A program made the translations under genes and the position numbers. Below the pieces are notes generated by a model. The model was not told where the DNA came from and did no database searches. It saw only the letters and a program-made list of their open reading frames with translations. Source: Eubacterium sp. An11 (lineage in GTDB: Bacteria; Bacillota; Clostridia; Lachnospirales; Lachnospiraceae). Taken from it: DNA of 64,000 nucleotides. The number at the start of each line of letters is the position of its first letter. The first letter of the stretch is position 1. Of the stretch, positions 1-64,000 are shown piece after piece. Location of the stretch: positions 1 through 64,000 of the forward strand of contig NZ_NFLV01000007.1 of NCBI RefSeq assembly GCF_002161065.1. Reading direction: 5' to 3'.

Positions 1-45
1 TACAGCATATAGCTTATCTTCAACAGATATTTTCTTTTTAGGCAT
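1..45 (-). CDS. N-terminus of probable transposase OrfA (partial)
   Basis: Only 15 codons are visible (MPKKKISVEDKLYAV). The basic start followed by 'S.EDKLYAV' resembles the first helix of the helix-turn-helix domain of IS3-type OrfA proteins. The ribosome site AGGAGG lies about 10 bases upstream of the ATG. The rest of the gene is beyond the window. It could be another helix-turn-helix protein; the nearby inverted-repeat-like motif is the main reason for the transposase call. Confidence 0.4.
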   Translation of the reverse strand, partial: MPKKKISVEDKLYAV

Positions 46-113
46 AAAATATACTCCCTCCTAAGTGACAAGTTTTTATTATTTCACTTGTCTACCCAGA
101 AGGGAGCATATCA
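1..113 (-). mobile_element. Left-edge fragment of an insertion sequence (IS3-like, partial)
   Basis: Seen: a start codon with a strong AGGAGG ribosome site lies just inside the window edge and reads outward. About 55-70 bases before it (minus sense) is the motif TGATATGCTCCC, which I take as the element's terminal inverted repeat. Known: IS3-family elements have a short left end followed closely by orfA. Inference: an IS sits immediately beyond the end of the V-ATPase operon, its boundary near base 113. The other end and the target duplication are outside the window, so family and boundary are tentative. Confidence 0.45.
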
Positions 114-199
114 CAATGCTGTCCGTCCAGATTGCATCGGCTCCCTGTTATTTGCCCCTCTGAGGGCTGATGTTTTATAATTTATTTCTTCATTTTAAT

Positions 200-820
200 T
201 TATTCCTTCATTTTCATCCGCTTGATCACTTTCAGCCTGGTAAACTCTTCTCTGTCCTTCTCCTCCAGCGCGTTGGTGATCGTATAAACCAGCGATGTGT
301 ACATTGGAATCGTAATATTCTGCAGCGCGTTGGCGCGCTTCTGGGTCTTTTTAATATTGGTGGCCAGACGGTAAGCCGCGTTCTCCACCATGGACAGTTT
401 GATGGTCAGATCTTTCACCTTTCGAAACGCCTCTTTTGCCACATCAATGGATTCATGGGTTGTGCTGAACGCATAGGTAGGCATGCCGGCGTCCGGCGTG
501 TATTTCACATGGGGGATCTCCGTTCCCATGATACTGCGCACCTGGATGGTGATGGAATTTTCGATGGGAACCGTGTAGGCCAGCTGTTCCACCATGCTGA
601 TGCCGTTTTCGATATTGGCTCTCTGAAGGCACTGATAGGCATAGGTAAACGTGGAATCTATCTCCTCCTGAATGCTCCTTGCCTCGTCGATCAGATCCAT
701 CAGCTCCCGGATGAGGATATTTCGCTTCCGGTCCATAAGATCATAGCCCTGTCTGGCAAGGGCCAGCGAATTCTTCGCCAGCATCAGATTACCTTTGGTG
801 GGAAATGTACGTGGATCCAT
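200..820 (-). CDS. atpD: V-type ATP synthase subunit D
   Basis: A 206-residue central-stalk (rotor shaft) subunit, matching the family's usual 200-220 residues. The N-terminus carries the family signature (P-T-K-G-N-L then a long heptad-like helix, residues 7-75), and a second long helix fills the C-terminal third, giving the antiparallel coiled coil that turns inside the A3B3 head. It is the last gene of the operon, 12 bases after atpB. The stop codon is followed by an AT-rich stretch and then the insertion-sequence end, so the operon stops here. Confidence 0.93.
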   Translation of the reverse strand: MDPRTFPTKGNLMLAKNSLALARQGYDLMDRKRNILIRELMDLIDEARSIQEEIDSTFTYAYQCLQRANIENGISMVEQLAYTVPIENSITIQVRSIMGTEIPHVKYTPDAGMPTYAFSTTHESIDVAKEAFRKVKDLTIKLSMVENAAYRLATNIKKTQKRANALQNITIPMYTSLVYTITNALEEKDREEFTRLKVIKRMKMKE

Positions 821-832
821 AAAATCCCTCCT

Positions 833-2218
833 TTACTCTTCCGGCGCCGGTTTGTAGTATTTATCAAGAAGCTTTGTATCCACCCGGTCCAGTTCCTCCC
901 GCGGCAGTTTTCCGAGAAGCTCCCATCCAAGATCCAGGGTTTCTTCCATGCTTCGGTTTTCTTCCGGTCCCTGGCCGATATATCTTTCCTCAAATTCTTT
1001 TCCGAATTCCAGATATTTTTTATCAATAGGCGACAGCTCATCCTCACCGATGACGGAGGCCAGATTTCTGGCGTCTCCCACTTTGGCGTAAGCGGAGAAA
1101 AGCTGATTGGCCAGATCCTGATGGTCTTCCCTGGTATATCCCTCGCCGATGCCGTCTTTCATCAGACGGGACAGGGACGGCAGGATATTGATCGGCGGAT
1201 AAATGGACTGGCCGTTTAACGGACGATCCAGCACGATCTGTCCCTCAGTGATATAACCGGTCAGATCGGGAATCGGGTGCGTGATATCATCGTTCGGCAT
1301 GGTGAGAATCGGCAGCTGGGTCACAGAACCATCCACACCCCGCACGATGCCTGCCCGCTCATAGATGGCGGCCAGCTCACTGTACAGATACCCCGGGAAA
1401 CCTTTCCGGCTGGGAATCTCTCCCTTGGAGGAGGATACCTCACGCATGGCCTCGGCAAAGGATGTCATATCCGTCAGAATGACGAGGATATGCATGTGCT
1501 GTTCAAAGGCCAGATATTCCGCGACGGTCAGAGCCACCTTCGGCGTGATGAGACGTTCCACCACCGGATCGTTGGCCAGGTTTAAAAACATCGCCACATG
1601 GTCCGCCACGCCGCTTTCCTCAAAGGTCTGCCGGAAGAAATCCGCCACGTCATGTTTAACGCCCATGGCGGCAAATACGATGGCAAACTCCTCGTCGGAG
1701 TCTTCGCCCAGAGACGCCTGTTTTACAATCTGGGCAGCCAGCTGATCGTGAGGCAGACCGTTGCCGGAAAAGATCGGCAGCTTCTGTCCCCGGATCAGGG
1801 TGGTCAGTCCGTCGATGGCGGAGATTCCGGTGTGAATATAGTTTCTCGGGTATTCCCGGCAGACCGGGTTTAACGGCAGACCGTTGACATCTCTCTTCAG
1901 GGTGGAGACAATGGGGCCCAAGTCATCGATGGGCTGTCCGATACCGTTGAAGGTCCGCCCCAGCATATCCGGAGACAGCGCGATCTCCATGGGATGACCG
2001 GTCAGTTTTGTGTGGGTGTTGGTCAGAGACATATTTTCTGTTCCCTCAAACACCTGAATGACCGCCTTATCTTCATAAAGTTCCACAATTCGTCCGATTT
2101 TCCTCTCGGAGCCATCTATGACAAATTCAACGATCTCATCAAAAAACGCATCCTGCACGCCTTCCAGCACGACCAGAGGGCCATTGATACTGCTTAATCC
2201 TAAATATTCAATTGACAT
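833..2218 (-). CDS. atpB: V-type ATP synthase subunit B (non-catalytic head subunit)
   Basis: A 461-residue, full-length, regulatory nucleotide-binding subunit of the A3B3 hexamer. It shows the beta-barrel N-domain, the Rossmann core with '[15 protein letters not shown]' in place of a true Walker A (as expected for B rather than A), and the '[33 protein letters not shown]' region that is diagnostic of B subunits (given here as: [23 protein letters not shown]). It lies 12 bases after atpA and before atpD in the standard A-B-D order. Confidence 0.95.
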
Positions 2219-2230
2219 ACCGGTCCCTCC

Positions 2231-3989
<1,759 letters not shown>

Positions 3990-3997
<8 letters not shown>

Positions 3998-4574
3998 CGC
4001 CGTCACCTCCCAGTAAAAACTTCTCATACTCATCCCGCAGCTGTGTCAGGAAAGAATGATCGATCAGAATATTCCGGCTGTGGATCACTGCCCGCACTCC
4101 CCCGATGAAATCCTCTTTACTGATCGTCAGAGACACACCGGTCATCGCTTCCAGCTCCCCGCGTTTTCCCTCATCAGATGCGTTAATGTATATGGTCACC
4201 AGATCATCACCGGCGTATTTCTCGGCCTGCCGGATACATTTCACCAGAAATTCATCATATTCTTTTGTCTTCATATATGCATCGACCATCTGTCTGGCCT
4301 CATGAAATATCTTATCCTTAAGCTCCTGCTGTACTTTTCCCCGTCGTCTCTTCTGCTCCAGCTGATACTTTGCCCTGGTCTGATTCAATGCCAGTTTCGC
4401 CTTTGTTTTTTCTTCCATGATCCGGAGCTTCGACTGATGCATCGCCTCTTTTTTATGGTCCGCCAGTTCTTTCTCCAGCATCTCCCGGTGGGAATCTATG
4501 ATGGCGTTTCCCTCCGCCCGGGCCTGCTCCATGGACGAGGTCTGCAGATGCGCAATTTTTTCTTCCAAAGTCAA
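3990..4574 (-). CDS. atpE: V-type ATP synthase subunit E (peripheral stalk)
   Basis: A 194-residue peripheral-stalk subunit. The first ~105 residues form a charged, Ala/Gln/Glu/Lys-rich helix, and the C-terminal ~90 residues form the globular domain that clamps the head, with the typical 'GGVRAVIHSRNILIDHSFLTQL' area (short motifs GGVRA and NILIDHS). It lies between atpF and atpA and overlaps the inferred atpA start by 8 bases. Length and order fit the bacterial V-type operon. Confidence 0.88.
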
Positions 4575-4623
4575 GAGGAATCCCTCCTTATCGTTTAAAA
4601 TGTATGATGATACATCCCCGTTT

Positions 4624-4932
4624 TCACAGCTTCAGCCCGATGGCTTCAGTGATATAGGATGTGATAAAGTCTTTCTTCCTTCCGGTTCCGTGCCGGTCCG
4701 GTATCTCCACAAGCAGCGGTAATTTCCGCTCCAGACGAAAGGTATCAATGATATCCGGAAACTCCCTTCCGAACTTCTCCGTCAGCAGAACGATACCGAC
4801 ACTTTTGTCCGCCAGCACACTTTCCAGCGCTTCCCGGAGTTCTTCTCTCTCATGGACGACCACGCCGTCCACGCCTGCCAGACGCATACCTGTATATGTG
4901 TCCACGTTATCGCTGATGAGATACATTTTCAT
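4624..4932 (-). CDS. atpF: V-type ATP synthase subunit F
   Basis: A 102-residue small rotor subunit that binds subunit D. The sequence shows the Rossmann-like beginning (ISDNVDTYTGMRLAGVDGVVV), the 'GIVLLTEKFG' strand and the 'PLLVEIPDRHG' strand-loop typical of subunit F. The ribosome site GGAGG lies 8-9 bases upstream of the ATG. The repeat array of the preceding spacer runs right up to this ribosome site. Confidence 0.9.
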   Translation of the reverse strand: MKMYLISDNVDTYTGMRLAGVDGVVVHEREELREALESVLADKSVGIVLLTEKFGREFPDIIDTFRLERKLPLLVEIPDRHGTGRKKDFITSYITEAIGLKL

Positions 4933-4944
4933 AGATATCGCCTC

Positions 4945-5353
4945 CTTCGTGCTCCATGCTCATGCGGGAGCGGCTCTGTTCCGCCCGCTGCCGTATACTG
5001 TAACACCTCGGATTGCTCCGCACTTCGTGCTCCATGCTCATGCGGGAGCGGCTCTGTTCCGCCTGCTTCCATATACTGTAACACCTCGGATTGCTCCGCA
5101 CTCTGTGCTCCCGCAATCCTCCCCACATTCGCATTCCCGCACTTCGTGCTCCATGCTCATGCGGGAGCGGCTCTGTTCCGCCTGCTTCCATATACTGTAA
5201 CACCTCGGATTGCTCCGCACTCTGTGCTCCCGCAATCCTTCCCACATTCGCATTCCCGCACTTCGTGCTCCATGCTCATGCGGGAGCGGCTCCCAAAGTC
5301 CTGCTTTTTCACGCCAGCGTGAAAGCATGACTTTCTGGAGCCTGGTGTTACAG
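4945..5353 (-). repeat. Tandemly amplified foldback element between atpK and atpF
   Basis: A 0.4-kb spacer inside the V-ATPase operon. CTTCGTGCTCCATGCTCATG recurs at 4945, 5023, 5142 and 5261 (spacings 78, 119 and 119 bases), so two 119-base super-units are visible. CTGTAACACC recurs at 4998, 5076 and 5195, and its exact reverse complement lies at 5344-5353 across the atpK stop codon. A hairpin (5294-5335, arms AGTC.TGCTTT / AAAGCATGACT) closes the atpK-proximal end. The unit also holds smaller palindromes (GGATTGC...GCAATCC, GCAC-AGA-GTGC). Open frames through it are repeat translations, not genes. A single-copy relative is at 50177-50332. Confidence 0.85.
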
Positions 5354-5785
5354 ATTACCAAGGATCATAAAGGAGATGATCAGACCGTACAGGCAGACAC
5401 CTTCCGCCAGGCCTACGAAAATCAGCGATTTACCAAGGATGCTGGAATCTTCGCTCAGAGCTCCTAAAGCTGCGCTGGCCGCGCTGGCCACAGCGATTCC
5501 GCCGCCGATACAGGAAAGGCCGGTTACCAGGGCCGCCGCCAGATATCCAAGACCGGTGGCAAGGCCTGCGGAGGATGCGGCTGCTGTCTCTGCGGCTTCT
5601 ACCGGATGTCCACTGAACATCACCGCCATGGCGATGAGCAGGGTTCCAAAGAAGAATACCGTGTTGACGCCCAGCGTCCGTTTATAACGTTTTTTACATT
5701 TCTCTCCCAGATAAAAATAACAAAACGGAAGAACAATACTTAAGAGTAAGGCTGCGATTAATACGATCTTAGTTGCTACTGTCAT
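5348..5785 (-). CDS. atpK: V-type ATP synthase subunit K (rotor-ring proteolipid)
   Basis: A 145-residue membrane proteolipid with four predicted transmembrane segments (about 5-24, 42-58, 78-106, 118-143). The last two form a classic c-type hairpin (Gly/Ala-rich helix, polar loop, then GLAEG with the ion-binding Glu128). The first pair is not Gly-rich and carries a basic loop KCKKRYKR. The start is ATG 5785, with GGAGG about 10 bases upstream; an in-frame ATG 31 codons earlier would run into atpI. V99 aligns with the position that is Gln in sodium-binding rings, so proton coupling is inferred. Confidence 0.88.
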   Translation of the reverse strand: MTVATKIVLIAALLLSIVLPFCYFYLGEKCKKRYKRTLGVNTVFFFGTLLIAMAVMFSGHPVEAAETAAASSAGLATGLGYLAAALVTGLSCIGGGIAVASAASAALGALSEDSSILGKSLIFVGLAEGVCLYGLIISFMILGNL

Positions 5786-5798
5786 GATATAGGACCTC

Positions 5799-7739
5799 CT
5801 ACTTTTTATTGGTTTTCTTATTGGTATATGGAGTAAAGGCATGGCCGCTGCCCTTGTAAAAACGGCTGAACATTTCATAATATTCCAGTCTCAGCACCTG
5901 GATGCCGACGATCAGTCCCTCAAATCCGCAGACAAAGAGGTTGCCGAAGATCACACCGATCCAGTTGGGATTACCGCTTTCCGCTCCTGCCAGCTGCAGC
6001 ACCACTTCCATGATGGCGGCATGGCTGACGGCAAACGCCCCGATACGGATGAAGGATATGGTGTTAGAAAAATAGCTGAGCAATGTCTCAAACATTTCAA
6101 AAAAACCTTCCACCAGAAACATTGCTTTGCTCTCTTCCATTTTTCCGGTCTGCCTCCGTATGAGACGGGTCAGCGGCTCCTTAAATAAAATGAGCAGGAG
6201 CGGAATCCCGAACATCACTGCCATAACGATTCCCGCCGGCAGCGGATTGCCTGTTAAGAACAAAACAATCGTAACTACAACCGCCACATAAAAGACAAGT
6301 CCCGCCACCCCGTTGGCATCGAACCAGGCGCCGCCGATATCTTTATCCCGCAGAGCGTTGATGATATGGAGCACCATGGCCAAAATGATCAGAAACATTC
6401 CAAAGGCCACCGCCACCACAAACACCGTGTTAAGCTTTCCCAGGAAAGGCAGCGTGGTCATGTTGTCGATGGGCCGGATCCAAAGGGGTTTTATGATATT
6501 TTCAAATCCAAAGATACTGCCGAATACAAAACCAAAAATCGTGGAGAACACTCCCGCCGTGGCGATGATACCTGCCAGCGGCGCTTTCTTAAAATGATAA
6601 ATCAGAGCCCCTCCGATGAGCAGGAGGAGTCCCTGCCCCACATCGCCGAACATGATACCAAAGATCAGAGAGTAAGTAATCCCTACAAACAGAGTCGGAT
6701 CCAGTTCATTGTGAGCCGGAAGTCCGTACATCTGCACAAACATTTCAAAAGGTTTGAAAAGTTTTGGATTCTCCAGTTTCGTCGGCGGCTCGCCAAAATA
6801 GGCGTCATGATCGTCTTCCACCACCACAAAAACCTTATCATCGTCCTGAATCTCCTTTTCAAACTTTTCCACATCGTCCTCCGCCATCCATCCGCAGAGA
6901 ATATAGTAATCTTCCTTATTATCTTCCATGCGGGCCGCCAGTTTGCGGACATCAAAGTTATTGGACAGCTCTTCCAGACGATTTCTGGCGGCAATGAGCT
7001 GCGGGGCTCTGTTCTGAAGCATTTCCCCCGCCTGTTTATCCAGATCGTCAAGCTCCCGGGCAATCTTATCCGCCTCCCTGTCCAAAGAGCGGTAAGCCTG
7101 CTCCGGTGTCCCCTCGAATTCATCTTTCAGCTCGATTTTCTCAAAATGCAGAGACCGGAATACAGCATCCACTTTCTGGGACTCTGCCGGCGCCACAAAA
7201 TACGCGCCGTACACATAGCTGTCATCCCGCTGGCCCTCCACAAAAATCGCACCCAGATCGTCCATCAGATATTTTTGCATTTTCTGATAAAATTCAACGG
7301 CAATGCGCCCGAAGCGATAGACGATATATTTATAATGAAGTACTTTATGCAGATTGCAGTCCAGAGGACGGAAAGGAGCGATCACCCGCTGTTTTGCCCG
7401 GATCTCATCGCTGCGTTTTTTTAATTTTTCTTTTTTCTCCTGCACAGACTGATAGTCTTCTCCTGCCTTCCGCACCACCTCAAACATATCGTCAAGGCCC
7501 ATGGATGTATCCGGCTCCACACTTTCCGCATCGGGAAGATACCCGACATATTCCTCCGCTTTTTTGAGAACATCGCGGTAAGGATTGATCTCCATAAAGG
7601 GCCTCAGATTATCCACGGTCTTAAGCTCTGACAGAGCCGATTCCAACTGTATCTCGTATCGGGAAAGATACAGATCCGTCACCCGGTCAATATCATTCCG
7701 GGGCCCGGATATATTTACAAACTTCATCTTTACAATCAT
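5799..7739 (-). CDS. atpI: V-type ATP synthase subunit I (membrane stator, a-subunit type)
   Basis: A 646-residue stator subunit forming the ion half-channels. The N-terminal ~330 residues are cytosolic with long helices (peripheral-stalk anchor). The remainder has about seven or eight membrane segments, including 'GIMFGDVGQGLLLLIGG' and a 'FFEMFETLLSYFSNTISFIRIGAFAVSHA' region holding the essential membrane arginine (FIRIGAFA). The start ATG overlaps the atpC stop (ATGA), with GGGAGG about 9 bases upstream. Confidence 0.94.
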   Translation of the reverse strand: MIVKMKFVNISGPRNDIDRVTDLYLSRYEIQLESALSELKTVDNLRPFMEINPYRDVLKKAEEYVGYLPDAESVEPDTSMGLDDMFEVVRKAGEDYQSVQEKKEKLKKRSDEIRAKQRVIAPFRPLDCNLHKVLHYKYIVYRFGRIAVEFYQKMQKYLMDDLGAIFVEGQRDDSYVYGAYFVAPAESQKVDAVFRSLHFEKIELKDEFEGTPEQAYRSLDREADKIARELDDLDKQAGEMLQNRAPQLIAARNRLEELSNNFDVRKLAARMEDNKEDYYILCGWMAEDDVEKFEKEIQDDDKVFVVVEDDHDAYFGEPPTKLENPKLFKPFEMFVQMYGLPAHNELDPTLFVGITYSLIFGIMFGDVGQGLLLLIGGALIYHFKKAPLAGIIATAGVFSTIFGFVFGSIFGFENIIKPLWIRPIDNMTTLPFLGKLNTVFVVAVAFGMFLIILAMVLHIINALRDKDIGGAWFDANGVAGLVFYVAVVVTIVLFLTGNPLPAGIVMAVMFGIPLLLILFKEPLTRLIRRQTGKMEESKAMFLVEGFFEMFETLLSYFSNTISFIRIGAFAVSHAAIMEVVLQLAGAESGNPNWIGVIFGNLFVCGFEGLIVGIQVLRLEYYEMFSRFYKGSGHAFTPYTNKKTNKK

Positions 7740-8782
7740 TGTGTTCTACCTCCCACGTATGCCAGCGTCTCGCCAGGGCTCAGACTGTACCGTACACATT
7801 CCATGGCTGTCGTCAGCTTATTGATTTCTTCCTCTTTCAGGAAGAGATACGTGTTCACCGCCGCAATGGAGTAGGGGCTCCGCCTTCGGTCCACAGTATA
7901 CAGATAATGCAGACAGTCCGCATACATCTGTTCAATGGTCAGATTCTGGTGGAAATTATAATGGCGGGCGTAGGTTGTTTTGTCCACCACCGCCTGAAAT
8001 TCATTGAGTCCCGGCGCTTCCACCATCTCTTTGACACTGTCCGTGGACAGCTTATAATGAATGGGAATCAGCAGCAGATAAATATCGGCGGGCTTCATAT
8101 TATAGTATTTCTTCGCCCTGTAAATCCATTGCATGTTCAGCATATCAATCTTGGAACCGCAGTCTCTCATAAAAAGCTCCAGATCTCCTTTTTTTAACAC
8201 TTTCTTTTGTTCCTTCCATATAGAAGTAAAATAATAGAGATTCAATGTCAGGTCATAATCATAAAGCGTCACGTTCTGCGAATCCTTCAGCTTATTCAGC
8301 GGCTCATAATACTCCGTTCCCTTTAAATTCTCCACCAGCTCATCCGTAGTCCGGGACGTGATCAGCTTCTCAATAGAAATCTGGGAATACCGGTCAAAAA
8401 ACGGCTGTTTGTATGCCAGGTCAAACGGCTGTTTATAACGATTTATGACGATCCTCAGACAATAATTGATCAGATCGATCTCATAAGATTTCATGATCAG
8501 CTTCATAAATCGTCTCTGCTTCTGTCCGCTGAACCTGTAGAGTTTTGTATAATCATGATACAGCGACTGCACCAGAACCTTCTCGATATTTCCCCGGTGG
8601 ATCTGCTCCTCCTCCAGCGTGTCAAGCACATCGGCATACGCCGTATTTTTTTTCAGATATTCCACAATTTCCGGCACGCTCCCAAGACCGGCAATGATCT
8701 CAAACTGTTTTGGTTTGAGCAGCTTGCCCTCCATGGCCCGTACCTTGGTCACGATCCCGCTGTAAGCAAGTAAATTTCCCAT
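7736..8782 (-). CDS. atpC: V-type ATP synthase subunit C
   Basis: A 348-residue all-helical V-type subunit C (eukaryotic d homologue) that couples the central shaft to the proteolipid ring. It begins 'GNLLAYSGIVTKVRAMEGKLL', with the family motif LxxY..xxVRAMEGKLL, and ends with the 'RRRSPYSIAAVNTYLFLKEEEI' helix (key: SIAAVNTYLFLKEEEI). Length is usual. It lies 3 bases after the first gene of the operon and overlaps atpI by 4 bases. Confidence 0.92.
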   Translation of the reverse strand: MGNLLAYSGIVTKVRAMEGKLLKPKQFEIIAGLGSVPEIVEYLKKNTAYADVLDTLEEEQIHRGNIEKVLVQSLYHDYTKLYRFSGQKQRRFMKLIMKSYEIDLINYCLRIVINRYKQPFDLAYKQPFFDRYSQISIEKLITSRTTDELVENLKGTEYYEPLNKLKDSQNVTLYDYDLTLNLYYFTSIWKEQKKVLKKGDLELFMRDCGSKIDMLNMQWIYRAKKYYNMKPADIYLLLIPIHYKLSTDSVKEMVEAPGLNEFQAVVDKTTYARHYNFHQNLTIEQMYADCLHYLYTVDRRRSPYSIAAVNTYLFLKEEEINKLTTAMECVRYSLSPGETLAYVGGRTQ

Positions 8783-8785
8783 AGG

Positions 8786-9097
8786 CTACACCTCGGTAAT
8801 CCGTTTTAAAATATTCCTGGCATACTCCGTATGCCGCTCCGAGTACTCCTGACGCAGAGCCTGAATCTCTCTGCCGCCGGCGCCATTCCCGCCGTCAAGA
8901 ATCTCCGAGGAATCCCGGTCCAGTTTATCACGGATGGCCTGGATACGTTCCCTGGTCTTCTCAGAAAGCTCCGCATCAAAATTCCGGCGCTTCTCGTCAT
9001 ATTCTTTGTCCAGAACCGCCTTTTCCTCCTCGGCGTGTTCCACAATGGAAGACGCAGTCTCCTCAATTTCTGTCAGTCTGTTGATGATTGAGTCCAT
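8786..9097 (-). CDS. V-type ATP synthase subunit G/H (peripheral-stalk coiled coil)
   Basis: First gene of the V-ATPase operon. The 103-residue product is almost wholly charged coiled coil (E/K/R/A/Q rich) without membrane segments, matching the small peripheral-stalk subunit called G or H that pairs with subunit E. The start is placed at ATG 9097 because AGGAGG lies 6 bases upstream; an ATG six codons earlier overlaps that ribosome site. Assignment rests on position and composition more than conserved motifs. Confidence 0.75.
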   Translation of the reverse strand: MDSIINRLTEIEETASSIVEHAEEEKAVLDKEYDEKRRNFDAELSEKTRERIQAIRDKLDRDSSEILDGGNGAGGREIQALRQEYSERHTEYARNILKRITEV

Positions 9098-9238
9098 AGC
9101 AACCCTCCTGTTCATGACAATATTGTGTTTTTGAATAACATATTCTATTCATAAATAGACACAAATAGCCCCGCGCCGTCCCGCGAACGCAAGGTAAAAA
9201 TAACCAAATTCATACTAAAAAATATTCCAACTTTCGTT

Positions 9239-9267
9239 AGTATAGCACAATTTATTTGAAACCACAA
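9239..9267 (-). promoter_or_regulatory. Promoter of the V-ATPase operon
   Basis: Minus strand: TTGTGG, 17-base spacer, TATACT. It gives a leader of about 130 bases before the first ATPase gene. The leader includes a short GC-rich patch (GCGTTCGCGGGACGGCGC) flanked by AT-rich DNA. No other good sigma-A match was seen in the 9098-9430 gap. Confidence 0.7.
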
Positions 9268-9340
9268 CAGAGGAAATTCTTTCAATACCTAAGAACCGGC
9301 AAAGAATAAAAGGCCTCGTCCAATGAAATATTTCATAAAA

Positions 9341-9424
9341 TAAAAAAAACTGCCGCAAAAGCAAACTGCATAAAATATCAAATGTATTTCTGATATTTTT
9401 ACAGACAGCATGCTTTGCAGCAGT
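9341..9424 (-). terminator. Terminator downstream of proS
   Basis: Minus strand: ACTGCTGCAAAGCA pairs with TGCTTTTGCGGCAGT across a ~50-base AT-rich loop and is followed by a run of eight T. It lies about 80 bases past the proS stop codon and before the V-ATPase promoter, separating the two transcription units. Confidence 0.7.
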
Positions 9425-9504
9425 CTTTTATTCTTTATCTGTTGTGAATCGTATTCCCGCCGAGGGAGACGATTCCTTTCCTCGTCTTCAGAGACAGCTT
9501 CTGT

Positions 9505-10941
9505 TTAGTAAGCCTTTCCGAAGTATACCTCACATTTTGCCGGTTTGCCGCAGTGTACACACACATCGGAATGTTTTTCCTGCTCAAACGGCATACAGCG
9601 GGTGGTAGCACCGGTTTCTTCCTTGATGGCTTCCTCGCAGGCTCTGTCACCGCACCACATAGCACGGATGAATCCCTGCTTCGTATTTAAGAGATCCTGG
9701 AACTCATCCCAGTTGTGAGCCACATGGGTGTTGGCATCCAGATGCGCTTTCGCTTTATCATACATATCTTTCTGCATTTCTTCCAGAACCTCGCCCAGTC
9801 TTACCGGCAGCTCGTCGATGGATACCACAATCTTTTCGCGGGTATCACGGCGGACAATAACCGCCTGGTTCTTCTCGATATCCTTCGGACCAATCTCAAT
9901 ACGGGTCGGGATACCCTGGATCTCCTGCTCGCTGAACTTCCATCCCGGGGACTTGTCAGAATCGTCCACTTTCACGGAGTAATCACCTTTCAGCATATCG
10001 CGGATCTCAAACGCCTTGTCAAGCACGCCTTCCTTCTTCTGCTGAATCGGAATGACCATCGTCTGTACCGGAGCGATCCTCGGAGGGAGAACCAGTCCGC
10101 TGTCATCACCATGTACCATGATGATCGCGCCGATAATACGGGTGGACATACCCCAGGAAGTCTCATAAACCGGAGAAAGCTTATTCTCTTTGTTAGCATA
10201 CTGGATACCGAAGGCTTCCGCAAAACCAGAACCAAAGTTATGACTGGTACCGGACTGCAGCGCCTTTCCGTCGTGCATCAGCGCTTCGATGGTGTAGGTA
10301 GCTTCCGCACCGGCAAACTTCTCCTTCTCGGTCTTCTTTCCTTTTACTAATGGGATCGCCAGAATCTCCTCGCAGAAATCAGCATACACATTGAGCATCT
10401 GCTCTGTTCTCTCCTCTGCCTCTTCCGGAGTTGCATGGAAAGTATGTCCTTCCTGCCATAAGAACTCTGCGGAACGTAAGAACGGACGGGTAGTCTTCTC
10501 CCAGCGAAGCACAGAACACCACTGATTATATACCACCGGCAGATCTCTGTGAGAATGTACAATGTCTTTCACATGATCGCAGAACAGAGTCTCAGAAGTC
10601 GGACGGATACATAATCTCTCTGACAGTTCTTCCTCTCCTCCCTGCGTTACCCATGCCACTTCCGGCGCAAAACCTTCCACATGGTCTTTCTCTTTCTGGA
10701 GAAGATTCTCCGGAATCAGCATCGGCAGATATACGTTCTCCACGCCGGTCTCCTTAAATCTTCTGTCCAGCTCTTTCTGAATATTCTCCCAGATCGCATA
10801 ACCTCTCGGACGGATGATCATGCATCCTTTTACATTAGAATAAGATACCAGTTCTGCCTTGGTCACTACATCCGTGTACCACTGGGCAAAATCCTGGTCC
10901 ATTGGAGTAATCGCTTCCACAAGCTTCTTTTCTTTGGCCAT
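9505..10941 (-). CDS. proS: Prolyl-tRNA synthetase (archaeal/eukaryal type)
   Basis: A 478-residue class II synthetase charging tRNA-Pro. It is the short, editing-domain-free form found in many Firmicutes. Motif 2 ([21 protein letters not shown]; key: R..K.TRPF.R..EFLWQE) and motif 3 ([16 protein letters not shown]) are present, followed by the anticodon-binding domain and a C-terminal zinc-type domain with paired cysteines (MWCGD, MPFEQ, CVHCGKP.KC) ending in a Tyr residue, a hallmark of this subtype. The start has GGAAAG upstream, and the gene has its own promoter at 11014-11042. No T-box fits in the ~70-base leader. Confidence 0.96.
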
Positions 10942-11013
10942 AATTCTTTCCTTTCCTGCACTCTCTTTTATTTGTCAATAACCGTTAAATTATCACATAA
11001 AATATACCGATTT

Positions 11014-11042
11014 ATTTTAGAATACACACGGATTTTTGTCAA
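11014..11042 (-). promoter_or_regulatory. Promoter of proS
   Basis: Minus strand: TTGACA, 17-base spacer, TAAAAT, an excellent sigma-A match. The -35 box begins 4 bases from the perfect hairpin at 11046-11066, so that hairpin could act as an operator or shield the promoter. Confidence 0.8.
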
Positions 11043-11045
11043 TAA

Positions 11046-11113
11046 GAATCCTGCAAAGCAGGATTCTTCACCTGCGGCGGGTCGCGAAAGCGACATCTTC
11101 CAATCCGCCGCAG
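11046..11113. repeat. Two adjacent perfect hairpins upstream of proS
   Basis: Hairpin 1 is 11046-11066, arms GAATCCTGC / GCAGGATTC with a 3-base loop. Hairpin 2 is 11072-11113, outer arms CTGCGGCGG / CCGCCGCAG enclosing an inner stem GTCGC-GAAA-GCGAC. The second looks like a structured RNA or palindromic repeat because of the GNRA-type tetraloop. It lies between the terminator of the upstream gene and the proS promoter. The half-site AAGAATCCTGCTTTGC also occurs at 18896-18911 by the metK stop. Confidence 0.6.
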
Positions 11114-11130
11114 TGCGATCCTCCAGGAAC

Positions 11131-11174
11131 ATTTTTTATTTCACAGGGATGCAATTTCCTGTGAAATAAAAAAA
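11131..11174. terminator. Bidirectional-looking terminator after the rluA-type gene
   Basis: A near-perfect inverted repeat (TTTTTTATTTCACAGG ... CCTGTGAAATAAAAAA) with a 9-10-base loop. It has T-runs on both strands, located 8 bases past the stop codon of the minus-strand pseudouridine synthase. It insulates proS from upstream transcription. Confidence 0.85.
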
Positions 11175-11181
11175 GGAGACA

Positions 11182-11895
11182 TTAATATGCCTCCACATCC
11201 ATCAGCTCAAACGCCTCACCCCGGGGCTCTGTTTTGAAGACCAGCTCCTCACCGGTTACAGGATGATGAAATGCCAGCCTGGTGGAATATAAACCAAGCT
11301 GCATATATTTCTTCTTTGTCTTTTGATATTTCGGGTTATATTTGGTATCCCCGTACAATCCGATCCCCCGGGAAGCAAACTGTACCCGGATCTGATGATG
11401 CCTTCCTGTATATAAAATAACCAGCACCCAGGAAAGGATACCGTCGCGGGTCTCAATCTGATCGATCATCTCATAGTCAAGCACCGCGTGTTTTGCTCCC
11501 TTCGTGCCCGCCGGAACCACCTTGGTGGTGTTAGTTTTCCCGTCCCGCAGCAGCATATCTTCAAAAGTTCCAAACTCTTCCGGCAGTGCGCCGCAGACCA
11601 CTGCCTGATAGCATTTTTCAAATTCATGATTTTGAATCTGTCTGCTCAGCTCCGCCGCTGCTTCTTTTGTCTTCGCAAACACCATCAGACCTCCCACCGG
11701 ACGGTCCAGTCGATGTACTGCCGTGAGATACGGTTCTCCGTCTCCCTCCTGCTTCTCAAAAAGATAATGCTTTAAATATGTTTCCACATCTACATTTCCG
11801 CTGGTATCCGACTGTACCGGCATTCCCGCCGGTTTCTCGCATACCAGAAGGCTGTCATCTTCAAACACAATGGGAATCTTCTTCTTTCCAAGCAT
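11182..11895 (-). CDS. RluA-family RNA pseudouridine synthase
   Basis: A 237-residue S4-less RluA-type enzyme that isomerises uridine to pseudouridine in rRNA or tRNA. It has the catalytic motif HRLDRPVGG with the essential Asp, the upstream 'EDDSLLVCEKPAGMPVQSD' strand and the late 'GRHHQIRVQFASRGIGLYGD' motif (key: GRxHQIRVQFA, GD.KY). The start is ATG 11895 (MLGKKKIPIVFEDD). The frame stays open upstream but would overlap the response regulator by 100 bases with unconserved sequence. Ribosome site is weak. Which uridine it modifies cannot be told. Confidence 0.88.
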   Translation of the reverse strand: MLGKKKIPIVFEDDSLLVCEKPAGMPVQSDTSGNVDVETYLKHYLFEKQEGDGEPYLTAVHRLDRPVGGLMVFAKTKEAAAELSRQIQNHEFEKCYQAVVCGALPEEFGTFEDMLLRDGKTNTTKVVPAGTKGAKHAVLDYEMIDQIETRDGILSWVLVILYTGRHHQIRVQFASRGIGLYGDTKYNPKYQKTKKKYMQLGLYSTRLAFHHPVTGEELVFKTEPRGEAFELMDVEAY

Positions 11896-12025
11896 CCTGA
11901 CACCTGTTTCTCTCTCCAGAGAGAAAATACCTTTCTTTTTCAAATATTCTTTCTGACTTATTCTCCCCCCTGAACGGGGAAAACAGCCATTCTGTGCTGT
12001 TTCCCGCATCAGAAAAGCTGTTGTG

Positions 12026-12745
12026 TTACTCTGCTCCCTGTACTCTGATGGAACCGGACATCTGAAACCGGTATCCAGCCCCCCACACAGTCTCGATGAG
12101 ATTAGAAGCTCCTGCGTATTTCTCAAGCTTCTGCCGGATCTTTTTGATATGTACTGTCACCGTTGCCACATCTCCGATGGAATGCATTCCCCAGACTTCC
12201 CGGAATAGTTCCTCTTTGGAAAATACTCTGTTGGGATGGGAAGCTAAAAATACAAGTAAATCAAATTCTTTTGTGGTAAATGCAATTTCCTCTCCGCATA
12301 CAGAAACCCTTCTCGCTGTCCTGTCAATCCGGATCTGATCCAGGACAATGCAGTCATTCTTCTGGTTTCCCTTTTTGACCAGCCGATTATACTGGTTCAG
12401 ATTCGCCTTCACCCTCGCTATCAGTTCATTGGGAGCAAAAGGTTTGGTCACGTAATCATCCGCTCCCACTCCCAGACCTCTTACTTTATCGATCTCACTG
12501 CCTCTGGAAGAGACGATGATGATCGGTATATCCCGCCGGCTCCGAAGTTCTCTGCATAATTCGAATCCATTTAAATCATCCAGATTCAATTCTGTGATCA
12601 CCAGATTAATATCATCCTGCAAGGCTCTCTGAAATCCGGATACGCCACTCTTTTCAATTGTCACTTTATAAGAATTAATCTCCAGATAATCGCGTTCCAG
12701 CTCTGTTGCGGAAGTATCATTATCGATAATTAAAATATGTTCCAT
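12026..12745 (-). CDS. Orphan OmpR-type response regulator with Glu at the phospho-acceptor site
   Basis: A 239-residue receiver plus winged-helix DNA-binding protein with no histidine kinase beside it. In the receiver, the acidic pocket reads IIDND (D8, N9, D10). The strand that normally ends in the phosphorylated Asp reads VITELNLDDLNGFELC, placing Glu52 there. The switch Ser and TKPF lysine are kept. The C-terminal domain (~130-239) has the usual recognition-helix motif VATVTVHIKKIRQKLE and ETVWGAGYRF. Start M (12745) follows GGAG. Glu for Asp often mimics phosphorylation, so phosphorylation-independent activity is inferred. Confidence 0.88.
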   Translation of the reverse strand: MEHILIIDNDTSATELERDYLEINSYKVTIEKSGVSGFQRALQDDINLVITELNLDDLNGFELCRELRSRRDIPIIIVSSRGSEIDKVRGLGVGADDYVTKPFAPNELIARVKANLNQYNRLVKKGNQKNDCIVLDQIRIDRTARRVSVCGEEIAFTTKEFDLLVFLASHPNRVFSKEELFREVWGMHSIGDVATVTVHIKKIRQKLEKYAGASNLIETVWGAGYRFQMSGSIRVQGAE

Positions 12746-12803
12746 AATATTGTCTCCATGCACCTTGCTTTCATTTTTCCTGCAATTCCCGGCAACACAG
12801 TAT

Positions 12804-12812
12804 ATTATAACA
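12804..12812 (-). promoter_or_regulatory. Extended -10 promoter of the orphan response regulator
   Basis: Minus strand TG-T-TATAAT (extended -10) about 60 bases upstream of the start, with no good -35 box. The wider gap 12746-13007 is AT-rich with no gene or clear terminator. Confidence 0.45.
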
Positions 12813-13007
12813 TATCATCCAACTTTTTTCTTCTGAATTTTCATAATTTGTTTATTCATTTTCCGCATTCATCGCACTATTTTGCTATAATTTCCGAAAT
12901 TAGTATCTTTTTTTGTATAATTAAATCAGACAATTTATAAAACGCCGGAACACCTTTTTATCGGAACCTTCGCATGGACTCTCCGGACCTTCCTCTTCAT
13001 CTCTTTT

Positions 13008-14225
13008 TTATTTCCCGGCAGTATTGGATCTGTCACTCCTGTAGCGCAAAATATAAGACAGCAGTTCATGGGCCGCCTCATCTTTTGTCAGAAGCGGCAG
13101 CGCCTTCTCCTCTTTCTCTGTAATGATCGTGATCAGATTAGTGTCGGTGGCAAATCCCGCTCCGGCATCTTTTAAATTATTAGCCGCAATCATATCGAGA
13201 TTCTTTTTGTCCAGTTTTTTCCGGGAATTCTCCAGCATATTCTGAGTCTCCATGGAAAAACCGCAGATGACCTGATCTTCCCGGCGGTGCCTGGCCACAT
13301 ATCCGAGAATATCCTGTGTTCTCTCCAGTTCAATACTCATTTCACCGTCAGACTTTTTCACCTTTTCTTCGCTGACCTGGGACGGACGGTAATCCGCCAC
13401 TGCGGCAGATTTGATCAAAATGTCCTGAGCGTCCAGATTATCACGGACTGCCTCAAACATTTCCTGAGCGGTGGTCACCGGTATGGTGCGGACAAACGGA
13501 ACCGGAGCAAGGGCAACCGGACCGGATACCAGAGTGACATCCGCTCCCCTCTGCATCGCATTTCTGGCAATGGCATATCCCATTTTGCCGGAAGAATGAT
13601 TCGTGATATAGCGCACCGGGTCGATGGATTCCTGGGTCGGCCCCGCCGTCACCATAATCTTCAGACCTTTCAGGTCTTTCTCGCGGGCCAGATCCCGCAG
13701 AATATACTGATAGAGGGTCTCCGGCTCCGGCATCTTGCCGGCTCCCGTATCACCGCAGGCAAGATAGCCCACCGCCGGGTCCACAATCTCATATCCATAT
13801 TTTTTCAATATTTTAAGATTATCCTGCAGAATTGGATTCTCATACATATGCGTATTCATGGCAGGAGAAAAAATCACCTTGCTGGAACAGGCCATGATGG
13901 TTGTAGTCAGCATGTCATCCGCAATGCCATGGGCCACCTTGCCAATGACATTGGCAGAAGCCGGCGCAATCATCATCAAATCCGCTTTCTGCGCCAGAGA
14001 CACGTGTTCCACCTGAAATTCAAAATTCCGGTCGAAGGTATCCACCAGACATTTATGATTGGTCAGCGTCTCAAAAGTAATCGGATTGATAAAGTTCGTT
14101 GCGTTCTTTGTCATAATCACATGCACATCACAGTGTGCCTTCACAAGCATGCTTGCCAGATTGGCAATTTTATAGGCAGCAATGCTGCCTGTCACTCCTA
14201 ATACGACTGTTTTTCCTTTTAACAT
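13008..14225 (-). CDS. coaBC: Bifunctional phosphopantothenoylcysteine decarboxylase / phosphopantothenate-cysteine ligase
   Basis: A 405-residue fusion performing two steps of CoA synthesis. The N-terminal flavoprotein CoaC domain (~1-180) has GVTGSIAAYK, the EHVSLAQKADLMMIAPASANVIGK region with the catalytic His and the PASANxxxK motif, and MNTHMYENP. The C-terminal CoaB domain (~190-400) has VTAGPTQESIDPVRYITNHSSGKMG (key: TAGPT.E.IDPVR.I.N.SSGKMG). It follows panD by 25 bases, so pantothenate synthesis and its conversion to CoA share one transcription block. Confidence 0.96.
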   Translation of the reverse strand: MLKGKTVVLGVTGSIAAYKIANLASMLVKAHCDVHVIMTKNATNFINPITFETLTNHKCLVDTFDRNFEFQVEHVSLAQKADLMMIAPASANVIGKVAHGIADDMLTTTIMACSSKVIFSPAMNTHMYENPILQDNLKILKKYGYEIVDPAVGYLACGDTGAGKMPEPETLYQYILRDLAREKDLKGLKIMVTAGPTQESIDPVRYITNHSSGKMGYAIARNAMQRGADVTLVSGPVALAPVPFVRTIPVTTAQEMFEAVRDNLDAQDILIKSAAVADYRPSQVSEEKVKKSDGEMSIELERTQDILGYVARHRREDQVICGFSMETQNMLENSRKKLDKKNLDMIAANNLKDAGAGFATDTNLITIITEKEEKALPLLTKDEAAHELLSYILRYRSDRSNTAGK

Positions 14226-14250
14226 CTTTTCTGCATTCCTTTACTTCAAA

Positions 14251-14643
14251 TCATTCCATATCGCACAGACGGCCATGCTTTTCGTAGCTGGTAATGCGGT
14301 GAACGGCATTTTTGTCATCCACAAAAACAACCGTCGGCTTATGTTCTCTCGCTTCCTCCGGCGTCAGATCTGCATAGGCCATGATGATAATCTTATCATG
14401 GACGCTGACGCATCTTGCCGCAGCGCCGTTTAAGCACATAACGCCGCTTCCCCGTTCTCCGGCGATGGTATATGTTTCAAAACGATTTCCATTATTGATA
14501 TCTACAATCTGGACCTTTTCATATTCTAAAATTCCGGCGGCGTCCAGTAAATCCTCATCCACTGTAATGCTGCCCACGTAATCAAGCTCCGCCTGAGTTA
14601 CGGTGGCGCGGTGGATCTTTGCTTTTAACATATTGATCTGCAT
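14251..14643 (-). CDS. panD: Aspartate 1-decarboxylase precursor
   Basis: A 130-residue pyruvoyl enzyme making beta-alanine for pantothenate. It self-cleaves between Gly24 and Ser25 in DYVGSITVD, exactly the E. coli position, which supports the start at 14643. A ribosome site AAAGGAA is about 7 bases upstream. Conserved features include the tyrosine after 'I.YA' (MAYADL) and '[15 protein letters not shown]'. It lies between panC and coaBC. The array of tandem repeats in the panC-panD gap ends just before its ribosome site; frames reading on into that array are artefacts. Confidence 0.95.
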
Positions 14644-14657
14644 GAATATTCCTTTCC

Positions 14658-14997
14658 GCCATGCACCTCGATTCGCTTTGCTCATCTCGGTCAGGGCATT
14701 CGCCTTCTCTTCCCTGGCGCATCGGCTCCCGCCATGCACCTCGATTCGCTTTGCTCATCTCGGTCAGGGCATTCGCCTTCTCTTCCCTGGCGCATCGGCT
14801 CCCGCCATGCACCTCGATTCGCTTTGCTCATCTCGGTTAGGGCATTCGCCTTCTCTTCCCTGGCGCATCGGCTCCCGCCATGCACCTCGATTCGCTTTGC
14901 TCATCTCGGTTAGGGCATTCGCCCTATAGCTCCAGACATATGTCTCGCCCTTTCGTGCAAGCACGAGGGCTAGCCATATGCCCGTAGCTGCATGGCT
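14658..14997 (-). repeat. Tandem 73-bp repeats plus terminal hairpin between panC and panD
   Basis: A unit starting GCCATGCACCTCGATTCGC begins at 14658, 14731, 14804 and 14877 (exactly 73 bases apart; the fourth is truncated near 14925). The copies are almost identical, with one C/T change. They are followed by a hairpin (TCGTGC-AA-GCACGA at 14953-14966 within GCCC/GGGC arms and longer imperfect arms). GCATGGC lies at about 14989-14996, next to the panC stop codon, and is the reverse complement of the GCCATGC that opens each unit. The architecture matches the atpK-atpF array, though the sequence is unrelated. Confidence 0.88.
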
Positions 14998-14999
14998 CA

Positions 15000-15839
15000 T
15001 TATACAATAAAGTTATCAATCAGTCTAGTTTTTCCGATGTAGACGGCGATGGCGGCCAGGGTTGGAGACTTAACGGTGTCCACCGGCTGCATGGAGAGTC
15101 CGTCCACGATTTCTACATAATCGATGCGGGCCAACGGCTCGGATTGTATTTTTTCTGTCATGGCCGCCTTGATTTTGGCTGCATCTGTCTCTCCTTCCCG
15201 CACCATTTTCTGTCCGAGGAAGATGGACTGGCTGAGCACCAGGGCCGCCTTTCTCTCTTCTTCGTTCAGGTATGTATTTCTGGAGCTTTTAGCCAGCCCG
15301 TCTTCCTCCCGGACAATCGGGCATCCGATGATTTCGATATCCATGTTAAGGTCACGGACCATACGACGGATGATGGCCAGCTGCTGGGCATCCTTTTGTC
15401 CAAAGTAGGCTCTGTCCGGTGTGACGATGTTAAAAAGTTTGCTCACCACCGTGCAGACGCCGCGGAAATGGATCGGGCGGCTCTTACCGCAGAGAGTCTT
15501 GGACAGCACATCCATATCCACCCAGGTACAGAAATCCGGCGCATACATTTCTTCCGGTTCCGGATGGAAAATCAGATTCACTCCCAGGGACTCGCAGAGT
15601 CTGCTGTCCTTTTCCAGATCTCTGGGATAAGACTCCAGATCCTCTGTCGGTGCGAACTGGGTGGGATTCACAAAGATGCTGGTAACCACCCGGTCATTGT
15701 CTTCCACCGCCTTTTTGATGAGGCTGGCATGTCCTTCATGAAGATAGCCCATAGTCGGCACCAGACCGACAGTGAGCCCCTCTTTTTTCCAGGCTTTCAC
15801 CTGTTCTCTTACTTCTTTTATGGTATAAGCGATTTGCAT
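15000..15839 (-). CDS. panC: Pantothenate synthetase (pantoate-beta-alanine ligase)
   Basis: A 279-residue adenylate-forming enzyme joining pantoate and beta-alanine. Signature motifs are present: PTMGYLHEGHASLI (HxGH nucleotide site), FVNPTQF, YFGQKDAQQLAIIRRMVRDL (key: FG.KD.QQL), and SSRNTYL (KMSKS-like loop). Length is usual. It lies between panB and panD. The stop codon is followed within a few bases by the foldback repeat array. Confidence 0.97.
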   Translation of the reverse strand: MQIAYTIKEVREQVKAWKKEGLTVGLVPTMGYLHEGHASLIKKAVEDNDRVVTSIFVNPTQFAPTEDLESYPRDLEKDSRLCESLGVNLIFHPEPEEMYAPDFCTWVDMDVLSKTLCGKSRPIHFRGVCTVVSKLFNIVTPDRAYFGQKDAQQLAIIRRMVRDLNMDIEIIGCPIVREEDGLAKSSRNTYLNEEERKAALVLSQSIFLGQKMVREGETDAAKIKAAMTEKIQSEPLARIDYVEIVDGLSMQPVDTVKSPTLAAIAVYIGKTRLIDNFIV

Positions 15840-15908
15840 AACTTCCTCCTGCTTTGTTTTACTGACTCTTTTTCACTGTTTCCGCGCCCACAGTCCCGGC
15901 GCAGCACA

Positions 15909-16736
15909 TCAATACAGTTTCTCAATTACTTCCTCGTCAATCTTGTAGGTATGTTCTTCTGACGGGAAAGAGCCGTCTTTTACAGCGGCATCGTAATCTT
16001 TAAATGCCTGGCTCATGATCTCTCCCACGTTGGCAAATTTGCGCACAAACTTCGGACAGAAATCAGAGAACATAGCAAGCATATCGGCATAGACGAGCAC
16101 CTGTCCGTCACAGCCGTTTCCTGCCCCGATTCCGATAGTTGGAATAGAAACAGATTCAGAAACCAGTTTTGCCAGCTTCGCCGGAACGCACTCCAGAACC
16201 ACCGCAAAGGCTCCTGCCTCTTCCACTGCCTTGGCGTCGTCAATGAGCTTCTGCGCAGCTTCCACTGTTTTTCCCTGAACTTTAAATCCGCCGAAAGCAT
16301 TGATGGACTGTGGAGTCAGTCCCAGATGGGCGCACACCGGGATAGAGGCATCAACGATGGCTTTAATCTGCGGACAGACCACTGCTCCTCCTTCCAGCTT
16401 GACAGCTCCGCAGTGGGTCTCTTTCATGATGCGCCCTGCGTTGACCACCGCGTCATAGACCGATGTCTGATAGGACAGAAACGGCATGTCTACGACAACC
16501 AGCGCATTTTTTGCTCCTTTTGCCACTGCCTTGCCGTGATGAATCATATCTTCCACCGTCACGGCGATGGTGTCCTCATAGCCAAGCATGACATTTCCCA
16601 GAGAATCCCCCACCAGGATAGAATTCACTCCGGCCTCATCCACCAGCTTCGCCGTGGAATAATCGTAGGCCGTCAACATAGAAATCTTTTCTCCTTTTTC
16701 TTTCATCTGCTGAAATGTCGTCACTGTGTTCTTCAT
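15909..16736 (-). CDS. panB: 3-methyl-2-oxobutanoate hydroxymethyltransferase
   Basis: A 275-residue TIM-barrel enzyme transferring a one-carbon unit from methylene-tetrahydrofolate to ketoisovalerate, giving ketopantoate. Conserved stretches include [59 protein letters not shown] and [15 protein letters not shown] (metal and substrate ligands in DS, D and E of these motifs). It is the second pan gene, 70 bases after the DUF2520/PanG-type gene and 70 before panC. Confidence 0.97.
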
Positions 16737-16809
16737 AATTCAATACCTCCCGAATTCTTTTCCTTTTTCCGGATGCTTTTTCGTATCCGGTACATTTGCT
16801 CTGACATTG

Positions 16810-17658
16810 TCAGACCTCCTGCAGGAGCGCCTCAAGGGCACTGTAATCCCTGTCCGGATTCTTTTGTCCTGCCACAGAAAGCAGTTTTTCTGACAGCAGC
16901 GCATACAGCTTCCTGTCCTTCTCCTCAAGACAATTCAGATGCTTCCTCACAGTCTGCACATCTCCCCGTTCCACCGGCCCGGTGAGACTGGAAACACAGC
17001 CGTCCGCAAGAACCTTATTGACGTTTCCGGCGATCAGAGGCCGAAGGGCCGCCAACGCGCTTTCCTCATCAAAACCACAGTCCCCCATCAGATCAAGGCT
17101 CTCTTTTATGAGAGCAATCACCTGATTGCTGCAGATGGATGCCGCGCAATGATATTTGACCTTATCCGCTGCCCGGATGAGACGTACCGGATTGCCGAAA
17201 GACTGGAAGAACTCTTTCACATCTTCCAGATGTCGTTTGTCTCCTTCAATTGTGAAATATGCGTCTGAAAGCTCTTTGTATGAATGGAACCGGTCACTGA
17301 CCGCAAAGAGCGGATGGATAGAATATCCGAAGGCTCCTCTGTCCGCTATGCCGGGAAAGGCATCCTCTGCAGACAGAGCACCGCTGCAATGACAAATATA
17401 TTTACCTTCAATGGGAAGTTCCCTGATCTGATTCCACACAGTGGTAATCAGTCCATCCGGAACTGTTAAAAACAGAGCGTCGCTTTTCCTGACCAAATCT
17501 TCAAGTTTCTCTTCAAAATCTGTCCCGGCAAAGTCCGCCGCTGTCTCAGCTGCCTTTTTATCGGCATCAAAAAAGCCTGATAAACTCAGGCCATGTAACA
17601 TAAAATATTTGGCCAGGGAACATCCAACCTTCCCTGCGCCTATAATTCCTGTATGCAT
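16810..17658 (-). CDS. panG: DUF2520 Rossmann oxidoreductase, probable ketopantoate reductase
   Basis: A 282-residue protein with an N-terminal NAD(P)-binding fold (GIIGAGKVGCSLAKYF, residues ~3-18) and a C-terminal helical DUF2520 domain containing 'KYHCAASICSNQVIAL' and 'ALRPLIAGN...LTGPVERGD' (the LTGPVxRGD motif is characteristic). Known: DUF2520 proteins were shown to act as ketopantoate reductase (PanG) in Francisella and some Firmicutes lacking PanE. Inference: its place beside panB, panC and panD, with no panE in the window, makes it the reductase of this pathway. Start follows AAGGTGATAAG. Confidence 0.78.
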   Translation of the reverse strand: MHTGIIGAGKVGCSLAKYFMLHGLSLSGFFDADKKAAETAADFAGTDFEEKLEDLVRKSDALFLTVPDGLITTVWNQIRELPIEGKYICHCSGALSAEDAFPGIADRGAFGYSIHPLFAVSDRFHSYKELSDAYFTIEGDKRHLEDVKEFFQSFGNPVRLIRAADKVKYHCAASICSNQVIALIKESLDLMGDCGFDEESALAALRPLIAGNVNKVLADGCVSSLTGPVERGDVQTVRKHLNCLEEKDRKLYALLSEKLLSVAGQKNPDRDYSALEALLQEV

Positions 17659-17948
17659 CTTATCACCTTACTTTCGCAAAGTGACGCTCCGAGTCTCATT
17701 CCCATGGATATAAGCTCAATATTTATCTGTGCTGCACGCGGTATGGTTTCTTCCGAATACCATCCATAAAGCTGCCGTTACAACTATACCATGACCGCCA
17801 TGCGGTCATGCTGCCTCCGGCGGATGCGCAGCGACTTTCTGCGGTCCCGCAGAAATCGCATTATGCGCAGGTATAATGCCAGCTCTGCGGGCATTATACC
17901 ATTCCCGGAGCGTTTCGTAAAGGAAAAAGAGGGGAATTTATTGAAATT
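17659..17948. repeat. Intergenic region with three consecutive hairpins (17790-17901)
   Basis: No gene is supported here. Three perfect stems follow each other: CATGACCGC/GCGGTCATG (17790-17810, loop 3), TTTCTGCGG/CCGCAGAAA (about 17836-17855, loop 2) and GGTATAATGCC/GGCATTATACC (17871-17901, loop 9). They stand between the HAD gene end and the panG start. No T-run follows any of them, so they are not typical terminators. They resemble a clustered palindromic repeat or a structured leader of the pan operon. A short match, GCCTCCGGCGGAT, recurs at about 56343. Confidence 0.6.
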
Positions 17949-18770
17949 TTACAACAGATATTTTTCGATGACTTCCGCACATCCGTCATGATCGCAGTCT
18001 GCCACCACCACATCGGCCATCGCTCTGATATGCTCTGACGCGTTTCCCATAGCCACTGCCAGGCCGGCCGCCTGCAGCACTTCCCTGTCGTTATCCGCAT
18101 CCCCCACAGCGATAGTCTCCTCCGGGGAAATATTCAGATGACGGCACAGCGCCAGCAGCCCGGCCCCTTTGTTGACTCCCTCCGCCGTGATCTCGAGAGA
18201 AGTCACTTCCGAGTGAACCATGACCACCGGAAGATCTGCCGCTTTGATTCTCTCTTCCGTGATCGCCCGCTCCTCCGTTGTGTGATGATAAATATTACAT
18301 TTTTCCATGGGTACCGGATGATCCATATAAAACTGATAAATATCCTCACACTGGTCGGCCACCGTCTCAAACATCGGCTTATAGACTCCCATGTAGTAGT
18401 CTTCCATCTCCTCCAGCTTGCTTTTCTGCACGATGGAGCGGGTGGAGAGAAAATGAATCATCACATCCTTCTGACGGGCGATTTCCAGAATTTTTTTCAT
18501 ATGCGGAACTGCAATAGCCCGGCGGGCAATGACTTTCTTCTCATGGCAGTCATATACCATGGCACCGCTGGTACAGTCCAGATACCGCACTTCCGGGACC
18601 TGATCCAGATATTCGTAAAGCTCCGCCAGTCCTCTTCCGGTGGAGAGCGCGATAATTTTTCCCTCCTTCGCCGCCCGGCGGATCATTTCTTTTGTGGTAT
18701 CTGATATCTGTTTTCCGGAATTCAGAAGAGTTCCGTCCATATCGAAAGCAGCCAATTTGTATTTTCCCAT
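17949..18770 (-). CDS. Cof-type HAD-superfamily phosphatase
   Basis: A 273-residue haloacid-dehalogenase hydrolase with motif I DMDGTLLNSG, motif II ALSTGRG, and motif III/IV GDADNDREVLQAAGLAVAMGNA, plus the type IIB cap between. Such enzymes dephosphorylate sugar phosphates or flavin precursors; substrate is not predictable. It stands between the metK terminator and the hairpin cluster upstream of panG. Confidence 0.9.
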   Translation of the reverse strand: MGKYKLAAFDMDGTLLNSGKQISDTTKEMIRRAAKEGKIIALSTGRGLAELYEYLDQVPEVRYLDCTSGAMVYDCHEKKVIARRAIAVPHMKKILEIARQKDVMIHFLSTRSIVQKSKLEEMEDYYMGVYKPMFETVADQCEDIYQFYMDHPVPMEKCNIYHHTTEERAITEERIKAADLPVVMVHSEVTSLEITAEGVNKGAGLLALCRHLNISPEETIAVGDADNDREVLQAAGLAVAMGNASEHIRAMADVVVADCDHDGCAEVIEKYLL

Positions 18771-18809
18771 TTTTTAACTCCTGTTATGTAATGCCAAATT
18801 TCTGTAAAC

Positions 18810-18857
18810 AAAAAAGTACTTCCTGCCGCGGAAATCGCTCTCCAACAGCAGGAAGTC
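18810..18857 (-). terminator. Terminator downstream of metK
   Basis: Minus strand: ACTTCCTGC and GCAGGAAGT (perfect 9-bp stem, ~21-base loop) followed by ACTTTTTTG. It lies about 55 bases after the metK stop and ends the murA-metK unit. Confidence 0.8.
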
Positions 18858-18911
18858 TGTTTTCATTATTCAAATTATCATAAGCGGATCAAGAAAGAAT
18901 CCTGCTTTGCC

Positions 18912-20102
18912 TTACGCCAGATATGCTTTCAGCATATCCACCTTGTCCAGTTTCTCCCATGGAAGATCCAGATCATTACGTCCGAAATGTCCGTAAGCAG
19001 CTGTCTGCTTATAAATCGGACGTCTCAGATCAAGCATTTTAATGATGCCTGCCGGACGGAGGTCAAAATGCTCGCGGATGATATCCACCAGCTTGTCCTC
19101 TGATAACTTACCGGTTCCGAAAGTATCTACCATGATGGAAGTCGGCTGTGCCACACCGATAGCGTAAGATAACTGGATCTCACATTTATCTGCCAGGCCG
19201 GCTGCCACGATATTCTTTGCAACGTATCTTGCTGCGTAAGCTGCAGAGCGGTCTACCTTTGTACAGTCTTTTCCGGAAAATGCTCCGCCGCCGTGACGGG
19301 CATATCCACCGTAGGTATCTACGATGATCTTACGTCCGGTCAGTCCGCTGTCACCGTGCGGTCCGCCGATCACGAAACGTCCGGTCGGATTGATGTAATA
19401 CTTGGTGTCCTCATCCACCATATCCTGAGGAAGGATGGCGTCGAAAACATACTTCTTGATATCTTCATGGATCTGTTCCTGTGTCACATCCGGATCATGC
19501 TGTGTGGAAAGAACCACTGCATCCAGACGGGCCGGTTTTCCATTCTCATCATATTCAACAGTTACCTGTGTCTTGCCGTCCGGACGAAGATACGGCAGTG
19601 TGCCGTCTTTTCTCACCTTGGTAAGCTGTCTTGCCAGCTTATGAGCAAGAGCGATCGGGTAAGGCATATATTCATCTGTCTCGTTGGTAGCAAAACCAAA
19701 CATCATACCCTGGTCGCCGGCACCGATGGCTTCCAGCTCTTCATCGGACATTTTATTCTCCTTTGCCTCCAGAGCCTTATCAACGCCCATGGCAATATCA
19801 GGAGACTGTTCATCCAGAGCAACGATGACACCGCAGGTCTCAGCGTCAAAACCATATTTGCCTCTGGTATATCCAATCTCTTTGACTGTATCGCGGACAA
19901 TCTTCTGAATATCCACGTAAGCATTGGTGGTAACCTCTCCCATGACCAGAACCAGACCTGTGGTCATTGCTGTCTCGCAAGCCACACGGCTCATCGGGTC
20001 TTTTTCCATCAATGCATCTAAAATAGCATCTGAAACCTGGTCGCACATCTTATCCGGATGTCCTTCTGTTACGGATTCAGAAGTAAACAACACTCTCTCC
20101 AT
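18912..20102 (-). CDS. metK: S-adenosylmethionine synthetase
   Basis: A 396-residue enzyme forming AdoMet from methionine and ATP. Motifs: [25 protein letters not shown] at the start, GAGDQG.MFG (hexapeptide), and [19 protein letters not shown] near 250-270 (key: [15 protein letters not shown]). It lies 13 bases after murA and is probably co-transcribed with it. There is therefore no room for a SAM riboswitch directly ahead of this gene. Confidence 0.98.
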
Positions 20103-20115
20103 TTTCTTTCACTCC

Positions 20116-21429
20116 TTAGCTGACCGTTCCGGTCTTAAAAATAAACTTGTTGGCGTCCTTCTCGGAATCCACTTTTTCAATGAGACCGCCGAGAGCACGC
20201 AACTTCTCATCAAAACGTTCGTAACCTCTCTGAATATAGCCAATCTGCGTCACCGTTGTATATCCCTCTGCTGCCAGTCCGGCAATCACGAGGGCCGCTC
20301 CTGCACGAAGATCCGGCGTCTCCACGGTCGCTCCCGTGTATTTCTCCACACCGGAAATAATCGCCGTATTACCGTCGACCACCTTTATGTTGGCACCCAT
20401 ACGGCGCATCTCCTCCACATAGCGGAACCGGTTCTCAAAAATACTCTCCGTAATAATGCTGGTTCCCTTGGACAATCCCAGGGTTACTGCAATCTGCGGC
20501 TGCATATCCGTAGGAAATCCCGGATATGGCAGAGTCTTAATCTGGGTGTGCTTCAGCCGGCGGGTTGCCACGACGCGCACCGCGTCGTCAGATTCCTCAA
20601 CCTCTGCGCCAATCTCGCTGAGCTTGGCGGATATGGCTTCCAGATGTTTCGGAATGACATTCTTGATCAGAACATCTCCTCTGGTGGCCGCTGCGGCCAT
20701 CATAAAGGTTCCCGCTTCAATCTGATCCGGAATGATGGAATACTCGGTATCATGAAACTTCTCCACGCCCTTGATTCGAATCACATCCGTTCCTGCACCC
20801 TTAATGCTGGCGCCCATGCTGTTTAAGAAATTGGCAACATCCACGATATGCGGCTCCTTGGCCGCGTTCTCAATAATGGTGTTGCCATGGGCCAGCGATG
20901 CCGCCATCATGATGTTGATGGTCGCACCGACAGATACCACATCCAGATAAATGTGGCTGCCCCGCAGCTCCTCTGCGTCAACGATGATGATTCCATGCTC
21001 AATCTTCACTTCGGCGCCCAGCGCACGGAATCCCTTGATATGCTGGTCGATTGGTCTGCTTCCGATCTCACATCCGCCCGGAAGGACAACCTTTGCCTTT
21101 TTATATTTGCCCAAAAGAGCACCAATCAGATAATAGGACGCCCGAATCTTTCTTATATATTCATTATCTACCAGCAGATCTCCGCTGGAATCGATATATT
21201 TTCCGCTGATTAAAACTTCATTATCTCCCTTGCGGACCACTGTGGCCCCGATCTGCTCCATAGCCTGGAGCAAAACATTCGTATCTCTGACATTCGGCAT
21301 ATTGTCGATGAGACACTGCCCGTCTGTCATGATGGCTGCCGCCAAAATTCCCAGTGCTGCGTTCTTGGCACCTCCGATTACCACTTCACCAACTAACGGA
21401 GTACCACCCTTAATAATATATTGTTCCAT
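20116..21429 (-). CDS. murA: UDP-N-acetylglucosamine 1-carboxyvinyltransferase
   Basis: A 437-residue enzyme of the first committed peptidoglycan step, adding enolpyruvate to UDP-GlcNAc. It has the conserved beginning (GGAKNAAL), the catalytic Cys120 in VVLPGGCEIGSRPIDQH (the fosfomycin target), and the late RAGAALVIAGLAAEGYTTV motif. An excellent promoter stands 262 bases upstream. The stretch 21430-21690 of its leader holds no gene; it has two short direct repeats of TGTATGAATACA near 21650-21672. Confidence 0.97.
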   Translation of the reverse strand: MEQYIIKGGTPLVGEVVIGGAKNAALGILAAAIMTDGQCLIDNMPNVRDTNVLLQAMEQIGATVVRKGDNEVLISGKYIDSSGDLLVDNEYIRKIRASYYLIGALLGKYKKAKVVLPGGCEIGSRPIDQHIKGFRALGAEVKIEHGIIIVDAEELRGSHIYLDVVSVGATINIMMAASLAHGNTIIENAAKEPHIVDVANFLNSMGASIKGAGTDVIRIKGVEKFHDTEYSIIPDQIEAGTFMMAAAATRGDVLIKNVIPKHLEAISAKLSEIGAEVEESDDAVRVVATRRLKHTQIKTLPYPGFPTDMQPQIAVTLGLSKGTSIITESIFENRFRYVEEMRRMGANIKVVDGNTAIISGVEKYTGATVETPDLRAGAALVIAGLAAEGYTTVTQIGYIQRGYERFDEKLRALGGLIEKVDSEKDANKFIFKTGTVS

Positions 21430-21690
21430 TCTCGCACCTCTATATCTATATCAAACCAAAACTAATTATCTGTTTCACTCAATCTCTGCTGGCCGGGCCG
21501 GCGTATCTTTCTCTCCCCGGATATGACAATCTGCCCAAACTATGCAGTCAATCTATCAATCCAAAACTCATCATACGGCCTCTGAGACCGTGGTCATATC
21601 CTCTGATTTCTTTCCAAAAAGATAAAGCGGAACTTCATCTTCTTCCTCTGTATGAATACACTGTATGAATACAGATACAATCAATAATTC

Positions 21691-21719
21691 ATTATATCAA
21701 GAATGTTTCCTTTTGTAAA
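21691..21719 (-). promoter_or_regulatory. Promoter of murA-metK
   Basis: Minus strand: TTTACA, 17-base spacer, TATAAT. It implies a leader of roughly 255 bases, long enough for regulation. I see no known riboswitch fold in it, only the direct repeat TGTATGAATACA just downstream of the start point. Confidence 0.78.
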
Positions 21720-21751
21720 TTCATAATTTAGATTTTGTAAAAACAATACAT

Positions 21752-22330
21752 TTATCTTTTTTTCTTTTTTCTCTTTCTGACAGAATAGCCAAATGTTCCG
21801 ATAAAATTGCCAATATCACAATAAATCCCGTGGGAATACACAAGCGGATTGGACTTCTCCAGATGAAAAGTTCCTTTCTCATCCATGTAGCGGTCATCCA
21901 CCGTCACATGAACCACATCGGCAAGAAACATATGATGAGAGCCCAGCTCAAGAACATCTCTGACTCTGCATTCTATGTTCACCGGGCTGTCCTCTATGAC
22001 CGGAACATTGATCTTGGCCGCTTCCCCCCGGACAAGACCGGTCTCCTGAAACTTGTCCACATCTTTTCCTGAACGGACACCACAGTAATCCACCGCTCTC
22101 GCCATGGAGGCCGTGGTCAGATTCACCGCGAATTCGCCGGTTTCTTTCAGCGCTCGGTACGAGTACCTCTCCGGGCGGACAGAAATATAGAGCATGGGCG
22201 GATTCGTGCATACCGTGCCCACCCAGGCAATGGTAAGCACATTATCTCTGCCCTCGGCGTCCCTCACTGTTACCAGAACCGCCGGAAGCGGATACAACAT
22301 ATTTCCCGGTTTAAAATCAATCTTTCCCAT
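21752..22330 (-). CDS. Flavin reductase-like FMN-binding protein
   Basis: A 192-residue split-barrel flavoprotein of the DIM6/NTAB family. Characteristic stretches are YPLPAVLVTVRD, NVLTIAWVGTVCTNPPMLYISVRPERYSYR and ETGEFAVNLTT, with a basic tail (RKRKKKKR). Members are FMN-dependent reductases or FMN-binding proteins; the electron partner is unknown here. It is a stand-alone gene between the HIT gene and the murA promoter. Confidence 0.88.
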   Translation of the reverse strand: MGKIDFKPGNMLYPLPAVLVTVRDAEGRDNVLTIAWVGTVCTNPPMLYISVRPERYSYRALKETGEFAVNLTTASMARAVDYCGVRSGKDVDKFQETGLVRGEAAKINVPVIEDSPVNIECRVRDVLELGSHHMFLADVVHVTVDDRYMDEKGTFHLEKSNPLVYSHGIYCDIGNFIGTFGYSVRKRKKKKR

Positions 22331-22436
22331 GCTCTTTTCCTTTCTTTCCTTATCTTAATGCATATTCCCCGGCATTCCGGGTCTGCGCCGCTCCAATTCC
22401 GCCTGCCGGGACAGCGGCTGCAGATATTCTCTATAT

Positions 22437-22850
22437 TTATATAGCCTTTCTGATGGCTGCACGGATTTCTTCCAGCTGTGCTTCCTCGGACTCATGCGGC
22501 GTCCATGCCAGCTGTACATCATCATCCTTATAACGCGGCATCAGATGCAGATGGAAATGGAATACCGTCTGTCCTGCAATCTCCCCGTTATTCTGAACAA
22601 GATTCAGGCCCTCACATCCCAGTGCATCTCTCATGGCACGGGCGATGCAGGTTGCCAGTGAAAACAGCTTGCCCGCTGTTTCTGCATCCAGGTCATAAAT
22701 ATTATCAAAATGTTCCTTTGGAATGATCAGACAGTGTCCCTTCGTCGCCGGATTCACATCGAGAATCACACGGAAATGGCTGTCCTCGTAAACCGTCGCT
22801 GACGGAATTTTTCCTCTGGCTATTTTACAAAATAAACAATCATCTTTCAT
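22437..22850 (-). CDS. HIT-family nucleotide hydrolase/transferase
   Basis: A 137-residue histidine-triad protein. The triad HFHLHLMPR is near residues 95-103, and the N-terminal CLFCKIARGKIPSATVYED is typical of the Hint/HinT branch, with the two Cys possibly binding zinc. Such enzymes cleave AMP-amino or nucleoside phosphoramidates. No operon partner is evident. Confidence 0.93.
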   Translation of the reverse strand: MKDDCLFCKIARGKIPSATVYEDSHFRVILDVNPATKGHCLIIPKEHFDNIYDLDAETAGKLFSLATCIARAMRDALGCEGLNLVQNNGEIAGQTVFHFHLHLMPRYKDDDVQLAWTPHESEEAQLEEIRAAIRKAI

Positions 22851-22880
22851 CGTCTCTCACACCTTTCCTTTTTGTCTCTG

Positions 22881-24884
22881 CTAAATACTGTGAAATGCAG
22901 GACCAAAGCCAAAAATCAATGCGGATTCCGGCGGAAGGGAAACCGTCATGGAATATGGCCTGAAATCACACGGCTGCCGGATGACAGCCGGATGCTGATT
23001 CACAAAACGTCCTTTTCCTCCAAACTCTGCCGCATCGCTGCTCATGAGCAGCCGGTATCTGCCGAACGCCGGAACGCCGACCCGGTAGGAGATCAATGCT
23101 TCTGTATTAAAATTACAGATAAACAGGAAATGTTCCTCACTGGCTGAAGACTTCCTGATAAAACTGATGACGGAAGAAACCGCATCCATTCCATTGACCC
23201 ATTCAAAAACCTGTTCGCCCTCCCCGCCTTCGTACAGGGACGGGTATGTACGATACATCCTGAGCAGTCTGTGCAGATAGTTTTTGATTTTGTCATCTCT
23301 GACATCATCGGAAAGAATCTTCTTTCCCGGTATGCCTGTCAGAAACGCATAAGACAATTTTGCCTCTGATAACATATCATAATAAACCTCCTCCGACTTG
23401 TCAATCGAAGTTTGGTACAGGTTGTTCATATTTTTATAATCCAACAAAAGAAGAGAACGTCCCAGCCCGGATTTCTGAAGAGGAAGTGTTAATTTGAAAT
23501 GATCCCTCCTCCGGCCGGCAGAATCACAGGACAGATATTCATCCAGACTCCATTTTATATTAAAATTCCAGGAAAAATCAAATAACTTATCTTCCATGTC
23601 CGACACGGCCCCGTCCGGTCTTATGAGGTTTTGCTCATCGGAAATGATAATGACTCCCGGCGCTTCCTCACGGATCATGCCCATGGCCTGGCGAAGCATC
23701 GCTCTCCGGCTCTCCGTATCCAGAGAAACCTTCGTTTCTTTTGCCTCATCTTTCACTTCGATATTATTGAATCTGTCATCCCAGGACCGGCTGTCTCCCG
23801 CCTGTTCCCCAAATACAAACCCATCAATATGGTATTCTGTCATCCAGAACAACAGATTGGATAACAGAAAATCTGTCACCTCTGGTTTTTCACATGAAAT
23901 GGACTCTAGAGAAACTTCCAGCAGCACCCCGATGCCTTTCCGATGGGCATTCTGCACCATTCTCCGGAAATCATCCGGGTCCTCTCCGCCGGCCGGGGGT
24001 ACAAAAAAATCACCGCCATCGGAATATACTCTGTACCCCAGAATATCCCTGCCGCCTTTTTTGCTGATGAGAACATGGGTAAACACATCCACCGGAACAG
24101 CCTCAATCTCCTCCGGCTCCCGGTTTAAAATATTGTAAATAACCATCGGTGTGTTCCTCTGATCTGCTCGGCGCCGTTTTTCCATCCAGTCGCTGTCTTC
24201 CCATGGAAAGCTCTTCACATTCAACATTTTAGATATTTTCCCGAACTCTCTGGCAACGCCATAAGGATCTGCCACACGCCATATTTTCCCCTCTGTGGTC
24301 TTTACCTCATACTGATACCCTGTCCCTTCCTCCACTCCCGGAAGAAATATCTCATAAATATCACAGTGGGCCATGCGGTTCATCGGACACAGCCGTCCAT
24401 CCCAGTGATTAAAATCCCCCACCAGGCTGACACACTGCACATGCGGCGCCCACACCGCAAAGTACATTCCTCTCACGCCGTCGATCTCCATGGGATGGCA
24501 TCCCATTTTATGATATGCATTCCGCCATCTGCCGCGGAGGAACTCTCTCTCCTCCTCTTCCGTAATCTGACACGGAAAACTGTACGGATCATAATGAACG
24601 ATCTTCTCCCCGCTGCGCAAATACATTTCCAGCTGATAAGCAAATCTTTCTCTGTGTGGTAAAAATAAGGCGAAAACCGGCTGTCTCTCCACCATATCCA
24701 TCTCATAAACACTTCCGTCTTCCGCAAGAAGCCTCATGCGGACCGCATTGGGATGACAGGCCGCGATTACCTGTCCGCCGGCCACCAGATGTCTGCCCAG
24801 TATCTGCTTCGGCACAGAACATTTACCAAAAACCAGTTTCATAACCTGGTCTTTCTTTAACACCTGACCAATCTCGTATCTCAT
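22881..24884 (-). CDS. GlgB-like GH13 protein that lacks catalytic residues (pseudoenzyme)
   Basis: A 667-residue homologue of 1,4-alpha-glucan branching enzyme. The CBM48-like domain is intact (~135-230: YFAVWAPHVQCVSLVGDFNHWDG). In the GH13 barrel, the region II motif that normally ends R-x-D reads DGFVFGE, so the nucleophile Asp becomes Gly359 and the Arg becomes Val357. Region I reads LLEVSLESIS instead of Asp...Asn-His, region III reads IISDEQN, and no His-Asp pair of region IV is evident. It cannot be a normal branching enzyme; glycogen binding or a regulatory role is inferred. Start 24884 follows GGTGGAG. No other glycogen genes lie nearby. Confidence 0.8.
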   Translation of the reverse strand: MRYEIGQVLKKDQVMKLVFGKCSVPKQILGRHLVAGGQVIAACHPNAVRMRLLAEDGSVYEMDMVERQPVFALFLPHRERFAYQLEMYLRSGEKIVHYDPYSFPCQITEEEEREFLRGRWRNAYHKMGCHPMEIDGVRGMYFAVWAPHVQCVSLVGDFNHWDGRLCPMNRMAHCDIYEIFLPGVEEGTGYQYEVKTTEGKIWRVADPYGVAREFGKISKMLNVKSFPWEDSDWMEKRRRADQRNTPMVIYNILNREPEEIEAVPVDVFTHVLISKKGGRDILGYRVYSDGGDFFVPPAGGEDPDDFRRMVQNAHRKGIGVLLEVSLESISCEKPEVTDFLLSNLLFWMTEYHIDGFVFGEQAGDSRSWDDRFNNIEVKDEAKETKVSLDTESRRAMLRQAMGMIREEAPGVIIISDEQNLIRPDGAVSDMEDKLFDFSWNFNIKWSLDEYLSCDSAGRRRDHFKLTLPLQKSGLGRSLLLLDYKNMNNLYQTSIDKSEEVYYDMLSEAKLSYAFLTGIPGKKILSDDVRDDKIKNYLHRLLRMYRTYPSLYEGGEGEQVFEWVNGMDAVSSVISFIRKSSASEEHFLFICNFNTEALISYRVGVPAFGRYRLLMSSDAAEFGGKGRFVNQHPAVIRQPCDFRPYSMTVSLPPESALIFGFGPAFHSI

Positions 24885-24980
24885 TTCTCCACCCCCTGTT
24901 CCATGTAACACTCTCTGAAGACAAAGAAAAGCCATGGACACACCACCGCTTCGGCATCCTGGCTTTTCTCTGTTCGTACT

Positions 24981-25856
24981 TTATGGTTTCAGATATAATG
25001 TCTTCAATCTAACAATGTTGTCCACATGCAGCTCCACAGCCTTCTGCAGATAGTTATCCACGCTGATATAATCCTTCTCAATGGCATTGAAAAATGCTTC
25101 TATGTAACAGGTCTTCTTCCCAAAAATCTTCCGGGCGATCTCCTGATACCGGTCGTTCCCCGGAACTGAAGCAGGGAATAACTTCTCTAAAATGTACTCC
25201 ACCGCATCCTCTGAAGACTCTTCTGTCGCAGCATAATACTCGATGATATCTGCCTTCGGCACACCCAGCGCATATAAAAGCAATGCACAGCAGATACCGC
25301 TTCTGTCCTTGCCGGCTCCGCAGTGCCACAGCACAGCGCCTCCCCTGCGATTCACCAACAAAGAGAAAAACTGCTTGATCTGCTTCTGGATCACCTGATT
25401 ATTCACAAACTTATGATAGATCCGTGCCATATACGCTTCCGGATCAAACTGTTCTTTCTGAACCATCTCCCGCACCGCTTCCACAGCGGCATCTTCCATC
25501 TTATCCGAACAATGATTCAAAATAAACAATGCCTTCAGATGCTTCTCAAGAATCTCTTTCTCCCCTGGAGTAAATACACTGGCTCCCTGGATATCCTCTT
25601 TAAAAATAGGATTCCATATATTCGAGATACCTCTGATCTCCGGGTCCGGATACCTGGTCCGCTCTGTCTGGGTCCGCAGATCCACGATCAGCTTCACCTG
25701 ATACTCATCTCTCAACGTCTGCATATCCTGCGGCGTAGCTCCGAACAGCTGGCCGCTTTTTATCAGGTGTTTCTTCCGGATAACCTTTCCGTCCGCTGTA
25801 CGGATACCTCCCAGGTCCCGGGCATTCTTCACTCCCTGTAAAGATATTTTTTCCAT
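24981..25856 (-). CDS. Tyrosine/dual-specificity-type protein phosphatase
   Basis: A 291-residue enzyme of the bacterial Y_phosphatase3 type. It has the N-terminal NARDLGGIRTADG motif typical of the family and the catalytic P-loop HCGAGKDRSG with Cys179 and Arg185, as well as the general-acid stretch near residues 60-90. Substrates may be phosphotyrosine proteins or phosphoinositides, as in LipA-like relatives. It is monocistronic, with its own promoter. Confidence 0.9.
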   Translation of the reverse strand: MEKISLQGVKNARDLGGIRTADGKVIRKKHLIKSGQLFGATPQDMQTLRDEYQVKLIVDLRTQTERTRYPDPEIRGISNIWNPIFKEDIQGASVFTPGEKEILEKHLKALFILNHCSDKMEDAAVEAVREMVQKEQFDPEAYMARIYHKFVNNQVIQKQIKQFFSLLVNRRGGAVLWHCGAGKDRSGICCALLLYALGVPKADIIEYYAATEESSEDAVEYILEKLFPASVPGNDRYQEIARKIFGKKTCYIEAFFNAIEKDYISVDNYLQKAVELHVDNIVRLKTLYLKP

Positions 25857-25949
25857 AATGTCCCCCGTTTCTTCTGTCTGACACTCTCCGGTCCACTCTC
25901 AGACATGCTGTCGTATAAAACCGAAATAACTACAAATATCCATATTGAT

Positions 25950-25978
25950 ATTATAGTAATATATTCCTGCAAAGTCAA
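25950..25978 (-). promoter_or_regulatory. Promoter of the tyrosine phosphatase gene
   Basis: Minus strand: TTGACT, 17-base spacer, TATAAT. The -35 box directly abuts the T-run of the preceding terminator, so the two units are packed back to back. Confidence 0.82.
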
Positions 25979-25980
25979 TA

Positions 25981-26018
25981 AAAACAGCGTCCCTCAGATA
26001 ATCTTAAAGGAACGCTGT
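25981..26018 (-). terminator. Terminator of the Panacea/PemK-like operon
   Basis: Minus strand: ACAGCGTTCC pairs with GGGACGCTGT across a ~14-base loop, followed by TTTTTATT. It starts 6 bases after the toxin-like gene ends. Confidence 0.82.
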
Positions 26019-26023
26019 TCTTT

Positions 26024-26401
26024 CTATTTATGTAACGCATTGACAACCAGATTCTTCTGAAACTCCTCCATTCTGGCAATGATCGTCCGGTAAATATCCG
26101 GATATTCCTTTCTGAAATCAACAATCTCCCTGGTCAGTTCCCCTGCATTCACAATGGACTGCTTATGAGTTCTGACAAAGGAACGCTCTTTCAAATGCAG
26201 CAGAGGAACCTGCTCCGGTTCCAGAACCACATCGTAATGATGATCCAGATTATTCTGATTCGTCACCCTGGATACAGGCAAAATCACATAATCCGTGCTG
26301 TCCGCCTGACCGATGATCAGTACCGGCCTGTTCTTAAAATCGAGACGATGCGTCCGGTTATTATAATATTTAAAGGTGGAAACGTACGCCTTTCCTATCA
26401 T
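26024..26401 (-). CDS. PemK/MazF-like probable toxin
   Basis: A 125-residue protein with the beta-barrel start seen in PemK/MazF endoribonucleases: an N-terminal 'GKAYVSTFKYYNN' strand, 'KNRPVLIIGQ' (compare RPVLVI) and 'DYVILPVSRVT' (compare VVPITS), followed by a helical C-terminus. Its ATG overlaps the stop of the preceding Panacea gene (ATGA), so the two are translationally coupled. Known: PemK-type toxins cleave mRNA. Inference: this is the toxin of the pair; similarity is moderate and catalytic residues are not certain. Confidence 0.7.
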   Translation of the reverse strand: MIGKAYVSTFKYYNNRTHRLDFKNRPVLIIGQADSTDYVILPVSRVTNQNNLDHHYDVVLEPEQVPLLHLKERSFVRTHKQSIVNAGELTREIVDFRKEYPDIYRTIIARMEEFQKNLVVNALHK

Positions 26402-26913
26402 TGAATATCCTCCGCATCCTCAAACTCATCGTAATACATATCCCACACAGAATCATATGGTCTGACCTTCTCCGCGTCTTTTTTGATATCCTCCAGACGC
26501 ATCTTGGTATTTCCTTCTTCCTCCGGTCCCAGACCTTTCCGTGCATTTTTCCATGACATTTCTCCCAGCGACAATTCATTCAGCTTTCCCGCCTCACAGG
26601 AACCATACTGCAGAATAATATTTTTGGCAATATATGCGCTGGCCAGTGAAATCGCCATGGTGTCCATATCAAAGTTTCCCACACCGCCGGGAATTCCCGC
26701 CTCCCTGGCAAATCTCTTTCTCACTTCCAGGCATACCGGGCCGTATTTCCATCCCTCAAACTCTTCCGGAAACATCGGCTCTCCCGTAATGGCCAGAGAT
26801 TCCCTCTGAGTAAAATAGAGCAATTTATGCAGTTTCATCTCATCAAGATTCTTCCCCGACAGCTTTTTATATTCCGTATAAATATACCGGGCAACATTTA
26901 TCGCCTTTTCCAC
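26398..26913 (-). CDS. Panacea (DUF4065/SocA-like) antitoxin candidate
   Basis: A 171-residue protein with the hallmarks of the Panacea domain: N-terminal 'VARYIYTEYKKLSGKNLDEMKLHKLLYFTQ' (key: MKLHKLLYF.Q) and 'FEGWKYGPVCLEVR' (key: F.GW.YGPV). Known: Panacea proteins act as antitoxins for many unrelated toxins. The start is GTG 26913, because AGGAGGTAA lies 5 bases upstream; the frame stays open to 27063, but only through the leader repeats. It is upstream of, and overlaps, the PemK-like gene, the usual antitoxin-first order. Confidence 0.8.
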   Translation of the reverse strand: MEKAINVARYIYTEYKKLSGKNLDEMKLHKLLYFTQRESLAITGEPMFPEEFEGWKYGPVCLEVRKRFAREAGIPGGVGNFDMDTMAISLASAYIAKNIILQYGSCEAGKLNELSLGEMSWKNARKGLGPEEEGNTKMRLEDIKKDAEKVRPYDSVWDMYYDEFEDAEDIQ

Positions 26914-27001
26914 AAAGATTACCTCCTCATCCATTTTATTCCGGTGTGTCCTGTACGCTAGTCTGCACCGTTTTGGCCGCGCGGCAGACACCCATGACTG
27001 A

Positions 27002-27101
27002 CCGCGCATCCGGCGGATCGATAACATATCCGCATAATCAATGCACATCCGGATGATCGACACACATCTACATGATCGATATACATCCGCATAGACAATG
27101 A
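27002..27101 (-). repeat. Five degenerate ~20-bp repeats in the Panacea leader
   Basis: Minus-sense consensus TCGATCATSCGGATGTG with units of 19-22 bases at about 27080-27101, 27061-27079, 27042-27060, 27022-27041 and 27002-27021. They lie between the promoter and the antitoxin start, so they are transcribed. A later inverted pair, GTCTGC/GCAGAC, lies at 26961-26989. Possible roles are an operator array for autoregulation or an RNA-binding site for toxin or antitoxin. Confidence 0.7.
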
Positions 27102-27121
27102 CACATCTGCTGGTATAGATT

Positions 27122-27151
27122 ATTATACTCCCAAAAGACGTCCGGATGCAA
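27122..27151 (-). promoter_or_regulatory. Promoter of the Panacea/PemK-like operon
   Basis: Minus strand: TTGCAT, 18-base spacer, TATAAT. The transcript would carry a leader of about 200 bases containing the 20-bp repeats. It is divergent from the promoter at 27215-27243. Confidence 0.72.
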
Positions 27152-27214
27152 TGGGTGCCGGCAAAATAATCCCAAAATCCCTATCACGAATTTCTTTCAG
27201 ATCACAGCGGACCC

Positions 27215-27243
27215 TTGCCATTTTTCTCTTTGTATTATATACT
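27215..27243 (+). promoter_or_regulatory. Promoter of the paired FQWY-motif genes
   Basis: Plus strand: TTGCCA, 17-base spacer, TATACT. Downstream, an inverted repeat TTCATCTG ... CAGATGAA (27268-27295) sits in the leader of the first gene and could be an operator or small RNA hairpin. Confidence 0.7.
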
Positions 27244-27314
27244 TGAAGTACCATTACTGAACGGTTTTCATCTGCAAACATCGTTCAGATGAACGTCCGA
27301 AAGAAGGAATGATT

Positions 27315-27665
27315 ATGTCTGAAAAAAAGAAAAAAATCATCATTGACGCTGCCGGCACTTACCAGCGGGAGCTGCCCGGCGACATCGAATACATCGCCGT
27401 CCTCCCGCCTTCCCGGACAGGAGCAGACAGGGAACTGCATTTTCAGTGGTATACCACCGATGACGTGATCCTCCACGAAGGAAATTATCGCATTGACAAA
27501 AATGAATCTATCATCCTTTTTGCCGGCGGCAGACAGATTGCATCCATCACCCGGCAAAACGGGAACTACTATCTCACAGATGATTCTCTGACGCTATCGT
27601 TACGGCATCCGGAAAAGATTCTGAAAATATCGCCGGCTGCGATCACCTGTCGGAAGGGGGAGTAG
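27315..27665 (+). CDS. Unknown small soluble protein, paralogue A
   Basis: A 116-residue protein I do not recognise. It begins with a basic stretch and has no membrane segment. It shares with the next gene the ordered motifs GTYQ, YIAVxPPS, FQWY, VILxEGxYxIxK, a G-Y-xL-x-D strand and KISxxAIxCR, suggesting one small all-beta domain duplicated in tandem. The start is the second of two close ATGs (27315), 6 bases after AAGGA. It is divergently transcribed from the Panacea operon; no link of function is shown. Confidence 0.72.
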   Translation: MSEKKKKIIIDAAGTYQRELPGDIEYIAVLPPSRTGADRELHFQWYTTDDVILHEGNYRIDKNESIILFAGGRQIASITRQNGNYYLTDDSLTLSLRHPEKILKISPAAITCRKGE

Positions 27666-27670
27666 ATACA

Positions 27671-28105
27671 TTGCTTACACGTAAAAAGATTATCTATATC
27701 ACGATAGCTGCTGTTATCTGTATTTTCATATTCAGTGTACTGATACAATTGATTCCTGCCGACAATGCATCCCTCACGCATCAACGTGAAAACGACACCC
27801 CTTCCCATTTCTTTGGCACATACCAGAGTAATTCTCTCGATGACGCACAATATATTGCTGTGATTCCTCCTTCCTCTGATGAAGGAAGATCCGGCAGGTT
27901 CCAGTGGTATAATATCAATAATGTGATATTACAGGAAGGTTTTTATCACATTTATAAAAATGATTACATGATCTTTTATATGGATGGACAAAAAAGCGCC
28001 GTCATCGTCGACAAAGACGGACATTATTTCCTCTCCGACGGATCTGCCCCACGGGAACTTAGAAAAATATCCGAAGAAGCAATTGTGTGCCGTCCGGTGA
28101 GATAA
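27671..28105 (+). CDS. Unknown membrane-anchored protein, paralogue B
   Basis: A 144-residue paralogue of the preceding product, with an N-terminal basic stretch and membrane segment (about residues 4-28) and the extracytoplasmic all-beta domain behind it (GTYQ, YIAVIPPS, FQWY, VILQEGFYHIYK, HYFLSDGS, KISEEAIVCR). No lipobox Cys is seen, so it is an uncleaved anchor or signal peptide. It starts with TTG five bases after the first gene stops, behind a GGGGGAG site. One cytosolic and one exported copy of the same domain is unusual. Confidence 0.72.
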   Translation: MLTRKKIIYITIAAVICIFIFSVLIQLIPADNASLTHQRENDTPSHFFGTYQSNSLDDAQYIAVIPPSSDEGRSGRFQWYNINNVILQEGFYHIYKNDYMIFYMDGQKSAVIVDKDGHYFLSDGSAPRELRKISEEAIVCRPVR

Positions 28106-28158
28106 TAGAAAACTGCCCGCAAAAGGGGCGTCCCTTTCACAAAGGCAGAAATTAGAAT

Positions 28159-28200
28159 TACCACTCCGCTGCTATTCCAAAGTCCCGGAGTGGTTTTTCT
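28159..28200 (+). terminator. Terminator of the paired FQWY-motif genes
   Basis: ACCACTCCG and CGGAGTGGT arms (~17-base loop) followed by TTTTTCT on the plus strand. It lies between two convergent genes, so the stem may also slow transcription coming from lacZ, though its minus-strand T-run is poor. Confidence 0.82.
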
Positions 28201-28219
28201 GTATCTTCACAATATTCTT

Positions 28220-31660
<3,441 letters not shown>

Positions 31661-31666
31661 TTAAGA

Positions 31667-32494
31667 CTATAATTCCCCTGCCATTATTTTGTCAAGAGCA
31701 ACTGCAACGCCGTCCTCCTCGTTGGACAGGGTGATGTGATCGGCGATCTGTTTTAGTTCGTCCACCGCATTTCCCATGGCGACGCCAAGGCCTGCGGTCT
31801 GGATCATCGGGATATCCATCTCATGGTCGCCGAAGGCGACAGTCTCATCAAGAGAAATGTGCAGGATATCGCAGACCTTTTTTAGCACAGAACCCTTGTC
31901 GATATCTCCCGGGAATATCTCCAGAAAGAAATCTGCGGATTTGGCCATGGAAATATCCGGCCAGATCCCACGGCGGATATTTTCTGCCATTTCGTCTTTG
32001 ATCTGGTTGATGAGCTCCGGTCTGGCATGAATGAGCAGCTTGCTGGGTCCGGTGTTTTCTCTGTCCCAACGGCCGGCCAGCTCTTCCACTTTCATGATCT
32101 GCGGATGATAACCGATAATTTCTATCTCTTTTTCAATTCGGTCATCCATGCCCGTCACATACCAGTCTCTGTCATGGAAAATCCACAGATTCAGATGATT
32201 CTTCCTGGCGCACTGCCGGAAGATCCCCTCCATGGATGCCGTGCTGAAATGTTCGGCGCTGATGCATGTATCGCCGTCCAGAATATAGGAACCGCCGTCA
32301 CATATTTTTATGCAGGATACTCCCAGTTCTTTTTCGATAGGTTCCACGCCTGCGGGCATTCTGGCAGAATTGAGCACGATGCGCGCTCCTTTAGAAGCGG
32401 CTCTGCGGACGGCTTCCGCCACCTCCGGCCGCAGGTTCTTTTCGTTGTCCAGCAGCGTCCCGTCGATGTCCAGACATATGAGTTTATATTTCAT
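31667..32494 (-). CDS. Cof-type HAD-superfamily phosphatase in the PTS/lacZ operon
   Basis: A 275-residue HAD hydrolase with DIDGTLLDNE (motif I), LNSARMP (motif II) and GDHEMDIPMIQTAGLGVAMGNA (motif IV), and a IIB cap. Its start overlaps the stop of the small membrane gene (ATGA) and it lies just before lacZ. In this setting it may remove phosphate from a PTS-imported sugar phosphate so that the GH2 enzyme can act; this is inference from position. Confidence 0.88.
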   Translation of the reverse strand: MKYKLICLDIDGTLLDNEKNLRPEVAEAVRRAASKGARIVLNSARMPAGVEPIEKELGVSCIKICDGGSYILDGDTCISAEHFSTASMEGIFRQCARKNHLNLWIFHDRDWYVTGMDDRIEKEIEIIGYHPQIMKVEELAGRWDRENTGPSKLLIHARPELINQIKDEMAENIRRGIWPDISMAKSADFFLEIFPGDIDKGSVLKKVCDILHISLDETVAFGDHEMDIPMIQTAGLGVAMGNAVDELKQIADHITLSNEEDGVAVALDKIMAGEL

Positions 32495-32781
32495 GATGTT
32501 AAATCTCCTTCCAATATCTGCAGCATCTTTTTAACATTTCTTCTGCCATTTTTCAACCCCAGATTGAAAATCAGGGCCGCTGCCACTGAGATGACGGTCA
32601 CGGCAACACCGAGAACGCCCAGGAGAGGAGTTTGTATGAGACCGGCGAAACCTGCGTAGGCCAGCGCCACACCCAATGTGGAAATCGCCATGGCGATCAT
32701 TTTCCACCGATTGATTTTTTTCAGAGCTTCTGTCTGCATTTTAGCTTCCGTTGTAAGATTTCTTTTTTCAAGAGCGTTCAT
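32491..32781 (-). CDS. Small two-helix membrane protein of the PTS operon
   Basis: A 96-residue protein with a charged N-terminus (1-27), two membrane helices (~28-48 and 52-73) and a basic tail NGRRNVKKMLQ. I do not recognise the family. GGAGGG precedes the ATG, and it overlaps the HAD gene by four bases, so it is a true operon member between the IID gene and the phosphatase. Function unknown. Confidence 0.75.
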   Translation of the reverse strand: MNALEKRNLTTEAKMQTEALKKINRWKMIAMAISTLGVALAYAGFAGLIQTPLLGVLGVAVTVISVAAALIFNLGLKNGRRNVKKMLQILEGDLTS

Positions 32782-32844
32782 GGTGTTCCCTCCGTTTTTC
32801 TATCCCTCAATATCAATGTTGCAGCTTTAATGATTTCATTTATT

Positions 32845-33681
32845 TTAGTAAGCCAGACCCGGATCGAAGAATCCTACCAGTACGCCCACAAAGGCGATGA
32901 CCACCAGAAGGAGCATGACCTTGATCGGAGACATCTGCTTTTTCGCCATCAGGAACCAGCAGAAGATGATAAATAATGTCGTGAGAAGTCCCGGAAATAC
33001 GGCATCCAGCTGATCCTGCAATACCACATAGGCTTCTCCGGTTTCCGCGCTGATCAGTTCCAGAGAAGTTTTTACGCTTACCCAGGTGGCGGATACCGCA
33101 CCGATAACGATGCCGCCCAAAGTAGTGATGGCGTCACGAAGCGCTTCGCCCTGGGCGCCGATCAGGAAATCAACAGCCTTTCCGCCCAGCTCATATCCTT
33201 TGAAATACATGAACTTCATACCGAAGTACGCGAACAGGTTCCACACGATAATGTAAAAAATGGCGCCCAGCGGAGAACCACCTGTGGACATACCCATGGC
33301 AATACCGAGAAGGATCGGGATCACCGTTCCCACAACCAGGGAATCGCCGATGCCGGCGATCGGGCCCATGAGACCGGCACGAAGCCCGTTGATGGTTTCC
33401 TCATCCACATCGTCCTGCCCGCTTGCTCTCGCTTCCTCCAGGCCGGCTGTGATTCCGACGATCACGGAACCCAGCTGTGGTTCTGTATTGAAGAAAGCAG
33501 TGTATGTATTCATGGCTTTTGCCTTGTCATCTTCATTGTCGTATAATTCTTCCACCAGCGGAAGCATGGCACACAGGTAGCCGAAGGTCTGCATATGTTC
33601 CTGAGAGAAACAGGTCAGATGGCCGTAGTACCAGTTATGAAAAGATTTGCTCAGCGCTTTTTTGGATAATTTCTTTTCCAT
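32845..33681 (-). CDS. PTS mannose-family IID component
   Basis: A 278-residue membrane component of a mannose-class PTS. Signature: the N-terminal 'KALSKSFHNWYYGHLTCFSQEHMQTFGYLCAMLP' block (key: NWE/YY..SQ..M...G), 'GLMGPIAGIGDSLVVGTVIPILLGI' (GPIAGIGDS), and C-terminal helices. With IIC it forms the channel. The start is placed at 33681, with AGGAGG 9 bases upstream; an ATG six codons earlier would overlap the end of IIC and the ribosome site. Confidence 0.94.
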   Translation of the reverse strand: MEKKLSKKALSKSFHNWYYGHLTCFSQEHMQTFGYLCAMLPLVEELYDNEDDKAKAMNTYTAFFNTEPQLGSVIVGITAGLEEARASGQDDVDEETINGLRAGLMGPIAGIGDSLVVGTVIPILLGIAMGMSTGGSPLGAIFYIIVWNLFAYFGMKFMYFKGYELGGKAVDFLIGAQGEALRDAITTLGGIVIGAVSATWVSVKTSLELISAETGEAYVVLQDQLDAVFPGLLTTLFIIFCWFLMAKKQMSPIKVMLLLVVIAFVGVLVGFFDPGLAY

Positions 33682-33682
33682 A

Positions 33683-34519
33683 TCATATTTCCTCCTCATC
33701 GTCGTCGTCAGCCCCGCCGCTGTTTTTCGTCAGAAGCAGCAGTTTCAGTTTATAGGTAATGATTGCGAACATTCCCGCAATGACCGTTGCGGAAACCAGA
33801 TTGATTCCCATGGATGCCGCCAGAACGACACCAAAAAGAAATGGAATGAAATCTGTCATCTTCTTCACGATCTGCTTTAACAGAATCGCAATACCTACGC
33901 AAGGAAGAAGGGAACCTACGGTGAACAGTGTTTTCATTGCCAGTCCGTCCATAGGAAGAGCGGTCTTGATCATCTCAACCACATCGGCTCCCAGTTTACA
34001 CATGATCACAGTCGGGATGAAAGAGCAGATCAGATGGGAAATCCACGGAAGTCCCATGTCCACCAGATACAATTTCTTGTACTGTCTCTTTTCCACCGCC
34101 TTCCAGCCGATATGCTGCCATACCAGGTTGATGGTGGCTGTTCCGTAAAATAATACGGTTCCCAGCGTACCTACCATGGTACCGAACGAAGTGGCAAGAG
34201 CGGTTCCCTCTGATGTAGCTGCGTCCAGTCCATAACTGCTGAGCGCCGCCATGGCAAGGGGAATACCGATGTAGCTGACCGCTCTCACGTCAGCGGAAAC
34301 CGTTCCGCCCGGCGTTACCAGAGCGATGTATACCACCTGCATCGCGCATCCCACCAGAATTCCGGTGGTGATATCTCCGAGAATCAGACCACAGACCAGA
34401 CCTCCGACCAGTGGTCTTCCCAATGTATAGTTACCAATTGATGAACCTCCCATACCAGGCATACTGGACAGGCAGGCACATAATCCAAGTAATATCGCCT
34501 GTATCCAACTAATTTCCAT
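33683..34519 (-). CDS. PTS mannose/sorbose-family IIC component
   Basis: A 278-residue polytopic membrane protein of the EII-Sor family. 'LGRPLVGGLVCGLILGDITTGILVGCAMQVVYIAL' (key: GRPLV.G...G...GD...G...G...Q..Y) and 'VTPGGTVSADVRAVSYIGIPLA' are diagnostic. It has an acidic C-terminal tail (DDDDEEE). It lies 14 bases after IIB and is directly followed by IID. Specificity cannot be read from sequence. Confidence 0.94.
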   Translation of the reverse strand: MEISWIQAILLGLCACLSSMPGMGGSSIGNYTLGRPLVGGLVCGLILGDITTGILVGCAMQVVYIALVTPGGTVSADVRAVSYIGIPLAMAALSSYGLDAATSEGTALATSFGTMVGTLGTVLFYGTATINLVWQHIGWKAVEKRQYKKLYLVDMGLPWISHLICSFIPTVIMCKLGADVVEMIKTALPMDGLAMKTLFTVGSLLPCVGIAILLKQIVKKMTDFIPFLFGVVLAASMGINLVSATVIAGMFAIITYKLKLLLLTKNSGGADDDDEEEI

Positions 34520-34533
34520 GACCGTGTACCTCC

Positions 34534-35028
34534 CTAGTTAAATCCAAATTGTCCGCGGAATTTTTTCCAGTTTCCGATTGCCTCCTCTTTAAGAAGCGCA
34601 AACTCCACTTCGTATCCGGCATTCATGATATCTTCCAGCGCCTGGGCTTCTTCCTGGGTGATGGACTGATTATTTCCCAGTTTCGTCGCTCCCGGCCTGT
34701 CGTTGCACGGTCCTATGATCACCGTATGGATACCCGGCTGGAATCCCTGGTCCACCAGGATTTTTTTCATATCCACCGGATTTTTCGTGATCAGGAAATA
34801 ATTATCTTTGCTTTTTATGACCTTGTCTGATTTCGCTTTGAAATCTTCTAGAGACCACACAAAGGTTTTCTTTCCGCTGGCACTCTTGTAAGCGGCTTTC
34901 AGCACCGGATTTTTTGCCGCGGTATCGTTGACTGCGATCAGTCCGTCGCAAGGGTACTCCAGCGCCCATCTTGTACAAGTCTGTCCATGGATCATACGGT
35001 CGTCCACACGAATAAATGATACTGCCAT
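34534..35028 (-). CDS. PTS mannose/sorbose-family IIB component
   Basis: A 164-residue cytosolic phosphotransfer protein. The phospho-accepting histidine is in RVDDRMIHGQTCTRW (His14), the family signature RxDxRxIHGQ. It accepts phosphate from the separate IIA and passes it to the sugar bound by IIC/IID. Typical length. Confidence 0.95.
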   Translation of the reverse strand: MAVSFIRVDDRMIHGQTCTRWALEYPCDGLIAVNDTAAKNPVLKAAYKSASGKKTFVWSLEDFKAKSDKVIKSKDNYFLITKNPVDMKKILVDQGFQPGIHTVIIGPCNDRPGATKLGNNQSITQEEAQALEDIMNAGYEVEFALLKEEAIGNWKKFRGQFGFN

Positions 35029-35062
35029 TTCTTTTTCCTCCTTGAATCCTCTCTTCTTTGTA

Positions 35063-35491
35063 TTAAATCTCTTCTTCCGGTTCTTCTCCGGAAATCTGAA
35101 AACGTCTGATGGCGTCCTTTGCCTCTGGAAGCAGTGACTGGATAAGCTCCTCTGTGTCCGTGTCGTCCTTCATCACAACGGCACTGAGAACCAGCGGCAG
35201 ATTCATTCCTCCGCACATCACCGTCCGGTCAAGAAGTCCCATTTCCGCCACCACATTGGCCGCAGTGGTCAGCGGGGAACCGCCCACCAGATCGGCAAAC
35301 AGCAGGATCTCATCATCACTGCCTGTCACCGAAAGGCATTTCTTTACTTCTTCCGCAAATGCATCGGCGCCCATTCCATTTTTCAGTCCCACGGAGAGAA
35401 TGTCATCTCTGTTCTCTCCCGCGAACATTGTGAGGGCTGTGTGCATGCCGTGGGCCAGCTCGCCATGGCTGACCAGAAATACATATTTCAT
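35063..35491 (-). CDS. PTS mannose-family IIA component
   Basis: A 142-residue IIA domain protein with the active His9 in FLVSHGELAHGM and the loop FADLVGGSPLTTAANV (key: D..GGSP.N/T.A). It takes phosphate from HPr. It is the first gene of the PTS-lacZ unit, about 45 bases after a strong terminator-like hairpin that may regulate read-through. Confidence 0.95.
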   Translation of the reverse strand: MKYVFLVSHGELAHGMHTALTMFAGENRDDILSVGLKNGMGADAFAEEVKKCLSVTGSDDEILLFADLVGGSPLTTAANVVAEMGLLDRTVMCGGMNLPLVLSAVVMKDDTDTEELIQSLLPEAKDAIRRFQISGEEPEEEI

Positions 35492-35535
35492 AGCTTTTCA
35501 CCCTTTCTCTTTCCTGTAGCTTTGATAAAAGTATA

Positions 35536-35571
35536 TAAAAAAAAGACGCCTGTTTCATCTCACAAGCGTCA
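35536..35571 (-). terminator. Terminator or attenuator between the sensor genes and the PTS genes
   Basis: Minus strand: GACGCTTGT and ACAGGCGTC arms with an 8-base loop, followed by nine T. It lies about 100 bases after the second binding-protein gene and 45 bases before the IIA start. No convincing sigma-A promoter lies between it and IIA, so read-through control is plausible. Confidence 0.8.
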
Positions 35572-35582
35572 TGGATATTATG

Positions 35583-35616
35583 TTACATTTGTCAGAAATC
35601 CTTATGAAAAATGTAA
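35583..35616. promoter_or_regulatory. Inverted repeat, candidate operator for the PTS-lacZ unit
   Basis: TTACATTT ... AAATGTAA, 8-bp perfect arms separated by 18 bases in an AT-rich gap upstream of the terminator-like hairpin. It is a candidate site for the LuxR-type regulator encoded nearby, but this is positional inference only. Confidence 0.45.
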
Positions 35617-35670
35617 TTTTTATTGTATTTTCTTACAACAAGTTTTTATACTTAGCATCTTTTTATGCAT

Positions 35671-37020
35671 TTATCCGTCATTTTGCTCTTCCAGAAAGCG
35701 GTTGATCTCTCTGTTCCAGATAATCAGCTCCATATTGATGTTGCCATCTCCCTCTATGATAGCATTGACAGCCTGGCTGACCCGTTCTTCCGCTTCCTGA
35801 TACCCCGGAAAGCGGATGGAGACCAGAGATTTCTCCACCACCTTGCTCAAAATGGAGAGATTCAGACTTTCCTCACTGCCGGAATCCTCAATGAGACTCT
35901 GGAGGGTCTGTTCCGATTCCGTCACGGAACGGAGCACCGATACCCCTTCCGAATAATCAAAGATCTCCGCCTGTATCTCCGGCTCACTGGTGAGGATCTT
36001 CATGAAATCCCAGGCCCACGCCTCATGAGTGGTCTTCTTGTTCATACCGATGAGCAGCGTATCCAGGGTGGAAATATTGTCCCCCTGGCTGCCCGATGGC
36101 ATAGGGATACAGCCCCACTGAAAACCAGAATATTTCTTCACGCTCAGCGGATACGGCTGATAGGCGCGGAATTCCGAAAAAGACATGGGCTGAAACGCCA
36201 CATTTCCCAGATCAAAATCTCTCTCTGAGACATCATATCCGTCAGACAGCCCGCCCAGCTTTTCTATGAAATCAATCGCGGCCTCCACGCCCGGTTCCGT
36301 CAGATGACATTCGGTCCCTTTCTGATCAAACAACCGGATGCCGTTGGATTCCAGCGCCTCTGCCCAGGTATATCCGATTTCTCCAAACTGGTCTGTCAGC
36401 CCGTCTCCGTCTGTATCTTTGGTGACCGCCCGACAGATGTCATAGAACTCTTCCCATGTCCAGTCGTTGTCCGGCATGGGGATCCCCTCATTATCCAGTA
36501 TCGTCTTGTTGACAAACATCAGCTTCGGCGCACATTCAAAAGGAAGGGCGTACTGTTTTCCACTGTAGGAACCACAGGCCAGAGCGGAAGAATAAAAGGC
36601 ATCCCGGTCAAAATCCTCGTCTCCGTCCATCAGCGACGTCAGATCCCTAAGTGCCCCGGCATCCACAAAACTGCTGAAATCATCTCCCAGAACAAAGAAT
36701 ACATCCGGCGCATTTTCTGACATCAGTTCTTCTGCCAGCCACTCAGAATAGTCCTCCTTCAGAATGCCGCTGGTATAATCCACTGTCACGCCAGGATGCT
36801 CTTTCTCAAAGACATCAATGGCGTCATCCACGATCCGGTAAGAATATCCGTTCTGCACGTTCCAGTAGCTGTCCGAAAACACACCGATGGTCAGAGTATT
36901 CCGGTCCGCCGCATCCATTGAGCGGTCGATCCCGTTCCACAGGATCCACACTCCCAGACAGATCAGACCACAGAGAACACCCAGAATCAGATTCTTCCTG
37001 CGTTTTATTTTCTCTTTCAC
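35671..37020 (-). CDS. Extracellular solute-binding protein (sugar-binding family 1), membrane-anchored
   Basis: A 449-residue binding protein. A basic N-terminus and one hydrophobic helix (~10-28) without a lipobox suggest an uncleaved anchor. The body has family-1 features (TIGVFSDSYWN, VFEKEHPGVTVDY, NAPDVFFVLGDD, ALPFECAPKLMFVNKTILDNEGI, WTWEEFYDICRAV). The start is GTG, 7 bases after GGAGG, overlapping the response regulator stop (GTGA). No ABC permease or ATPase is nearby, so a sensory role with the adjacent kinase is inferred. Confidence 0.87.
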   Translation of the reverse strand: MKEKIKRRKNLILGVLCGLICLGVWILWNGIDRSMDAADRNTLTIGVFSDSYWNVQNGYSYRIVDDAIDVFEKEHPGVTVDYTSGILKEDYSEWLAEELMSENAPDVFFVLGDDFSSFVDAGALRDLTSLMDGDEDFDRDAFYSSALACGSYSGKQYALPFECAPKLMFVNKTILDNEGIPMPDNDWTWEEFYDICRAVTKDTDGDGLTDQFGEIGYTWAEALESNGIRLFDQKGTECHLTEPGVEAAIDFIEKLGGLSDGYDVSERDFDLGNVAFQPMSFSEFRAYQPYPLSVKKYSGFQWGCIPMPSGSQGDNISTLDTLLIGMNKKTTHEAWAWDFMKILTSEPEIQAEIFDYSEGVSVLRSVTESEQTLQSLIEDSGSEESLNLSILSKVVEKSLVSIRFPGYQEAEERVSQAVNAIIEGDGNINMELIIWNREINRFLEEQNDG

Positions 37021-37694
37021 ATTTTATCCTCCATGTCCCGATTGACCGCCCCTGTCTGCACCGCCCAGATAGCCAGCTGAGTACGGTCCCGCAGATCAAG
37101 CTTGCTTAAGATGGCACTCAGACTGTTGCGCACACTGCCGTCAGACAAGCCCAGTTTCCCGGCGATTTCCTTGTTGGACATCCCACGGCCCACCAGCGCG
37201 ATGATGTGCCATTCTGTCGGCTTTAAATCCGCCGTCTGTTTTTCATCCACCTGAATGGCCAGATTGGTCTGAGCCATCCTGGAAAACAGACGCAGCACCT
37301 TGGAGGCGATATCTTCGTTGATCATAGCGGTACCATGATACACTTTCCGGATGGCTTCCGCCAGCTCCTTGGTGGAGATTCCCTTCAGCAGATAGCCGCT
37401 GGCCCCGTATTTGAGGGCATTGAAAACGTACTCATCATCATCGAAGGTAGTCAGGATGATGATGCGGATATTCGGATAATTTTCCTTGATGATCTGCGTG
37501 CAGACAACCCCATCCATCTCCGGCATCCGGATATCCATCAAAATCACATCGGGTTTCTCTTTCCGCACAGCGCGGATGACTTCGGTTCCATTTTCCACCG
37601 CTCCAATCACCTCAAGATCCTGTTCCATTCCCAGAATAATCTGAAGGCTCTGTCTCATGAGCTCCTGGTCATCGGCAATCAGTACTTTAATCAT
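37017..37694 (-). CDS. NarL/LuxR-type response regulator
   Basis: A 225-residue two-component regulator. The receiver has D8/D9 and phospho-acceptor D54 (VILMDIRMPEMDG), the switch Thr (ILTTFDDDEYVF) and the KGIS lysine. The C-terminal helix-turn-helix (~155-215) has GMSNKEIAGKLGLSDGSVRNSLSAILSKL. It starts 3 bases after the kinase gene ends and overlaps the binding-protein gene by 4 bases. It likely controls the downstream PTS-lacZ genes. Confidence 0.94.
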   Translation of the reverse strand: MIKVLIADDQELMRQSLQIILGMEQDLEVIGAVENGTEVIRAVRKEKPDVILMDIRMPEMDGVVCTQIIKENYPNIRIIILTTFDDDEYVFNALKYGASGYLLKGISTKELAEAIRKVYHGTAMINEDIASKVLRLFSRMAQTNLAIQVDEKQTADLKPTEWHIIALVGRGMSNKEIAGKLGLSDGSVRNSLSAILSKLDLRDRTQLAIWAVQTGAVNRDMEDKM

Positions 37695-37697
37695 TTT

Positions 37698-39068
37698 TTA
37701 TTTTCCTCCTCCTTTGATATCTTCCTCCCCGTTCTCTCCCCAGCGGATCGGAATATGCGCTTCCACAGTAAAGCCATTTTCTCCGTTATAGCGCAGTGTG
37801 CCCTGCAGTAGCTGCAGGCGTTCTTCCATGTGATGCAGGCCGAACCCTTTTTTTATGTCCGCACAGCCCTCTCCGTTATCCTGGATCCGGACAATGAGCG
37901 TGCCGTATTTCCGGCTGATATCAATCTGAATGGCCGTGGCATGCCCGTGCCGTATGGCATTGGTAATGCTCTCCTGTACGATCCGGTAGATGATCTCCTC
38001 CTCATCGTTGTTAAACCCATTCAGGGAAGTGCTGCAGTGGTAGTCAATGTCAATGTGAGCCACCGTCCGCATATCCTCCACAACGGTGGATATGGCCTTT
38101 TCCAGATCATATTTTTCCAGCGCGTCCGGCCGCAGTGCCTTCACAGAGCGGCGCACATCGGTGATACCCTGCCTGGCCACCTCCGTGATCACCTTCAGCT
38201 GCTTTTTAGCCATATCCGGCGCCACATCCATCAGCGCGATGCTGGCTTCCGTACCGGTGATGATGCCGGTGAGCGCATGCCCCAGGGTATCGTGGATCTC
38301 CCTGGCCAGACGGTTTCTCTCTCTGGTCGCCACCATCTGCTCCTTTTCCTCCGCGTACTGCTCCAGCTGTACATTGGCCTTTTGCAGTTCACTGTTGGCC
38401 TCGTTTAACTGCCGGTTCAGGGAGAGGATCCTCTCTTTCTCGTCAAACTGCGCCCACAAAAGCGATATCATATATACCAGAAAAATAAATGTATTGAGTG
38501 CGTTCAGCGCATTCTGCATTCCCGACATCAGCGCCCGGGCGTCGCTCTGATAATAATCCAGATAGACGGACAGCGGAATCACATCAAAATACACGGACAT
38601 GAACTCATAATTGATAAACAGATAAAATAGCGAGATCACCACCGCCACCGAGAACTTGATCCGGGATTTCGGGAAATATTTCATGGTATCCGCCAGCACC
38701 AGCAGAATCACTCCCATGTAGCTGAAGCCCAGCAGATAGCTCACCAGAAACCCCAGCAGAATCTCTATGCACACCTTCACCAGCAGCGCCGCTGCTGTCT
38801 CGCTCTGTATGTACATCACCAGCAGACAGGCTCCGTAAAGTCCCGCTGCCATGACTATGATCTTCCATCCCTCCCAGGTAAATCCGTGGGCCGCCCTCAT
38901 AAACTCCATGGCGGTTCCTGCCTGGGCATACCCGTGCAGACTGGCTGCCATAATGCCCGCCAGAAACAAAATAATCAGCAGATTTACATTTTTCATAACA
39001 ATCAGAACATAATCTGATATCTGTCGTTTTGCCACCGCGCCTTCCTCCTTCGTGCCGGCATTCTTCAT
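37698..39068 (-). CDS. Membrane sensor histidine kinase (HisKA_3 / NarX-like)
   Basis: A 456-residue kinase with about six membrane helices in the first ~205 residues, a coiled coil (~210-250), the phospho-accepting His259 in RNRLAREIHDTLGHALTG, and an ATPase domain with the N box (ESITNAIRHGHAT) and GEGCADIKKGFGLHHMEER. Extracellular loops are short, so stimulus is probably received through an interacting binding protein or within the membrane. AAGGAG precedes the ATG. Two binding-protein genes flank the kinase/regulator pair. Confidence 0.93.
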   Translation of the reverse strand: MKNAGTKEEGAVAKRQISDYVLIVMKNVNLLIILFLAGIMAASLHGYAQAGTAMEFMRAAHGFTWEGWKIIVMAAGLYGACLLVMYIQSETAAALLVKVCIEILLGFLVSYLLGFSYMGVILLVLADTMKYFPKSRIKFSVAVVISLFYLFINYEFMSVYFDVIPLSVYLDYYQSDARALMSGMQNALNALNTFIFLVYMISLLWAQFDEKERILSLNRQLNEANSELQKANVQLEQYAEEKEQMVATRERNRLAREIHDTLGHALTGIITGTEASIALMDVAPDMAKKQLKVITEVARQGITDVRRSVKALRPDALEKYDLEKAISTVVEDMRTVAHIDIDYHCSTSLNGFNNDEEEIIYRIVQESITNAIRHGHATAIQIDISRKYGTLIVRIQDNGEGCADIKKGFGLHHMEERLQLLQGTLRYNGENGFTVEAHIPIRWGENGEEDIKGGGK

Positions 39069-39158
39069 TTTGCTCCTTCTTCGGTTCCTACTGAGCGGAT
39101 TTTCACCGGTCTTCGCTATCTGCCGCCGCCGGCATGTATCACCTCCGGTGCCTGCCGT

Positions 39159-40142
39159 CTATTGCCAGCGATCCGTTCCGAATGCTTCCACATTCTCTCC
39201 GTCAATCAGTTTCACCGGAACCAGCGTCATCTTCTCCACACTGTCTCCGTCCAGAAGACGGTAAATGGCGTCCGCCGCCTTGCCGCCGATCTGAGAAGGA
39301 AACTGCACTGCCGTGGCCTCCATCATCCCCTCGTGGATCAGCGCTTTTGCGTCCGGGGAGCCGTCCACACCGTACACATCCACCGTATCCAGCATATCTT
39401 TTTCTTCCAGGGCTGCAATGACGCCCACCGCTGCCAGATCATTGAGGCAAAAGACCGTGTCAAAATCTGTTCCCCCGGCGATGGCTTCCTGCATGCCAGG
39501 CATGGCAATCTCTGTCTGTCCTTCACACTCAATGGTTTTTACGATCTCAATACCCGGCTGTCCCTCCACCGTATCCAGGAATCCCTGTACCCGGTCTCTG
39601 CCCGACTGTGCCACCTGATGGGTCATGACAACCACCCGGGCCTTTTTATGCTGCTTAAGAAAATAACTGCCCACCATGGCCCCCGCGCCATAATTATCCG
39701 ATGTGATGGTACAGTCCACCACCTCCCGATCTGCCACTCCGGTATCCAGCACCACAATGCGGACTCCCTGCTCTTTTGCTTTTCGAAGGACATCCACGAT
39801 TTTTTCTGAATCCACCGGAGTCACCACCAGCACATCAATCCCCATGGAAAGCATCTCCTCAATCTGCGTGATCTGCCGTTCCGCATTGAGGGCCGGATCT
39901 CTCATGACCATCCGGTCCCCTTCCGCCTCGATCCTCGCATTGATCTCTTCGCTCATGATCTTATAGAACGCGTTATTCATGGTCATATAACTGAGTCCGA
40001 TCAGACGGGCATTTTCCTTCTGGGTCACAGAATAATCTTTACCGGAAATATGTATGGATACCACTGTCCCCACCACAGCCAGATTGACCAGGGCCAGAAA
40101 TACCCAGAAGAGTTTTCGGTACTTTTCTTTTATTTTCCGCAT
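39159..40142 (-). CDS. Periplasmic-binding-protein-like sugar sensor (RbsB/LacI-type fold), membrane-anchored
   Basis: A 327-residue type I binding protein. An N-terminal hydrophobic helix (~10-30) is followed by the ribose/galactose-binding fold: IGLSYMTMNNAFYKIMSEEI, DVLVVTPVDSEKIVDVLRKAKEQGVRIVVLDTG (key: TPVDS, VVLDT), SDNYGAGAMVGSYF, FCLNDLAAVGVIAAL and VYGVDGSPDA. There is no lipobox. It is the first gene of the sensor operon, behind a strong promoter and 90 bases before the kinase, and probably presents a sugar to the kinase. Confidence 0.88.
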   Translation of the reverse strand: MRKIKEKYRKLFWVFLALVNLAVVGTVVSIHISGKDYSVTQKENARLIGLSYMTMNNAFYKIMSEEINARIEAEGDRMVMRDPALNAERQITQIEEMLSMGIDVLVVTPVDSEKIVDVLRKAKEQGVRIVVLDTGVADREVVDCTITSDNYGAGAMVGSYFLKQHKKARVVVMTHQVAQSGRDRVQGFLDTVEGQPGIEIVKTIECEGQTEIAMPGMQEAIAGGTDFDTVFCLNDLAAVGVIAALEEKDMLDTVDVYGVDGSPDAKALIHEGMMEATAVQFPSQIGGKAADAIYRLLDGDSVEKMTLVPVKLIDGENVEAFGTDRWQ

Positions 40143-40214
40143 TCCCTGCCTTCTTCACCTCTCCCTCTCATTTACCATATAAAAGTTTACCATTTACGAA
40201 AATTTATGTTTCTT

Positions 40215-40243
40215 ATTATAAAATCAAACCGCCTGTTGGTCAA
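40215..40243 (-). promoter_or_regulatory. Promoter of the sensor operon (binding protein, kinase, regulator)
   Basis: Minus strand: TTGACC, 17-base spacer, TATAAT. Leader about 65 bases. It lies directly after the fructose-operon terminator. Confidence 0.83.
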
Positions 40244-40251
40244 TTCTTCCG

Positions 40252-40297
40252 GATAACAAAAAGAGGCAGCACATATGGTAAAACTGTGCTGCCTCTC
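40252..40297 (-). terminator. Terminator of the fructose operon
   Basis: Minus strand: AGAGGCAGCAC and GTGCTGCCTCT, perfect 11-bp arms with a 13-base loop, then TTTTTGTT. It lies about 75 bases after fruA. Confidence 0.9.
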
Positions 40298-40372
40298 TCC
40301 GGACGCTGTGCCTCCAGCATTCCGGATTTCAATTACAGAATTTATATTTAAGGTTAGATTATAGAGAAGATT

Positions 40373-42307
40373 CTATTTTGCCACTGGTTTTCTCAAAACT
40401 CCCAGCAGTACCGCACCGATTATGGAACCGACCAGCAGCGCCACAATATACATCAGCGCATTGCCTACCACAGGGAATACGAAGATTCCGCCGTGAGGTG
40501 CCATCAGTGTACATTTAAACGCCATGGACAGTGCTCCTGCCGCTGCGGAACCGATCACGCAGGATGGGATTACATGAAGCGGATCGCCGGCTGCGTAAGG
40601 GATGGCTGCCTCGGAGATAAAGCAGAGACCCATGATGGCGTTGACCGGAGCTGCCTTGCGGTCGTTGTCAGAGAATTTATTTTTAAATACCCAGGATGCG
40701 ATGGCAATGGCAATCGGAGGAACCATGCCGCCGACCATAACCGCTGCCATGATCATGTATCCGCTGTCCGACTGGGATGCCAGCGCTGCTGTACCGAATA
40801 CGTAAGCCGCTTTGTTGAACGGGCCGCCCATGTCGATGGACATCATACCGGCTACCACCAGACCCAGAACAATGGAGTTTACTCCGCCCAGAGAATTCAG
40901 TCCGTTGGACAACAGCTGATTCAGCCAGGAGAAGAATGGGTTTACTGCCAGCATGATCACGCTGATGCCCAGCAGTCCGATCACCGGATAAATGAGCATC
41001 GGACGGATACCGTCCATGGAAGCCGGAAGTTTTTCTGTCGCTTTCTTTAAGAGCAATACCAGATATCCTGCCACGAAACCTGCAAACAGAGCACCCAGGA
41101 ATCCTCCGGAAATCACGCTGATGCTGGAATCAAACGCAGATGCGAAAGTGGTTCCGGCGTTGGCAAGATAACCGCCCACGAAGCCGACCATCAATCCCGG
41201 CCGGTCCGCGATACTCATGGCGATGTATCCGGCAAGGATCGGCAGCATGAAGCCGAAAGCTGCATTGCCGGCCGTCTTAAAGAAGGCTGCCACCGGTGTG
41301 TTCATACCAAAGTTGGACGGGTCAATGCTGTAATCATCCAGCAGGAAGGCGATGGCAATGAGGATACCGCCGCCGATGACAAACGGAAGCATGTTGGAAA
41401 CACCGTTCATCAGATGTTTATAAATCTGATGGCCGACTCCTTCTCCTTCTTCCCCGGCAGAGGCACTCGCTCCGCCTTTATGATGATAGACCGGAGCTTC
41501 TCCATTCACTATTTTTTCGATCAGTTCCTGTGGTTTATGGATACCGTCGGAAACCTTGACTTTCAGGAGCAGTTTTCCGTCAAAACGGGCCATCTCCACA
41601 TTTTTATCCGCCGCGATGATGATACCGTCGCAGGCCTCGATTTCTTCTTTTGTCAGTACATTTTTTGCTCCGGAAGAACCGTTGGTCTCCGCTTTCAGCG
41701 GGATTCCCATCTCTTTTCCTTTCTCTTCCAGGGCCTCCGCAGCCATATACGTATGGGCGATACCTGTCGGACAGGCGGTAACCGCCAGCACCCGGTAGCC
41801 TGATGCCGGTTCCTCTGCCGGAGCCTCTGCGGCTTCTTCTTCCGGATATTTCTCTGCTTCTTTTTCATTGATGGCCTTCAGAAAAGCATCAACATTTTCT
41901 GCGGTGAGCAGTTTATTTCTGAACTCCCCGTCCATCAAAATGGTGGACAGTCTGGAGAGCGCTTCCAGATGAACGTCAGAACCCTCTGCCGGAGCCGCGA
42001 TCATAAAAAACAGATTGGATGGCTGTCCGTCGAGAGCCTCGCAGTCCACACCCTGCGGTACAGTGATCGCTGCGATACCCGGCTGTTTCACTGCGTTGTT
42101 TTTGGAATGCGGAATGCAGATTCCATCCGCGATGGCGGTCGGTCCCTCAGATTCTCTTTTCAAAATCCCTTTCTTGAACTCTGCCTTGTCGGAAATATTT
42201 CCAACCTTGCTGTGAAGGTCAATGAGCAGATCAAGCATCTGATCTTTGGTGGAGACATCTGCATTTAAAACAACCGCTTCTTTTTTCAATAAATCAACGA
42301 TTCTCAT
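40373..42307 (-). CDS. fruA: PTS fructose-specific IIABC component
   Basis: A 644-residue fused transporter. The IIA domain (~1-150) has phospho-His67 (GICIPHSKN). The IIB domain (~170-270) has phospho-Cys179 (AVTACPTGIAHTYMAAEAL). The IIC membrane domain (~300-640) has GGYLANAGTTFASAF, 'SIDMGGPFNKAAYVFG' and 'MAPHGGIFVFP'. It imports fructose as fructose 1-phosphate for FruK. The start at 42307 follows AAGGAG by 8 bases; the in-frame ATG seven codons earlier overlaps that site. Lies 126 bases after fruK. Confidence 0.96.
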   Translation of the reverse strand: MRIVDLLKKEAVVLNADVSTKDQMLDLLIDLHSKVGNISDKAEFKKGILKRESEGPTAIADGICIPHSKNNAVKQPGIAAITVPQGVDCEALDGQPSNLFFMIAAPAEGSDVHLEALSRLSTILMDGEFRNKLLTAENVDAFLKAINEKEAEKYPEEEAAEAPAEEPASGYRVLAVTACPTGIAHTYMAAEALEEKGKEMGIPLKAETNGSSGAKNVLTKEEIEACDGIIIAADKNVEMARFDGKLLLKVKVSDGIHKPQELIEKIVNGEAPVYHHKGGASASAGEEGEGVGHQIYKHLMNGVSNMLPFVIGGGILIAIAFLLDDYSIDPSNFGMNTPVAAFFKTAGNAAFGFMLPILAGYIAMSIADRPGLMVGFVGGYLANAGTTFASAFDSSISVISGGFLGALFAGFVAGYLVLLLKKATEKLPASMDGIRPMLIYPVIGLLGISVIMLAVNPFFSWLNQLLSNGLNSLGGVNSIVLGLVVAGMMSIDMGGPFNKAAYVFGTAALASQSDSGYMIMAAVMVGGMVPPIAIAIASWVFKNKFSDNDRKAAPVNAIMGLCFISEAAIPYAAGDPLHVIPSCVIGSAAAGALSMAFKCTLMAPHGGIFVFPVVGNALMYIVALLVGSIIGAVLLGVLRKPVAK

Positions 42308-42433
42308 AATCATTCTCCTTCTTTTCATGACTTTATGGGCGGTACGTTCGCCTGTACTGCAAACATACCGCCATGCATTACTACGTATTTTCCCCTGTTA
42401 TCTGGTTTGTATTATCTGTCAAGGTTATGCCGC

Positions 42434-43336
42434 CTAAAGCTGCGCCAGCATTTCCTCGAACATCTCCCGGGAAGCCAGTCCCTCGGAAAATGCGGTGGCG
42501 CTGCCCGCCGCCGTTCCATTCTTTAAGGCTTCTTTATAACTTCCGGTTCTCAGATAGCCGGCCACAAAACCAGCCACCATGGAATCGCCCGCTCCCACGG
42601 AATTGATCACTTTTCCCTTCGGTGTTCCCATCTGAATGGTCTCACCGTCTTCTGTGATCAGGATGGCGCCGTCTCCGGCCATGGAGATCAGCACGTTGCG
42701 CGCGCCCATTTTCTGCAGCTCTCCGGCGTAATGTTCGATATCTTCCCTTGTTTCACAGACCGTACCGAACATCTCTCCCAGCTCGTGATTGTTCGGTTTG
42801 ATAAGAAACGGATGATATTTCAAGACATTTAACAGAAGATCCTTTGTGGCATCCACCACAGTCCGGATTTTCTTTCCGGAAAGCGCCGCAAGAATTCTCT
42901 CATAAATATCTTCCGGCAGAGTATTTGGAATACTTCCTGCCAGTACCAGGATGTCATCTTCTCCCAGCGCCTGTAATTTCTCAAAAAGAGCATCGATGGC
43001 CTCCTGTGTGATCACCGGGCCCTGTCCGTTGATTTCCGTCTCATCCCCGTGTTTTACCTTCACGTTGATCCTGGAATTTCCTTCCGGCAGATGTATGAAA
43101 TCTGTATGCATCCCCTGGGCCGCCAGGCCTTCTTCGATGGCTTTTCCCGTAAATCCAGCCACAAATCCCAGGGCTGTCGTCTCCATGCCGAGGGTATTTA
43201 ATATAGTAGAAACGTTGATTCCTTTTCCTCCATAAAAAATGGATTCTCTGGTGGCTCTGTTGATATCGCCCAGCTTCAGCTGATCCAGAAATACCACATA
43301 ATCAAGCGCCGGATTAAATGTAACAGTGTAAATCAT
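42434..43336 (-). CDS. fruK: 1-phosphofructokinase
   Basis: A 300-residue PfkB-type kinase phosphorylating fructose 1-phosphate to fructose 1,6-bisphosphate. Motifs: TVTFNPALDYVV at the start, GGKGINVS, and the C-terminal VGAGDSMVAGFVAGYL with the catalytic Asp (GAGDS). It heads the fru operon. No fruR gene is adjacent here; the promoter region has paired palindromes that could be regulator sites. Confidence 0.94.
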   Translation of the reverse strand: MIYTVTFNPALDYVVFLDQLKLGDINRATRESIFYGGKGINVSTILNTLGMETTALGFVAGFTGKAIEEGLAAQGMHTDFIHLPEGNSRINVKVKHGDETEINGQGPVITQEAIDALFEKLQALGEDDILVLAGSIPNTLPEDIYERILAALSGKKIRTVVDATKDLLLNVLKYHPFLIKPNNHELGEMFGTVCETREDIEHYAGELQKMGARNVLISMAGDGAILITEDGETIQMGTPKGKVINSVGAGDSMVAGFVAGYLRTGSYKEALKNGTAAGSATAFSEGLASREMFEEMLAQL

Positions 43337-43486
43337 ATTCGCAACCCTCCTTTTGTCTTACTTTGCCCAGAACCGCTCTGTTTCACTCACAAAAGCAGTC
43401 CAAAATTTAATATCGCCTGAAAATCTTAAAGTTTTCTTTCATTTATGTCTGAAACATCATAGCAGATTCTTTTCCCGAATGCACAT

Positions 43487-43542
43487 AACAAATGTCACCT
43501 GTCTTGCTGAAAATTGTCATGTCTTTTATATGACAAATGTCA
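43487..43542. promoter_or_regulatory. Repeated operator-like motifs upstream of fruK
   Basis: TAACAAATGTCA (43487-43498) and TGACAAATGTCA (43531-43542) are near-identical, 44 bases apart (about four helical turns). The second has perfect TGACA/TGTCA arms. An extra TGTCAT at 43515 pairs with ATGACA at 43530. This fits a DeoR/FruR-like regulator binding on one face of the DNA. They also lie just upstream of the divergent promoter at 43578. Confidence 0.5.
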
Positions 43543-43577
43543 TATGGCCTGCGTCAAATTACAAAAAAAGACGGTTC

Positions 43578-43606
43578 TTGACACCGGCGTCATTTTTCTC
43601 TATACT
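43578..43606 (+). promoter_or_regulatory. Promoter of the zinc-ribbon membrane protein gene
   Basis: Plus strand: TTGACA, 17-base spacer, TATACT, a near-consensus match, with a ~65-base leader ending in the AAGGAGG ribosome site. Confidence 0.85.
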
Positions 43607-43677
43607 TTCCATACCTTATTTCAGTGACAGTAAGAATTACCAAAGTCCGAGAGCTTTATTTATAAGGAGGTTTTGTC

Positions 43678-44565
43678 ATGAAATGCCCAAACTGCGGCCG
43701 GCCGTATGAGGAGAACGAGACCATCTGTCCTTCCTGTGGACAGCCATTGAGCAACGCCCGGTATACGCCGGTCGACTCCCATCCCTCCCGCCGGAAAAAA
43801 TCAAACCAGGAGATACCGGAATCCGGTTCTCCGGACGGCGCAACCCATAAATCAAAAAAGAAAGGCCGGAGGCTCCTTCTGGTTCTTCTGATCCTTATTA
43901 TTCTCGCTGCCGCCGGCGCCGGAGGATATTTTTACTATATTCATCAGGTCACGGGCCGGTGCGAAGATGCGGTCAGACAAATTTTTACCATGGCCAAAAG
44001 TATGGATTTCTCCTCCGTTGACCCGGCTTATCTGCCGGAAGCCCTGCAGGAGAATCCAAACATCCGGGATTATATCAGAGAGTATGTCAACGACACTCTG
44101 GAAGAGTATCAGGTCGACGGGATTCTGGATGCCGCCGGCATTGATATTGACACCGATGAGCTGTGCGATGAGATTCTCCAGTCTGCCAGCTATACCATCA
44201 CCGGCACCCAGACCAGCTACAATCGCTGCACGGTTTCCGTCCACACGGAAAACACAGATTTTTCCACCCTTCCTGAAACCATCGCCGGTGAGATTGAGAA
44301 TAGTGTCTCCGGCTCCTCGTTCTGGGACAGCCTGCGGGATCTCTTCTCTTCTATTTTTTCCGGACACGGACACGAGGAAGAGAATGAGGAACAGGAGGAC
44401 AGTAATCTGTTCTCGTCCCTGTACGATGATTTCCGGGAATCCGCTCCCATGACGGAAACCGACGGCACCATCGTCTTCGGCATCGATCACGGACAGTGGA
44501 CACTGCTTTCCATGGACGAAAAACTTCTTTACAGTTATTATGGTCTGTCGGCGCTGGCGGAATAA
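43678..44565 (+). CDS. Zinc-ribbon single-pass membrane protein of unknown function
   Basis: A 295-residue protein. The N-terminal double-CxxC ribbon (CPNCGRP...CPSCGQP, residues 3-22) would face the cytosol. A basic, disordered linker (~30-63) and one membrane helix (~64-86) follow. The outside domain (~90-295) has DUF4878/NTF2-like flavour, with an acidic low-complexity insert (HEEENEEQEDS). AAGGAGG precedes the ATG. This architecture is common in Clostridia, but no function is established. It is monocistronic, on the strand opposite to its neighbours. Confidence 0.82.
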   Translation: MKCPNCGRPYEENETICPSCGQPLSNARYTPVDSHPSRRKKSNQEIPESGSPDGATHKSKKKGRRLLLVLLILIILAAAGAGGYFYYIHQVTGRCEDAVRQIFTMAKSMDFSSVDPAYLPEALQENPNIRDYIREYVNDTLEEYQVDGILDAAGIDIDTDELCDEILQSASYTITGTQTSYNRCTVSVHTENTDFSTLPETIAGEIENSVSGSSFWDSLRDLFSSIFSGHGHEEENEEQEDSNLFSSLYDDFRESAPMTETDGTIVFGIDHGQWTLLSMDEKLLYSYYGLSALAE

Positions 44566-44622
44566 AAGCGACGGCAGCAAAACTGTTGTTGAGAAGCCCC
44601 TTTCCGCCAAACTGCGCCACAC

Positions 44623-44670
44623 AAAAAAGACGGCAGAGTCATCAAACCAAAGAACTCTGCCGTCTTTTTT
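44623..44670. terminator. Bidirectional terminator between convergent genes
   Basis: GACGGCAGAGT and ACTCTGCCGTC arms with a 14-base loop; A-run on one side and T-run on the other, so it serves the plus-strand zinc-ribbon gene and the minus-strand HPr-like gene. Confidence 0.92.
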
Positions 44671-44712
44671 ATTATATACACTTTGCCCGGGAGATACTCT
44701 CCCACGGCATTT

Positions 44713-44979
44713 TTATTGAGCTTTTATCTCATTATTCAGATATCTCTCTATATGTTCAATCGCCTGCTGCTCGTCGTCACCGGCCGCTGACACGGTGATT
44801 TCCTCGCCGGCCGCCAATCCCAGCGTCATCATTCCCATGATGCTCTTGGCATTGACTTTCTTATTTTCCACTTCTACATATACCCGGCTGTCATACTGAC
44901 TTGCCGTCTGTATAAACAACGCGATGGTGCTAGGGTCCAGACCTGTTGGAATTTTTATTTCCATCCTTTTCGTAATCAT
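44713..44979 (-). CDS. HPr/Crh-like protein with Asp in place of the phosphorylatable His15
   Basis: An 88-residue HPr-fold protein. The active-site loop reads TGLDPSTIALF, so residue 15 is Asp instead of His and the following Arg17 is Ser. The regulatory serine is kept at position 46 in NAKSIMGMM. It therefore cannot carry out PTS phosphotransfer but could still be phosphorylated by HPr kinase, like Crh of Bacillus (Gln15). It stands last in murB-rapZ-whiA-, the place occupied by crh in Bacillus, and hprK is about 4 kb upstream. AGGAGG precedes the ATG. Confidence 0.9.
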   Translation of the reverse strand: MITKRMEIKIPTGLDPSTIALFIQTASQYDSRVYVEVENKKVNAKSIMGMMTLGLAAGEEITVSAAGDDEQQAIEHIERYLNNEIKAQ

Positions 44980-45113
44980 TATTTACCTCCTACTTTGAAA
45001 AATATGCTGTCTGCCCGGCTTTTTCATCCACAGAGAAACATGTCTTCCGCGGTATCCTAAAGGACAGCCTGTAAAAAAGCCATTTATGTCAGTACCTCTG
45101 TCATGGGAGGATT

Positions 45114-46070
45114 CTAAATGCGTCCACCCTCTCTTAAATGCTGCGCCATCTGGCCCAGCTTTCTTAATCTATGATTCACACCGGACTTCCCCACGGGCGG
45201 ATGGAGCATCTCCCCCAGCTCTTTCAACGCCGCCTCCGGCTCTTCCAGCCTGGCGTAGGCGACATCCCGCAGATTCTCCGGTAATTTATCTAATCCGACA
45301 GTCTTCCTGATATATTCGATATCTTCTATCTGTTTGCGTGCGGCGGAAACCGTTTTGTTTATGTTGGCCGCCTCACAGTTCACTCTCCGGTTTACGGAGT
45401 TTCGCACATCCTTTACAATACGTATATTCTCAAACTTCATCATGGCGACATGCGCTTCCATGATGCTGAGGGCATCCGAAATCATGGAACCCTCTTTCAG
45501 ATATACCACGTGATACTTCTTCCGGAGTACGATTTTGGCTTCCAGTCCGAAAAACTGCATAAAATCTTTCAGCTGTTCCGCCTTCCGTCCGTCCACACAG
45601 GTAATCTCAAAATGATAATTTCTCTCCGGGTCTGTCACGGAGCCGGCCGCAAGAAAGGCCCCTCGCAGGAACGCTCTCCGGCAGCATGTTCTGCGCAGAA
45701 TCGGGTTATCCGTCAGATACTCCTCCTCGTCCATCTGACCCCGGTTATTCATGAGACCTGTAGTCTTTAATACCTGCAGAACGTTTGCCGCTCCCTCCAC
45801 CGATATGGCGAAGATATGACTCTTTTTCCCGCTCTCATGCTGTGACACCACCACTTTGGGCTGAAAACGAAACGCTTTCTTCAAAAGCAGATAAAATCGT
45901 TTGGCAACTGCAATATTTTCTGTCTCCAGAGCGATCAGATATCCGCTGCTCTCTGAGCAGTGCACCCTGGCGCTGAAACTGATGACCGCCGCCAGTTCCG
46001 CCACAACACAATGCAGTTCATGACCCGACAGATGAACCAGTTCTTCCTTCACATCTGAAGAAAATGACAT
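45114..46070 (-). CDS. whiA: DNA-binding protein WhiA
   Basis: A 318-residue protein combining a LAGLIDADG-like N-terminal fold and a C-terminal helix-turn-helix. Conserved stretches: MSFSSDVKEELVHL, LRRTCCRRAFLRGAFLAAGSVTDPERNYH (key: CC..AFLRGAFLA.GS...P), NRRVNCEAANINKTVSAA and the HTH near 'LGEMLHPPVGKSGVNHRLRKL' (key: PP..KSGVNHR). It is linked to cell division and chromosome organisation in other Firmicutes. The start at 46070 gives the conserved N-terminus, 20 bases after rapZ. Confidence 0.94.
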   Translation of the reverse strand: MSFSSDVKEELVHLSGHELHCVVAELAAVISFSARVHCSESSGYLIALETENIAVAKRFYLLLKKAFRFQPKVVVSQHESGKKSHIFAISVEGAANVLQVLKTTGLMNNRGQMDEEEYLTDNPILRRTCCRRAFLRGAFLAAGSVTDPERNYHFEITCVDGRKAEQLKDFMQFFGLEAKIVLRKKYHVVYLKEGSMISDALSIMEAHVAMMKFENIRIVKDVRNSVNRRVNCEAANINKTVSAARKQIEDIEYIRKTVGLDKLPENLRDVAYARLEEPEAALKELGEMLHPPVGKSGVNHRLRKLGQMAQHLREGGRI

Positions 46071-46089
46071 CTCCGCATCTGCCTCCCTG

Positions 46090-46965
46090 TTATTTTTCTT
46101 TCCGACGCTGGTCGTTGGCAATATCGCGATGCTCCATGCGGACGCTGTACGGAAGCTTTTTCATCCTCTGATAAATTGCGTTGGTCATGGTAACAGAGCG
46201 GTGCTTGCCGCCGGTACAGCCAATGCCCACGATCAGATGATATTTCCCCTCATCCATATAAAGCGGAATCAAAAACTTAAGCATATCTTCCAGCTTATCA
46301 AGGAAAATGTGGGCCTCCTTACATCCGAGGACATATTCCTGCACCTCCAGATCGTTGCCGGTTAAAGCTCTCAAATCCGGGTCATAGTAGGGATTTGGCA
46401 GAAAACGTACGTCAAACACCAAATCCGTATCAGCGGGTATGCCGTATTTGAAGCCAAAGGAAAGAAATGTAACGATAAAATTGCCGTAATTCTCTTCTTT
46501 GACATATATTTTTTCCAGTTCCTGCTTCAGTTCCCGGGTAAGCAGCGAAGAAGTATCAATGATGTAATCCGCCTGCTTCTTAATAAAGGAAATGCGTTCC
46601 CTCTCCTGAAGGATGCCGTTCTCCACGCGGCCTTCCCCTGCAAGAGGATGGGTCCTTCTCGTCTCCTTGTAACGCATCACAAGGGTTGCGTTATCGGCGT
46701 CCAGAAAGAGAATCTCATAACGAATCCCCAGTTCCTTCAGCACTTCCAGCTGCTCGGACAGCCCTTTTAAGGCGTCCCCGCTGCGGATGTCCACCGTGAC
46801 GGCCACCTGATTCACATCCACCTTGCGGTCAAATGCGATCTGTCCGAAATTCGGAAGAAGGGCCACCGGCAAATTATCCACACAGAAAAATCCCATGTCC
46901 TCCAGCATGTGGAGGGCTGTGCTCTTTCCTGCTCCGGACATTCCGGAAACAATTACAAACCTCAC
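46090..46965 (-). CDS. rapZ: RapZ/YvcJ nucleotide-binding protein (RNase adapter family)
   Basis: A 291-residue P-loop protein: Walker A GMSGAGKST (8-16), 'CVDNLPVALLP', 'FLDAD...LVMRYKETRRTHPL' and the C-terminal 'IGCTGGKHRSVTMTNAI' (key: GCTGG.HRSV). In enterics RapZ controls glucosamine-6-P synthase through small RNAs; in Firmicutes the role of YvcJ is less defined. It overlaps the end of murB by 4 bases. YvcK, which often sits between rapZ and whiA, is absent here. Confidence 0.94.
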   Translation of the reverse strand: MRFVIVSGMSGAGKSTALHMLEDMGFFCVDNLPVALLPNFGQIAFDRKVDVNQVAVTVDIRSGDALKGLSEQLEVLKELGIRYEILFLDADNATLVMRYKETRRTHPLAGEGRVENGILQERERISFIKKQADYIIDTSSLLTRELKQELEKIYVKEENYGNFIVTFLSFGFKYGIPADTDLVFDVRFLPNPYYDPDLRALTGNDLEVQEYVLGCKEAHIFLDKLEDMLKFLIPLYMDEGKYHLIVGIGCTGGKHRSVTMTNAIYQRMKKLPYSVRMEHRDIANDQRRKEK

Positions 46966-47891
46966 TTTTTCACCTCTGTATCTGTAAATCCCAGCATGCG
47001 TACTTCCGGTTCCATCTCCACATCAAACTGCTGCTTCACTTTCTTCTGCACCTGTCTGATCAGGAAGCGAACCTCTTCCGCCGTGGCATTTCCCCGGTTG
47101 ATGACAAAACCGCTGTGCTTCTCAGAAACCTGAGCCCCACCGACGGTATATCCCTTCAATCCGGTATCCTGAATCAGCTTTCCGGCGAAATAACCTTCCG
47201 GACGTTTAAATGTACTTCCGGCGCTCGGGTATTCCAAAGGCTGCTTTGCCTTTCGTGCCCCTGCCAATTCATCCATTCTGTCTCTGATCTGTGTTTTATC
47301 CCCCCTTGAAAGACGGATGTGCGCTGCCAACACAACGTAATCCTTCTCAAAAATGACACTGTGCCGGTAGGATAATTCCAATTCCTCCACCGGGAGCACC
47401 AGACGTTCCCCCTCCGGGGTAAGAACTTCCACGTCCATGAGAATATCTTTCATCTCTCCGCCGTAAGCGCCGGCATTCATACATACCGCGCCGCCGAGAG
47501 TACCAGGTATTCCGGCCGCGAACTCCATTCCGGTCAGTCCGTGCTCCAACGCCTGTCTGGCAACACTGCTGAGCAGCGCTCCCGCCTGGGCGTAAATCAC
47601 CTCTCCCTCCACGGAAATATCACGAAGGCCTCCCGTATGAAGAATCATCCCACGGAATCCCTCGTCTGATACGAGTAAATTACTTCCATTGCCTACAATA
47701 AAAAACGGAACCTTCTCTTCACGGGCCAGACGAATGACATCCCAGAGTTCATCAACATCAGCCGGCTGAACAAAGATGTCCGCCGGTCCTCCGATCCTGA
47801 AGCTGGTATGCTTGCTCATAGGCTCTCGTTCCAAAAGGGTTCCTGCTGTAAGCCGTTTTTTTATTTTTTGATAGAATTCCTGTTGTATCAT
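46962..47891 (-). CDS. murB: UDP-N-acetylenolpyruvoylglucosamine reductase
   Basis: A 309-residue FAD enzyme of peptidoglycan synthesis (type II MurB). It has 'HTSFRIGGPADIF', 'GNGSNLLVSDEGFRG', 'GIPGTLGGAVCMNAGAYGGEM', 'SAGSTFKRP' and 'GFVINRGNATAEEV' (key: SAGS.FK.P, HxGFI.N.G.A). It leads the murB-rapZ-whiA-HPr-like run, with murB/rapZ overlapping by 4 bases. Confidence 0.97.
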   Translation of the reverse strand: MIQQEFYQKIKKRLTAGTLLEREPMSKHTSFRIGGPADIFVQPADVDELWDVIRLAREEKVPFFIVGNGSNLLVSDEGFRGMILHTGGLRDISVEGEVIYAQAGALLSSVARQALEHGLTGMEFAAGIPGTLGGAVCMNAGAYGGEMKDILMDVEVLTPEGERLVLPVEELELSYRHSVIFEKDYVVLAAHIRLSRGDKTQIRDRMDELAGARKAKQPLEYPSAGSTFKRPEGYFAGKLIQDTGLKGYTVGGAQVSEKHSGFVINRGNATAEEVRFLIRQVQKKVKQQFDVEMEPEVRMLGFTDTEVKK

Positions 47892-48035
47892 AGTATCTCC
47901 TATTTATAAATACATTTGGCAGTCTTCCCTGATGGAAGCCGATTCGGTTGAGGAAAATGATATTTTCCATACCATATGTAGTTATATACTATATCATACT
48001 CTAATTCCATGGGAAGTACAATGTTTAAAAAACAC

Positions 48036-48065
48036 AAAATAAAAGCAGACTTCGTGCCTGCCTTT
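48036..48065 (-). terminator. Terminator downstream of glk
   Basis: Minus strand: GCAGGC-ACGAA-GTCTGC followed by TTTTATTTT, about 20 bases after the ROK kinase stop. Confidence 0.72.
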
Positions 48066-48080
48066 ATATAAATCGCCAAA

Positions 48081-49025
48081 TTATTTTCCTGTTTCTGTAA
48101 TCAATTTCGCACAACCGTAGATTCCCGCATCATTTCCCAGAGTTGCCAGACCAAATTTTGTATCTTTCTGACTACCGAAAACATAGCCGTCAAAATATTT
48201 CTTTACGGTTTCTGTGATGATGCTTCCCGCCTTGGACACGCCTCCGCCGATCACAAAGATATCCGGGTCCGTCACGCAGGATACAAAAGACAGCCCTCTT
48301 GCCAGTCTCCGGCAGAAATCTTCCGTAAGCTTCACCGCAAAGGCGTCGCCGAACTTCGCCGCATCCAGCACATCTTTTGCCGTCAGGGAATCTGCCTTGC
48401 GCAGAACGCTGTCCTCCTCAGAAGCTTCCAGCGCCTTCTTCGCCATACGGACGATTCCTGTGGCGGAAGCATACTGTTCCAGGCATCCTCTTTTTCCGCA
48501 GTTGCAGTATTCCGTTTCATGGGTGTTGATGCATATATGTCCGATCTCTCCGCCATAGCCATGGGCGCCGGAAATCATTTTACCGCCGACGATGATCCCT
48601 CCGCCGACCCCGGTTCCCAAAGTGACCATCACAACATTTTCATAGCCTTTGCCGCCGCCCTGCCACATCTCGCCGAGGGCTGCCACATTGGCGTCATTTC
48701 CCACAGCCACCGGCATGCCAAGGGCTGCTTCCATCTCATCTCTGACCTGTTTTTTGCCCCATCCCAGATTCACGCAGACATCCACGGAGCCGTCTTCCCG
48801 GACCGGTCCCGGCACACCGATGCCGATGCCGGCGAAATCCTCCCGGACAAGATTCTTCTGATCCATCATTCCGCAGCAGGAATCTGCCACATCCTGCAGG
48901 ATGTCGTACTCCTCGCCGGTTCTTGTGGGAATCTCCCATTTCTTCAGAAGTTCGCCCTCTGTGGTGAAGAGTCCAAGCTTCACTGTAGTTCCCCCGATAT
49001 CTGCTCCAAACGCATATTTTTTCAT
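48081..49025 (-). CDS. glk: ROK-family glucokinase
   Basis: A 314-residue sugar kinase phosphorylating glucose with ATP. Motifs: GADIGGTTVKLGLF (ATP site), GIGVPGPV, 'TLGTGVGGGIIVGGKMISGAHGYGGEIGHI' (key: GTGVGGG, GEIGH) and the zinc site CNCGKRGCLEQYAS (CxCGxxGCxE). The start at 49025 follows AAGGAG; an ATG six codons earlier overlaps that site. Placed between hprK and murB, it feeds glucose into the same catabolite-control circuit. Confidence 0.93.
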   Translation of the reverse strand: MKKYAFGADIGGTTVKLGLFTTEGELLKKWEIPTRTGEEYDILQDVADSCCGMMDQKNLVREDFAGIGIGVPGPVREDGSVDVCVNLGWGKKQVRDEMEAALGMPVAVGNDANVAALGEMWQGGGKGYENVVMVTLGTGVGGGIIVGGKMISGAHGYGGEIGHICINTHETEYCNCGKRGCLEQYASATGIVRMAKKALEASEEDSVLRKADSLTAKDVLDAAKFGDAFAVKLTEDFCRRLARGLSFVSCVTDPDIFVIGGGVSKAGSIITETVKKYFDGYVFGSQKDTKFGLATLGNDAGIYGCAKLITETGK

Positions 49026-49055
49026 AATGGTTCTCCTTCTCATATTTTATATTAT

Positions 49056-49123
49056 GTAACTATTCAGCCATGCGCTGTTCAAGGCAAAAAAACAAGAATC
49101 CGAAGTGATGGCTGAATAGTTAC
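49056..49123. repeat. 68-bp inverted-repeat (MITE-like) element between hprK and glk
   Basis: Perfect 15-bp terminal inverted repeats GTAACTATTCAGCCA / TGGCTGAATAGTTAC enclose a 38-base interior. There is no flanking T-run of terminator type on the minus strand. The exact outer repeats and size suggest a miniature mobile or palindromic element, or else an operator. No second copy was noticed in this window. Confidence 0.6.
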
Positions 49124-49167
49124 TATCTTACTTTTTCTGCCGGTCTCCGGCTTTTTGAACTCAGGCT

Positions 49168-50112
49168 TTATTCCTGCTCATTCTCGTCCTGGGTTCTTTT
49201 CAGGCTGCCGGTCACACGGTTGTAAAGCTCCTGTGCAGCATTATAGCCCATCTTCTTGGCACGGAAGTTGATCGCTGCCGATTCCACGATGACCGCCAGA
49301 TTCCGGCCCGGACGAATCGGGATGGAATAACATACCACCTTGTTGCCAAGGAACTCGATATAGTCCTCATCGAGACCCAGACGGTCATAATTGCCCTCCC
49401 GGTTCCAGTCTTCCAGGCGGATGACCATATCGATGGAGGAATTGAGCATCACACTCTCCACACCGAACAGGCTCTTTACGTCCACGATACCGATACCTCT
49501 GAGCTCAATGAAATGTCTCGTGATGTCCGGTGAGGTTCCGATCAGTGTGTCATTGCTGACCTTGCGGATCTCCACCACATCATCGGATACCAGACGGTGT
49601 CCTCTCCGGATCAGCTCCAGAGCCGCCTCGCTCTTTCCGATACCGCTCTCGCCCATGATCAGCACACCCTCGCCGTACACATCCACCAGCACGCCGTGGA
49701 TGGAAATACGCGGCGCCAGCTGCTCACTGAGCCACCGTACAGCGCTGGCAATAAAATCAGAAGTAGTCATGGATGTGATCAGGATCGGCACGCCGGCTCT
49801 CTCCGCCATATCCAGCATCGTATCGCTCGGTTCCAGTCCCCGGCAGAAGATGATGCACGGAATCTTGCTCTCGAAGATCTTCTCATAGATTGGGATCATA
49901 TGTTCCGGATCAAACTGCTCCAGATAGGCGTATTCCACCTTGCCGATGACCTGAATACGCTCGGAATCAAAATGCTCAAAAAATCCTGCCAGCTGCAGTG
50001 CGATCCGGTTCACGCCCGACTGATTGATATCGATACTGTCCGTATCGATATCCGGCAGGAGATTCTTCAGTTCCATTTTTTCGATAATCTGCGTTAATGT
50101 TACTTTATACAT
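49168..50112 (-). CDS. hprK: HPr kinase/phosphorylase
   Basis: A 314-residue bifunctional enzyme that phosphorylates and dephosphorylates Ser46 of HPr (and Crh-like proteins) in response to glycolytic intermediates. Walker A GESGIGKS is at 154-161, with the catalytic His139 (SIHGVLVDVYG), the Asp pair LVSDDVVEI and the signature 'LRGIGIVDVKSLFGV'. AAAGGAG precedes the ATG. It lies downstream of uvrC, after a foldback repeat, and upstream of glk. Confidence 0.97.
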   Translation of the reverse strand: MYKVTLTQIIEKMELKNLLPDIDTDSIDINQSGVNRIALQLAGFFEHFDSERIQVIGKVEYAYLEQFDPEHMIPIYEKIFESKIPCIIFCRGLEPSDTMLDMAERAGVPILITSMTTSDFIASAVRWLSEQLAPRISIHGVLVDVYGEGVLIMGESGIGKSEAALELIRRGHRLVSDDVVEIRKVSNDTLIGTSPDITRHFIELRGIGIVDVKSLFGVESVMLNSSIDMVIRLEDWNREGNYDRLGLDEDYIEFLGNKVVCYSIPIRPGRNLAVIVESAAINFRAKKMGYNAAQELYNRVTGSLKRTQDENEQE

Positions 50113-50176
50113 GCCATGCTCCTTTATAGATTATTCTTCTTTATTTATCCTGTCCCCGCAATTATAACTTTGTCAA

Positions 50177-50332
50177 TGATACCTGCGGATTGCTCCGCAC
50201 TCTGTGCTCCCGCAATCCTCTTATCCATTCGCACTCCGCCCTGCCGGGCTTCCTGCTCATGTCTGAGCAGGTTCCAAAGTCATGCTTTTTCATGTACGCA
50301 TGAAAGCATGACTTTCTGAACCTTTGGTATCA
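50177..50332 (-). repeat. Single-copy foldback element between uvrC and hprK
   Basis: It is homologous to the atpK-atpF array. Shared blocks include GGATTGCTCCGCACTCTGTG followed by CTCCCGCAATCC (near 50188), ATTCGCA(C/T)TCC, a CATG-rich core and the closing hairpin with 17-bp arms (AAAGTCATGCTTTCATG / CATGAAAAAGCATGACTTT, minus sense, 50276-50316). The outer ends are TGATACC (50177-50183) and GGTATCA (50326-50332), exact reverse complements. The latter covers the uvrC stop codon. In the atp copy the outer arms are instead CTGTAACACC/GGTGTTACAG. Confidence 0.82.
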
Positions 50333-52225
50333 TTTTATCACAGGCTGTTCTTCTTTTACAACGTCCCTTTCATGAAAAAACGAAAAGATTTCACCGGCAA
50401 CCCTGGCGGTAATCCCCTCCGCCTTCATGAGTTCTTCCGGCGCAGCCTGCCGGATCTTGTCAATGTCCTTAAAATAGCGCATGAGCGCTTTCCGTCTCGC
50501 CGGGCCGACTCCCTTGATATCATCAAGGACCGAATGGACCTGTCCCTTGCTCCGAAGGCTCTTATGATATTCTATGGCAAAACGGTGGGCCTCATCCTGC
50601 AGCCGGGTGATCATCCGGAACGCCTCAGAATTCTTCGGAAATTGTATGATCTCATTATTGTAATACAGTCCTCTGGTCCGGTGAAAATCATCCTTCACCA
50701 TGCCGCAGACCGGAATGGAAAGCCCCAGCTTTTCCAGTACCTGCAGCGCCACATTGACCTGTCCTTTGCCTCCGTCCATCATGAGAATATCCGGAAACCG
50801 GGTGAAACTGCCCAGATTCTGGTCCAGTCCCTTTTCCGAACGCTCCGCCTTCTCCCGGATTCCATGGGAGAACCGGCGTGTGAGAGCTTCCTCCATGCAA
50901 CGATAGTCGTCGGGTCCCGCCACCGTCCGGATCTTAAACTTACGGTAATCGCTCTTTTTCGCTTTTCCCTTCTCAAATACCACCATGGACGCCACATTTT
51001 CATATCCGTTGGTGTTGGAAATATCGAAGGCTTCCATGCGGTTTAAGCCCCGGATGCCCAGGAGCTGTTCCAGCTCGTGGACAGCGCCAATGGTACGGTG
51101 TTCTTCTCTTTTTAACTTCTCACTGTCTTTGATGAGAACATTCTGGGCATTCTTGTATGCCAGCTCCATCATCTTATGCTTGGTACCGCGCTTTGGCGTG
51201 AGAAAACTCACTTTTCCGCCCCGCTTATCTGACAACCATTTCTCAAGGATCTCCGTATCGGGAACTTCCTCCTGCAGCAGGATCTCCCGGGGAATGAACG
51301 GCGTCCCCATGTAGAACTGTTTGACGAAATCCATGAGAATCTCACTTTTCTCACTGTCCCCGATGCCGCCCATATGAAAATGATCCCGTCCCAGCAGTTT
51401 GCCGTTCCGGATAAAAAAGATGGCCACCACCGCCTCGTCGCCCGCCTTCGCGAGGGCGATGATATCCCGGTCGTCACCGCCGGTGTCGTTGATCTTCTGC
51501 TTCTCTCCGATGCGCTTTACGCTGTTGATCAGATCCCGGTATTCCGCCGCATCCTCAAACTCCATGGCCTGGGCCGCCGCCATCATCTTCTCTTCCAGAT
51601 CCTGCAGGATCTTTTTGTCATCGCCGTTCAGAAACCGCAGTGCCTGCTCCACATTCTCCCGGTACTGTTCTTTGGAAATGTACCCCTGACAAGGCGCGTC
51701 GCACTGCTTGATCTGGTGATAGAGGCACGGCCGCTCCTTCCCGATATCCCGGGGCAGGATCCGGTTGCAGTTTCGGATCTTGTATACCTTATGCATCAGC
51801 TCGATGGTTTCCTTCACCGCTCCGGCGCTGGTGTACGGACCGAAATATTTCGATTTGTCCCTCTTTACATTTCTGCAGAAAAGAATCCGCGGATACTCTT
51901 CCTGCACGGTAACCCTGATATAAGGATAGCTCTTATCATCTTTGAGCATGGTATTGTAGTGGGGGCGATGTTCCTTGATGAGGTTGCACTCCAGCACCAG
52001 CGCTTCCAGTTCCGAATCCGTGATAATATATTCAAAATATGCGATATGAGAAACCATATGTTCAATTTTCACACTTCGCTTATAACTGCTCTGAAAATAC
52101 TGCCGCACCCGGTTTTTCAGGATCCGCGCCTTGCCCACATAGATAATCTCGTCCTGGGCATTGTGCATCAGATATACGCCGGGTTTGGCCGGGAGCTTTT
52201 TCAGCTCTTCCTGTATGTCAAACAT
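50330..52225 (-). CDS. uvrC: Excinuclease ABC subunit C
   Basis: A 631-residue nucleotide-excision-repair nuclease. It has the GIY-YIG domain ([31 protein letters not shown]), the UVR motif (~200-235), the RNase H-like domain with '[11 protein letters not shown]' and '[14 protein letters not shown]' (catalytic Asp), and C-terminal helix-hairpin-helix repeats ending in KEEQPVIK. The start at 52225 follows AAAGGAGG. The stop codon is the boundary of the foldback repeat. Confidence 0.97.
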
Positions 52226-52270
52226 AGCTGCCTCCTTTCCCAAATGATCAGACTTCTGGTATCATATCAC

Positions 52271-52308
52271 AAAAACTCCCGGAAATCCACGAATGGATTC
52301 CCGGGAGT
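52271..52308 (-). terminator. Terminator downstream of ftsH
   Basis: Minus strand: ACTCCCGGGAATCC pairs with GGATTTCCGGGAGT (6-base loop), then TTTTTGTG. It separates ftsH from uvrC. Confidence 0.88.
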
Positions 52309-52360
52309 CCGAAAAGACTTCCGTCGGCGGCCTCTGGCGCCGGCATTGCCTGTCTTTCAA

Positions 52361-54469
52361 TTATTCTTCTTTGAAAGGGATATCCGTCTCAGATACTGAC
52401 GGTTCCGCTGCCGGTGCATTTTCTTCTGGCAGTTCTGCATCTGCCGGCACCTCAGCTTCTGCTGACGGTTCCGCCGGTACTTTATCTGCCGTTTCCTGCA
52501 CCTCCGGCGCGTTCTCTTTTCCGCCGGATGCCTCACAGGCCGCAGCGTCTTCCACGGCTTCCTGTGCTGCGCCGTCGCTGCCTGTTGTTTCTTCCGGCAG
52601 AGCTGGCGCTTTCTCCGGCTCAGTCTTCTTATATTTGTTAAAGATATTCATGAACTCTTTGCCGGTGATGGTCTCCTTCTCCAGCAGGAAGGCCGCAATC
52701 TCGTCCATGGCATCCCGGTATTCCCGGATGATCGCCAGGGCCTTATCATAGGCCTCCTTGAGAATCTTCTGCACTTCTTTGTCAATCAGCGCTCCGGTGG
52801 CGTCGGAACAGTTCATCACCGGACGGCCGTCCAGATAACGGCTCTGCACAGATTCCAGTCCCATGAGCCCGAATGTATCGGACATGCCGTACTGGGTTAC
52901 CATGGCACGGGCAATCTGGGTGGCTCTCTCAATATCATTGGAAGCGCCGGTGGTCACGGAGTTAAATACCACTTCCTCCGCCGCGCGGCCGCCAAAGAGT
53001 CCCACCAGTTCGCTGAGCATCTGCTCCTTGCTCATAAGATAACGCTCTTCTTCCGGCATCTGCATGGTGTATCCCAGAGCGCCCATGGTTCTTGGCACAA
53101 TGGTGATCTTCTGCACCGGCTCTGTCTTTTTCTGCACAGCGATGCTCACAGCGTGACCGACCTCGTGGTATGCCACGATCCGTTTCTCCTCATCGCCGAG
53201 AATCCGGTCTTTCTTCTCCTTACCGGCGATGACCACTTCCACGGCTTCCATCAGATCCTGCTGGGTCACCACAGAACGTCCCGCCTTGACGGCTCCCAGA
53301 GCCGCCTCGTTGACCATGTTGGCCAGATCCGATCCCACGGCGCCGGAGGTTGCCAGGGCAATCTCCTCAAAGTCCACGGAATCATCCATGAGCACGTTCT
53401 TCGCATGTACTTTCAGCGTCTCGATCCGGCCTTTCAGATCCGGACGCTCCACGATGACCCTCCGGTCAAACCGTCCCGGACGAAGCAGCGCCTTGTCGAG
53501 GACTTCCGGACGGTTGGTGGCAGCCAGGATCACAAGACCTTTGGAAGAATCAAAACCATCCATCTCCGCCAGCAGGGCGTTCAACGTCTGTTCCCGCTCG
53601 TCGTTTCCTCCGCCGTAAGCGGTGTCACGGCTCTTACCGATGGCGTCCACCTCATCGATGAAAATGATACAAGGCGCCATGGACTGGGCCTGCTTAAACA
53701 GGTCACGCACACGGGACGCGCCGACGCCGACGAACATCTCCACGAAGTCCGAACCGCTCAGAGAGAAGAACGGCACATTGGCCTCACCGGCCACCGCCTT
53801 GGCCAGCAGGGTCTTACCGGTTCCCGGAGGGCCCACCAGAAGAGCTCCCTTCGGCAGCTTGGCACCGATCTTTGTATATTTACCCGGATTGTGAAGGAAG
53901 TCCACCATCTCCGAGAGGGTCTCCTTCGCCTCATCCTGTCCCGCCACATCCGCAAATGTGACGCCGGTCTTTTTCTCCACATATACCTTGGCGTTGCTCT
54001 TGCCGACGCCGCCCATCATGCCGCCGCCCTTTCCGATACCGCGCATCACAAAGAACATCATGGCATATATGAGCGCAAACGGAAGCAGCCATCCCACTAC
54101 AACCTGTGTGATCAGGGACGAACCGGAGTCGTCCTGCTTCTCAAAGTGAATGTCCGCCGCCAGCAGGCGGTTGGTCAGCTCGGAATCCGGAAAGACCACC
54201 GTGTAATATACGGTCTTCACCAGCGGATTCTCCTGCTTCTTCGGCTCAATGAGCACCCGGCTGTCCGTCAGCGTCACACTCTTGATCTCCTTCTTGTCCA
54301 GCATGTCGACAAATTCATCATAGGTGATTTTTTCCTGCTCGCCGTTCCGGTAACGGTTCATCACCGTCGAAAAAAGCACCGTAAGCCCCAGACAGATCAC
54401 CAGCATAATCAACGCTGATTTCAGGTTCTTCTTTTTATTGGGGTCGTTATTCTGATTATTATTATTCAT
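52361..54469 (-). CDS. ftsH: ATP-dependent membrane zinc protease FtsH
   Basis: A 702-residue AAA+ protease. Two membrane helices (~17-36, 119-142) flank an extracytoplasmic domain. Walker A is GPPGTGKT (213-220), Walker [12 protein letters not shown], the SRH arginines are in RPGRFDRR, and the zinc site is HEVGH (435-439; commonly HEAGH). Residues ~614-702 form an Ala/Pro/Glu-rich disordered tail longer than in most relatives. AGAGGAA precedes the ATG. It degrades misassembled membrane and regulatory proteins. Confidence 0.97.
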
Positions 54470-54582
54470 TTATTCCTCTTCATTCCTCCATGATGCGGCT
54501 GTATGCCGGCATATCCTCTCCCCAGACGCCGGCATGCTGCCGTATACACTGACACCTTCTTTCCCAGAGGCTGACAGGTACT

Positions 54583-55413
54583 TTACAGGTTCTCCAGCAG
54601 CTTCACCGCATCCTTCATATAATCTCTTTCTGTAAATTCTATCTTTCCTGCATCACAGGCAGCCGCCAGTTCCGGATCCATCGGAATCTTTGCCAGCACC
54701 GGAACCTGATACTGGGCCGCGATCTCATCAATATGGCTCTCGCCAAAGACATAGATCTTTCTGCCGCAGTCCGGACATTCCACATAGCTCATGTTCTCCA
54801 CCAGACCGAGAATCGGGATATTCATCATTCTTGCCATGTTTGCGGCCTTCTCAACGATCATTCCCACCAGCTCCTGCGGGGAAGCCACGATGATGATGCC
54901 ATCCAGAGGCAGAGACTGGAAAATAGTCAGCGGTACATCGCCGGTTCCCGGAGGCATATCCACAAACATATAGTCAATGTTCTGCCAGAGGGTCTCTCCC
55001 CAGAACTGTTTGATCACTCCGCCAAGGACCGGTCCTCTCCAGATGACCGGATCTGTCTCATTGGCCAGAAGCAGGTTGACAGAAACCATATCAATACCCA
55101 TGGCTGTGGAACCCGGAACGATCAGACCGTCGATATTTCCCACCAGATTCTCATGGACGCCGAACGCCTTCGGAATGGAAGGTCCTGTGATATCGCCGTC
55201 AAGGATCGCTGTCTTATATCCTTCCCGCATGGTCGCACAGGCAAGCAGGGAAGTTACCATGGATTTACCCACGCCGCCCTTTCCGGACACAATGCCGATT
55301 ACCTTTTTTACGGAGCTTCCTTCGCTCAGTTTTACACGGAAATCTTCCGGGCTGCTCTGCCTTTCTGCGCAGTTTTCGCTGCAGGAACTGCAGTCATGTG
55401 TACATTCACTCAT
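54583..55413 (-). CDS. Mrp/NBP35-family Fe-S carrier ATPase
   Basis: A 276-residue deviant-Walker ATPase: GKGGVGKSMV, 'DGDITGPSIPKAFG', 'DYMFVDMPPGTGDVPLT' and the cluster-binding ENMSYVECPDCGRK (CPDC). An extra N-terminal cysteine cluster (CTHDCSSCSENC, residues 4-15) resembles NBP35-type proteins. It probably scaffolds or transfers iron-sulphur clusters. It lies between ftsH and rpe without tight operon spacing. Confidence 0.92.
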   Translation of the reverse strand: MSECTHDCSSCSENCAERQSSPEDFRVKLSEGSSVKKVIGIVSGKGGVGKSMVTSLLACATMREGYKTAILDGDITGPSIPKAFGVHENLVGNIDGLIVPGSTAMGIDMVSVNLLLANETDPVIWRGPVLGGVIKQFWGETLWQNIDYMFVDMPPGTGDVPLTIFQSLPLDGIIIVASPQELVGMIVEKAANMARMMNIPILGLVENMSYVECPDCGRKIYVFGESHIDEIAAQYQVPVLAKIPMDPELAAACDAGKIEFTERDYMKDAVKLLENL

Positions 55414-55534
55414 TTCTCTTTACCTCTCTTTCTCTATATGAGCGGATACAGCCGCTCCCCCTGTCACAGCTTTTCCCCTGAATGAGGGCAATGGTTCCGG
55501 GCATAGGATGGATGATCCGCCCGCTCCTTCACAC

Positions 55535-56197
55535 TCAGGCCAGCTGCTCCATGATTTTTTTCATATTTTCTGTGATATCTCCCTCAAAGACCGCCGAGCC
55601 GCAGACAAAAATATCCACGCCGCATTCTGACAGTCTCTTTACATTGGAAGCATTGATTCCTCCATCCACTTCGATCTTGACAGACAGTCCTTTCTCGTCG
55701 ATCATGGCGCGCAGCGCGCGGATCTTCTCATCGCAGTAGGAAATGTACTTCTGTCCTCCAAAGCCCGGATTCACCGTCATGAGAAGAACCATATCCAGTT
55801 CCTCCAGGACATAATCCAGAACATGGAGCGATGTGGACGGATTCAGGGAAACCGCCGCCTTCTTCCCGCAGGCCTTGATCTGCTGGATCACCCGGTCAAG
55901 ATGCGTGCAGGCTTCCGCGTGAACGGTAATGATATCGGCGCCCAGACGCGCGTACTCTTCCACATATCTTCCCGGATCTTCCACCATCATATGCACGTCA
56001 AAAACCGCATCGGTGATCGGCCGAAGCGCCTTGATGACCGGTGTTCCAAAAGAAATCTGCGGAACAAACATTCCATCCATCACATCAATGTGTATATATT
56101 GTGCCCCCGCTTCCACGGCAGTAATCACATCCCGTCCCAGATCAGTGAAATCTGCTGATAAAATGGACGGTGCCAAAATAGTTTCTCTTTTATTCAT
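55535..56197 (-). CDS. rpe: Ribulose-phosphate 3-epimerase
   Basis: A 220-residue TIM-barrel enzyme of the pentose phosphate pathway. Motifs: LAPSILSADFTDLG, HIDVMDGMFVPQISFG (metal His and Asp), VHMMVEDP, 'VLLMTVNPGFGGQKYI' and 'IEVDGGINASN' (catalytic Asp). The start at 56197 gives the conserved N-terminus; the frame extends 7 codons further to a TTG within the ribosome-site region. Confidence 0.95.
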   Translation of the reverse strand: MNKRETILAPSILSADFTDLGRDVITAVEAGAQYIHIDVMDGMFVPQISFGTPVIKALRPITDAVFDVHMMVEDPGRYVEEYARLGADIITVHAEACTHLDRVIQQIKACGKKAAVSLNPSTSLHVLDYVLEELDMVLLMTVNPGFGGQKYISYCDEKIRALRAMIDEKGLSVKIEVDGGINASNVKRLSECGVDIFVCGSAVFEGDITENMKKIMEQLA

Positions 56198-56515
56198 AAT
56201 TGATACCCCTTTTTTCAATGGCCTTCCGGCCCTTGTACCATCATAACATAAATCATCGATACTGCAAGTCGAAAATCACAAAAACACGGAAAGTTCACGA
56301 ATGAACAACTTTCAGCCGGGGTGCTCCCCTGGTAAAAGCTGAGCCTCCGGCGGATCGCAGAGGCGCGCAGATGAAAACTCCTTCGGAGCGTGCGCCCTGC
56401 GGCAGATACGCTGGCGGCATACCTGGATCTTTTTTGCCGGAAAATCCGCAATACGCACGCGCATCCGCTTTGTGTATGTTATAATAAGGCAAAAAAAAGA
56501 AAGGAAGAATCATCT
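56198..56515. other. Divergent intergenic region between rpe and the Fe-ADH gene
   Basis: No gene is supported. It contains small hairpins: GTTC-ACGAAT-GAAC (about 56294), CCGGGG/CCCCTGG (about 56318-56334), and GGCGCGCA...TGCGCC around CTCC-TTC-GGAG (about 56366-56401). A TATAAT box lies at about 56480, 36 bases before the Fe-ADH start, with a poor -35. The GC-rich middle differs in composition from its AT-rich ends, as in the other palindromic spacers here. Confidence 0.5.
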
Positions 56516-57676
56516 ATGCAATTTTTTGCTCCAACCCGCGTCTATCTGGAAAAAGACTGCGTGGCAAATCATAAAAATGAACTGCTCTCTTACGGAAGCC
56601 GTGCTTTCATCATCACCGGAAAACATTCCTCCAAAGCCAACGGCTCCCTGGACGATGTTCTCTCCATTCTGGACGAAGCTTCCGTTCCATATCTCATTTA
56701 TAATGATATTGAGGAAAACCCTTCCGTGGAGACCGTGACCAAAGCTGCCGGAATCGGAAAAGACTTTCAGGCGGATTTCGTCATCGGCATCGGCGGCGGT
56801 TCCCCGCTGGACGCCGCCAAAGCCATCGCCCTGCTCATGGCCAATCCACAGGAGGACGCCGGATGCCTCTACGAATCCAAAGAGCTGACAGCGCTGCCGG
56901 TCGTCGCCATCCCGACCACCTGCGGTACCGGTTCCGAAGTCACCCCGAACGCCGTGCTGACCCGGCACGCTTTTAAGACGAAAAAGAGTATCAGCCATAA
57001 CATTTATCCAAAACTGGCTCTGGTGGATGGCAAATATCTCTCCTCCGCCAGCAGCAATCTGATCATCCACACGGCTGTGGACGCCCTCGCCCACTGCGTG
57101 GAGAGCCGTCTTCACACCAAAGCAAATGTATATAATCACATGTTTTCCGAGTACGGCCTGAGTCTCTGGGGCAAACTCGTCCCGGTCCTGGAACAGATTT
57201 CCGCCGGACCGGACGCTGTTCCTTCCTCACTGTCTGAAAAAGACCGGACTCCTGCGGACCTGCTGTCCGACGCGGACCGGGAAACCTTCATGCTGGCTTC
57301 CACCGTGGCAGGCATGGCCATCGCCCAGACGTCCACATCCCTGCCTCATGCCATCAGCTATGAGATCACTTACAATCAGGGCGTTCCTCACGGAATGGCC
57401 TGCGGCATTTTCCTCGCCGCCTACATGGACGAGTACGCCCGCAATAATGCGGAAGATGTCAACCGGGTCCTCTCGCTGCTGGGCTTTCCTTCCACCGATG
57501 ATCTGGGCGCCTTCCTGCGTAAGATTCTCGGCACCGTGACCATCACAGAAGCAGAATGTGATCTCTACGCAGATAAAGTCATGGCCAACACTTCCAAACT
57601 GTCCACCTATCCGTTCGCCATTGACCGGGATGGTATCGTCAGGATCATCAGACGTTCCCTTACCATTACCGCATAA
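56516..57676 (+). CDS. Iron-containing alcohol dehydrogenase family protein
   Basis: A 386-residue group III dehydrogenase. It has the NAD-binding GIGGGSPLDAAKAIA (GGGSxxDxAK) and the metal-site region 'HTAVDALAHCVESRL' (DALAHxxE) followed later by 'SLPHAISYEITYNQGVPHGMACG' (key: HAIS.....GVPHG), supplying the iron ligands. The substrate is unknown; relatives oxidise or reduce short alcohols and aldehydes. The start is ATG 56516, behind AAAGGAAG. It is monocistronic with its own terminator. Confidence 0.92.
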   Translation: MQFFAPTRVYLEKDCVANHKNELLSYGSRAFIITGKHSSKANGSLDDVLSILDEASVPYLIYNDIEENPSVETVTKAAGIGKDFQADFVIGIGGGSPLDAAKAIALLMANPQEDAGCLYESKELTALPVVAIPTTCGTGSEVTPNAVLTRHAFKTKKSISHNIYPKLALVDGKYLSSASSNLIIHTAVDALAHCVESRLHTKANVYNHMFSEYGLSLWGKLVPVLEQISAGPDAVPSSLSEKDRTPADLLSDADRETFMLASTVAGMAIAQTSTSLPHAISYEITYNQGVPHGMACGIFLAAYMDEYARNNAEDVNRVLSLLGFPSTDDLGAFLRKILGTVTITEAECDLYADKVMANTSKLSTYPFAIDRDGIVRIIRRSLTITA

Positions 57677-57689
57677 CACCAGAGATATC

Positions 57690-57757
57690 AAAGAGGCTGT
57701 TTCACAGTGCAGCAAACCGGAGATTCCGGCTGCACTCTGTGTAAACAGCCTCTTTTT
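57690..57757 (+). terminator. Terminator of the Fe-ADH gene
   Basis: AAGAGGCTGTTT and AAACAGCCTCTT, perfect 12-bp arms, with a ~40-base loop that itself folds (GTGCAGC...GCTGCAC), followed by TTT. Convergent with pfkA. Confidence 0.85.
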
Positions 57758-57885
57758 ACATGTTATTTTACATGTTATTTCTTACAATGATATACTATCT
57801 TTCTATCGATATGCTATCTTTAATATTGCAGCGCCTCTTTGATGATGCGCTGCCTTGATATGGTGGTATCTCTTCGATACGATGC

Positions 57886-58878
57886 CTATCTTCCCAGTAC
57901 CTGGGCGATCTGGAATTCGTATTCATCCACGTCTTTTGCCATGCCCAGAGCATCCTCGATATCGTAATCGATATACTGGCCGTTTCTGTAACCTACCACA
58001 CGGTTTGAAGCGCCGGCACATAATAAGTCAACAGCCAGTGCTCCCATGTAAGAAGCATATACACGGTCCTTTGCTGTAGGAGCGCCGCCTCTCTGCATGT
58101 AGCCTAAGATCGTTGCTCTTGTCTCAACGCCGGTTCCCTGCTCGATACGTTTTGCCATACCGTAAGAATGTCCGATTCCCTCTGCATTGATGATCAGATG
58201 ATGTTTCTTTCCAAGAGCTTTCTTTTCCAGAATGCTGTCGATCAGTTTTGCCTCCAGTTTTGGACGGTTACCGTCAAAACGTTCCGGAATGATAATATCT
58301 TCCGCACCGGATGCGATTCCGCACCACAGAGCGATGTAACCTGCGTTTCTTCCCATAACCTCGATGATGGAACATCTCTCATGGGATGTGGAAGTATCAC
58401 GGATCTTGTCAATGGCTTCCATTGCAGTATTTACCGCGGTATCAAAACCAATGGTATACTCTGTACAGGCGATATCCAGGTCGATGGTTCCCGGAAGAGC
58501 GACTGTGTTCACACCGTGCTGCGCCAGCTTCTGCGCGCCGCGGAAGGAACCGTCTCCGCCGATGACAACCAGTCCGTCAATGCCCTCTTCATGAAGAATC
58601 TCTGCTGCCTTTTTCTGGTATTCTTCCTGTTTGAACTCTTCACATCTTGCTGTGAAAAGTACTGTACCACCTCTGGAAATAATATCTCCGGTGAAGGTTC
58701 TGTCCATATCAAAAATCTCACGGTTCAGCAGACCGCTGTAGCCACGTTTAATGCCCTTTACTTTTACGCCTCTGTCCCATGCGGTTCTTGCAACAGCTCT
58801 GATCGCCGCGTTCATTCCAGATGCGTCTCCACCACTTGTCAAAATACCAATTGTGTCTACTGCACTTGTCTTACTCAT
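57886..58878 (-). CDS. pfkA: 6-phosphofructokinase
   Basis: A 330-residue PfkA-type kinase committing fructose 6-phosphate to glycolysis. Motifs: ILTSGGDASGMNAAIRAV, VIGGDGSFRGAQ, the catalytic PGTIDLDIACTEYTIGFDTA (TIDxD, with Gly-Asp-type GGDGS marking ATP use) and EVMGRNAGYIAL. The N-terminus is a few residues longer than in E. coli. GGAGG precedes the ATG. It follows dnaE, the usual Firmicute arrangement, but a terminator-like hairpin separates them. Confidence 0.96.
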   Translation of the reverse strand: MSKTSAVDTIGILTSGGDASGMNAAIRAVARTAWDRGVKVKGIKRGYSGLLNREIFDMDRTFTGDIISRGGTVLFTARCEEFKQEEYQKKAAEILHEEGIDGLVVIGGDGSFRGAQKLAQHGVNTVALPGTIDLDIACTEYTIGFDTAVNTAMEAIDKIRDTSTSHERCSIIEVMGRNAGYIALWCGIASGAEDIIIPERFDGNRPKLEAKLIDSILEKKALGKKHHLIINAEGIGHSYGMAKRIEQGTGVETRATILGYMQRGGAPTAKDRVYASYMGALAVDLLCAGASNRVVGYRNGQYIDYDIEDALGMAKDVDEYEFQIAQVLGR

Positions 58879-58923
58879 AGATTACCTCCATAACTTTGTG
58901 TATTCCCTAAATTAAATTCTGTA

Positions 58924-58957
58924 GAAAAACCGGATGACTGGAAAATACATCCGGCTT
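58924..58957 (-). terminator. Terminator or attenuator between dnaE and pfkA
   Basis: Minus strand: AGCCGGATG and CATCCGG(T) arms with a ~11-base loop followed by TTTTTC, 12 bases after the dnaE stop. It may uncouple pfkA expression from dnaE. Confidence 0.78.
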
Positions 58958-58970
58958 TTCACTTGTCATA

Positions 58971-61900
58971 TTATCTCTTTTTCTGGAATTTTTCAATACT
59001 CTTCTCAATAAGCTTTATATTTTTTTCTCCAAAAATGTTCTCAAGTTCCCGCAGCACCTCCGCGTCTCCGGAGAGATTTTCGTAGGACGGAAGCCGCTTC
59101 ACCGCCTTTTCTTCACGGGAATATATAAGGATTTCCCGCTCTCCCGGATGCTGACGTATCACATCATACAGCATGTTCTGTTTCTCCTGAAAATATCCGA
59201 TATTCTGTACCTGGATCCATATTTCCTTTGGAACCTGATCCATGGAAATAACGAACTCCGCCACCAGCTTGCCATTTTCCTCAGAGACAGAAGCTCTTCC
59301 CTTCACATACACGGCCGTGTCCATGACCAGCAGATCTCTGTACTTCTGATAATCTCTCGGAAACAAAATGACTTCCACTGTTCCATAGAGATCTTCCAGA
59401 GTCACAAAGGCCATATTCTGATTCGTTTTGGTAAGTTTAACCGTTACGTTTGAAATCAGACCGCCCACGATATAATTGCGTCCGTCTCTGACCACCGCCA
59501 GTCCGCTTTCCTCATCGGGCTCAAAATCTGTGGTTTTGGCGGTAATCTGCTTCTCCATGGACGCCATATAGTCCTGGAGAGGGTGTCCGCTTACGTATAT
59601 ACCCAGCACTTCTTTCTCAAAAGCAAGCTTCTGGGACTGCTCAAATTCACCCACATCCGGATACTGGATTTCGTATTCCTTTTTTTCTTCTTCCGAAAAG
59701 AAATCAAACAGCGACATTTGTCCCGTGATATTTTCTTTCTTTTCTCTGGTGACCTCATCGAGCACATAGGCGTATACCATCATCATCTGTCTCCGGGTGG
59801 CTCCCAGATTGTCCAGGGCGCCCGCCTTGATCAGGTTCTCAATAGTCCGCTTGTTGATTTCTTTCGAGGTCAGACGCTCCATGAAATCTTTCAGATTCCG
59901 GTATTTTCCGTGAGCTTCCCGCTCCTCGATCATCACATCGATGACATTCTTTCCCAGACTCTTGATGGCGCTCAGGCCATAGCGGATGGCGTTGCCGGAA
60001 ACGGAGAATCCGCTCTCTCCCTCATTGATATCCGGCTGCAAGATCCCGATGCCCATGCTCCGGCAGGTGTTGATATATTCCGTGATCTTCTTTGGATTGG
60101 TGATCACCGAGGTCAGCAGCGCCGCCATAAATTCCAGTGGATAATGGCAGCGGAGCCACGCTGTCTGATAGGCTACCACCGCATAGGCGGCAGCGTGGGA
60201 TTTGTTGAAGGCGTACTTGGCAAAATCAATCATCTCGTCAAACACATGATTAGCCACATCCTCCGGGATTCCCCGCCTGATACAGCCTTCCACGCCCTCT
60301 TCCTCATTGCCGTAGACAAAATTCGCCCGCTCCTTGGCCATCACGTCGGCCTTTTTCTTGGACATGGCACGGCGCACCAGATCGCTTCTGCCCAGGGTAT
60401 AGCCGGCCAGTTTCATAACGATCTGCATGACCTGTTCCTGATAGACGATACAGCCGTAGGTCGGCTCCAGTATCTCCTCCAGCTCCGGACAGCTGTAACG
60501 AATGCTGTCCTTATTATTCTTTCCTTTGATATATTTCGGAATAAAATCCATCGGCCCCGGCCGGTACAGGGAGATGCCGGCGATGATATCTTCCAGATTG
60601 CCCGGCTTCAGCTCCCTCATGAAAGACTTCATGCCGGCACTCTCCAGCTGGAACACACCGTCTGTCTTAGCCTGACCGATCATCTCGTAAACCTCCGGAT
60701 CATCATAGTCGATGGCATTGATATCCAGCGGCTGTCCGTTTTTTTTCTCCACCATGCGCACCGCATCCTGGATCACCGTCAGAGTCCTCAGACCCAGGAA
60801 ATCCATTTTGAGAAGTCCCAGCTCCTCGATGGTGGTCATGGTAAACTGAGTGGTGATCACATTGTCGGCGCCTCTGGAGAGAGGAACAAATTCATCCAGC
60901 GGTTCTGAACCGATCACCACGCCGGCAGCGTGAATGGAGGTATGTCTCGGCAGTCCTTCCAGACGCATGGACATATCGATCAGATTCTTCGTCACCTCGT
61001 CGGCCTCATAAGCCTGCCGCAGCTCCGGATTATGCTTCAGCGCCTTTTCGATGGTAATCCCCAGCTCCATAGGAATCATTTTCGCCACCTTATCTACCTG
61101 CGCATACGGAATATTCATGACCCGTCCCACGTCCCGCACCGCCATACGGGCAGCCATGGTACCAAAGGTGATGATCTGCACCACCTTGTCCTTGCCATAT
61201 TTTTCATACACATAATCAATGACTTCCTGCCGCCGCTCATAGCAGAAGTCAATATCAATATCCGGCATGGACACACGTTCCGGATTCAGAAAACGTTCAA
61301 AAATCAGCTGATACCGAATGGGATCGATATTGGTGATCTCCAGACAATAGGCCACAATGCTTCCCGCCGCAGATCCCCGTCCCGGTCCCACGGCAATATC
61401 CTGACTTTTGGCAAACCGGATAAAATCCCATACAATAAGGAAGTAATCCACATACCCCATATTTTTGATGGTGTCAAGCTCATAAGCCAAACGCTCTTTC
61501 AAATCTTCCGGCGGTGGGTCGCCATAACGCTTCACCAGCCCTTTTTCACACAATTCCTTCAGATAAGAAAACGCGTCATACCCTTCCGGCACATCAAACT
61601 TCGGCACCTTCTGCTCTCCGAAAACAATCTCCACATTGCACCGCTCCGCGATCTTGTGGGTGTTCTCCAGCGCCTCCTTCGCATAAGGAAAGACCTTCTG
61701 CATCTCCTCTTCTGATTTCAGGAAAAACTGTCCCCCCTCATAGCGCATCCGGTCCTGGTCGGTGACCAGCTTTCCGGTCTGGATACACAGGAGAATATCA
61801 TGAGGCACCGCATCTTCTTCCTTAATATAATGCACATCGTTGGTGACCACCAGCGGGATATCCAGCTCCTTGGACATGCGCATGATCACCGAATTCACCT

Positions 61901-62453
61901 GGGTCTGCTGCCGCAGTCCGTGATCCTGCAGCTCCAGAAAGAAGTTGCCCTGTCCAAACAGCTCGTTCATTCTCCGTGCCGCAGCCCGGGCACCCTCATA
62001 ATCTTCCTTTAATATCTTGTTGGGAATCTCACCCGCCAGGCAGGCGCTCAGCGCGATGATCCCCTCATGATACCGCTCCAGGATCTCATAATCCACCCGC
62101 GGCTTATAGTAGTATCCTTCCGTAAAGCCCCGGGTGACGATCTTCATCAGGTTCTTGTATCCCTGGTTATTCTCCGCCAGCAGCACCAGATGATAATATC
62201 TGTCATCCCCTCTGCTCTGCTCCCGGTCAAAACGGGAGCCGGGAGCCACATAGATCTCACAGCCGAGAATAGGCTTCACTCCCACTTCTTTTGCCTTTTT
62301 ATAAAAATCGATCACACCGTACATGACTCCATGGTCCGTGATGGCAAGGCTGTCCATGCCCAGTTCCTTAGCCCGGGGCAGAAGCTCACTGATCTTGCTG
62401 GAGCCGTCCAGCAGACTGTATTCCGTATGCACGTGCAAATGTGTAAACGCCAA
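58971..62453 (-). CDS. dnaE: DNA polymerase III subunit alpha (DnaE type)
   Basis: A 1160-residue replicative polymerase. The PHP domain opens with HLHVHTEYSLLDG. The catalytic palm has 'GPGRGSAAGSIVAYCL' and MPDIDIDFCYERR (three-Asp site PDIDxD). 'LYRPGPMDFIPKYIKGK', the tandem HhH region and the OB fold (~990-1080: YIVGGLISNVTVKLT...) follow. The start is taken as TTG 62453, 8 bases after AGGAGG, giving the conserved FTHLHVHTEYS start; a GTG three codons earlier lies inside the ribosome site. Confidence 0.96.
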   Translation of the reverse strand: MAFTHLHVHTEYSLLDGSSKISELLPRAKELGMDSLAITDHGVMYGVIDFYKKAKEVGVKPILGCEIYVAPGSRFDREQSRGDDRYYHLVLLAENNQGYKNLMKIVTRGFTEGYYYKPRVDYEILERYHEGIIALSACLAGEIPNKILKEDYEGARAAARRMNELFGQGNFFLELQDHGLRQQTQVNSVIMRMSKELDIPLVVTNDVHYIKEEDAVPHDILLCIQTGKLVTDQDRMRYEGGQFFLKSEEEMQKVFPYAKEALENTHKIAERCNVEIVFGEQKVPKFDVPEGYDAFSYLKELCEKGLVKRYGDPPPEDLKERLAYELDTIKNMGYVDYFLIVWDFIRFAKSQDIAVGPGRGSAAGSIVAYCLEITNIDPIRYQLIFERFLNPERVSMPDIDIDFCYERRQEVIDYVYEKYGKDKVVQIITFGTMAARMAVRDVGRVMNIPYAQVDKVAKMIPMELGITIEKALKHNPELRQAYEADEVTKNLIDMSMRLEGLPRHTSIHAAGVVIGSEPLDEFVPLSRGADNVITTQFTMTTIEELGLLKMDFLGLRTLTVIQDAVRMVEKKNGQPLDINAIDYDDPEVYEMIGQAKTDGVFQLESAGMKSFMRELKPGNLEDIIAGISLYRPGPMDFIPKYIKGKNNKDSIRYSCPELEEILEPTYGCIVYQEQVMQIVMKLAGYTLGRSDLVRRAMSKKKADVMAKERANFVYGNEEEGVEGCIRRGIPEDVANHVFDEMIDFAKYAFNKSHAAAYAVVAYQTAWLRCHYPLEFMAALLTSVITNPKKITEYINTCRSMGIGILQPDINEGESGFSVSGNAIRYGLSAIKSLGKNVIDVMIEEREAHGKYRNLKDFMERLTSKEINKRTIENLIKAGALDNLGATRRQMMMVYAYVLDEVTREKKENITGQMSLFDFFSEEEKKEYEIQYPDVGEFEQSQKLAFEKEVLGIYVSGHPLQDYMASMEKQITAKTTDFEPDEESGLAVVRDGRNYIVGGLISNVTVKLTKTNQNMAFVTLEDLYGTVEVILFPRDYQKYRDLLVMDTAVYVKGRASVSEENGKLVAEFVISMDQVPKEIWIQVQNIGYFQEKQNMLYDVIRQHPGEREILIYSREEKAVKRLPSYENLSGDAEVLRELENIFGEKNIKLIEKSIEKFQKKR

Positions 62454-62482
62454 CGGCTTCACCTCCTGTTTTTCTCAAATGT

Positions 62483-62522
62483 AAAAGAATCCGTCCTGAA
62501 TCTTCCGGGATTCAGAACGGAT
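62483..62522 (-). terminator. Hairpin terminator upstream of dnaE
   Basis: Minus strand: ATCCGTTCTGAATC and GATTCAGGACGGAT arms (6-base loop) then TCTTTTA, after the small membrane-protein gene. A weak T-run means it may attenuate rather than stop read-through into dnaE. Confidence 0.65.
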
Positions 62523-62592
62523 ATCCTGGCAGGCCGCCTTTCGGGGCCCGGTGTGCAGTGCTGATCAGGCGGAATCTCATCCGCGCAAATAC

Positions 62593-62850
62593 CTACTCTG
62601 ACAAAGTCGGATGCAGTATTCCGTAATTATCAGTCGCAATCAGATTATAAAAGGTACTGGTATTGTCTTCCGGTGCCGGGTTCAATTTCTGGTAAAAAGA
62701 GAATCCGACTCCGCCGATAATGCAGATCAGACACAGATACCCGATCCACTTGACTGCTCTGCTCTTTCTTTTCTCCTTGGCAATAATCTTTTTGCGGTTC
62801 TTTTTATATTCTTTCTGTTTGTCCACCTTTGCCTGGCTCATCTGCCTCAT
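62593..62850 (-). CDS. Small single-pass membrane protein upstream of dnaE
   Basis: An 85-residue protein: a strongly basic N-terminal third (KVDKQKEYKKNRKKIIAKEKRKSR), one membrane helix (~34-52) and a short outer tail. The first ATG (62850) and the fourth codon ATG are both possible starts; the second follows GAGG closely. A good promoter lies 34 bases upstream. Family unknown to me; similar basic-plus-one-helix proteins are frequent in Lachnospiraceae. Confidence 0.72.
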   Translation of the reverse strand: MRQMSQAKVDKQKEYKKNRKKIIAKEKRKSRAVKWIGYLCLICIIGGVGFSFYQKLNPAPEDNTSTFYNLIATDNYGILHPTLSE

Positions 62851-62883
62851 CTCGCTTTCTGCTCATCTTTTTCATCTGCATTT

Positions 62884-62912
62884 ATTATACCGAATTCTTT
62901 TCTTCCCCGCAA
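62884..62912 (-). promoter_or_regulatory. Promoter of the small membrane protein (and perhaps dnaE)
   Basis: Minus strand: TTGCGG, 17-base spacer, TATAAT. Confidence 0.75.
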
Positions 62913-62991
62913 GAATTATATCCTTGTTGTTTTTAAAATATATGCGTTTCCCGGACATCCGCCGCCGGCTCTGCAGTTCTGAAAGATCGGA

Positions 62992-63735
62992 TCACTGTTC
63001 TGAGGTATCGTCTCCGTCATCCTCATAACGCCGCAGCAAATCCACAAACCGCTTTGCAGTCAGATGCGGCCTCGTGATGGCACTGCCCACCACCACTGCG
63101 TGGGCGCCCAGATACATACATTTCATGGCATCCTCCGGTGTGTTCAGATGCCCTTCCATCATCATATACACATCCTGACCGAAATCCCGGCACATGCGGG
63201 CAAACTCCCGGTAATCCGGACACGGCCGGTCCTGCGTGTAGTCTGTATAGCCGCAGAGAGTCGGCGCCACAATGTCCGCCCCCAGCTCCACTGCCCGTTT
63301 GGCCTCCTCATAATTGGACACATCTGCAAATGTGATGGCCTCCGGAATCGCTTCTTTTACCTGCGGCAGCAGCTTCCAGGCAATGGTCTTCTCGTGGGTC
63401 AGCCTCCCGGTACAGTCCATGGCAATAATATCCGCCCCGGCCTCCCACACCGCTTTTGCAGCTTCCAGAGTCGGTGTGATATAAACGCCGGTATCTTCAT
63501 TCCATATTTTGTACAATCCGATCACCGGCAGCTGCACCGCCTCCCTGATCTGCCGGATCTGCTCCGGGGTGTTGGCCCGGATACCCACGGCACCGGCCCA
63601 TTTGGCGGCCTCCGCCATCTTCACCGCCATATCTTTCGTATAGATCGGATCCTCCGGCTGCACCTGGCAGGATACCACCAGTCCTCCCCGCAGAGATTCC
63701 AGGATCTCTCTCTTTCTTTTATCCGTTGTTTTCAT
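62992..63735 (-). CDS. nanE: N-acetylmannosamine-6-phosphate 2-epimerase
   Basis: A 247-residue TIM-barrel enzyme converting ManNAc-6-P to GlcNAc-6-P in sialic-acid breakdown. Features: LRGGLVVSCQVQPEDPIY, GAVGIRANTPEQIRQIR, IGLYKIW (catalytic Lys), 'ADIIAMDCTGR', 'TFADVSNYEEA', 'GCTLCGYT'-like 'VAPTLCGYTDYT', and 'AHAVVVGSAITRP'. GAAGGAG precedes the ATG. The rest of a nan cluster is not visible in the window. Confidence 0.94.
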   Translation of the reverse strand: MKTTDKRKREILESLRGGLVVSCQVQPEDPIYTKDMAVKMAEAAKWAGAVGIRANTPEQIRQIREAVQLPVIGLYKIWNEDTGVYITPTLEAAKAVWEAGADIIAMDCTGRLTHEKTIAWKLLPQVKEAIPEAITFADVSNYEEAKRAVELGADIVAPTLCGYTDYTQDRPCPDYREFARMCRDFGQDVYMMMEGHLNTPEDAMKCMYLGAHAVVVGSAITRPHLTAKRFVDLLRRYEDDGDDTSEQ

Positions 63736-63928
63736 GGTATTCTCCTTCCTCGTCTGTCAGTATTTTCTGTTTTCAAATATCCTCTGTCTCTTCTGATGTT
63801 CTTTTCTTTCTCAGATATCTTATCACAGTTTGCATCTATAGGAAAGAAAGAGAAAAATAAGATAAATATCTCTTTTCCTTTTTGATTCGATATGATATAC
63901 TTCTGTTAGAAAGAAAGAGGTGTTTCAA

Positions 63929-64000
63929 ATGACAGAACGACAGTCCAAACTCATAAAATTGGTAAACATTTATCAAAAGATTGAAGTGAGCCGTCTGGCT
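63929..64000 (+). CDS. DeoR-family (or similar) helix-turn-helix regulator, N-terminus only
   Basis: Twenty-four codons are present (MTERQSKLIKLVNIYQKIEV then SRLA), behind an AGAGGTG ribosome site. 'ERQ.KLI.L......I.VS.LA' matches the first helix and turn of DeoR-type repressors of sugar operons. A TATACT box lies at 63896-63901 with a weak -35 (TTTTCC). It is divergent from nanE, the usual place for a local regulator. Truncated by the window edge. Confidence 0.65.
   Translation, partial: MTERQSKLIKLVNIYQKIEVSRLA

Follow-up and report, generated by a model that had tools for sequence, protein, structure and literature searches.

The analyzed window, a stretch of 64,000 nt, contains a V-type ATPase operon on the minus strand with the order ntpC, ntpI, ntpK, spacer, ntpF, ntpE, ntpA, ntpB, and ntpD. 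The subunit names were taken from NCBIfam matches, several of which scored below the curated cut-offs and which were mutually consistent. Counted from the T of the ntpK stop codon, the ATG of ntpF is 418 nt away. On the plus strand, the sequence CTGTAACACC occurs three times (4998-5007, 5076-5085, and 5195-5204), and its reverse complement GGTGTTACAG at 5344-5353 spans the ntpK stop codon (TAA, minus strand, 5350-5348). Viewed on the minus strand, the spacer carries three exact copies of GGTGTTACAG, which are complementary to CTGTAACACC lying over the stop codon. The arm 10-mer was found four times in the 64-kb window, whereas 100 shuffled sequences contained it 0.02 times on average and never more than once, and the four occurrences are not due to chance. 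In addition, two units of 119 nt (5018-5136 and 5137-5255) are 99% identical, the spacer has a further period of 78 nt, and the Shine-Dalgarno motif of ntpF (AGGAGG, 4941-4946) adjoins the array. The threefold 10-mer with its inverse over the stop codon, the two 119-base super-units, and the extension of the array up to the ribosome site of the subunit F gene had all been described in a first-pass annotation of this DNA, and they were confirmed. The features are listed in Table 1.

Table 1. Features of the ntpK-ntpF region and of two further loci in the window
Feature	Position	Strand	Evidence and remarks
ntpF (V-type ATPase subunit F)	4624..4932	-	NCBIfam, below curated cut-offs
Unit 4, truncated head merging into the ntpF ribosome site AGGAGG (4941-4946)	4945..4997	-	
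Unit 3, shorter partial unit (78-nt period), terminated by P1 3' arm copy 3 (4998-5007)	4998..5075	-	
P1 3' arm copy 2	5076..5085	-	
Unit 2, partial Clostridiales-1 match, without 5' arm and first hairpin	5079..5190	-	79 bits; 119-nt repeat
P1 3' arm copy 1 (GGUGUUACAG)	5195..5204	-	
Unit 1, full-length match to Clostridiales-1 RNA (RF01699)	5198..5350	-	128.4 bits, model 1-166
5' arm CUGUAACACC, last ntpK codon + stop codon + P1 5' strand	5344..5353	-	
ntpK (V-type ATPase subunit K)	5348..5785	-	NCBIfam, below cut-offs; 145 aa, orthologue matches
Diverged Clostridiales-1-like array between panC and panD	14656..14996	-	sub-threshold RF01699 match only
Second RF01699 copy, directly after uvrC, UGA = uvrC stop (offset 0)	50177..50332	-	113.8 bits

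A scan of the window with all Rfam families revealed a match to the Clostridiales-1 RNA (RF01699) on the minus strand (5350-5198), which covered the full model (positions 1-166) and scored 128.4 bits, compared to a gathering score of 48. Model position 1 falls on the initial T of the ntpK stop codon. The model also matched 5190-5079 (79 bits) and 50332-50177 (113.8 bits); a search of 14 control genomes yielded 0 matches. Judged by these matches, the region between ntpK and ntpF is a copy of the Clostridiales-1 RNA in the sense orientation of the operon, behind which parts of the unit, including its 3' arm, have been duplicated in tandem; this partial duplication is the source of the additional 3' arms in the array. 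The paired arms are the basal helix P1 of RF01699 (UAACACC/GGUGUUA) plus three base pairs in the last ntpK codon. The complementarity to the stop codon region is thus real, as had been noted, but it is not a separate, captured feature, since 7 of the 10 base pairs belong to helix P1.

In the article of Weinberg et al. 2010 (PMC2864571), Clostridiales-1 is named once in the main text (Table 1), and the rating is probably RNA, probably not cis-regulatory, and probably not a riboswitch. In the literature on Clostridiales-1/RF01699, no stated function was found, and further mentions appeared to be unrelated as far as titles and abstract openings tell. The spacer resembles the published RNA in the sequence and structure of the full model (128 bits) and in its occurrence in Clostridiales, which the article reports from the human gut. 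It differs by its position within an operon, the stop codon in P1, the partial tandem array, and the TIRs and TSDs that were found in the family (see below).

The 159-nt unit (5353-5195) was predicted to fold with a free energy of -85.1 kcal/mol (z -10.1). When a wider region was folded, the MFE structure joined the lone 5' arm to the nearest of the 3' arms, whereas in the ensemble of the spacer alone it paired with arm 1 (the nearest) at 0.20, with arm 2 (the middle one) at 0.78, and with the outermost arm at 0.01. Therefore, the giant stem around the whole array that had been proposed is not predicted. The strong hairpins could also point to an intrinsic terminator, or an attenuator, in the spacer. 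However, no terminator-like site (a GC stem followed by a T run) was found between 4600 and 5900 on either strand, and no promoter-like site for the following operon genes was found on the gene strand of this region, so that this explanation is extremely unlikely. A promoter of its own was also considered for the window copy and was dismissed, because there was no candidate on the gene strand.

RF01699 was found above the cut-off in 17 of the 24 genomes of the window's genus, and with E<=1e-10 in 126 of 299 genomes of the family (one genome per genus). The copy numbers can be high: nine genomes contained 3, 4, 8, 12, 14, at least 40, at least 66, at least 66, and at least 86 matches at E<=1e-9. 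A set of 166 copies was used for comparisons. It comprised 57 of the 62 above-cut-off genus copies, leaving out 5 downstream tandem units, and, from elsewhere, 109 of the best-scoring copies among the matches listed (at most 9 scored per genome); it represents 17 genus genomes and 44 other genomes and is biased to high scores. After dropping copies with short flanks, 157 were usable for the analysis of direct repeats and 160 for that of the right TIR and the TSD. All permutation p-values given below are optimistic, because related copies are not independent.

The two arms of helix P1 vary together. Among the genus copies, 25 distinct P1 arm pairs were present, with 150 of 175 cells in Watson-Crick pairing, compared to 77.5 after shuffling (maximum 100). 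The copies elsewhere had 35 distinct arm pairs and 222 of 245 Watson-Crick cells, compared to 155.7 (maximum 177). The outer arms of other copies had been proposed as a check of the first-pass annotation, and complementary arms were indeed kept in these 25 and 35 distinct pairs. The results argue that RF01699 has an RNA stem P1 that is maintained through covariation. The P1 3' arm is internal to the full element, and therefore, symmetry of the DNA ends alone would be insufficient to account for the P1 pairing. Extra arms downstream of the 166 copies were of the 3' type only in 19 cases, of the 5' type only in 6 cases, and of both types in 1 case.

Outside of the genus, the copies mostly begin with T-GATRCCAGGGTCA (left-end sequence TGATRCCAGGGTCA), close P1 with GGYATCA, and continue to ..TTTTGACCCCAACATC, which is the inverted version of the left end; the sequences of the TIR pair are GATRCCAGGGTCAAAAGG / CCTTTTGACCCCAACATC. 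A right TIR with up to 4 mismatches was present in 71 of 107 of these copies. At the place fixed by the TIR, a TSD, defined as agreement with the left flank at no fewer than 6 of 7 positions, was found for 54 of the 71, compared to a mean of 6.8 and a maximum of 14 in 500 runs with swapped flanks. Likewise, 62 of 157 copies were flanked by direct repeats of 7 nt or more, versus about 7 after flank swapping. The target duplications have a length of 7-8 bp and are only broadly AT-rich. There are also mini-copies that share these ends and have internal deletions, and one of them (L256) is flanked by the 8-bp duplication ATTTAGAT. By these sequence features, i.e., multiple copies, terminal repeats, and target duplications, RF01699 outside of the window's genus looks MITE-like, which appears to be new. 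In the literature on MITEs together with Lachnospiraceae, Clostridiales, or Rfam, searched largely in the main texts of open-access articles, nothing relevant was seen by title among the matches listed.

Similar to bacterial MITEs, RF01699 is short and multicopy and has TIRs as well as AT-rich target duplications of 7-8 bp. It differs from them by the conserved multi-hairpin RNA fold, with P1 joining the left end to an internal site, and a partner transposase was not seen beside the six TIR matches that were read: the TIR pattern matched 12 times in 3 of 5 genomes, and the six flanks contained mini-copies or solo ends and no TIR-paired gene. In the window's genus, the right TIR was found in 3 of 53 copies, and 2 of these 3 had a TSD (1.0 with swapped flanks). 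For the four ntpK copies, including that of the window, no flanking repeat of at least 6 nt was found, and no right TIR was seen in the spacers read. A mobile foldback sequence, one of the two origins that had been suggested, is partly supported by the TIRs, TSDs, and many copies of the family outside of the genus, but neither TIR nor TSD was found at ntpK itself. The other suggestion, a structured mRNA spacer, is also partly right, as the spacer belongs to a curated structured RNA family.

Several further properties of the copies were recorded. A bias for an orientation sense to the upstream gene (66 versus 28) shrank to 53 versus 41 (p = 0.26) after allowing for the 3' tail and was discarded. 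An integron attC site, which the stop codon in the terminal arm brought to mind, was rejected because the ends of the element, as read, do not appear to fit the attC core. TATAAT-like 5' flanks of other RF01699 copies are confounded with the AT-rich target duplications. Nine copies (L060, L069, L071-L073, L075-L077, L088) form a subfamily specific for the species G006, with longer fixed ends (TAACTATTTAAGTGAATAAGTCC) and an upstream stop codon inside or adjoining the left end in 8 of the 9 copies.

Of the 24 genomes of the genus, some of which are incomplete, 4 yielded an ntpK gene, and an intact Clostridiales-1 copy is located at the same base in all 4. In an alignment of these four copies, five base pairs had changed on both sides (columns 11-61, 28-45, 32-39, 77-101, and 128-134), a number that was reached by 1 of 500 shuffles; the same was true for the covariation score (1 of 500). 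The number of further pair types showed no excess, as 443 of 500 shuffles reached it, and four related sequences are a small sample for all of these comparisons. P1 is nearly invariant among the four copies. Extra 3' arms were present in the genomes G000, G022, and G013 and absent from G020, and therefore, the array differs between close species.

In the family, ntpK was present in 60 of 150 genomes, and most of the orthologues examined lack the Clostridiales-1 insert. In the best 29 of the 59 ntpK loci outside of the window, the spacer did not exceed 58 nt, and 8 of them read CTGTAA. An inverted copy of the stop region, i.e., a 3' arm, was found in none of these 29, and neither was an empty site that already held both arms, which had been put forward as a counter-case. 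A second collection of 80 ntpK loci contained 41 spacers of up to 30 nt, 14 of 31-80 nt, 22 longer ones, and 3 that could not be determined; three of the 22 long spacers belonged to genus members. At 15 ntpK loci of other genera, 10 of them titled Mediterraneibacter including two from one assembly, a different insert or spacer headed TAAYRYCA (mostly TAAYACCAG) occupies the same stop codon (e.g., L284, L302, L314, L315, L328, L333, and L346). A sixteenth locus, L330, has the same head and a spacer of 27 nt. The inverse of the first 7 nt was absent from all 15 spacers of other genera and present in all three genus spacers. No sense match to RF01699 was obtained at E<=0.5 in the 14 scanned loci of the 15; two further loci (L334 and L354) gave a sub-threshold antisense match. 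In five of its host genomes, the insert was located only at ntpK junctions, as judged by coordinates, and 7 of the 15 loci were aligned. Either the TAACACC head preceded the gain of the 3' arm at the ntpK stop, or the inserts of other genera are relatives in which the 3' arm was lost. As these inserts share the head, have no matching 3' arm, and gave no sense match in the 14 scanned loci, the ntpK junction may predate the insertion discussed here. The shared head agrees equally with an older insert and with inverted copying of the host flank (see below).

The location of the stop codon in P1 is not restricted to ntpK. When ORFs of 100 codons or more were considered, the upstream gene ended with its stop codon exactly at model position 1 for 12 of the 57 copies from the genus, which represent 6 genes, and for 4 of the 109 copies from elsewhere. 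As a control, genes reading towards the 3' end were analyzed, and a stop codon at that place was found in 2 of 57 genus copies and 2 of 109 other copies. The native stop codon lies at model position 1 for ntpK, gltD (profile end 484/485), and panC (282/283). Ten of 17 gltD loci were compared, 3 of which were filled (G000, G020, and G022) and 7 empty (G013, G007, G002, G008, G009, G017, and G005); the empty site of G013 reads TAACCA, and the filled sites read TAACCACC..GGTGGTTA. At uvrC, the stop codon is supplied by the element's own TGA. Ten of 24 uvrC loci were read, and the element is intact in G000 and decayed in G020, G013, and G022, so that the RNA is dispensable at uvrC. At the uvrC end of G022 (L367), a bare palindrome, TGATGATATCATATCATCA, is present where G000 has the element; perhaps it represents the arms left after loss of the interior.

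These coincidences could be explained by target-directed insertion, i.e., the element would recognize targets such as (Y)TGTAA or GTATAA, and the TAA in the core of the target would account for the stop codon in P1. The excess of 12 over 2 of 57 genus copies is in agreement with this, as are the identical ends of ntpK and gltD in filled genomes (AAYCTGTAA) and the end GTATAA that panC has both in G023, where it carries an RF01699 copy, and in the window. However, the stop codon of uvrC comes from the element itself, and the canonical target duplications have no more than a broad AT-richness in common. Target-directed insertion is considered unlikely.

It had further been proposed to compare the outer arms with the stop region of the respective host gene. 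Pairing of the flanks beyond P1 was quantified for 48 genus copies and 108 other copies that remained after removal of short or identical flanks. In the genus, including orthologues, the mean was 2.50 nt, compared to 0.80 nt with swapped flanks. Values were 3.76 versus 2.22 for the 17 copies of the TAAGTCC subfamily and 3.64 versus 2.69 (p = 0.004; p = 0.043 for matches at 10 positions) for the 11 copies that remained without G006. Outside of the genus, the excess was very small (0.81 versus 0.65 nt, 108 copies, p = 0.011; p = 0.20 for matches at 10 positions), and the outer arms were mostly the element's own TGATRCC/GGYATCA. A match beyond swapped flanks was thus seen in the genus, but elsewhere the flanks hardly match. 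From the sequences compared, a host-matched outer arm appears to be a feature of the window's genus, and it could stem from selection on the stem, from target choice, or from inverted copying.

The last possibility would be a foldback process, in which an inverted copy of the host 5' flank, including the stop codon, was introduced into the 3' flank after insertion, e.g., by template-switch correction of an imperfect palindrome. The better match of the outer arm to its own than to swapped flanks in the genus would be expected from such a process, and P1 arms that vary from site to site and still pair fit as well. Also in favor are the short-spacer sites (CTGTAA in 8 of 29, an inverted stop-region copy in 0 of 29), the whole 7-nt arm TAACACC that other genera have at this ntpK stop without a 3' arm, and the gltD sites, TAACCA in the empty G013 versus TAACCACC..GGTGGTTA in filled genomes. 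In contrast, the flanks outside of the genus hardly match, several matches in the genus can reflect a shared preference for TGTA/T-tract targets, orthologues are among the 48 copies, the outer match at ntpK of G020 extends just 1 nt beyond P1, and the inserts of other genera may instead be related to the element and have undergone loss of the 3' arm. Taken together, inverted copying of the host flank is quite improbable.

The explanation that we consider probable is that the spacer is an RF01699 copy derived from a MITE-like element, which was retained as a tolerated or useful folded intercistronic spacer and grew in tandem. The copy would descend from such an element at the end of ntpK; as genus copies mostly have no right TIR and no TSD was seen at ntpK, the assumption that it arose by an insertion with TSD is based on the family. 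It would have been retained because a folded RNA is tolerated or useful between the two cistrons, and the array may have grown by slippage or by unequal exchange between near-identical units. The sequences suggest that the ntpK-ntpF copy likely acts as a structured intercistronic spacer. As such, it would uncouple translation of ntpF from that of ntpK. A ribosome terminating at the ntpK stop would have to open P1, and therefore, formation of the stem would be limited to the intervals between terminating ribosomes. In addition, the compact fold may shield the ntpK portion of the message at its 3' end; the product of this portion, NtpK, is needed in more copies than NtpF.

An alternative to this retained, folded spacer is a selfish remnant, tolerated at the gene end since the operon is read through, with tandem growth and arm matching both being due to neutral mutation in a sequence rich in hairpins. 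The many copies per genome, the decay of the uvrC copy in three of four species, and the 19 of 166 copies that are followed by additional 3' arms but by no additional 5' arms are in line with a remnant. However, all four ntpK copies are intact and contain compensatory changes, and P1 shows strong covariation among copies, and a purely selfish remnant is rather unlikely. More far-reaching would be a mobile element that remakes its outer arm at each site, thereby closing the RNA over the stop codon, with the rival 3' arms forming a translation-coupled switch; this is very improbable.

REP/BIME-type repeats are palindromic, intercistronic, and can stabilize the upstream mRNA. RF01699 resembles them as a palindromic repeat between cistrons and differs in sequence and size. 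If most RF01699 copies are mobile with target duplications, the annotation as a small RNA gene would need revision, and RF01699 would be a non-autonomous element that retains a complex RNA fold. The ntpK, gltD, uvrC, and panC sites would then represent a natural series from intact to decayed copies, in which the point at which an insert is drawn into operon regulation could be studied.

The window contains one further array, which is located between panC and panD and has only diverged similarity to RF01699 (34.2 bits, E = 7.7e-6). It consists of one 5' arm GCCATGC after the stop codon and four 3' arms GCATGGC with a spacing of 73 nt, an architecture that equals that of the ntpK spacer. Unlike at ntpK, the outermost 3' arm is paired at 0.99 and is predicted to close the whole array. 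A pan motif RNA (RF01749, 45.5 bits) is present at 17687-17766 (minus strand), near the panC-panD genes.
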